From contig JASJCU010000017.1 in NCBI GenBank assembly GCA_030065815.1, forward strand, positions 1 to 33,162: a DNA stretch of 33,162 bases, read 5' to 3'. This DNA comes from Gammaproteobacteria bacterium. Lineage in GTDB: Bacteria; Pseudomonadota; Gammaproteobacteria; Chromatiales; Chromatiaceae. This document shows positions 1 through 33,162 of the stretch, piece after piece. The number at the start of each line of letters is the position of its first letter. Position 1 is the first letter of the stretch. The notes below the pieces were generated by a model that was not told where the DNA came from, made no database searches, and saw only the letters and a program-made list of their open reading frames with translations. Position numbers and translations under genes: made by a program.

Positions 1-1313
1 GACTCGGCATGCAGCGCCTCGACCCCGGACGCATCGCGATCGCGTCGTCGCCGCACCTGCCGCCACCCCTTTCGTGAATCGCCACGGCGCGGCGCCTGGC
101 CGCGGACCGGCACGCCCGCCAGGACCCGCACGGCGCGCGACGCCGCACCACCCAGCAGCGGCAGGCCCACGAGCAGCAGGCACGCGACCGACGGCGCCGC
201 GATATCCAGCCGCACCACCGATACCATCAGCTGGGTATAGTGGTAGCGAAAGCGCGTCGCGACTCTTGCTTCGAACAGCGGCAGGTCGAAGACGTCGAAG
301 CCGCCCTCACCGTTGTCGAACTCGAGGCCGAGTTCCTTGCGCACGCTGTTGAGTATCAGCGCGTCGTCGAGAGTCTTGGTGATATCGTCGGCGTCGCGCA
401 GCACGTCCGACGACTGGAACTCGACCAGGGTCTTGCCCTGCGGCGTGTACTCGATGCGCAGGTACCACAACGGGTCCTGTTGAAAGTGCGCCCGACCCTC
501 GAAGGCGAGCACGGCGCTGCCGCGGCGGCCTGGTTTCGGCAGCTCGTCGAACCCCATGGTCGTGACGAAACCGGCCGTGAGCACGGGTGCGATCAGGGTG
601 TCGCGCGGCAGCCGCGTGATGCGCTGCTCGGTCTGATGCGCGGATAGCGCCGATTGCTTCGGCCCACCCCGGGTGCGGGCGACGAGATGCGCGTGCAGCT
701 GCAGGATGGCACCCTGGTTACCGCGGGCGTCGTCGTCGGCATCACGCAAGTTGAGCCAGCCGCCGAAACCGCCGACCAGCGTACCGCGTTTCTCGTCCAA
801 CACCTCGGCGATGCCGGTCCCGGCCTCGCTGCCACGACCGACCGGATGCGCCCGGATGACCGCGCCGGACTCGTCGGTGTAACGGATGGTTCGCGGCACG
901 ACCTCGGACACACCGACGGCGCCGTGCGCCAGGTACACCTCCGCTGTCCTGTCGCCGCTGAGGCGCGGCACGTCGATGAACCCCGGTCGCGGATCGAGCA
1001 GGACGCCAACGGCCTCGCCGTCGGGCAGCAGGTAGTAGTGCTCGGCGCGATACGCACCCTCGCGCTCGCCGAGCAGCGAGTATGCAAGGCTGGTGCCTTG
1101 GCCACGCGGCGCGATCGGCAACGGCTCGAGTTTCAGCTGCGCAAAGGTGACCAGCAGGTCGTGGCGGTACTCGGGTGGGATCTGGTCTTCGTCGGGGATC
1201 TCCGGGATCGCCGCACTGGCCGAGGCCCAGGCGATCAGCACGCCGCCGGCTATCCGGCAGCAACGCGCCGGGAGCCGCGGCGGTCGTGGCAGGTCGTTAC
1301 GGTGTCGCAACAC
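1..1313 (-). CDS. Unrecognised exported/membrane-anchored protein, 3' end cut off by window edge
   Basis: An uninterrupted minus-strand frame of 437 codons runs to the window edge, so the stop is missing. I chose the GTG at 1313 because a G-rich tract (GGGGGTGA) lies just upstream; the frame stays open further upstream into the soxB terminator, so the start is not certain. Residues about 18-36 are a hydrophobic, Ala-rich stretch ending in ASASAAIP, a likely signal peptide. The mature part is mixed and soluble-looking (IPDEDQIPPEYRHDLLVTFAQL near its start; RAHFQQDPLWYLRIEYTP later). A second hydrophobic segment (VACLLLVGLPLLGG, about residue 385) is followed by an Arg-rich, cytoplasmic-looking tail. 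This suggests a periplasmic domain with a C-terminal membrane anchor. I do not recognise the family. It is downstream of soxB on the same strand, but a terminator separates them. The opposite strand carries only shadow frames. Confidence 0.7.
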   Translation of the reverse strand, partial: MLRHRNDLPRPPRLPARCCRIAGGVLIAWASASAAIPEIPDEDQIPPEYRHDLLVTFAQLKLEPLPIAPRGQGTSLAYSLLGEREGAYRAEHYYLLPDGEAVGVLLDPRPGFIDVPRLSGDRTAEVYLAHGAVGVSEVVPRTIRYTDESGAVIRAHPVGRGSEAGTGIAEVLDEKRGTLVGGFGGWLNLRDADDDARGNQGAILQLHAHLVARTRGGPKQSALSAHQTEQRITRLPRDTLIAPVLTAGFVTTMGFDELPKPGRRGSAVLAFEGRAHFQQDPLWYLRIEYTPQGKTLVEFQSSDVLRDADDITKTLDDALILNSVRKELGLEFDNGEGGFDVFDLPLFEARVATRFRYHYTQLMVSVVRLDIAAPSVACLLLVGLPLLGGAASRAVRVLAGVPVRGQAPRRGDSRKGWRQVRRRRDRDASGVEALHAE

Positions 1314-1403
1314 AGGGTCACCCCCGATCCCGGCGGCGCTCGCTCCAAGCCAAGACAGCCGGTGGACCGCCGGAATTGATCTACGGCAAGCGCGCGCGGC
1401 CGA

Positions 1404-1433
1404 CAAAAAGAAATCCCGCCACGCGGGCGGGAT
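1404..1433 (-). terminator. Rho-independent terminator of soxB
   Basis: Read on the minus strand, ATCCCGCC, a 5-nt loop (CGCGT) and GGCGGGAT form a perfect 8-bp stem, followed at once by TTCTTTTT. It lies about 40 nt past the soxB stop codon and before the next minus-strand gene, so transcription of soxB probably ends here. Confidence 0.88.
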
Positions 1434-1470
1434 CGTCTGTAGCCTGCGACGCGAGGCGGGTTAGCCGCGA

Positions 1471-3378
1471 TCAGCTCGCCTTGCCGGGGTAATCGGCGAT
1501 GCCCGGGTCGGACAGCACGTTGACCAGCTCCGGGTGATTGATCTTCGGCAGGCGCAGTACGTCGTCCTTGTCCTTCTTCGCGAGGATGTAGTCGCGCACG
1601 ACGTCCCACATCAGCCGACCGTCCGGCGTGCGGTTCACGGTCGCCCACCCGGAGACCTTGTATGTCGTACCGGCCTCGACGACGTGGCCGTTGTCGAGCG
1701 TGACATTGCTGATACGCTGGCCGAGCGGCTTGGCCGGGTCGATCGTGTAGTCGAGGCCGCCGACGCGCACCATGTCGCCACCCGACTGCAGATACGGGTC
1801 CGGGTCGAACAGGTTGTCGGCGACGCCCTCGAGCATGTTCAGGATATCGCCGCCGGTCATCTCGGCGACGTAGGTCTCGGCGTAGGTCATCGAGCACTGG
1901 GTCATGACGTCTTCCATCGTGATCCAGTCGCCCTTCAGCGTCGACGTGCCCCAGCGCACGCCGGCCGACAGCGCGATGTCGGCGTCGTACTCGTGGCGCA
2001 ACGCATTGCACAGTACCTGGTCCCAGGTGCCCATGAAGTTGCCGCGGCGGTACAGCGTGCGGTCGGCGATCGCGAGTTTCTCGCCGAGGATCTCCTCGTA
2101 GGTCTTGCCGACCCGCGACTTGTTGAAAAACGCATCGCTGCGCCGCGACTCGACGACGTTCTCATCGTAGGTCGTCGAGCGCATCTGGTTGATGTAGGCC
2201 TCCATCTCCTTGTCGGCCGGGAGCCAGTCGGAGATGATCGGACGCATCGTGTAGTCCATGCCCTTGAGCTGGCCGTCGCGGATGTCGAAGTCCATGACGC
2301 CGACATACTTGCTGTTCGAGCCCGCGTTGGTGACCAGGCACTCGCCGCCCTCGACGTTCTTGACCCTGACCGGCTTGGGCATACCGTCGTGGGTGTGACC
2401 GCCGAACACCGCGTTCAGGCCGGGCACGCGCTCGGCCATCTTGATGTCGACGTCCATGCCGTTGTGCGACAGCAGCACGACCGCGGCGGGCTTCTCGTCC
2501 TCGCGGATCTGCTTGACCAGCGAGATCATATCGTCCTCGCGCAGGCCGAACGACCAGTCCGGGAAGAACTCCTGCGGGTTGGCGTTCGCGGTGCGCGGGA
2601 AGGCCTGGCCGACCACGGCGATGCGCGCGCCGTTGATCTCCTTGATCACGTACGGCTGGAACGCGTGGCCGGTGTCTTCGTCGAACAGGCCGCGGCCGTC
2701 GTACTTCTCGACCAGTGCCGGATACTCGTCACCGAACAGCGAATCCGGCTTGACGCGCACGTTCTGGCCGATGAAGTCGCCCTTGAACAGCGTGACATTC
2801 GACAGCACCTCGTTCTCGCGGTACGTGAACTCCCAGTGCCCGACCATAACGTCGAGGCCGAGGATGTTCGACGCCTCGACCATGTCGACGCCGCGCGTCC
2901 ACAACGACGTGCCCGAGCCCTGCCACAGGTCGCCGCCGTCGATGGTCAGCGTGTTCTGTCTGCCGCCGGCCTGCTCGCGCAGACGGTCGAGCAGGGTCTT
3001 CAGGTGTGCAAACCCACCGGTGCGGCCGTATTTCAACGCCGCCGCATCGAAGTCCAGATAGGTGTAGGCGTAGGCCTCCGGCGTATTCGGCTGGATGTCC
3101 ATTGCCTCGAGCAGCTTCTTGCCGACCAGGTGTGGGGGCCGGCCGAAGGCCTCGCCGATCCCGAGATTGACGTTGGGTTCGCGGAAGTACACCGGCTTGA
3201 GCTGGCCATGCACATCAGTGATGTGCAGGATGCGGACGTTGCCCTTCATCGGCACATCGTAGAAGCCGTCCGGCATCTTCGGACCGCTGAGCGCCTTGCT
3301 GGAGATCAGCGGCGCGGCACCGGCGGCGGCGCCCAGTCCCATCACCTTGAGGAAGTCACGACGGTCGAGTTTTGGCAT
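1471..3378 (-). CDS. soxB: SoxB thiosulfohydrolase (periplasmic, Tat-exported)
   Basis: SoxB hydrolyses the sulfane-bound sulfone group from SoxY-conjugated intermediates, releasing sulfate during periplasmic thiosulfate oxidation. The 635-residue product begins with a twin-arginine signal (LDRRDFLKVMGLGAAAGAAP, residues 4-23). The metallophosphatase core follows: D55-V-H57-G, GGD (148-150), and GHWEF (180-184), the SoxB version of the family's GNHE block. Further on are SHNG and GGHTHDG, which complete the di-metal site known in the family to bind manganese. A 5'-nucleotidase-type C-terminal domain follows. The length is slightly above the usual 560-600. The start ATG directly precedes the Tat motif; its Shine-Dalgarno is weak. 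No soxXA, soxYZ or soxCD lies in the window, so soxB stands alone here with its own terminator. The divergent neighbour is a HupE/UreJ_2-like membrane protein. Confidence 0.96.
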   Translation of the reverse strand: MPKLDRRDFLKVMGLGAAAGAAPLISSKALSGPKMPDGFYDVPMKGNVRILHITDVHGQLKPVYFREPNVNLGIGEAFGRPPHLVGKKLLEAMDIQPNTPEAYAYTYLDFDAAALKYGRTGGFAHLKTLLDRLREQAGGRQNTLTIDGGDLWQGSGTSLWTRGVDMVEASNILGLDVMVGHWEFTYRENEVLSNVTLFKGDFIGQNVRVKPDSLFGDEYPALVEKYDGRGLFDEDTGHAFQPYVIKEINGARIAVVGQAFPRTANANPQEFFPDWSFGLREDDMISLVKQIREDEKPAAVVLLSHNGMDVDIKMAERVPGLNAVFGGHTHDGMPKPVRVKNVEGGECLVTNAGSNSKYVGVMDFDIRDGQLKGMDYTMRPIISDWLPADKEMEAYINQMRSTTYDENVVESRRSDAFFNKSRVGKTYEEILGEKLAIADRTLYRRGNFMGTWDQVLCNALRHEYDADIALSAGVRWGTSTLKGDWITMEDVMTQCSMTYAETYVAEMTGGDILNMLEGVADNLFDPDPYLQSGGDMVRVGGLDYTIDPAKPLGQRISNVTLDNGHVVEAGTTYKVSGWATVNRTPDGRLMWDVVRDYILAKKDKDDVLRLPKINHPELVNVLSDPGIADYPGKAS

Positions 3379-3579
3379 CTGGCGGTTCTCGTTCGGTTGC
3401 GTTGTCGGGAATGATTGGGCAGCCTGTCGCGTCTGACATGGCGGTGCGTCCAGGCGCGGCAGTGTACCAACGCCGCGATGGCCGCTCTACTCCGCACACC
3501 CAATATCAAAAGACACTTATGTGCTCGCGCGCGGGCGACTGGCTGCCCCGGTGAGTGCTCTCAAAGACGCGGTCCCCGT

Positions 3580-4728
3580 ATGTTTATTCCCTGCCGCCTG
3601 CTGACCGCCCTGCTGCTGTTGCTGATCCTGCCGCCGGCCGCCGCCGATATCGTCAAGCCGGCATTGATCGAGATCAGCGTGTTTGCCAAGGGCCACTACC
3701 GGGTCGAGGTCCGCGCCAGCATCGAGGCCCTGCTGACCGGGATCAACGCGCAGTACACGAACACCACCGAGGCGCCGACATCGGACGAGTACGACCGCCT
3801 GCGCGAACTCGAGGCCGCGGACCTGGCCGCGGAATTCATGCCATTCCACGCGCGCATGCTCGAGACCGTCGCGCTGCGCTTCGACGATCGCCAGGTCACG
3901 CCGCGTATCGGCACGATAGACATCCCGGTACCCGGCTACACCAAGGTGCCGCGGATCAGCCTGATCGTGCTCGAGGGGGAGGTCCCCGGCGACGCGTCGA
4001 CGCTGACCTTCTACTACCCGGCCGCGTTCGGCGACAGTGCCGTGCGCGTCCGCCAGGTCGACGAGGCGGCCGAGAAGTGGCACTGGTCGGCGTGGCAGTG
4101 GATCCGCGACGACCGTCCCAGCGAGCCGTTCTCACTGACCGAGGTATTCCGCCCGCCGACCGTCGGCGACATCGTTGTCGAGTACACCACCGCCGGTTTC
4201 GACCACATCATCCCCAGGGGCCTCGATCACATCCTGTTCGTGTTCGGGCTGTTCCTGCTCAGCACGCACCTGCGCCCGCTGCTGTGGCAGGTGACGATGT
4301 TCACGCTCGCCCACACGCTGACGCTGGCCGCGGCGACGACCGGCGTGGTCGACGTGCCGCCGCGCATTGTCGAGCCGCTGATCGCGCTGTCGATCGCCTA
4401 CGTCGGCATCGAGAACATCTGGCACCGTGGCCTGCACAACAGCCGGCTGGTGCTGGTGTTCGCGTTCGGCCTGCTGCACGGCCTGGGTTTCGCCAGCATG
4501 CTGGCCGACTTCGGAATGCCGGACGACGCGTTCGTGACCGCGCTGATCGCGTTCAACGTCGGCGTCGAACTGGGGCAGCTGGCGGTGATACTCGCCGCCT
4601 ATCTGGCGGTCGGCTGGTGGTTCGGTGACAAACCCTACTACCGCCACGTGGTCGTGATCCCGGCGTCGCTGGTGATCAGCGCAGTCGGCCTGTACTGGGC
4701 CTTCGAACGCGTCAGCCTTTTTAGCTGA
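3580..4728 (+). CDS. HupE/UreJ_2 family membrane protein
   Basis: A 382-residue protein with a signal peptide (LLTALLLLLILPPAAAD, residues 7-23), a periplasmic domain of roughly 190 residues and a C-terminal multi-span domain. The latter contains GLDHILFVFGLFLL, FTLAHTLTLAAATT and FGLLHGLGFASML, the conserved histidine-bearing helices of the HupE/UreJ_2 family. Relatives are proposed to move nickel or other metals, but most members have no tested substrate. I chose ATG 3580 because the signal peptide starts immediately; the frame is open upstream to an ATG at 3415, but those residues (RRTPNIKRHLCARARATG) do not resemble a leader. The gene is divergent from soxB across about 200 bp that include a somewhat A/T-richer patch near 3503-3525. 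A link with metal loading of SoxB is only a guess from position. Confidence 0.85.
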   Translation: MFIPCRLLTALLLLLILPPAAADIVKPALIEISVFAKGHYRVEVRASIEALLTGINAQYTNTTEAPTSDEYDRLRELEAADLAAEFMPFHARMLETVALRFDDRQVTPRIGTIDIPVPGYTKVPRISLIVLEGEVPGDASTLTFYYPAAFGDSAVRVRQVDEAAEKWHWSAWQWIRDDRPSEPFSLTEVFRPPTVGDIVVEYTTAGFDHIIPRGLDHILFVFGLFLLSTHLRPLLWQVTMFTLAHTLTLAAATTGVVDVPPRIVEPLIALSIAYVGIENIWHRGLHNSRLVLVFAFGLLHGLGFASMLADFGMPDDAFVTALIAFNVGVELGQLAVILAAYLAVGWWFGDKPYYRHVVVIPASLVISAVGLYWAFERVSLFS

Positions 4729-4982
4729 CCTGCCTGTCACCGGCGCCGGGCGGCGGCAGCGCGACAAGGCCTCGATTCGGAACTGCTTGCCATCAGCTTC
4801 GGCGAACGACCCCATATCGCAGTAGGCGCCCGGCGCTCTTGCATGCGGATTCCTGCGGTTCGTCGCCCGCTGCGGCCGGGCTGTCGCTCGAGGCATGGTT
4901 GCAGGTGTAACGCTTGCGCCAAGCCGGCGCCGCAACGGCGGCGAAAGCCGCGGGACGTGCGATGGCCCATGCAACGGGCCGG

Positions 4983-7900
4983 CTACGACGCGGCCTGCCT
5001 GGCGAGGCTCGGCAGCAGCTCGTCCATCAGCAGCGGTGGCGAGATGCCGAAGCCCTGGGCGAGGTCGACACCGATCTCGCGCACCAGATCGAGGGTCGGC
5101 TGGTCCTTGACGTACTCGGCGATGGTCTTCTTGCCGAGGAAGTGGCCGATGTCGTTGATCGACTTGACCACGGCATAGTCCTCGCGGTCGGTCGCGATGT
5201 CGCGCACGAACACACCGTCGATCTTGAGCCAGTCGACCGGCAGCTCCTTCAGGTACGAGTACGACGCCAGGCCGCTGCCGAAGTCGTCGAGTGCGACCTT
5301 GCAACCGAGTCGTTTCAGTTCCTGGATGATACCGGCCGTGCCGCTCAGGCTGGCCACCGCCGCGGTCTCGGTGACCTCGAAACTGATCCAGTCCGGATCG
5401 ATCGCGGTGCGCGCGAACTGTTGGCGGACGAAGTCGACGAACGCCGGGTCGCTGGCGGTCTGCCCCGACAGATTGACCGCGAAACCGTGCAGCTGCGGCA
5501 TCTGCTCGCGGTGCGCGGAGATCCAGTCGAACACCGATTTGGTCACCCAGCGGTCGACCGCGCGCATGCGCTTGTAGCGCTCCGCGGCCTCGATGAACTC
5601 GGCAATCGGCAGCGCCTCGCGCGAACCGTCGGCGACACCCAGCAGCACCTCGTAGTGCGGCGCGACGCCTTCGCCCGGTCGGACCGGCACGATCGGCTGG
5701 CAACGCAGGCGCAGCTCGCCGTCGACCAGCGCCTCATCGACGCGCGCGACCCACTTCACCGAGTCGCGCTGGCGGACGATCTCGGGGTCGTCGTCGCGGT
5801 ACAGGTGGACCTGGTCACCGCCGCCGGCCTTGGCGACCGCCAGGGCCTGTTCGGCGGCCTGGATGGCGTCACCGGGTCCGTCGGCGGCCGCGCCGAGCAT
5901 GGCGACACCGACCGAGATCGTCAACGCCATCGAGCGGCTGTCCCAGTCGAACGGCATGCGCCGTGCGGCACTGGTCAGGTCCTCGGCCCAACGGGTCGCC
6001 GCGTCGGCCGTCGCGCCGGCCGCCAGCACCGCGAAGCGGTCGGCACCGAGGTGGGCCAGCGTCATGCCGTCGCCGAGGCGTTGCAGCAGCGCCGACACCG
6101 CGACCAGCAACCGATCGCCGGTGGCGTAGCCGTGCAGGTCGTTGATCAGCTTGAACTGGTCGATATCGACCCACAGCAGCGCACCGGCAGGCGCGTCGCC
6201 GCCAGTCTGCACGGCCTTGTCGAGTGCCGCATGGAACTGCCGGCGGTTCATCAGCCCGGTCAGCGAATCGTGCGACGCGAGGTGGCTCAGGCGCGCCTCC
6301 ATGGCCTCGAGCATCTGGCCGACGGCGCGGTCACTGAGCGGCGTGCCATCGACCGGATCGAGGCGAATGTCGCGCTGGTGGATGCCGATCGCGAGATCCA
6401 GCAGGGCGATGTCACGGACCCGGATGCCGCGGTGATCGACCAGCGTGAACAGCTCGCGGTCGCCGCGGATCCACGCCACGCGCAGCACCCGGTCACCGTC
6501 GCTGGCATCGACGAAACGTACGCGGTCGCCGAGGCGCAGGCCGGCACAGGTCGCCAGCGCCTGCGTCCACGCCGCCTCCGGTATCTGCGCGGGGCGCTGC
6601 GCGGCGCCGCTGCTGTCCAGATCATCGCCGAGCGCAGCCATCGCGACGAGCTCGACGTCGGCGCCGCCCACCAGCTGGTCGCGCAGGCGGCCCTCGACGG
6701 CGGTGCGGCGGAACGGGTCGAATGCCGCGGTCTCGAGCTCGGCGCCGATCCGCGTCAGCAGCTCCGCGCGATCGGCAACGACCGGCCGCTCGTCGACCGC
6801 GTCACCGTCGAGGTGGGCGATCACACTGTCGAGCAGCGCGAACTGCTGCGCGTACGCGGCCGGCTGCACCGAGCTGTTCAGCCATGCCAGCTCGAGCACC
6901 GAGCGCCAGCCGACATCGATGAGCTCGGGCACGACGGCCGGCACGCGGCGACCGGCATAGCGCCTGTCGAGTTCGCGGATCACGGCCTCGCGCGCGCGGC
7001 GCACGCGGTCGCGCCCCTCGCTGGCCTCGACGACGCGCTCGACATTGCGCTGGTAGTGGTCGCTCTGTTCGCGGGTCAGCGTCGCGATGTCGTCGGCGAC
7101 GCGGCCGAGCAGCCGCGCGTCGGCGTCGCCGTCCTGCAGCGGCGCCAGCAGCGCATTGACCTGCTGGCGCAGTGCATCGTCGTCGATGCCGCTCTCCGGC
7201 GTCGGCCGGAACAGCTGCAGGTGGCCGAGCGCATCGACGATCGTGTGCAGCGGGTTGTCGTGGCCCTGGAAGAAGGCCGGATCGGCGACCGCCTCGGCGA
7301 CCACCGGCGCATCGATCATCTGCAGCCATTCGCCCATCGCCTGGCTGTTGTCACTGCCGAGCGCGAGGTTGCGCAGCAGGTCGCGCGCCTGGTCCTCGCG
7401 CACCCTGCGATCGCGCGCGACCAGCGCCTCGAGGGCGCGCGCATCGACGGTGACCAGGTTGGCATCGGCCTGGACGGTCGCATCGCCGGCGTCCGCGCTG
7501 CCGGCCGGCACCGTCTCGGCAAGCGACGATGGCGCCGACGCGGCCGCGGCCTGGCGCTGCTGCGCGTCATGCACGGCGGGGTGCGTCGACAGCTTGGCGA
7601 CGCCGGCCGCGTCGAGCACGCCATCGAGCTCCGCATAAAACGGGCCGAGGCGATCGTCGAGCACGCGCACGCAGCGCCCGAACAGGAAGCGGCGCGTCAC
7701 CGCGCCGAGTTCGAGCTGTTCGGCGACCGCCTTCAACGCATCGGTGAAGTGCTTCGGTTCGAACGGCACGACCAGACGATCCGCGGCGTCCTGGCTGCGC
7801 AGCGACGCTAGGCGCGCACCGATTATCGCCAGCTGTTCGGCAAAGTGACCCTCGAGATGGGTCGCCGCCCGCGACGCCTCGAGCCAGCGTTCGAACTCGT

Positions 7901-8567
7901 CGTTGTCGACCAGGCTCATCTCGCCGTCGGCACCGGCATCGGGCCGGTCGACGGCCGCGTCCTGCACCGGGTTCAGCGCCTTGGCCATGACCTCGCGGAT
8001 CAACAGGTCGCGTTTCGCCAGGTCCTCGAGCGCGGCCAGATCGCCGAACACCTGTTGGCGGTCGGCGTCCGACGACACACGGTCGACACCGTCGAGCAGG
8101 TCGTCGAGGGTCGCCGCGAGCAGCTCGCGCAGGATCGCCGGTAGCGTACCCTGCGCGACGTGGCGCATCTTCGCCAGGCAGCGCCCCTCGCCCTGCGGGT
8201 TCGGCTGTCGGTCGTGCGGCGGCGCCGCGCCGGCCAGGCGATCGTGCTCCTGCAGCGCGTCGACGATGACCGCCGACGGCTTGGCGAACGCGATGCCGAG
8301 GTAGTTGTCCTGCAGCCAGCGGACGGTGGCCGGGATCGTGACCGCACGCCGGCCGCCGTTGGTCGCGAGCTGGATCGACAACGCGATCGCCTGGCCGGTG
8401 ACGAACACGGCCTGGGCGCTGCCGCCGTCGCGCAGCGCGATCAGCATGCCGCCGCTGCAGTAGTCGCGCACCTGGCAGGCATGACTGTCATGCCCTTCCG
8501 CACCGATGCGACCGGCAAGCTCGATCTTGTAGCGCGGGTAGCGGCGGCGCTCGCTGTGCAGCGTCAT
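4983..8567 (-). CDS. PilZ-DUF1631-GGDEF-EAL cyclic-di-GMP-related protein
   Basis: An unusually large 1194-residue cytoplasmic protein. Residues about 5-105 are a PilZ-like domain (RRRYPRYKIELAGRIG, later DYCSGGMLIALRD), a c-di-GMP-binding fold. About 125-730 is a helical region resembling DUF1631. About 755-915 is a GGDEF domain (SHDSLTGLMNRRQF, VDIDQFKLIND), but the signature loop reads LGADRF, so cyclase activity is unlikely. About 935-1190 is an EAL domain whose signature reads YEVLL; NLSG, FEVTET, DDFGSG and WLKIDG are present, but the usual AEGVE block reads AEYVK. The phosphodiesterase may be weak or lost, leaving a c-di-GMP sensor or scaffold. The ATG at 8567 fits the PilZ start, although no Shine-Dalgarno is visible. 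It appears to be transcribed alone. Confidence 0.88.
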   Translation of the reverse strand: MTLHSERRRYPRYKIELAGRIGAEGHDSHACQVRDYCSGGMLIALRDGGSAQAVFVTGQAIALSIQLATNGGRRAVTIPATVRWLQDNYLGIAFAKPSAVIVDALQEHDRLAGAAPPHDRQPNPQGEGRCLAKMRHVAQGTLPAILRELLAATLDDLLDGVDRVSSDADRQQVFGDLAALEDLAKRDLLIREVMAKALNPVQDAAVDRPDAGADGEMSLVDNDEFERWLEASRAATHLEGHFAEQLAIIGARLASLRSQDAADRLVVPFEPKHFTDALKAVAEQLELGAVTRRFLFGRCVRVLDDRLGPFYAELDGVLDAAGVAKLSTHPAVHDAQQRQAAAASAPSSLAETVPAGSADAGDATVQADANLVTVDARALEALVARDRRVREDQARDLLRNLALGSDNSQAMGEWLQMIDAPVVAEAVADPAFFQGHDNPLHTIVDALGHLQLFRPTPESGIDDDALRQQVNALLAPLQDGDADARLLGRVADDIATLTREQSDHYQRNVERVVEASEGRDRVRRAREAVIRELDRRYAGRRVPAVVPELIDVGWRSVLELAWLNSSVQPAAYAQQFALLDSVIAHLDGDAVDERPVVADRAELLTRIGAELETAAFDPFRRTAVEGRLRDQLVGGADVELVAMAALGDDLDSSGAAQRPAQIPEAAWTQALATCAGLRLGDRVRFVDASDGDRVLRVAWIRGDRELFTLVDHRGIRVRDIALLDLAIGIHQRDIRLDPVDGTPLSDRAVGQMLEAMEARLSHLASHDSLTGLMNRRQFHAALDKAVQTGGDAPAGALLWVDIDQFKLINDLHGYATGDRLLVAVSALLQRLGDGMTLAHLGADRFAVLAAGATADAATRWAEDLTSAARRMPFDWDSRSMALTISVGVAMLGAAADGPGDAIQAAEQALAVAKAGGGDQVHLYRDDDPEIVRQRDSVKWVARVDEALVDGELRLRCQPIVPVRPGEGVAPHYEVLLGVADGSREALPIAEFIEAAERYKRMRAVDRWVTKSVFDWISAHREQMPQLHGFAVNLSGQTASDPAFVDFVRQQFARTAIDPDWISFEVTETAAVASLSGTAGIIQELKRLGCKVALDDFGSGLASYSYLKELPVDWLKIDGVFVRDIATDREDYAVVKSINDIGHFLGKKTIAEYVKDQPTLDLVREIGVDLAQGFGISPPLLMDELLPSLARQAAS

Positions 8568-9114
8568 GCAATTGGCCCGGTGATGGTTGCGTCCACGAAC
8601 ATCCGACAGCCCGTGCCAGCGCGTGGCACGCGGCTGCCGTATCTACCGGTTTATCGGCGTTCGGCCGCGGATTCTTGAACCGGCCGGCGAAGCGGATTCC
8701 CGGGTCCCACGCGGCACTGCGGCGCGCGGTCTGCGGCCCGCAGCGCGCGGCGCTCGCCGCGGCCGACGCGGCGCACGGCGACAGCGGGTCTGCGCCGGTC
8801 GTCGCGCGGCACCAGACCGCATCCGGCAACCTCGACCCGCGCCGCGCAGACCACGGCCATGCCCATCGATACCGGCGTCGGGCGGGCCCGGCGCGACCTC
8901 GCGGATCGCCTCGAGGGGACCGAACCCCCGCCGGCGGCTCGTCCGCTGCCGTCCGGCGCCGTCCGGGCGGATCGGCGGGTATTACCGGCAACAGCGACGG
9001 CAGCGCCGAGCGCGCGGCCGCCGTTAGGCTCGGCATTGGTCCCGGCGCGGCGTGCGCCGCCGCTCGCGGCCGGTGACCGGGGCGGGCGCCGCTCCGAGTC
9101 GCCGCGGCGCCGGC
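8568..9114. other. 547-bp non-coding gap, very G+C-rich
   Basis: Frames here translate to Arg/Ala/Pro/Gly-rich sequence without family character on either strand. I see no terminator with a T-run and no convincing small gene. The stretch separates two minus-strand genes and must contain the promoter of the PilZ-DUF1631 gene. Confidence 0.5.
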
Positions 9115-10845
9115 TCAGCGAAAGCGGACCGGCGGCGGCCGCTCGCCGAGCCCAGTGCTGTAGTCGACGACCTCGCGCGCCAGCGCCGCACCGTGTTCGC
9201 GCGCCGCGTCCGGCGCTTCGCTCTCGCCGGCGGGCGCGGCGCCGCCGCGCTGCAGGTGCAGCGTCTGGGTCGGGAACGCGTAGTCGACGCCGAGCCGCTC
9301 GGCGAGGCGCAGGCAGTCGACGAGGAAACGGTGACGCTCGCGCAGCTCGGTGCTCCAGTCCGGGGTCTCCCAGAACACGTAGACCAGGATCTCGAGCGCC
9401 GAGTCGCCGAGGCCGTTGAGGTAGACGTGGTAGTAGTCCCTGCGCATGTACGGGTGCTGGCGAACGATCTCGCGGACGCCCTCGCAGAATGCCTCGATGC
9501 GGTCCGGCGGCGTCGCGTAGGCGATCGTGAACTTGGTCGACAGGCGGCGGAAGCGGCGCTCGCCCATGTTGTCGACGTTGGCGGTGATGAAGTGCGAATT
9601 GGGCACCGTGACCACCGAGTTGTAGAAGGTGCGGATGCGCGTGCTGCGGAAGCCGAGCGCCTCGACCGTGCCCTCCTGGTCGCCGACCTTGATCCAGTCG
9701 CCAACCGTGAACGTCCGGTCCATCAGTACCGTGATCGAGCCGAACAGGTTCTGCACCATGTCCTTGGCGGCCAGCGCGAAGGCCAGGCCGCCGAGACCGA
9801 GACCGGCGATCAGGCCGGTCACGTCGATGTTGAGGTTGTCGGCGACGAAGATCAGGCCGACCACGGTGACGAAGATCTTCAGCGTGCGCGTGATCAGCGG
9901 CGCGAGCACGTCGTCGACCTTGTTGTCGGTCAGCTGCGCGCGACGGTGCAGCCCGGCCGACACCAGGTCGACGAGGCGGTACGCGGTCCAGACACCAGCC
10001 GCGCTGGCGAGGAACTTGACCGCGACCAGCAACACCAGCAGCGCGCGCTCGGGCAGGCCGAGCAGGTTGATGCCGACCCACCACACCGCGGCCATCGCGA
10101 CCAGGCCGAGCGGACGCAGCATCTTGTCGGAGACGTCGCGGAACGCACCGTCGCCGCTGCGTTGGCGCCAGCCGCGCATGAACAGTCGCAACACCAGGCT
10201 GACGACCATGTCGACGACGACGCCGACCGCGGCGATCAGCAGCAGGCCGAGCCAGTGCCAGGTCTCGAGCAGGAACAGCGGCTGCTTCAGACTGTCGGGC
10301 AGCTGCGCGCGGATGCGCAGGTGGAACGGCAGGTGCGCCGCATCCTCGTCGTCACCGACGACGCGCGCCCGGTCGGCCAGCTCGTCGTGCAGCGCCGGCA
10401 GGCGCGCCAGCGTGTCGCGATCGAACTGCCAGCGTCCGTCGGCCTGGCGGGCAATGCGCACGACGCCGCTGGCGTAGCGGTGGAACACCCACGGCCTGCC
10501 GCTGTCGCGCGCCGGGACGGTGTCGAGGTCGACCAGGCGCGTGCGATCCATGACGTCTAGCAGCATCCAGGCGAGGTCGGTGCCGCGCTCGCGGCGCACC
10601 AGCGCGTTGACGTCGTCGAGATCGAGTGTTGCGATCGCGTCGTCGATGCGCGCCGGGTCACCGCGCTTGATGTCGTTCATCGCGCTGAGGAAGGTCGCCA
10701 TCGTCGCGCGCGGCGATGCCAGTGCAGCCGGCGGCGGTTCGGGCGGCACCGCGGCCGTGGTCTCGGCGTCGGCCGCCGAAACAGCGAGCGGCGTCAGCAA
10801 CATCAGGATCAGCGCGAACAGGCAGGTCGAACGGCGTAGACGCAT
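9115..10845 (-). CDS. MscS-family mechanosensitive ion channel
   Basis: A 576-residue inner-membrane channel of the small-conductance mechanosensitive family, which opens under membrane tension to release solutes during osmotic downshock. There is a signal peptide (residues 1-24, ending VSAADA), then a periplasmic domain of about 170 residues (MATFLSAMNDIKRGDPARIDDAI). Several membrane helices follow from about residue 195. The pore-lining helix is within GLIAGLGLGGLAFALAAKDMVQNLFGSI. The beta domain has the family motifs FTVGDWIKVGDQEGTVEALGF and STRIRTFYNSVVTVPNS. The C-terminal tail is low in complexity. The length and periplasmic domain make it an extended MscS rather than the roughly 290-residue minimal form. 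It is divergent from the SLC13-type permease across 175 bp. Confidence 0.93.
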   Translation of the reverse strand: MRLRRSTCLFALILMLLTPLAVSAADAETTAAVPPEPPPAALASPRATMATFLSAMNDIKRGDPARIDDAIATLDLDDVNALVRRERGTDLAWMLLDVMDRTRLVDLDTVPARDSGRPWVFHRYASGVVRIARQADGRWQFDRDTLARLPALHDELADRARVVGDDEDAAHLPFHLRIRAQLPDSLKQPLFLLETWHWLGLLLIAAVGVVVDMVVSLVLRLFMRGWRQRSGDGAFRDVSDKMLRPLGLVAMAAVWWVGINLLGLPERALLVLLVAVKFLASAAGVWTAYRLVDLVSAGLHRRAQLTDNKVDDVLAPLITRTLKIFVTVVGLIFVADNLNIDVTGLIAGLGLGGLAFALAAKDMVQNLFGSITVLMDRTFTVGDWIKVGDQEGTVEALGFRSTRIRTFYNSVVTVPNSHFITANVDNMGERRFRRLSTKFTIAYATPPDRIEAFCEGVREIVRQHPYMRRDYYHVYLNGLGDSALEILVYVFWETPDWSTELRERHRFLVDCLRLAERLGVDYAFPTQTLHLQRGGAAPAGESEAPDAAREHGAALAREVVDYSTGLGERPPPVRFR

Positions 10846-11020
10846 GCGGCCCCCGGGGTTGTGCGGCAGTGCGAGGCGAGGTCCGGATTCTACGGCAGCG
10901 CGCCGCGCAGCGGCAGCGCCGTGGGTGGTGGCGGCAGTTGACGACGCGCCGCGCCGCGCTGAGACTGTCGACCGACAGCGCTACGACAACGCGCGCTCGC
11001 GACGCCCTGGAACTGCAGAC

Positions 11021-12805
11021 TTGGAAGCTATCGACGCCCTGACGTGGCAAGGCTGGTTCAGCCTCGGTGTGGTGGCCGCGAGCTTCGCGCTGTTCGCGTT
11101 CTCGCGCTATGCGCCGGACATCATCACGTCGGCGGCGCTGACCCTGCTGCTGGTCGCCGGCGTCGTGTCGCCGGCCGACGGTCTCGCCGGCTTCGCCAAC
11201 GAGGGCATGCTGACGGTCGCGGTGCTGTACGTCGTCGTCACCGGCCTGACCGAGACCGGCGCCGTCGCATGGCTGGTGCAGTCGCTGCTCGGTCGACCGC
11301 GCTCGCCGACCGCGGCGCGCCTGCGCCTGATGGCCCCGGTCGCGGCGCTCAGTGCGTTCGTCAACAACACCCCGGTGGTCGCGGTGTTCCTGCCGGCGGT
11401 CAAGGACTGGGCAAGGCGCCACCGCCTCGAGCTGTCACGGCTGATGATCCCGCTGAGCTTCGCCAGCATCGCCGGCGGCACCTGCACGCTGATCGGAACC
11501 AGCACCAACCTCGTCGTCAACGGCCTGTATACCGCCAGCGGCGGCCCCGGCATCGGCTTCTTCGAGCTCGCCTGGGTCGGTATTCCGGTGGTCGTCGTCG
11601 TGTTCGTGTTCCTGCTCACAGCCGGCCACTGGCTGCTGCCGTCGCGCACGTCGGCGGCGGATCGCAACCGCGACGTGCGCCAGTACACGGCCGAGATGCT
11701 GGTGCCCGACGCCAGCCCGCTGATCGGCCAGACGATCGAGCAGGCCGGCCTGCGCCAGCTGCCCGGCCTGTTCCTGGTCGAGATCGACCGCGACGGCCAG
11801 ATCCTGCCGGCGGTCGCGTCGAGCGAGATCCTGCGCGCCGGCGACCGCCTGGTGTTTGCCGGCATCATCGACTCGGTGCTCGACCTGCAGCGCACCCGCG
11901 GCCTGCTGCCCGCGACCGACCAGGTGTTCAAGCTCGGCGGCGCGCGCGAGGGCCGCTGCTTCGTCGAGGCGGTGCTGTCCGACAGCAGCCCGATGGTCGG
12001 CTACACGGTGCGCGAGGGCCGCTTTCGCACCCGCTACAACGCCGTGATCATCGCGGTAAACCGCAACGGCGTGCGCCTGCCCGGCAAGATCGGCGAGATC
12101 GTGCTGCGCGCCGGCGACACGCTGCTGCTCGAGAGCCGACCGTCGTTCGTCGAGCAGCAGCGCAACTCGCGCGACTTCCTGCTGGTCAGCCAGCTCGGCG
12201 ACAGCCACCCGCTCAACCACCAGCGCGCACCGCTCGCCGTGGCCATCGTGCTGGCGATGGTGGTGACCGTGACGTCGGGGCTGCTCAGCATGCTCGAAGG
12301 CGCGCTGCTGGCCGCCGGCATGATGCTGTTGACCGGCTGCACCGACGGTGCAACCGCGCGCCGGGCGCCCGACTGGCAGGTGCTGGTCGTCATCGCGACG
12401 TCGTTCGGCATCGGCGCCGCATTGCAGGACAGCGGCGCCGCGGCGCTGCTCGCCGGCGGCCTGATCGGCATGGCCGAGCAGAGTCCGCACGTCGCGCTGG
12501 CGCTGGTGTTCGTCGCGACCTCGCTGCTGACGTCGTTCGCGACCAACAACGTCGCCGCGGTGCTGGTGTTCCCGATCTGCCTGCAGACCGCCGCCGCGCT
12601 CGGCAGTGCCGTCGAACCTTTCCTGATCACGCTGATGGTCGCCGCGTCGACCAGCTTCGCGACGCCGATCGGCTACCAGACCAACCTGATGGTGTTCAAC
12701 CTCGGCGGCTACCGCTTTGCCGACTTCGTGCGCATCGGCGTGCCGCTGACTGTGCTGGTCGGCCTGGTCACGGTGTTCGTCGTGCCGGTCGTCTGGCCGT
12801 TCTGA
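11021..12805 (+). CDS. SLC13/DASS-type anion permease with two RCK_C (TrkA-C) domains
   Basis: A 594-residue membrane transporter. The N-terminal helical half (GWFSLGVVAASFALFAFSRY, SAFVNNTPVVAVFLPAV, GGTCTLIGTSTNLVVNGL) and the C-terminal half (FATNNVAAVLVFPI, TSFATPIGYQTNLMVFNLGGY) carry the paired NNTP- and T-S-P-type motifs of SLC13 and arsenite/sodium:sulfate transporters. Between them, about residues 220-370, are two RCK_C domains (ASPLIGQTIEQAGLRQLPG and SSPMVGYTVREGRFRTRYN). This architecture is common among bacterial sulfate-permease candidates, so sulfate or a related anion is the likeliest substrate, unproven. The TTG at 11021 is my chosen start: the helix begins just after it, a GGAA lies upstream, and upstream residues in the open frame are Arg/Ala-rich noise. 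The frame itself opens at 10520 inside the divergent channel gene. Confidence 0.86.
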   Translation: MEAIDALTWQGWFSLGVVAASFALFAFSRYAPDIITSAALTLLLVAGVVSPADGLAGFANEGMLTVAVLYVVVTGLTETGAVAWLVQSLLGRPRSPTAARLRLMAPVAALSAFVNNTPVVAVFLPAVKDWARRHRLELSRLMIPLSFASIAGGTCTLIGTSTNLVVNGLYTASGGPGIGFFELAWVGIPVVVVVFVFLLTAGHWLLPSRTSAADRNRDVRQYTAEMLVPDASPLIGQTIEQAGLRQLPGLFLVEIDRDGQILPAVASSEILRAGDRLVFAGIIDSVLDLQRTRGLLPATDQVFKLGGAREGRCFVEAVLSDSSPMVGYTVREGRFRTRYNAVIIAVNRNGVRLPGKIGEIVLRAGDTLLLESRPSFVEQQRNSRDFLLVSQLGDSHPLNHQRAPLAVAIVLAMVVTVTSGLLSMLEGALLAAGMMLLTGCTDGATARRAPDWQVLVVIATSFGIGAALQDSGAAALLAGGLIGMAEQSPHVALALVFVATSLLTSFATNNVAAVLVFPICLQTAAALGSAVEPFLITLMVAASTSFATPIGYQTNLMVFNLGGYRFADFVRIGVPLTVLVGLVTVFVVPVVWPF

Positions 12806-12877
12806 CGCGGCCGCGGTCGCCGGTCCGGCCGCACGCACAAGGCGGCGGCGCGCCGCCCCTGCCCTGTCCGGTGTCAC

Positions 12878-12925
12878 TTGTTTATTAGTATTTACTTATT
12901 TAACTAAATTTTGTAGCATTGTGGC
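12878..12925 (+). promoter_or_regulatory. A+T-rich patch, probable promoter for the 36-residue peptide
   Basis: About 45 bp here are strikingly A+T-rich (TTGTTTATTAGTATTTACTT, then ATTTAACTAAATTTTG) in otherwise very G+C-rich surroundings. TTGTTT at 12878 could serve as a -35 element, and TAACTA (12901) or TAAATT (12905) as a -10, but neither hexamer pair is strong. Its position 40-85 bp ahead of a short frame with a Shine-Dalgarno fits a promoter. Confidence 0.45.
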
Positions 12926-12964
12926 CGTAATCCCTTCAGCAACATCGAATGGGAGTAGATGCAG

Positions 12965-13075
12965 ATGGATACGACGACCCACGCCAAGACCCGCAACGCG
13001 CTCGAAAACGCCCTGTTCTTCGCCGTTATCTGGGGCAGCGCCTGGCTTCTCGGCTTCCTGCTCGGCTTCGGCTGA
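12965..13075 (+). CDS. Small single-span membrane peptide (36 residues), function unknown
   Basis: ATG at 12965 follows GGGAG with a 9-nt gap and opens a 36-codon frame ending in TGA at 13075. A second in-frame ATG at 12959 lies too close to the GGGAG to be preferred. The product has a polar head (MDTTTHAKTRNALENA), then one strongly hydrophobic segment (LFFAVIWGSAWLLGFLLGFG) ending at the C-terminus. That is the profile of a small inner-membrane peptide. I do not recognise it; it does not match CydX or other well-known short subunits. Support is the ribosome-binding site, the A+T-rich patch upstream and the sharp amphipathic split. Against it is the short length, which chance could produce. 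Confidence 0.55.
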   Translation: MDTTTHAKTRNALENALFFAVIWGSAWLLGFLLGFG

Positions 13076-13383
13076 GGTACGGAACGGGCCGGTGCGCGGC
13101 GTCACGGCCAGTCCGCCGTGATGCCGACCGCGCCGCCCTATATCGCGCTGTTGCGCACGTGACTGCCGGCGCCACGCTCGGCGGCGTGCTGGCATCAGCG
13201 GTCAGGGCGCCACAGCGTCGCGCTGCACCGGCGCGGTGACGACCGGTCTGGCCGGACCGCGGACCGGCGCGCTGGCGCAACGTCGTGCCACGCCGCCTGT
13301 GCCGGCGCGATACACACTGCCAGGGCACCGGTTGACTGCCTGTCGCCGGCCCCGCCGGCGGCGCAACCGGGCACGGCGATCCG
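13076..13383. other. 308-bp gap without recognisable gene
   Basis: G+C-rich sequence with many short GC palindromes but no stem followed by a T-run and no frame with credible protein character. It separates the small plus-strand peptide from the convergent lipoprotein gene. Confidence 0.5.
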
Positions 13384-13794
13384 CTACTTGAGCTTCACCG
13401 TGCCGAAATCTGGATACTCGGCCTTGTAGGTGCCATCGAACGCGCCACCGGCATAGCGGCCGGACACGACGACGTTGCCGCACGGAACGCCGAGGTCGGA
13501 TCGCAAGACCACGCTGCCGTCGGCCTGGACGACGCCGCGGAACGGCTTCCAGCCGGGACAGCTCGAGCCACCGAAACTCAACGCACCGTCGAAATTCGCG
13601 CCGTCTTGCGTGTCGGCGATGTCGATCGCGAAGGGGCCGTTCCAGCGCGGATCCGAATCGGACCGCCAGGCACCCGACAGGTATCCCTGCTGTACCTGCG
13701 TATCCAGTTGCACCGGCAACGTATTCTGCGGATTGGATTGACAACCGAACATCGATACCGCGAACGCGGCGATTAACAGTTTCTTCATTGGCAT
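13384..13794 (-). CDS. Small predicted lipoprotein, function unknown
   Basis: A 136-residue protein starting MPMKKLLIAAFAVSMFGCQS. Residues 3-18 form a lipoprotein signal with the lipobox MFGC, the cysteine at residue 18 being the likely lipidated residue. The mature part is beta-rich with repeated Gly-Asp turns (SGAWRSDSDPRWNGPFAIDI, GALSFGGSSCPGWKPF, SGRYAGGAFDGTYKAEYPDF) and two further cysteines in SSCPG and VPCGN that could pair. The first ATG is favoured because GGAAG lies 4-5 nt upstream, but the second Met, two codons later, is possible. The pattern suggests a small periplasmic barrel or lipocalin-like fold; I do not recognise the family. It is apparently monocistronic. Confidence 0.78.
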   Translation of the reverse strand: MPMKKLLIAAFAVSMFGCQSNPQNTLPVQLDTQVQQGYLSGAWRSDSDPRWNGPFAIDIADTQDGANFDGALSFGGSSCPGWKPFRGVVQADGSVVLRSDLGVPCGNVVVSGRYAGGAFDGTYKAEYPDFGTVKLK

Positions 13795-13979
13795 GTCGCT
13801 TCCGTTGCTGTGTTGTTGATTCCAAAGGCCGGCGATGCCTGCCTACGCCGGGTCGTCGCCCGACAGGGACTGCCGGATGTCTCGTGGCGGGCACGCGGCG
13901 GCGACACATCGCGGCCGCGCCGGCGACCGGCAGCTGTCGACGCGCTGCGGCGACGGCCCGACTGCCGGACCCGTGTAAC

Positions 13980-14315
13980 TCAGAGTGTCTCGAGCAGCCG
14001 CACCAGGTTGTTGAGTTCCGCGTCCTCGGCCAGCGCGCCCTCCCAGAACGCGTACACCGCCTGTTCACCGGGCTCGCCAACCGTCAGCCGGGCCTCGAAC
14101 GCCGTGGCGCCGGCAGGCATCGGATGCTCACGCGGGATGCCGAGCTGTCTGACCGCTGCAACCACCTGCTCGGACTGGGTCTCGGTCAGCCGGCCCTTGC
14201 GTGGCGGCTCGGTCGTGTAGGTGCCATCTTCGACGCTGAACTGTCCGTCACCGTCGATGTGGATCTTCAGCGCGTAGTCTTCTTCGCCGACCACCTGGTA
14301 ATCAATCGGTGTCAT
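13980..14315 (-). CDS. Unrecognised 111-residue cytoplasmic protein
   Basis: The frame opens MTPIDYQVVGEEDYALKIHIDGDG and continues with alternating beta-like strands, then KGRLTETQSEQVVAAVRQLG and a C-terminal helix DAELNNLVRLLETL. There is no signal peptide and no membrane segment. A strong Shine-Dalgarno (GAGGAGAGG) sits 5 nt before the ATG, which is better than most genes in this window and supports the start and the gene. The layout of strands then an amphipathic helix is faintly like small protease-inhibitor-type proteins such as emfourin, but I see no motif that would justify that name. It follows metH on the same strand at 184 bp and may be transcribed separately. Confidence 0.7.
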   Translation of the reverse strand: MTPIDYQVVGEEDYALKIHIDGDGQFSVEDGTYTTEPPRKGRLTETQSEQVVAAVRQLGIPREHPMPAGATAFEARLTVGEPGEQAVYAFWEGALAEDAELNNLVRLLETL

Positions 14316-14499
14316 CTGGGCCTCTCCTCGCGTGGACGCAATCGGCCGTGGGCAGACATCGGGCCCGGCCGGCGGGCGTGCCTGGACACCCCGGCGCCGG
14401 CCTGCCGGCCGGGTGACTCGGATCTCTGTACATGATTGGCGGCCGCCGCAGCCGTGACAAGGCGTACGTGCGGCTTGGCGCGCTGCTCTTTGATCTGGC

Positions 14500-18207
<3,708 letters not shown>

Positions 18208-18240
18208 GTCGGCAGACCGGCGGGGCAAAAAAAGACGCGC

Positions 18241-18246
18241 ATTATA
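18241..18246 (-). promoter_or_regulatory. Perfect -10 box (TATAAT) for metH
   Basis: On the minus strand TATAAT is embedded in GCGCTATAATGCGC, a short palindrome whose arms could also serve as an operator. Transcription would begin near 18234, about 27 nt before the metH ATG. The -35 region at normal spacing (GCGTCG) does not match consensus, so an activator may be needed. Confidence 0.6.
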
Positions 18247-18457
18247 GCGCGCGGCGGCGGTGCCGACGCGGAGATCGCGGTTCGCGCGAAAAAGCAAATA
18301 AATCGCGCCCGACGGCGCATAAACAGCTTTGAAGGCACGCCGCGCCGACGCTGTGGTTAGATGGCGCCGGACCCTAGGCAACGGGGGCCGACCAGGACGG
18401 CGGTCCACGTGGGCAGCCCGGTCGCCACCCGCCCGATCACCGCTGCGCAGCGGCGGC

Positions 18458-18480
18458 CGCAGCGCCGTCCCGGCGCTGTG
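18458..18480 (+). promoter_or_regulatory. Strong hairpin in the 5' leader of the SCP2-domain gene
   Basis: CAGCGCCG and CGGCGCTG flank a TCC loop, and the stem extends by a G-T pair and a C-G pair to 10 bp. It ends 27 nt before the ATG at 18508 and has no T-run, so it is not a normal terminator. Several other short GC palindromes lie between 18395 and 18457 (for example CGCTGCGCAGCG at 18441). Confidence 0.5.
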
Positions 18481-18507
18481 CAAACGAGACTTAAAGAGGT
18501 AAGGATA

Positions 18508-18912
18508 ATGGCAGAACTCTTCTCCGCCGACTGGATGAACAATCTCAAGGACGCATGGAACGCCGACCCGGAAGTCAGCGGCAAGCTCGCCGAGATCGGC
18601 TTCAACTCGGTGATCACCTGTGGCTTCAAGAACGAAGACCAGCCGCGCGGTGTGTTCGTCGTCGAGAACGGCGAGTGCGTACGCGCCGGCGACTACGACG
18701 GCAGCACGCCGGACTGGGACATGCGCGCCGACCGCGAGAACTGGCTCAAGTGGGCGTCCGACGGCATCGGCATGACCGGCCTGGGCACCGCGTTCGCGAT
18801 GGGCAAGCTGAAGTTCCTCAGCGGTGACTTCAAGGGCATGATCAAGGACCCGCGCATGGCCGGCCCCTTTGTCAAGAGTTTCGCGCTGATGGGCAAGATC
18901 GATACCGAGTGA
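18508..18912 (+). CDS. SCP2 sterol-binding-domain protein
   Basis: A 134-residue soluble protein of the SCP2 family, a fold with a lipid-sized hydrophobic tunnel. Visible features are the N-terminal helix ([25 protein letters not shown]), the central strands ([14 protein letters not shown]), the [21 protein letters not shown] segment and the C-terminal [20 protein letters not shown] helix pair typical of stand-alone SCP2 proteins. The ligand is unknown; fatty acyl or isoprenoid lipids are likelier than sterol in bacteria. The start is secured by AGAGGTAAGGA just ahead of the ATG. The leader contains a strong hairpin and the gene ends at an intrinsic terminator, so it is probably monocistronic. 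Confidence 0.85.
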
Positions 18913-18935
18913 TCCGAGCTCACCGCAGCGCAACG

Positions 18936-18964
18936 AAACCGGGCCATCGAGCCCGGTTTTTTGT
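18936..18964 (+). terminator. Rho-independent terminator after the SCP2-domain gene
   Basis: AAACCGGGC, a 6-nt loop (CATCGA) and GCCCGGTTT form a 9-bp stem that runs into a T tract (TTTTTTG). It sits 24 nt past the stop codon. Read backwards it has only TTTCGTTG after the stem, so it may also weakly end the convergent endA transcript. Confidence 0.88.
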
Positions 18965-18986
18965 TGCGGTCCGCGTCACTGCCCGG

Positions 18987-19589
18987 TCAGCGATCGATCC
19001 ACGGATTCGGGTTGCCCTGCCTGTCGGCGATCCGGCGGTTGCGGCGACGCTCGGCGGCGTCGGGCGGGTCGTCGCTGTGCCAGCGCAGCAGCGTGCGGCG
19101 CTGACGTTCGTAGATCTTCATGTCGTAGCGATCGGCGATGTACAGCATCGCGCGTGCGATGTCGCCGCGCACGGCCGGTCGCGGCTCGACGGCGCGGGCG
19201 CGGTGGTCGATCTCCAGGTCACAGCCACGCTCGACATGCCGCTCACCGCGCAGCTCGCGGAACGGGTAGGAACCGCGTTCGCGGTTGAGGTCCTTGCGGG
19301 CCGGATACATGTTGTGCATGTCCGATTCGATCTCGTTGAATCGCTTGCTTTTTCTACGGCACGCCTGGCGGTCACCGCAGCGCAGCGCCTTCGCCACCCA
19401 GCTCATCGGGTAGACGTGCTCGATGTTGTAGCGGCGGTCGCGTGAGCCGAAGCGCGCCCCGCAGTACAGGCCGCTGCCGCCGTCGGGGTACAGCGTGCGC
19501 CAGAACACCGGGATCGTGTCGAGGTATCTGCGGCCATCGGCCAGCACCAGCGCCGGGCACAGCAACAGCACAAACATGACGCGTTTCAC
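18987..19589 (-). CDS. endA: Exported endonuclease I (EndA/NucM family)
   Basis: A 200-residue secreted or periplasmic nonspecific DNA endonuclease. After a signal peptide (VMFVLLLCPALVLADG, residues 4-19) come the family blocks: LYCGARFG, RRYNIEHVYPMSW with the catalytic His of the beta-beta-alpha-metal site, FNEIESDMHNMYPARKDLN with the metal-binding Asn, FREL, and EPRPAVRGDIARAMLYIADRY. The GTG start at 19589 is well supported by AAGGAG with a 6-nt gap. The tail (WHSDDPPDAAERRRNRRIADRQGNPNPWIDR) is the usual family ending, so the protein is complete. It is divergent from the Sel1-like gene across about 60 bp and convergent with the SCP2-domain gene. Confidence 0.93.
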   Translation of the reverse strand: MKRVMFVLLLCPALVLADGRRYLDTIPVFWRTLYPDGGSGLYCGARFGSRDRRYNIEHVYPMSWVAKALRCGDRQACRRKSKRFNEIESDMHNMYPARKDLNRERGSYPFRELRGERHVERGCDLEIDHRARAVEPRPAVRGDIARAMLYIADRYDMKIYERQRRTLLRWHSDDPPDAAERRRNRRIADRQGNPNPWIDR

Positions 19590-19651
19590 GTCGGCTCCTT
19601 TCCTGTCGTCTCCGAGTTCGGGATAATCCCCCTACCGGGTGCAAATGAAAA

Positions 19652-20299
19652 GTGAGTGCCGAGCCGATGGACGAGCAACAGGTCGACAGCGAACTCCCCG
19701 ACAGCAGACCGGCGCGCCAGGGTGGCCCGTGGAAGCTGATCCTCGTCGTCGTCGTGATCACGCTGATCGGCGTCTGGCTGGTACCCAGCGACGAGCCGGA
19801 TCCGGCAGACACCGCCGGCGACGTCGCGCCCAGCCTGCTCGACCTGCCGCCGACCGCGGCCGGCGGCAAACCGGCGCTGCCGGACGCGCTGCAGGAACCG
19901 CTCGTCGACACCCGCCCGGGGGCGCGGGCGCGCGCGCTGATCGCCGACATGCGTGCCAGTGGCGAGGTGCAGCTCGACACGATCTTCGATGCCGCCGAGC
20001 GCGCCCAGCAGGACGGCGAGCTCGACGACGCCTACCTGCTTTATTTCTTCGCCGCGCGCGAGGGCCATGCCGGCGCCGCGCTGACCCTCGGCAGCCAGGC
20101 CGACCCGGCCAACCGCGACGCCGCCGCCGGTCTTTTCGATACGCCCGACCTGACCCAGGCCCACAAGTGGTACCAGGTCGCCGCCAACAACGGCGACCCG
20201 GAAGGCCGCAAACGGCTCAGCGATCTGCGCCAGCGCGTCGAGGCGTTGGCCGCCGACGGCGACCCACAGGCGCGGCGCATCGCGCTGCAATGGCGCTAG
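19652..20299 (+). CDS. Membrane-anchored Sel1/TPR-like protein
   Basis: A 215-residue protein with an Asp/Glu-rich head (MSAEPMDEQQVDSELPD), one membrane helix at about residues 27-43 (WKLILVVVVITLIGVWLV), a linker and a helical-repeat domain. The repeats read DAYLLYFFAAREGHAGAALTLGSQ and QAHKWYQVAANNGDPEGRKRLSDLRQ, the A-x-x-W-Y-x-x-A-A-x-x-G-D pattern of Sel1-like repeats that bind other proteins. The GTG start at 19652 is a choice; an in-frame ATG at 19667 is equally possible and neither has a strong Shine-Dalgarno. A GATAAT box lies at 19622. The topology suggests a periplasmic repeat domain. The neighbouring VWA gene begins 330 bp later on the same strand. Confidence 0.75.
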   Translation: MSAEPMDEQQVDSELPDSRPARQGGPWKLILVVVVITLIGVWLVPSDEPDPADTAGDVAPSLLDLPPTAAGGKPALPDALQEPLVDTRPGARARALIADMRASGEVQLDTIFDAAERAQQDGELDDAYLLYFFAAREGHAGAALTLGSQADPANRDAAAGLFDTPDLTQAHKWYQVAANNGDPEGRKRLSDLRQRVEALAADGDPQARRIALQWR

Positions 20300-20628
20300 C
20301 CTGCGTGGCGCATGGGCCGAACAACGCGAACGCTACAACGATTTGACTATGAAGGCAGTTTTAATCGATCTTGGCGGACATCCGGAAACGGTGGCCGGTG
20401 CCCGGCGCCGTGCTGTCGCGGTGCCCGCATCCTCCCGCGCGCCGTGGCTCGGCTTGCACGCCAGCGATGGCGGCGGCCATGACGCTCGCCGCAAGCCGGC
20501 GCGACAACGGCTGCGCACGGCGCAGGCCCTGCGATTGCTCATGCACCATGCAGGCTAGATGCGGCCGGCCGCCGCGGCGCCACGCGTCTCCCCGAAGCAC
20601 GTCACACAATCCCAGACACCGCCAGACC
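20300..20628. other. 329-bp gap, no convincing gene
   Basis: A short frame opens at 20349 (MKAVLIDLGGHPETVAG) after a TTGACT at 20343, but it soon becomes Arg/Ala-rich and has no Shine-Dalgarno. The A/T-richer patch 20338-20372 is more likely promoter sequence for the downstream VWA gene; no matching -10 is clear. Confidence 0.45.
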
Positions 20629-22659
20629 ATGATCACCTGTCACGCCAACCGCCTGTCCCGACTGCTGCTGTCATTGCTGTCACTCACGCTCGCCGCCGCG
20701 ACCCTGCTGCCCGGCACGGCCGTCGCGGCGCAGCCGCTGCTGATGGACGGCAAACAGTCCCTTTACCAACGCGTGCTGTCGGTACCCGGCGCGCGCCTGC
20801 ACGACGGCCCCGCAGGCGGCGCCGGCGACGCAGTGGTCCCGTTCACCGCCTACTACGTCTACGCGCGCCGCGGCGACTGGGTTCAGGTGGGCACCGGCCG
20901 CCACGGCGACACCGACGGCTGGCTGCGCGCCGGCGACACGATCGACTGGGCGCAGGGGCTGACCGTCGCGTTCCGCGAGGCCGACGGCCGTGACCGTGCG
21001 CTGCTGTTCCGCGATGCCGCAGCGCTGCGCGACCTCGCGCAGAACCGCGACCTCGACACCTACGGTGTGCTGTACGCGGCCGCCGCGGCCGGCGAGGCCA
21101 ACGCCGATTCGCCGGTGGTCGCGATCCAGCCGTCCGGCAAGCTCGACATCCGTGAGAACTTCTACCTGGTGCCGATCCTCAGCCACCAGGACCTGTACGT
21201 CGGCAGCGAACAGGCGCGCCTGCTGCAGGTGTCGAGCGTGCCGCTCGACAGCGACAAGCCGCTGCCGGCCGACGAACCGGCTGCGGCGCCGCCGGCGCGG
21301 GTCGCGAGCGCGCCGGCCGACGCCGTCGATACCGGCTACCGTGCCGGCCTTGTTTTCGCAATCGACGCGACGCTGTCGATGGATCCCTACATCGAGCGCA
21401 CGCGCGAGGCGGTCATGAAGATCTACGAGGCACTCGGCGACGCCGGCCTGCTCGGCAACGTCAACTTCGGCCTGGTTGCGTTCCGCGATTCGCCGCAGGT
21501 GGTGCCCGAACTCGAATACCTGTCGCGCACCTACGTCGATCTCGCCCAGGGCCGCAACCCCGGTGCCTTCCTGGCCCGCGTCAACGACCTGTCGGCAGCG
21601 ACCGCGTCGAGCCAGGACTTCATCGAGGACGCGTACGCCGGCGTCAAGCAGGCGCTCGACGAAATGCAGTGGTCGGACCATGCCGCGCGCTACCTGGTGC
21701 TGGTCACCGACGCCGGGCCGCGCACCGCCGCGGATCCGTTGTCCAGTACCGGCATGGATGCCGCTGCGCTGCGCGCCCTGGCACGCGAGAAGGGGGTCGC
21801 GATATTCGTGCTGCACCTGCTGACCGAGGCCAACAGCGCCGACCACCTGAGCGCCGCCGGACACTACCGCGAACTGGCCAAGTTCCCGGGCATCGGCAGC
21901 CTGTACTACGCGGTGCCGACCGGCGACATCGAGGAGTTCGGCCAAGTCCTCGACACGCTGGCCGGGCAGATCACGATGCAGGTGCAGATGGCCGCGGCGT
22001 CGCAGCCGCTGCCGCCGGCGCCACCACCCGAACCCGTGGTCGCCGAGCAGAGCGAGAACCCGCGTCTCGCCGAACTGCAGAGCAAGGTCGCGAGGCTCGG
22101 CTACGCGCTGCGCATGCAGTACCTGAAGCGCACCGAGGGCGAGAAGATCCCGAACGTGTTCAATGCCTGGCTGCTCGACCGCGACCTGCGCGACCCGGAA
22201 CAGCGCACGCTCGACGTCCAGGTGCTGCTGACCCGCGACCAGCTGTCGGACCTGCACGACATCCTCCGCGGCGTGCTGCAGACGGCCGAAGAGGGCCTGC
22301 TGTCGCCGCAGAATTTCCTCAATGAACTCAAGAGCCTGGCGGCGACCGTGTCGCGCGACCCGGAGCAGCTCGGCAGCACGACGGCGACCACCGCGGGCGC
22401 CGGCAACAGCCTCGCCGACCTCGGCTTCATGCGCGAGTACATCGAGGACCTGCCGTACACCGGCGAGGTCATGAACCTGTCGCTCGACGACTGGGAGACC
22501 TGGCCGGCGCGGCGGCAGATCGAGTTCCTGCACCGGCTCGAGGACAAGATCACGTACTACCGGGCGCTGCACGACCATACTGACCTGTGGGTCAGCCTGG
22601 ATGGTGGCGCGGTCGATGGGGATTCGGTGTTTCCGGTGGCACTGGAGATGCTGCCGTGA
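20629..22659 (+). CDS. Exported VWA-domain protein resembling the C-terminal half of T6SS kinase PpkA
   Basis: A 676-residue protein with a signal peptide (LLLSLLSLTLAAATLLPGTAVAA, residues about 11-33). An SH3-like region follows (KQSLYQRVLSVPGARLHDGP, YYVYARRGDWVQVGTG). The von Willebrand A domain (about 240-440) has the MIDAS loop DATLSM, then FGLVAFRDSPQVVPELEYLSR, FIEDAYAGVKQALDEM and YLVLVTDAGPRTAADPLSSTG. A Pro-rich linker and a C-terminal helical region complete it. From memory, the extended VWA blocks (VAFR..., EDAYAGV, TDAG...DPLSSTG) match the periplasmic half of PpkA, the Ser/Thr kinase of type VI secretion, but no kinase domain exists here. ATG 20629 is chosen for the signal peptide; the frame is open upstream to 20371. 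It shares strand and neighbourhood with TagT/TagS-like genes. Confidence 0.83.
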   Translation: MITCHANRLSRLLLSLLSLTLAAATLLPGTAVAAQPLLMDGKQSLYQRVLSVPGARLHDGPAGGAGDAVVPFTAYYVYARRGDWVQVGTGRHGDTDGWLRAGDTIDWAQGLTVAFREADGRDRALLFRDAAALRDLAQNRDLDTYGVLYAAAAAGEANADSPVVAIQPSGKLDIRENFYLVPILSHQDLYVGSEQARLLQVSSVPLDSDKPLPADEPAAAPPARVASAPADAVDTGYRAGLVFAIDATLSMDPYIERTREAVMKIYEALGDAGLLGNVNFGLVAFRDSPQVVPELEYLSRTYVDLAQGRNPGAFLARVNDLSAATASSQDFIEDAYAGVKQALDEMQWSDHAARYLVLVTDAGPRTAADPLSSTGMDAAALRALAREKGVAIFVLHLLTEANSADHLSAAGHYRELAKFPGIGSLYYAVPTGDIEEFGQVLDTLAGQITMQVQMAAASQPLPPAPPPEPVVAEQSENPRLAELQSKVARLGYALRMQYLKRTEGEKIPNVFNAWLLDRDLRDPEQRTLDVQVLLTRDQLSDLHDILRGVLQTAEEGLLSPQNFLNELKSLAATVSRDPEQLGSTTATTAGAGNSLADLGFMREYIEDLPYTGEVMNLSLDDWETWPARRQIEFLHRLEDKITYYRALHDHTDLWVSLDGGAVDGDSVFPVALEMLP

Positions 22660-22689
22660 CTGTTCGCAGCTCGGGGATTATTTGAGTTG

Positions 22690-22942
22690 AACGCGCTGAC
22701 GCGCGAGGTTTCTTTTTGACAGCGCTCGGCGGAGCGCGCCCGCGGTACTTTTCTTTGCTTGCCCAAAGAAAAGTACCCAAAAGAAAAGGCCCCCGACGAC
22801 TTGCCCCTCGCCGTTGGCGAGGGGTTCCCTGCGCTTCTCGGCCCAAAACGGGCGCTGCGGAACTCCCTCGCTGCGCTCGGTCAGACAGTCCTCGCGCTAG
22901 TCCGTTTTGCGCCTGCGATGCTCGGCGGCGTCAACGGGACTG
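22690..22942 (+). repeat. Structured dispersed repeat, copy 1
   Basis: About 250 nt that recur in inverted orientation at 23008-23252. From the left it holds CGCGCTGACGCGCG, a GCGCTC-GGCG-GAGCGC hairpin, a 14-bp stem at 22744-22777 (GGTACTTTTCTTTG paired with CAAAGAAAAGTACC), a 9-bp triloop hairpin at 22804-22824 (CCCCTCGCC), and a long-range stem joining 22844-22851 to 22902-22909. It ends near GCGATGCTCGGC. Short frames inside it are not real genes. Confidence 0.85.
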
Positions 22943-23007
22943 GGGGTGCGTGCTGCAGGCCCGATAGTGATTCGGCAGGCCACTCAGTAGGCTACGAAGC
23001 CCCCGGG

Positions 23008-23252
23008 GTCCCCGTTGGTGCAGCCGAGCATCGCAGCCGTTTCCGGGAAAAAGCGCGTGCATGTCTGACCGACCGAAGGGAGGGAGTTCACGCGCGCCGG
23101 AAACGGCGAGAAGCGCAGGGCAGTCGGCGCGCAGCGCCGACCAAGCCTTCGGGGTGCCCTTTCTTTTGCCTTCTTTTCTTTGGGCAAGCAAAGAAAAGAA
23201 GGGCGGGCGCGCTCCGCCGAGCGCTTTCAAAAAAGCCGCGCGTCAGCGCGAA
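23008..23252 (-). repeat. Structured dispersed repeat, copy 2 (inverted)
   Basis: Read on the minus strand this follows the same order as copy 1. The 14-bp hairpin is at 23169-23202 (CCTTCTTTTCTTTG with CAAAGAAAAGAAGG), the triloop hairpin at 23123-23141 (GTCGGCGC with GCGCCGAC), and the long-range stem joins 23036-23046 to 23097-23107 (GCCGTTTCCGG with CCGGAAACGGC). Stems persist although their bases differ from copy 1. It ends about 60 bp before the ABC ATPase gene. Confidence 0.85.
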
Positions 23253-23314
23253 CGAAACCGAACGACCTGGCGTGTGCAGAGTCACACCCACATGAAGCAA
23301 GGGCCCGACACGCC

Positions 23315-24079
23315 GTGGCGCAAAACGTCTTCCAATCGAGAAACAAGGCCAAGCCCATCGTCTATCACCTGCGCGACGTGATCCGCGACCGCGCGTCCGA
23401 AGGCGTCACGTTTCGGCTGCGCGTGCCGTCGCTGCAGATCACCCAGGGCGAGAAGATCGCGCTGATCGGCGAATCCGGATGCGGCAAGTCGACCCTGCTC
23501 GACATGCTCGCGTTCATCTCGCAGCCGACCGACCTGGCCGCCTACCGCTTTCGCCCGGACATCGACATCGACGCGATCGACGTCGCGCGGATGTGGAAGA
23601 AGCGCCAGATGAACCGGCTCGGCGACCTGCGCAAGCGCCACATCGGCTATGTCATGCAGACCGGCGGCCTGCTGCCCTACCTGACCGTGCGCGACAACAT
23701 GCTGCTGTCGCGCTCGGTGCTCGGCCTCGGCGACGACGGCACCGTCGATTCGCTGGCCCGCGAACTCGGTATCGCCCGGCACCTCGACAAACGCCCCGAC
23801 ACGCTGTCGGTCGGCGAGCGTCAGCGCGTCGCGATCGGCCGCGCGCTGGCCCACGAGCCGTCGATCGTGATCGCCGACGAACCGACCGCGTCGGTCGACC
23901 CGTTCGCGGCCGAGAAGATCATGTCGCTGTTCATCGAGCTGGCCGAGCACCGCAACATCACGGTCGTCGTCGCCAGCCACGCCTGGCGCCACATAAAGCG
24001 CCTCGGCCTGCGCCGCCTCGCCCACCACACCCAGCGATCGAAGGACGGCCGGACCACCGAGACCGTCGTCAACGGCTGA
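23315..24079 (+). CDS. ABC transporter ATPase (LolD/MacB type, TagT-like)
   Basis: A 254-residue cytoplasmic ATPase with Walker A GESGCGKST, Q-loop YVMQTGG, signature LSVGERQRVAIGRAL, Walker B IVIADEPTASVDP and switch His in VVVASHAW. The class is that which drives FtsX-like permeases (lipoprotein sorting, macrolide export, or TagT in the type VI phosphorylation pathway). The frame is open through the preceding repeat, so the far-upstream ATG at 23180 is an artefact. I take GTG 23315, which gives MAQNVFQSRNKAKPIVYHLRDV; the Shine-Dalgarno (AAGGG, about 12 nt away) is poor, so a later start is possible. The permease gene follows after 7 nt, so the pair is surely co-transcribed. Confidence 0.88.
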   Translation: MAQNVFQSRNKAKPIVYHLRDVIRDRASEGVTFRLRVPSLQITQGEKIALIGESGCGKSTLLDMLAFISQPTDLAAYRFRPDIDIDAIDVARMWKKRQMNRLGDLRKRHIGYVMQTGGLLPYLTVRDNMLLSRSVLGLGDDGTVDSLARELGIARHLDKRPDTLSVGERQRVAIGRALAHEPSIVIADEPTASVDPFAAEKIMSLFIELAEHRNITVVVASHAWRHIKRLGLRRLAHHTQRSKDGRTTETVVNG

Positions 24080-24086
24080 GTTCGCG

Positions 24087-25292
24087 ATGCGACTGATCAA
24101 GACACTCCGCCTGGCATCGCGCGACTACGCCCACGAATGGCAGATGTCGGGCTGTTTCGTCCTCGCACTGGCCGCGGTGCTCGGACCGATGCTGGTGCTG
24201 TTCGGCCTGAAGTTCGGCATCGTCGGCGGCATGGTCGAGCAACTGGTCGAAGACCCGGAGAACCGCGAGGTGCGACCGGTCAGCAGCGGGCGCTTCGATC
24301 TCGACTGGTTCGGCAACATGGCGCGGCACCCCGACGTCGCGTTCGTCGTGCCGCGTACGCGCAGCATCGCCGCGACCGCCGAACTGAGCAGCGCCCGGTC
24401 GTCGCGCATCGTCCGCAGCGAGCTGATCCCGTCCGGTCCCGGCGAGCCGCTGCTGCCGGCCGACGCCGCGCTGCCGGATGGCCTGAACAGCGTCGTGCTG
24501 TCGCCGAGCGCGGCCGAGAAGCTCGACGCGGCGCCCGGCGACACGATCAGCGCCAGCGTCACGCGCCGCTTTGCCGGCAGCAAGCAGCGCGTGCACGTCG
24601 AGCTGAGCGTGGCCGGCATCGCCCCGGTGGCGGCGTTCGCGCGCGACGGTGCGTTCGCCGACGTGCGCCTCGTCGAGGCCTTCGAGGAGTACCGCGACGG
24701 CCGCGCGGTGCCGGAACTCGGCTGGCGCGGCGACCCGCCGGCGGCACAGCGCAGCTACCCCGGATTCCGCCTGTATGCCACGTCGATCTACGACGTCGAG
24801 GGGCTGCGCAACGCGCTGACCGAGCAGGGTATCGAGGTGCGCACCAAGGCCGCCGACATCGAGCTGGTCATGCGCATGGACCGCAACCTGTCGGCAATCT
24901 ACTGGTCGATAGCGGTGATCGGCCTGATCGGCTTCTCGCTGTCGCTCGGCGCCAGCCTGTGGGCCAACGTCGACCGCAAGCGCAAGGAGCTGTCGGTACT
25001 GCGCCTGGTCGGTTTTCGCACCGGCGACATCGTCTGGTTCCCGGTCACCCAGGCCTTCTACACCGGGCTGTTCGGCTGGCTGCTCGCGGTCGGCATCTAT
25101 GTCGCCGCGGCCTACGCGATCAACACCATGCTCGCCGACCAGCTGGCCAACGGTCAGCAGGTCTGCGTGCTGCTGCCCGAGCACTACGCGCTGGCGCTCG
25201 CCGTCACGCTCGGCGCGGCCGTGCTGGCCGCGGCGCTGGCCGGGTTCCGCTCGGCCCGCATCGAGCCCTCCGACGGCCTGCGCGAGATCTAG
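24087..25292 (+). CDS. FtsX-like ABC permease (TagS-like)
   Basis: A 401-residue inner-membrane permease with one N-terminal helix (MSGCFVLALAAVLGPMLVLFGL, about residues 21-42), a periplasmic domain of about 220 residues and three C-terminal helices (IYWSIAVIGLIGFSLSLGASLW, FYTGLFGWLLAVGIYVAAAYA, ALAVTLGAAVLAAALAGFR). That is the four-helix FtsX/MacB topology. KRKELSVLRLVGFRTGDI is the coupling-helix region typical of the family. The N-terminal EWQMSGCFVLALAAVLGPMLVLFGLKFG and VAFVVPRTRSIAAT resemble, from memory, TagS of the type VI secretion threonine-phosphorylation pathway, in which TagT/TagS act upstream of PpkA. The ATG lies 7 nt after the ATPase stop. Substrate unknown. Confidence 0.87.
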   Translation: MRLIKTLRLASRDYAHEWQMSGCFVLALAAVLGPMLVLFGLKFGIVGGMVEQLVEDPENREVRPVSSGRFDLDWFGNMARHPDVAFVVPRTRSIAATAELSSARSSRIVRSELIPSGPGEPLLPADAALPDGLNSVVLSPSAAEKLDAAPGDTISASVTRRFAGSKQRVHVELSVAGIAPVAAFARDGAFADVRLVEAFEEYRDGRAVPELGWRGDPPAAQRSYPGFRLYATSIYDVEGLRNALTEQGIEVRTKAADIELVMRMDRNLSAIYWSIAVIGLIGFSLSLGASLWANVDRKRKELSVLRLVGFRTGDIVWFPVTQAFYTGLFGWLLAVGIYVAAAYAINTMLADQLANGQQVCVLLPEHYALALAVTLGAAVLAAALAGFRSARIEPSDGLREI

Positions 25293-25762
25293 CCAGGCCG
25301 CGGCAGCGGGGCTCAGGGCCTGCGGCAGGGTTCGGCCCATCGCACTGCCCGGCCCCGTGCCGGCCGGACGCGCAGCTTCGCGGCGCGTGGATCCGGTGCC
25401 GGGCCGAGGCGCCGGGTTGACGCGTTGGCCGGGCGCGACCGAACCGCCGCTGGCGGTCTGGCGCGCAGCGCGCGGAGACACCCAACCCGACGACCGCTGT
25501 CGCCACCAGCCGGCCGCAGACCCGGCCGCGGCGCGCGCGACCCCGCCGTGGCCCCGGGGCGCACGGCGTCGTCTACGACCGGTGTCCTCGCAACACCGGG
25601 CATTGCGCGAAAAAAAGCTTTTCGCTCAGCGCGTTACATCAGCGGGACCGTTCGACAGGTCGCCGTTCCGGCTGCCGCGAGGGCGGCGCAGGCGACCGTT
25701 CAGCGGCCGTTCAGCGTCGCCGGTCCAGGGTTGCAGCAGGTAATCCAACAGGAGCGCAAACC
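25293..25762. other. 470-bp gap: GC-rich stretch, two hairpins, then promoter region
   Basis: No credible gene. CCGGTGT/ACACCGG form a 7-bp hairpin at 25579-25599, and GCGAAAA/TTTTCGC one at 25607-25625. Neither has a proper T-run, though together they could end the ABC operon. The right end carries the direct repeat listed separately. Confidence 0.45.
25696..25716 (+). promoter_or_regulatory. Tandem CCGTTCAGCG direct repeat, possible response-regulator site
   Basis: CCGTTCAGCG occurs at 25696-25705 and again at 25707-25716, a period of 11 bp. Looser copies (CCGTTCGACA, CCGTTCCGGC) lie within the preceding 50 bp. Direct repeats one helical turn apart are the usual binding geometry of OmpR/PhoB-family regulators. 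The site ends 46 bp before the ATG of the small exported protein, close to a -35 position. Confidence 0.45.
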
Positions 25763-26044
25763 ATGCGACTGTCGACCCTGATCCTGACCACCGCCCTGGT
25801 ATTTGGCGCCGGCTATACCGGCAACGCGCTGGCCCACGACTACGGCGGTCGCAGCTATGGCTACGGCTACGGTCACTACGACCGCGACGTCTACCGTTAC
25901 CGCCGCCATGGCCACCGCCGCGGCTACGACCGCGGCCGACGTCATTGGCGCGACAAGCGCCGCGCGTTCCGCAAGCACTACCGGCCGTATTACCGCGACC
26001 GCGACAGCTGGTACGGCATCCACCTGTTCCTCGGCGGACACTGA
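25763..26044 (+). CDS. Small exported Tyr/Arg/His-rich protein
   Basis: A 93-residue protein with a clean signal peptide (residues 1-24, MRLSTLILTTALVFGAGYTGNALA). The mature part consists almost wholly of Tyr, Arg, His, Gly and Asp (HDYGGRSYGYGYGHYDRD, RYRRHGHRRGYDRGRRHWRD, HYRPYYRDRDSWYG), ending GIHLFLGGH. Such peptides occur widely in Proteobacteria as hypothetical periplasmic or outer-surface proteins; high basicity with aromatic repeats suggests binding to polyanions or metals, an inference only. AGGAG lies 9 nt before the ATG, supporting the start. The tandem repeat upstream suggests inducible expression. It is convergent with the TAXI-type gene. Confidence 0.82.
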   Translation: MRLSTLILTTALVFGAGYTGNALAHDYGGRSYGYGYGHYDRDVYRYRRHGHRRGYDRGRRHWRDKRRAFRKHYRPYYRDRDSWYGIHLFLGGH

Positions 26045-26060
26045 CGGGCCGGCGCGCCGC

Positions 26061-27359
26061 TCAGCCGCCGGCCGCATCGATCTGGCGGCGGACCAGGTCG
26101 ATGTGCTGGCGCAGGTGATACAGCTGGTCGGTGAACGACAGCGGCACCTTGACCCGCTGTACCTCCGACTCGATGCGGTCGAGCTCGTCGCGCACCCACT
26201 GCGGCTCGTGGCGGCCGTCGGCCAGCCCGGCCTCGGCGCGCTCGAGCTCGTCGTACCAGCGGTACACGCGCGCGCGCATCCGCCAGGTGTAGATCGGCGG
26301 CATGACCTTGAGCAGCGGCAGCAGCAGTACCAGCAACGGCAGCAGCATGACCTTGAGCCGGTCGACCAGCGACGCCGCCCAGAACGGCAGGAAACGCTGC
26401 AGCAGCGGCGGGCCGTGCTCGTAGAAGCGGTCGGCCTCGGCGCTCAGCGGGTAGGCCAGCAGTGCCGGCTGCGGGAACTCGTCGTGCTCCTCGAACCAGC
26501 CGCCGTCGCGGTGCACCTGGGTCGCGGCCTGCAGCATCAGGTCGATGACCGCCGGGTGCAGATCGGGGTGGACGACCAGGTTCGCCGCCGGCGCCAACAG
26601 GCGTACCGGGCGCGACGGGATATCGGCCGCCAGGTCCAGCGCGCCGCGCGGCAACAGCAGGCTGTTCAGGAAGCGGTAGCGCCGCGTGTAGGCGTCGGCA
26701 CGGGCGAAATCGGCGGCGCTGAACTCGGGATGACGCAACAGCAGCTCGATCAGCGGACTCTCGGCCGAGATCACGAAGAACGCGGCGTCGACGACGCCGC
26801 CGAGCAGGGCATCGACGGCACCCTGCCCGCCCTCGCCGACCCAATTCGCGGTCTCCGCCGCGAGGCCGTTGTCGCGCAGCAGGCGCGCCACCAGCGCGCG
26901 GGTACCCGAGCCCTCGGGGCCGACCGCGACGCGCAGGCCGTCGAGGTCGCGTAGATCGCGCAGCGTGCGGTCACGGCGGTGGAACAGCCACAGCGGCTCG
27001 TAGTAGACGCTGCCGAGCGACTGCAGCGCGACGCCATCGGCGTCGGCGTCGGTCGGCGTCTCGACGCCACCCTGGACCAGCGCCAGCGAGACCTCGCCGG
27101 CACGCAGCAGGCGGATGTTCTCGACCGAGCCGGCGGTCGGCTGCAGCTCGAGCTCGATGCCCTCGCGCGCCAGGTACGCGGCATAGCGCCTGGCGAAGCC
27201 GTGGTAGGCGCCTTCCGGGCTGCCGGTCGCCATGACGACGCGATCCGGCGGCGCCGGCTTGATGAACTGGAACGCGACGACGAATGCCACGATCACGAGC
27301 AGCGCCGCGGGTCCGAAGATCTTCATCTGGTGCTTCGCCGGGTGTCGGTCATGCGCCAT
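26061..27359 (-). CDS. TAXI-family TRAP transporter solute receptor with C-terminal membrane helices
   Basis: A 432-residue protein. After an N-terminal membrane helix (IFGPAALLVIVAFVVAFQFI, residues 14-33) is a periplasmic binding domain: VVMATGSPEGAYHGFARRYAAYL, the family's opening motif with the GS-x-x-GxY-x-G pattern, then ELQPTAGSVENIRLLRAGEVSLALVQGG, GLRVAVGPEGSGTRALVARLL and DALLGGVVDAAFFVI. A second hydrophobic block (KVMLLPLLVLLLPLLKVMPPI, about 345-365) and a charged coiled-coil-like tail follow, so it is a membrane-bound variant and not a free receptor. No TRAP permease gene is nearby. ATG 27359 is chosen because GGAGGAGAGAGG directly precedes it; an open frame continues upstream without merit. 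Confidence 0.87.
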   Translation of the reverse strand: MAHDRHPAKHQMKIFGPAALLVIVAFVVAFQFIKPAPPDRVVMATGSPEGAYHGFARRYAAYLAREGIELELQPTAGSVENIRLLRAGEVSLALVQGGVETPTDADADGVALQSLGSVYYEPLWLFHRRDRTLRDLRDLDGLRVAVGPEGSGTRALVARLLRDNGLAAETANWVGEGGQGAVDALLGGVVDAAFFVISAESPLIELLLRHPEFSAADFARADAYTRRYRFLNSLLLPRGALDLAADIPSRPVRLLAPAANLVVHPDLHPAVIDLMLQAATQVHRDGGWFEEHDEFPQPALLAYPLSAEADRFYEHGPPLLQRFLPFWAASLVDRLKVMLLPLLVLLLPLLKVMPPIYTWRMRARVYRWYDELERAEAGLADGRHEPQWVRDELDRIESEVQRVKVPLSFTDQLYHLRQHIDLVRRQIDAAGG

Positions 27360-27546
27360 CGGCCTCTCTCCTCCAAGCGATTGCGCCGCCGCGACGCACG
27401 GGTCGGGCGCATCGCAGCAACGGTTGTCGGTGGCGTGTCGAACCCCGGCGCCCAGCCAGGTATCCGCACGCGCGGCGCCGGCGGCCGATCCTGCCGGCCG
27501 GCGCGCCGGGCACGGCGGTGCATCGGCGGGGGCGCGACCTGCCGCT

Positions 27547-28233
27547 TCACAACAGCTGCTCGACCAAGGTCGACAGCTCGACGATCTCGAGATCGGCACG
27601 CGCCAGCGCCTGCGGCCACGGCCGGTCGTGGCGATTGACCCAGACCGTCGACAGGCCGAGGCGGCGCGCCGCCGCGACGTCGCGCTGCGGATCATCGCCG
27701 ACGTGCAGGAATCCGTCGAGTGCGATACCACTGCGTTCGCTCGCGGCATGGAAGATCGCCGGATCGGGCTTGGCCGCGCCGACCTCGGCCGCGGTCAGCG
27801 AGATATCGAAACTCGCATGCAGCGGCGTGTGCTCGATCTGGGAATTGCCGTTGGTCACCGAGACCAGCACGAAACGCCGGCGCAGCCGATTAAGGCCGTC
27901 GGCCACGTCGTCATAAGGCGTGACCCGGTTGCGCGCGGCTCGGAACACGTCGCTGGCCGCATGCGCCAGTTCCGCGGGATAGCCGTCGGCGGCGAGCAGC
28001 GGCGCCAGCGAGCGCAGGCGCAGCTCGGTCATGTCGTGCGCGATGTGCGGCTGCTGCCGGGCCAGGGCCATGCGCTGCTCGCGCAGGCCTTCGACGTCGT
28101 AGCGCGCGGTCAGCCGCGGACTGTGTTCGCGCAGCCAGTCGTACCAGGCCTGCTCGGCGGCGCGGATCACCGGCGCGCACGGCCACAGCGTGTCGTCGAG
28201 GTCGAAGCAGATCAGGCGGACGTGGTCGAACAT
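27547..28233 (-). CDS. HAD-superfamily phosphatase (YigB-like)
   Basis: A 228-residue soluble hydrolase with all HAD motifs: I, FDLDDTLW with nucleophile and acid aspartates (residues 10-17); II, VSVTNGN; III, the lysine in GAAKPDPAIF; IV, HVGDDPQRDVAAARRLG. The helical cap after motif I and the total length fit the YigB/HAD-IA group, whose E. coli member dephosphorylates FMN. The true substrate here is not determinable. ATG 28233 directly precedes motif I. It lies 12 nt after the nucleotidyltransferase stop, so it belongs to the same transcript as the HPr-rel-A cassette. A 187-bp gap separates it from the downstream receptor gene. Confidence 0.9.
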   Translation of the reverse strand: MFDHVRLICFDLDDTLWPCAPVIRAAEQAWYDWLREHSPRLTARYDVEGLREQRMALARQQPHIAHDMTELRLRSLAPLLAADGYPAELAHAASDVFRAARNRVTPYDDVADGLNRLRRRFVLVSVTNGNSQIEHTPLHASFDISLTAAEVGAAKPDPAIFHAASERSGIALDGFLHVGDDPQRDVAAARRLGLSTVWVNRHDRPWPQALARADLEIVELSTLVEQLL

Positions 28234-28245
28234 CGCGGGCCCAGG

Positions 28246-29343
28246 TCAGCCGGGCAGCTCGGTGGCCGGCAGCGGCGGCTTGCGCCGCTTCAGCCATTTG
28301 TGCGCGAGGTGGCGCAGCAACAGGCGCGGCGGCATGCGGATCCAGTGCGAACGCACGAACAGCGCGCGTTCGGCGATCGCCGCCGCTGCGGTGCCGGGAC
28401 GCACCGGCGCGAGCAGGCGGTCGATCAGCCAGCGCATCAGCGCATCGACCGGCGGCGCCGGCGCATGGCGACGGATGCCGGCGACGACGTCTCCGGGGAG
28501 TGACAGGCCGATCAGCCGCTGCGCGGCACTGGCGGCGTAGTACAACGCACGGGCGCAGCCGAGCTGCTCGGCGCGCCGCACCAGCTGGGTCGCGAAGTCG
28601 GTATCGGCGGCGCTGAAGTGCACGAACAGGTCACGAAAATCGACGATGTCGCGCAGCCCGCCGCGCAGCTCGTCGTTCATGAACAGGTGGATCGCGTTGT
28701 GTAGCAACAGGTCGGTCGGCGCCGGCAAGGTCAACGGCACGCCGTCCGGCCCCGGTGCCGTGACCGCCGCGCGCCACAGCAGCGCGGCGTCGATGCGCAC
28801 ACGGCTGACCGGTGGCGCCAGGTTGTGGTGCAGGTCGACCTCCATGTCGCGCCTGGCGTGGACCAGCGGCGGCACCTCGTGCATCCAGTCTCGGTAGTAG
28901 TGCTCGTCGTAGCTGTCGAGTTCGCCGCTGGCGCGCCAGCCGGCCTGCTTGAGCGCGGCCTCGGCGGCGTCGACGGCGTCGGGCCGGACCAGCAGGTCGA
29001 CATCCGACAGGTTGCGCCAGCCCGCCGGCGGCAGGCCGGCGAGCAGGTAGGCGACGCCCTTCAGCGGCATCACGTCGATATCCGCGGCATGCAGGGTCGC
29101 GGCGACCTGGCGCCATTCGCGCAGCGCCTGGCCCTGCACGTAGCGGGTCTGCGCACGTGCGCCGTGCAGCTGGTCGAGCAGGCGCGCCGGCAGCGCGTCG
29201 GTCAGGCCGCGCTCCTCGAACAGCGCCAGGCAGCGCCCGAGCAGGCGCGCCGCGCGCGCCAGCGGCAGCAGCGCATTCCACTCCGCGGCACCCCAGTCGC
29301 GCACGACCGCGGGCTCGCCCAGCACATCGGTCAGCAGGCTCAC
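28246..29343 (-). CDS. Nucleotidyltransferase, NTP_transf_5 family (HPr-rel-A cassette)
   Basis: A 365-residue cytoplasmic protein of the uncharacterised NTP_transf_5 group. The signature is VMPLKGVAYLLAGLPPAG followed by RNLSDVDLLVRP, where the D-x-D pair corresponds to the metal-binding aspartates of the nucleotidyltransferase fold. Downstream are DLHHNLAPP and a long helical region (DLLLHNAIHLFMNDELRGGLRDIVDFRDL) as in other members. The tail is basic (HLAHKWLKRRKPPLP). The GTG start overlaps the stop of the kinase gene as GTGA, giving translational coupling. The reaction is presumably transfer of a nucleotide or nucleotide-linked group to an acceptor; the acceptor is unknown. Confidence 0.86.
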   Translation of the reverse strand: MSLLTDVLGEPAVVRDWGAAEWNALLPLARAARLLGRCLALFEERGLTDALPARLLDQLHGARAQTRYVQGQALREWRQVAATLHAADIDVMPLKGVAYLLAGLPPAGWRNLSDVDLLVRPDAVDAAEAALKQAGWRASGELDSYDEHYYRDWMHEVPPLVHARRDMEVDLHHNLAPPVSRVRIDAALLWRAAVTAPGPDGVPLTLPAPTDLLLHNAIHLFMNDELRGGLRDIVDFRDLFVHFSAADTDFATQLVRRAEQLGCARALYYAASAAQRLIGLSLPGDVVAGIRRHAPAPPVDALMRWLIDRLLAPVRPGTAAAAIAERALFVRSHWIRMPPRLLLRHLAHKWLKRRKPPLPATELPG

Positions 29344-30236
29344 CGGTCTGGCTCCGACGGGTCGGCGGCGGCGTCGGCGGCCAGTTCGGCGAGGCGTTCG
29401 ACGGCGCGTTCCAGGCGGCTGAACGTGAACGTGTAACAGTCGGCGCCGCGCACGATCGCGGCAATGGCGTGAAACGCCGTCGCGCCGAGCAGCTTGTAGT
29501 TGAAGCTGTTGAACGCGAGGCGGCGGAACGCATCGGCCTTGTCGAGTGCCTGCAGCGATTCGGCGGCGCCTGCCTGGTAGCGCGGGAACACCAGCCAGCG
29601 CGCGACGGCCGGCTCGTGCTGGCGCGCCACGCTGGCGGCGCTGGGGCGCAGGTGGCGCACCCGCCCCTTGCGGGTCTTCGGGTAGGTCGGGCCCAGCGGC
29701 GCGGCCGGATCGAACGCGAGGATCGCCTCGATCGAGTCGTTCTTCAGCGGGATGCCGCGCGGCATCGGCAGCAGGTCACCGCGTGCCGGGCGCACCAGCC
29801 CGAACTCGTCGGACAGCAGGCGCGCGCCGTGCAGGTCGAGCGCGGCCGCGAGCGTGCTCTTGCCCGACCCCGGGGTACCCGGCAGGATCAGCGCCCGGTC
29901 GCCGAACGCGACGCTGCCGGCGTGCAGCATCAGCAGGTGATGGGCGCTGGTCGCGATACACCAGTTCAGGCCCCATTCGTACATCGGGTAGGCGTTCTCG
30001 GCCGGGTGCGGCTCGAACGGTCGCAGGCTGTCGATCTCGAAGCGCACCTGCGGGCGCAGGTAGCGGCGCACGCCGAACGGCCGGGTGATGCGGACGGCGT
30101 AGTCGAGCACGTGCGGCCCGTCGTCGCACACGCTGTCGCGGTAGAAGAAGGCGAGCGTGTCCAGCAGGCCGCGATCGGCGGAGCGCACGCCGATCCGAAA
30201 CGGACCGGCGTCGAGGATCAGGTCTTGCTCAGGCAC
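29340..30236 (-). CDS. HprK-related kinase A
   Basis: A 298-residue protein related to the C-terminal domain of HPr kinase/phosphorylase. It carries the P-loop ILPGTPGSGKSTLAAAL (about residues 115-131), preceded by LLMLHAGSVAFGDRA and followed by GARLLSDEFGLV, where the aspartate and glutamate match the HprK catalytic region, and PRGIPLKNDSI. True HprK phosphorylates a serine on HPr; here no HPr or PTS gene is visible, and the family is known from a conserved cassette with a PqqD relative and a nucleotidyltransferase. The target is unknown. The start is GTG at 30236; no Shine-Dalgarno stands out. A 37-nt gap separates it from the upstream pqqD-like gene. Confidence 0.88.
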   Translation of the reverse strand: MPEQDLILDAGPFRIGVRSADRGLLDTLAFFYRDSVCDDGPHVLDYAVRITRPFGVRRYLRPQVRFEIDSLRPFEPHPAENAYPMYEWGLNWCIATSAHHLLMLHAGSVAFGDRALILPGTPGSGKSTLAAALDLHGARLLSDEFGLVRPARGDLLPMPRGIPLKNDSIEAILAFDPAAPLGPTYPKTRKGRVRHLRPSAASVARQHEPAVARWLVFPRYQAGAAESLQALDKADAFRRLAFNSFNYKLLGATAFHAIAAIVRGADCYTFTFSRLERAVERLAELAADAAADPSEPDR

Positions 30237-30273
30237 GCGAACCCGGGCCGCCGCGCGGCCGTTCTCCGTTGGC

Positions 30274-30570
30274 TCAGACGGCCTGTGATTCTACTAGCTC
30301 CGCGCCTTCCAGAAACAGCAGTGCTGACACGATCTGCGACTGCGCGGTGGGATCGAGGTCGACCGGGCCGGCGAAGCGTTCGACCAGTTCGCCGAGCGTC
30401 GACGGCTGCTCGTCGATGACCGACAGGATCAGCGACGGCAGGTCACTGAGGAAATGGGTCTCGCCCGACACCGGGTCGAAGACGACACCCTCGCCAACCC
30501 CGCGCTCCCAGACCAGCGCCGCGCCGCGGCGAAACCAGCGCCGCTTCAGGGCGCCCTGCGGCGACGTCAC
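30274..30570 (-). CDS. PqqD-family peptide chaperone (HPr-rel-A system)
   Basis: A 98-residue protein with the PqqD winged-helix pattern: three strands (AALVWERGVGEGVVFDPVSGETHFLSD) leading into the helices SLILSVIDEQPSTLGELVERF and DPTAQSQIVSALLFLEGAELVES. PqqD proteins hold the leader of a precursor peptide for a modifying enzyme. No radical SAM or cyclase gene is in the window, so its partner is probably the kinase or nucleotidyltransferase beside it. The GTG start overlaps the stop of the exported-protein gene as GTGA, making those two products translationally coupled. Confidence 0.85.
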   Translation of the reverse strand: MTSPQGALKRRWFRRGAALVWERGVGEGVVFDPVSGETHFLSDLPSLILSVIDEQPSTLGELVERFAGPVDLDPTAQSQIVSALLFLEGAELVESQAV

Positions 30571-31247
30571 CCTTTGGCGAGCGTGAAGCTACTGGCGTTG
30601 CCGGGATCGACCGACGTCAGGCAGGTCGCCGCGAGGCCCTGGATGTTGCCACCAGGGTGCTGGTCGGGCAGGACACCGACGCGATTGACAGCGGTGGGCG
30701 GACTGCCGACCCGCTCGAACAGCGTCAGCGCCACGCCGTCGCGGTTCGGGAACTCGAGATAGGTCGTGGTGATCGTCGTGTTGGGGTCGGTGAAGTTGAC
30801 CAGCAGACTCGTGCCGCTGGAGCTGTCCAGCGAGACGTTGACGTCGAGCAGCGGCGCCACCAGTGGCACGCTGGTCGTGTCGTCGACGCGGACGAAGAAA
30901 CTGCCCGGCGCGGTCTCGCTCTCGACGATCACGATGCCGGGCTGGTTGAGGTCGGCGATGCCGGTCGGCCACAGCGCCGTGTTCCCCGGAACGCTTGGAT
31001 TCACGGTCGCCTCGCCGCCGCGCCAGTGGACCTTGGTCTCGTAGACGAAACAGTCCGGGTCGCCGACACTGCACATCGTGCCGGTCTCGTGAAAGTTCTG
31101 GGCGACGACTTCACTGCTCAGGCACTGGAAGGCGCTCTGCGTCGCCAGCGCCGACCCGGGGCTCAGCGTCGCAACGACCGGGGCCGTCGACAGCGCTTTG
31201 AACAGGCGACGCCGGTTCTGGGAAATCTTTTCGTCGTGAGCTGCCAT
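30567..31247 (-). CDS. Exported protein heading the HPr-rel-A operon, possible substrate or partner
   Basis: A 226-residue protein with a Tat-like or Sec leader (SQNRRRLFKALSTAPVVATL, then SPGSALATQS) preceded by a polar head. The mature part is predicted all-beta and Thr/Val/Asp-rich (GSFFVRVDDTTSVPLVAP, LLVNFTDPNTTITTTYLEFP) with four cysteines (FQCL, TMCSV, PDCFV, ATCLT). ATG 31247 is favoured over GTG 31253 because AGGAGAG lies 8 nt ahead of it. I do not recognise a family. Being first in the operon and overlapping the PqqD-like gene makes it the best candidate for the molecule that the chaperone, kinase and nucleotidyltransferase act upon; this is inference from order only. A structural or surface role is equally possible. 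Confidence 0.75.
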   Translation of the reverse strand: MAAHDEKISQNRRRLFKALSTAPVVATLSPGSALATQSAFQCLSSEVVAQNFHETGTMCSVGDPDCFVYETKVHWRGGEATVNPSVPGNTALWPTGIADLNQPGIVIVESETAPGSFFVRVDDTTSVPLVAPLLDVNVSLDSSSGTSLLVNFTDPNTTITTTYLEFPNRDGVALTLFERVGSPPTAVNRVGVLPDQHPGGNIQGLAATCLTSVDPGNASSFTLAKG

Positions 31248-31359
31248 CGCCACTACTCTCCTGATCGATACCCGATGGCATGCACATTCGATGCCACGGG
31301 TCTATCTCCTTGATTCGCCAACCGCAATCGCACCCGACGCAGCCTGCCCGCGCAGGCAC

Positions 31360-31365
31360 TGTCAA
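31360..31365 (-). promoter_or_regulatory. Perfect -35 hexamer (TTGACA) upstream of the cassette
   Basis: On the minus strand TTGACA lies 113 bp before the exported-protein ATG, within a 6-bp hairpin (CTGTCA/TGACAG, 31359-31377). No good -10 occurs at standard spacing (CTGCGT), so the element may be fortuitous or need an activator. A second small hairpin (GCCTGC/GCAGGC, 31342-31357) lies in the spacer. Confidence 0.3.
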
Positions 31366-31436
31366 TTTTTCTGACAGCTGCCCGGGAGCGCGCGGCCGCT
31401 GTCTCCGGCGTCCTCAGCCCGGAGTCTACACGGCAA

Positions 31437-32453
31437 TCATGACCGGCCGGTAGCGCCGGCGTACGGCGCGCGGCAGCGCGGCAGGACCACGGCGGCGACG
31501 AAATCGGCGAGCTGCCGCGTCGCCGGGTAGCAATGGCCGGCATCGACGACATATTGCAGGGTACGCGGTACGTCGCCGAGGTAGCCGGGTTTGCCGTCGC
31601 GATGGTTGAGACGGGCAAAGATCCCCGCGGCCTTGAGGTGGCGCTGTACCCCCATCAGGTCGAACCAGGCGCGCAGCTGCGCGGCATCGATGCCGTCGAG
31701 CAGGCCGAGCGCGGCGGCGTCGCGGCGGTAGCGTTCCAGCCAGGCGTCGACGCGCTGCGCCGGCCAGCGCACGTAACAGTCGCGCAGCAGCGACACCAGG
31801 TCATAGGTGACCGGGCCGGCGACCGCGTCCTGGAAGTCGATGACCCCGGGATTGTCGCGCGCGACGACCATCAGGTTGCGCGAATGGTAGTCGCGGTGCA
31901 CGCAGACCACCGGTTGCGCGAGCGCATTGTCGACCAGTGCGTTGAACGTGGTGTCGAGCATCGCACGCTGCGCCGCATCGGGTTCGATCGCGAGGTGGCG
32001 ACCGAGCAGCCAGTCCGAGAACAGCTGCATCTCGCGCCGCAGCAGGTCGCGGTCGTAGGCCGGCAGGCCGGCGGTCGGCGCACCGGCCTGCAGGCGCAGC
32101 AGCGCGGCGATCGCGTCGCCGTACAGCCGGTCGGCGGACGCGTCGCCGAGCGCGTCGAGGTAGGCGGTCGTACCCAGGTCCTCGAGCAGCAGGAAGCCCT
32201 GCTCGAGATCGGCGGCGTGGATCGTCGGCACGTGCACGCCGGCGGCGGCCATGCGTTCGGCGACGGCGATGAACGGCCGGCAGTCCTCCTTGTCCGGCGG
32301 TGCGTCCATGACCACCAGCGTCGTGCCGTCACCGCGCGTCGCGCGGAAATAGCGCCGAAAACTGGCGTCGGCGGACGCCGGCTCGACGCGGCAATCGGAC
32401 AGGCCGCAGGCATGCGCGAGCCAGTGCTCGAGCTGCCGCAGACGTTCAGGCAT
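31437..32453 (-). CDS. amgK: AmgK: N-acetylmuramate/N-acetylglucosamine 1-kinase
   Basis: A 338-residue kinase of the aminoglycoside-phosphotransferase fold. AmgK phosphorylates recycled MurNAc (and GlcNAc) at the anomeric position, feeding UDP-MurNAc synthesis by MurU. Seen here: ASFRRYFRATRGDGTTLVVMDAPP (nucleotide-binding strands), FLLLEDLG, the catalytic loop VCVHRDYHSRNLMV and metal-binding GVIDFQDAVAGP. Later VQRHLKAAGIFARLNHRDGKPGYL is diagnostic of the AmgK group. GGAG lies 6 nt before the ATG. In related genomes murU normally follows directly; here the next minus-strand gene is the exported protein, so murU is absent from this locus. It is divergent from lptD, the usual arrangement in Gammaproteobacteria. 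Confidence 0.92.
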   Translation of the reverse strand: MPERLRQLEHWLAHACGLSDCRVEPASADASFRRYFRATRGDGTTLVVMDAPPDKEDCRPFIAVAERMAAAGVHVPTIHAADLEQGFLLLEDLGTTAYLDALGDASADRLYGDAIAALLRLQAGAPTAGLPAYDRDLLRREMQLFSDWLLGRHLAIEPDAAQRAMLDTTFNALVDNALAQPVVCVHRDYHSRNLMVVARDNPGVIDFQDAVAGPVTYDLVSLLRDCYVRWPAQRVDAWLERYRRDAAALGLLDGIDAAQLRAWFDLMGVQRHLKAAGIFARLNHRDGKPGYLGDVPRTLQYVVDAGHCYPATRQLADFVAAVVLPRCRAPYAGATGRS

Positions 32454-32499
32454 GGAGGGCTCCGCGGTGCGTGCAGGCGCCGCCGGCGCACGGCGCGAC

Positions 32500-32545
32500 G
32501 ATTGAAGAAAACCTTATTCTATGAGATTTTAGCGCCCCTAAAAGC
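32500..32545. promoter_or_regulatory. A+T-rich divergent promoter region between amgK and lptD
   Basis: The segment around TTGAAGAAAACC and TTCTATGAGATTTTAG is the only A+T-rich part of the intergenic region. On the minus strand TAGAAT (32516-32521) matches a -10 at 5 of 6 positions for amgK. On the plus strand TTGAAG (32502) is a fair -35 for lptD, but its -10 (GATTTT) is poor. Confidence 0.45.
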
Positions 32546-32630
32546 ACAACGAACGAGGCGTCCGGCGACGGGCCGCCGTGCAGACCACGGCGCCGTGCCG
32601 GACAGCATCCCCAGCGCGAAGAACAGCGAC

Positions 32631-33162
32631 GTGTCACGGACCCCGCAAGGCAGCCGCCGCAATCCCCTGAAACTTGCCCTGCCGCACGTGCCGCGCACTC
32701 CGATCGCCCCCGGTCTGCTCGGCCTGCTGGTATGTGGCGTCGCGCCGGCGGCGACGCCGACCTGGGACTGCCGCATGGCCGCGGACGGTCGCAGCTGGCA
32801 ATGCCTGAAAGACGGTCAGCCGCAGGCCGCCACGGCTGCACCGACAGCTGCACCCGAGGGCGTCGACGTGACGCCGGCGGCGACACCGGGCGCGCGCGTT
32901 GCCGTGCCGCTGGCGGCGCCACCACCCGGACCCGCCGCAACGGCTCCAAGCCCCGCGCCGCCGGGCCAGGCTGCAGCGGCCGCAGCGCGACCACCGACGA
33001 CCGCGCCGGCACCGCCGCCAGCGCCCGCCACGTCGCCACCGACGCCGCCACCCGAGGTCGAGCCGGCGCCGGCGGCTGCCACGACGCCGCCGGCACCGCC
33101 ACCTTCAGCGCCGGTCGCGCCGGCCGCCGTCGACACGCCGGCGGCGCGCGCGTTCGACCGGC
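32631..33162 (+). CDS. lptD: LptD N-terminus (LPS-assembly outer-membrane protein), partial
   Basis: The frame runs off the right edge. After a signal-like stretch (IAPGLLGLLVCGVAPAATP) it reads TWDCRMAADGRSWQCLKDGQPQ, the W-D-C-x(7)-W-x-C opening seen in many gammaproteobacterial LptD proteins, whose cysteines form the disulfides needed for LPS export. A Pro/Ala/Thr-rich stretch of about 100 residues follows (low complexity, for example PPTTAPAPPPAPATSPPTPP); the barrel is beyond the window. Position divergent from amgK agrees with the normal lptD locus. The start is unsure: GTG 32631 is used; GTG 32596 and GTG 32688 are in frame, and no candidate has a clear Shine-Dalgarno. Confidence 0.7.
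   Translation, partial: MSRTPQGSRRNPLKLALPHVPRTPIAPGLLGLLVCGVAPAATPTWDCRMAADGRSWQCLKDGQPQAATAAPTAAPEGVDVTPAATPGARVAVPLAAPPPGPAATAPSPAPPGQAAAAAARPPTTAPAPPPAPATSPPTPPPEVEPAPAAATTPPAPPPSAPVAPAAVDTPAARAFDR

Follow-up and report, generated by a model that had tools for sequence, protein, structure and literature searches.

Which protein does the HPr-rel-A cassette act on? This gene set is defined in NCBIfam by an HprK-related kinase A (TIGR04352) and a PqqD family peptide chaperone (TIGR04353), and is named and widespread among bacteria yet functionally blank. One copy lies in the window analyzed here, a stretch of 33,162 nucleotides from a gammaproteobacterium of the family Chromatiaceae, next to a gene for an exported protein. 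The original prediction was that this protein is the substrate of the cassette, modified before export while its leader is held by the PqqD-like protein.

The arrangement first read from the sequence, of four genes between 28,246 and 31,247, all on the minus strand like every feature given below, was recovered. The gene for the exported precursor (30,567–31,247), identified as an open reading frame, by protein search and by a leader HMM, encodes 226 residues from the ATG at 31,247 and is assigned to substrate type 1. It is followed by the PqqD-like protein (30,274–30,570; TIGR04353 over cut-off), a discrete RRE predicted to hold the leader, the HprK-related kinase A (29,340–30,236; TIGR04352, 349.3 bits against a cut-off of 200), and a nucleotidyltransferase-fold protein of the NTP_transf_5 family (28,246–29,343; PF14907, E 9.3e-49). 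With both TIGR models over cut-off and PF14907 as neighbor, the trio is a member of HPr-rel-A. GTGA overlaps occur at two junctions, as had been read from the sequence (30,570–30,567 and 29,343–29,340), and the third, between the PqqD-like and HprK-like genes, is a 37-nt gap. NCBIfam and Pfam scans also bear out the absence of a radical SAM enzyme among the cassette genes. An in-frame GTG at 31,253 precedes the ATG of the precursor, and residue numbers are counted from this GTG; in relatives from the genus, whose starts were chosen by script, the protein starts at this ATG with M-[AE]-A-H-[DN]-x-x-I-S.

If the precursor belongs to the cassette, a leader-bearing exported gene should accompany the trio in relatives. 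Of the 146 genomes in the window's GTDB family, 53 have a kinase above the TIGR04352 cut-off, as do 61 of 398 in a phylum sample; the cassette is also present in a cultured purple sulfur bacterium, Marichromatium gracile DSM 203 (L023). Our comparison covers 155 loci, a count that excludes the window, the kinase loci of G155 and G074, five loci whose weak kinase match falls below the cut-off (L113–L117), and four from the phylum search in which the kinase is partial or at a contig start (G579, G530, G685, and G669). An HMM finds the substrate gene in 130 of the 155, 15 assignments by motif and position rather than HMM bring the number to 145, and counting L197 and L205 it is 147; start codons and substrate types were called with regular expressions and by eye. 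Five untruncated kinase loci have no visible substrate nearby (L176, L177, L189, L198, and L212). The NTP_transf_5 nucleotidyltransferase is present in 143 loci, and the PqqD-like gene went undetected in L197 and in five substrate-assigned loci (L174, L195, L199, L200, and L201).

For held-out searches (E ≤ 0.01), a leader HMM was built from 15 named loci together with those of the window's GTDB family. At the class level it gave 36 matches among the 6078 open reading frames of 40 loci, all on the strand of the kinase and less than 1 kb upstream of it, so that the kinase-upstream substrate gene was found in 36 of 40 loci and no other reading frame matched. At the phylum level, 32 of 7982 reading frames in 53 loci matched, 31 of them placed in the same way relative to the kinase. 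Shuffled reading frames gave no matches. Across the 146 family genomes, 51 carry both kinase and leader, two the kinase only, one the leader only, and 92 neither (Fisher p ~1e-35), and a contig end interrupts the locus in each of the three that disagree. Every leader match at E < 1e-6 has the kinase on its contig, apart from those in G069 and G074, whose kinases sit at contig ends, and at this threshold the model finds nothing in the 92 kinase-less genomes. A genus search with the window's substrate matched in eight of nine genomes, its own and seven relatives, in which the match lies next to the trio; the remaining genome, G001, carries at L079 a type 1 precursor that has diverged. By the held-out search and the co-occurrence table, the arrangement is not due to chance. 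These data support a leader specific to the HPr-rel-A cassette, and the substrate gene very probably belongs to the cassette as its dedicated substrate.

The types of substrate follow the kinase tree, on which the type changes three times (146 labelled rows), compared with six changes on the NTP_transf_5 tree and ten on the PqqD-like tree; both types occur within the window's GTDB family. Two alignments were used for the types. A1 holds the window, one type 3 substrate, and 62 of 69 type 1 representatives (without L094, L097, L190, L191, L199, L200, and L211), and A2 comprises the type 2 representatives other than L025 and L086, 40 of 42. Later typing moved L199, L200, L187, L070, and L147 to type 2 and the two omitted from A2, L025 and L086, to type 1.

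Precursors range from 74 to 287 residues. Their conservation is concentrated in the leader, the most strongly conserved part, and in Ser/Cys motifs, with a variable middle; the shortest substrates, of 74–82 residues, retain little besides these elements. In the window the leader (31,143–31,247) has the pattern R-R-R-L-F-K ... A-P-V-V-x-T-L ... S-A-L-A, matches the leader HMM with E 1e-14 in its own genome, and is also a predicted Tat-like signal peptide. Its twin arginine R14-R15 (31,209–31,214) is invariant in the 64 rows of A1, and R14, R15, P25, T29, and A37 are invariant in A7, an alignment of relatives. The A-x-A pattern suggests cleavage after A37. TatC is encoded in the window's genome (E 9.1e-69), and the Pfam TAT_signal model matches two of 64 precursors and not the window's protein.

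Cleavage at this site would make Ser40 (31,134–31,136), invariant in the 23 rows of A7, residue +3 of the core and a candidate phosphorylation site. The residue 15 positions after the leader proline is Ser in 74 of 85 type 1 precursors. A second candidate site is Ser214, in the C-terminal motif T-C-L-T-S (30,612–30,626); this serine is invariant in A7 and across the 64 selected rows of A1; because the rows of A7 were hand-picked as relatives with the S-C type of motif, the invariance of C211 and S214 there is partly a matter of choice, whereas S40 and C44 were not selection criteria. Counted before the retyping, the strict C-terminal motif occurs in 56 of 86 type 1 substrates, against 0.5 expected (the largest of 200 shuffles gave 4), in all eight of type 3, and in none of the 49 of type 2. 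A single universal target serine is ruled out, since type 2 substrates do not have this motif. Although cores diverge, most type 1 substrates keep Ser at the predicted core position 3 and the C-terminal Ser motif.

The exported protein does have four cysteines as described (C44, C62, C69, and C211), but its description as beta-rich did not hold up, the AlphaFold2 model built on A7 having a mean pLDDT of 49. Nothing scored over cut-off for it in NCBIfam or Pfam, and a single-sequence search of the PDB returned nothing significant. The 64 type 1/3 and 40 type 2 rows are likewise uncovered by NCBIfam and Pfam models, with scattered weak matches in one or two members each.

The PqqD-like protein scores 40.6 bits with TIGR04353 (cut-off 35) and 15.8 with the PF05402 PqqD model, below its cut-off of 23.4. 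Its AlphaFold2 model is confident (mean pLDDT 92.9), and the best fold matches in the PDB are lasso B1–leader complexes (5v1v, Z 9.7; 5v1u, Z 9.4), with 6jx3 (Z 8.5) and PqqD (5sxy, Z 7.9) further down; the structural lead of these RRE matches is small, TigE reaching Z 8.6 and the human hydroxylase 2xdv Z 8.0. Its profile matches TbiB1 (E 4e-6) and TfuB1 (E 1.1e-5), and a single-sequence PDB search found nothing significant. Model and profile support an RRE of the lasso B1 type, with a predicted wHTH fold closest to the leader-binding B1 proteins. The [Y/W] anchor by which lasso and LPP leaders bind the RRE is absent, the window having Ser at −3 from the proline.

In the kinase, the conserved His, P-loop, and Asp are present, and H105, G125, K126, D143, and E144 are invariant (100%) among the 156 aligned rows wherever a row has a residue at the position. 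The same holds for K95, G96, D114, D116, and D170 of the NTP_transf_5 protein (144 rows aligned), and the catalytic residues of both enzymes are intact. The kinase profile matches the solved HPr kinases 3tqf, 1ko7, 1jb1, and 2qmh at a non-significant E of 0.16–0.28, with an unrelated kinase ahead at 0.13, and single-sequence PDB searches with either enzyme gave nothing significant.

Scans of the cassette's surroundings took in 59 of the 101 and 76 of the 118 flanking proteins listed and show the first 25 of 296 and of 459 families, so that what they report is a minimum. A HAD phosphatase gene (27,547–28,233) follows the window's cassette after 12 nt, as had been noted, and was considered as a fifth component; as a general part of the system it is rejected, with a match near the cassette in nine of the 155 other loci. 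Seven of these, all from the genus, have it directly downstream on the same strand (L013, L014, L103, L104, L106, L108, and L110), and in L079 and L081 it lies on the other side. It is a neighbor within the genus, where it may be co-transcribed. A TPR-sulfotransferase-like gene is found in 12 of 155 loci. Neither a lasso macrolactam synthetase (C), a B2 protease, nor an archaeal-type signal peptidase (SpI) occurs among the window's cassette genes and the scanned flanking genes. In the distant loci, three of the 76 flanking proteins are among the matches listed for a lasso-cyclase model and the same number for an XrtA amidotransferase model, which we read as the same three proteins.

The shared leader and the conserved serines suggest that the enzymes modify the exported protein before it leaves the cell. 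We consider it fairly probable that the cassette is a phospho-RiPP-like pathway with the logic of the lasso and LPP kinase systems, a protein-sized, Tat-like exported substrate, and no macrocyclase. The RRE would bind the leader, which is also the Tat-like signal peptide, thereby presenting the substrate and holding back export; binding of the leader is the part of which we are rather confident. The HprK-like kinase would then phosphorylate Ser+3 of type 1 substrates or the Ser of the C-terminal S-C-x-x-S-[FLI] motif, and a Ser of the C-[ST]-x-S-G block in type 2, and phosphorylation of a conserved serine has somewhat the better of the argument. More tentatively, the NTP_transf_5 protein might add a sugar or a nucleotide to the Ser phosphate. 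The modified protein would be exported, probably through Tat as we favor on balance, and the leader cut at A-x-A.

Other accounts of the locus differ in what they ask of the trio. The precursor might be a hitch-hiker with an ordinary Tat signal peptide while the trio acts elsewhere, for example on cell-envelope sugars or a PTS-like carrier, as the twin-Arg and A-x-A pattern, the location of some loci in XrtA/PEP-CTERM-like exopolysaccharide regions (an amidotransferase-like gene occurs in 23 of 155 loci), and the AmgK-like sugar kinase near the cassette in the window and 22 of 155 loci would allow. This is very unlikely, given that the leader model is silent in the 92 kinase-less genomes, which are presumably rich in Tat signals, that substrate types follow the kinase tree, and that the shortest substrates keep so little besides leader and motifs. 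It is just as improbable that the nucleotidyltransferase AMPylates or UMPylates the protein directly and the kinase acts on a small-molecule donor: its Asp residues are fully conserved, a trait of active nucleotidyltransferases, and the description of PF14907 goes no further than an uncharacterised nucleotidyltransferase, but the kinase of the characterized relatives acts on a precursor Ser in the portions of the reports drawn on here (PMC9266682, PMC13381572).

Somewhat less remote, though still unlikely, is regulation of export itself instead of the making of a modified product, with the RRE-like protein as a chaperone of the Tat signal peptide and phosphorylation of the serine next to the cleavage site as a reversible switch for release or cleavage. 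The most conserved N-terminal Ser of type 1 cores adjoins the predicted cleavage site, the strongest conservation lies in the leader, and the LPP precursor is poorly cleaved when unphosphorylated, according to the sections of that report considered here (PMC13381572). Such a switch leaves the nucleotidyltransferase and the conserved C-terminal motif unexplained, and the lone phosphatase-like neighbor is the HAD gene, near the cassette in so few loci. We retain the phospho-RiPP-like reading. A broader version, to which we give little credence, makes HPr-rel-A a phospho-glycoprotein export pathway general to Pseudomonadota. In it the RRE would be a quality-control chaperone for Tat signals, conserved serines of a dedicated protein would be decorated in the cytoplasm by the kinase and by a nucleotidyltransferase that forms sugar phosphates, joined in some loci by a sulfotransferase, and the product would anchor or prime exopolysaccharide; that some cassettes sit inside XrtA/PEP-CTERM-like exopolysaccharide loci fits this version.

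Now that a substrate of its own can be assigned to the cassette, along with a leader, a presenting protein, and candidate residues, its function becomes directly testable. The substrate family, the leader, and the candidate sites are additions to HPr-rel-A, on which a literature search returned nothing relevant except the LPP paper (PMC13381572) and no paper naming the system. If the proposed pathway is correct, RRE-guided phospho-modification extends from small peptides to exported proteins, and RiPP-type leader recognition would seem to be tied to the Tat pathway, a link on which literature searches pairing twin-arginine signals with PqqD, or RREs with Tat, found no paper. Nor did any turn up that connects exosortase with PqqD or HprK.

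The closest known counterparts are the linear polyphosphorylated peptides (LPP) of Bacillota (Popov et al. 2026, PMC13381572), as described in the parts of that paper used here. They share with the window a discrete RRE, an HprK-like kinase, an NTP transferase, a precursor gene, and the lack of a macrocyclase, and with the cassette in general a precursor conserved at the N-terminus and variable at the C-terminus (35–200 aa). The LPP consensus is YxxPxVLxHQxIxFETxxS, in which S3 is the proven target of LppK; LppN had no detectable activity in the heterologous host. The distance of 15 from Pro to Ser, which makes this Ser the third core residue, recurs here, and of the motif YxxPxVL ... xxS the window's leader has the Pro, the hydrophobic residue at +2, and Ser+15, but not the aromatic residue. 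Unlike the LPP systems as set out in these parts, the present cassette occurs in Pseudomonadota with a Tat-like leader, has neither an archaeal-type signal peptidase nor an MsbA-like exporter, and has substrates of up to 287 aa, many with the C-terminal S-C-x-x-S motif (PMC13381572). In lasso peptides of the paeninodin/pseudomycoidin type, going by the relevant excerpts, an HprK homologue phosphorylates the C-terminal Ser (PMC9266682, PMC8498205), the nucleotidyltransferase PsmN is required for hexoses on the precursor Ser phosphate (PMC9266682), discrete B1 proteins are likewise present, and sulfotransferase genes flank some clusters, like the TPR-sulfotransferase-like gene here (PMC9266682, PMC8498205). 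The cassette differs from phosphorylated lasso systems in having no macrolactam cyclase or B2 protease and a protein-sized, signal-bearing substrate. In REMP chaperones, a small protein holds the Tat signal of redox enzymes until maturation is complete; these have a different fold, whereas the HPr-rel-A cassette couples an RRE to a kinase and a nucleotidyltransferase.

Re-reading of the sequence confirmed the originally predicted gene order and junctions of the cassette (28246-31247, minus strand), in which the gene of an exported putative substrate lies upstream of those for a PqqD-like protein, an HprK-related kinase and an NTP_transf_5 protein. The trio is an HPr-rel-A member: in NCBIfam the kinase exceeds the curated cut-off of the HPr-rel-A model TIGR04352 and the PqqD-like protein that of TIGR04353, and in Pfam the third enzyme belongs to PF14907 (NTP_transf_5). 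A scan of the exported protein against NCBIfam and Pfam gave no family over cut-off.

The predicted structure of the PqqD-like protein (mean pLDDT 92.9) has its best matches (Z 9.7 and 9.4) in crystal structures of the lasso-peptide RiPP recognition element (RRE) TbiB1 in complex with leader peptides; TfuB1 (Z 8.5) and PqqD (Z 7.9) also match. Since TigE (8.6) and a human hydroxylase (8.0) fall in the same range, and Z values of 7 to 8 are common background, it is the sequence profile that carries weight for the RRE reading; it retrieves TbiB1 at 4e-6, TfuB1 at 1.1e-5 and 9x90 (paeninodin-type PbaB1) at 0.15. His105, the P-loop Gly125-Lys126 and Asp143-Glu144 of the kinase, and Lys95-Gly96, Asp114, Asp116 and Asp170 of NTP_transf_5, are conserved in every aligned row that covers the position. 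The window's genome also encodes a second, weak TIGR04352-like kinase outside the cassette (E 1.5e-13; G000:C143:16444-16611, locus L002).

For comparison we assembled 155 different loci that carry a TIGR04352-type kinase, the window itself not among them: 62 are those of the window's GTDB family plus 15 named loci, after removal of eight duplicates, 40 come from a class sample and 53 from a phylum sample. The PqqD-like gene was detected in 144/155 and NTP_transf_5 in 143/155. A single-sequence search with the 47-residue N-terminus of the window's exported protein picked out, in many loci, the ORF that precedes the PqqD-like gene, and a leader HMM refined by iteration covered 68 of the first 70 loci (duplicates counted). 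A 32-position HMM built from the family and named loci only (threshold E <= 0.01) matched 36 of 6078 ORFs in the held-out class loci, every one of them on the kinase strand and less than 1 kb away on its upstream side. In the held-out phylum loci it matched 32 of 7982 ORFs, 31 of them so placed; residue-shuffled ORFs gave zero matches. Refined on all loci, the leader HMM found 130/155, with one extra match to a second precursor in L086, where two leader-bearing genes lie upstream of one trio. In fifteen further loci a twin-Arg leader can be recognized in the corresponding ORF, by motif and position rather than by HMM, and L197 and L205 also carry such a gene. The expectation that a leader-bearing gene consistently accompanies the trio in other genomes was thus borne out in 147/155 loci. 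In three of the other eight (L084, L111 and L149) a contig end leaves too little upstream sequence; neither a leader-bearing gene nor a PqqD-like gene was found in L176, L177, L189 and L198; and L212 has the PqqD-like gene and no detectable leader-bearing ORF. The pairing of substrate and PqqD-like gene is imperfect, since the latter also went undetected in six loci that have a substrate (L174, L195, L197, L199, L200 and L201). Five loci (L063, L072, L078, L080 and L083) depart from the upstream position: their precursor gene is on the other strand, ~2.6-3 kb downstream from where the kinase starts.

The leader looks like a Tat signal from its sequence, with the twin Arg present in all 64 rows of an alignment of type 1 and type 3 precursors (see below), and TatC is encoded in the window's genome. 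A basic residue occurs within RR+14 to RR+29 in 50/85 type 1, 45/52 type 2 and 8/8 type 3 leaders. Whether the model simply detects Tat signals can be judged from 146 whole family genomes, each scored for both the leader (E < 1e-6) and the kinase (over cut-off): 51 have both, 92 neither, two only the kinase and one only the leader (Fisher p about 1e-35), the positives being partly so by construction because the leader model was built from such loci, which does not apply to the 92 clean negatives. In the discordant genomes G155 and G075 the kinase lies ~500 nt or less from the upstream contig end, and in G013 it is truncated by one; weak leader matches only (E 0.001-0.01) in seven genomes were treated as noise. 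The kinase-less genomes presumably hold many ordinary Tat signals; if so, the leader model is no generic Tat detector.

Three recurring substrate types, labelled partly by hand, could be distinguished among the cassette loci. Type 1 substrates (85 loci, plus that of the window) carry the leader R-R-R-L-[LF]-K ... A-P-[VA]-[IV]-x-T-L-x-S-G-x-A-x-A and vary in the middle; most also have a C-terminal S-C-[WLY]-[TASGN]-S-[FLI] or looser form, often at the extreme end. The shortest precursors, of 74 (L142:5532-5753) and 82 residues (L183:6094-6339), extend barely beyond the leader and the two motifs, and are good model substrates. In type 3 (eight loci of the phylum sample, sphingomonad-like in sequence), the leader is shorter and the C-terminal motif recurs as T-C-[FY]-A-S-L. 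The leader of type 2 (52 loci) ends around T-L-A-S-R-P-V-[LW]-[AG]; after it come C-[ST]-x-S-G-x-x-S-G-N-x-S and a larger domain that is conserved, with C58, S61, S65, S69, C76, W84 and N162 near-invariant in 40 rows; the C-terminal motif of types 1 and 3 is missing. Within the last 40 residues, and with types as they stood before a later reassignment, 56/86 type 1, 8/8 type 3 and 0/49 type 2 substrates carry the strict motif [ST]Cxx-S-[FLIVMA], against mean expectations from shuffles of each mature part of 0.51, 0.005 and 0.23, and 81/86, 8/8 and 6/49 the looser [CASGT]xx-S-[FLIVM], against 18.5, 1.2 and 10.9. In type 1 leaders, Ala stands at +12 from the conserved Pro in 73/85 and Ser at +15 in 74/85 (at +14 in seven of the 11 others), which places this Ser at +3 after the predicted A-x-A cleavage site. 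Besides the start Met, R14, R15, P25, T29, A37, S40, C44, C211 and S214 (counted from the GTG at 31253) are invariant in 23 hand-chosen relatives; in the broader set of 64 rows, invariance is confined to R14, R15 and S214. Substrate type changes three times on the kinase tree (156 rows, 146 labelled), six times on that of NTP_transf_5 and ten times on that of the PqqD-like protein; as the window's family includes both type 1 and type 2 substrates, type tracks the kinase and not merely the family.

The wider neighbourhood is less constant. The YigB-like HAD hydrolase and the TAXI-type TRAP solute-binding protein downstream of the window's cassette (both NCBIfam matches) have counterparts in 9/155 and 6/155 other loci, and are essentially its genus-level setting. 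The AmgK-like sugar kinase upstream (31437-32453) is matched in 22/155. This recurrence may reflect a functional link to the cassette; since AmgK is a commoner neighbour in the family than these two, on either side and in either orientation, it looks more like a mark of a shared chromosomal (insertion) site than a cassette gene. The genus-mate G001 (L049/L079) has a diverged type 1 substrate, its cassette being flanked by counterparts of the window's HAD and AmgK genes and inverted relative to them, as if the site had been re-used. Elsewhere in the window, 4986-8567 encodes a single 1194-residue protein combining DUF1631, GGDEF and EAL domains. An XrtA/PEP-CTERM amidotransferase-like protein (scoring above 400 bits against one of three queries) shares the stretch with the cassette in 23/155 loci, often with glycosyltransferases (among L161-L196, for example L171:1214-3115 and L163:1901-3805); the amidotransferase model TIGR03108 matches 3/76 scanned flanking proteins. 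A TPR-sulfotransferase is matched in 12/155 loci (E <= 1e-30), lying in L171 between the kinase and NTP_transf_5 genes (4192-5904, minus strand, PF13469). Capsule loci are also a frequent site of paeninodin clusters and of those for the linear polyphosphorylated peptides (LPPs) of Bacillota (PMC13381572), and some Firmicutes lasso clusters with such kinases start with a sulfotransferase gene (PMC8498205). A role of the cassette at the cell surface is plausible.

As far as the literature was searched, we found no account of a dedicated substrate family, its leader or candidate modification sites for this cassette, and these are what is new here. For lasso precursors, two reports describe phosphorylation of the C-terminal Ser by PadeK and a requirement for PsmN, an annotated nucleotidyltransferase, for hexoses on that phosphate, perhaps by an indirect route via a host glycosyltransferase (PMC9266682, PMC8498205). 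LPP precursors are described as linear, 35-200 residues long and conserved at the N-terminus; they are acted on by an HprK-like kinase, which targets core Ser3, by an NTP transferase and by an RRE, which binds Y-x-x-P-x-V with the Pro at residue -13 (PMC13381572). From this shared logic, and from the type 1 leader's matching Pro at -13, hydrophobic residue at -11 and Ser at +3, we propose a scheme whose every chemical step we infer: the RRE-like protein would hold the substrate leader, the kinase would phosphorylate a conserved Ser, which may differ between substrate types, and the nucleotidyltransferase would then work on the phosphate, all before export by the Tat-like signal. We rejected assignment of the cassette to the LPPs, because no SpI (archaeal-type signal) peptidase was found among the cassette genes and the flanking genes scanned in the window, and the window's leader has no aromatic residue (Y/W) at -16, and to the lasso systems, because the same genes include no cyclase or B2. 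In its logic, the cassette nevertheless appears, by analogy, to resemble both.
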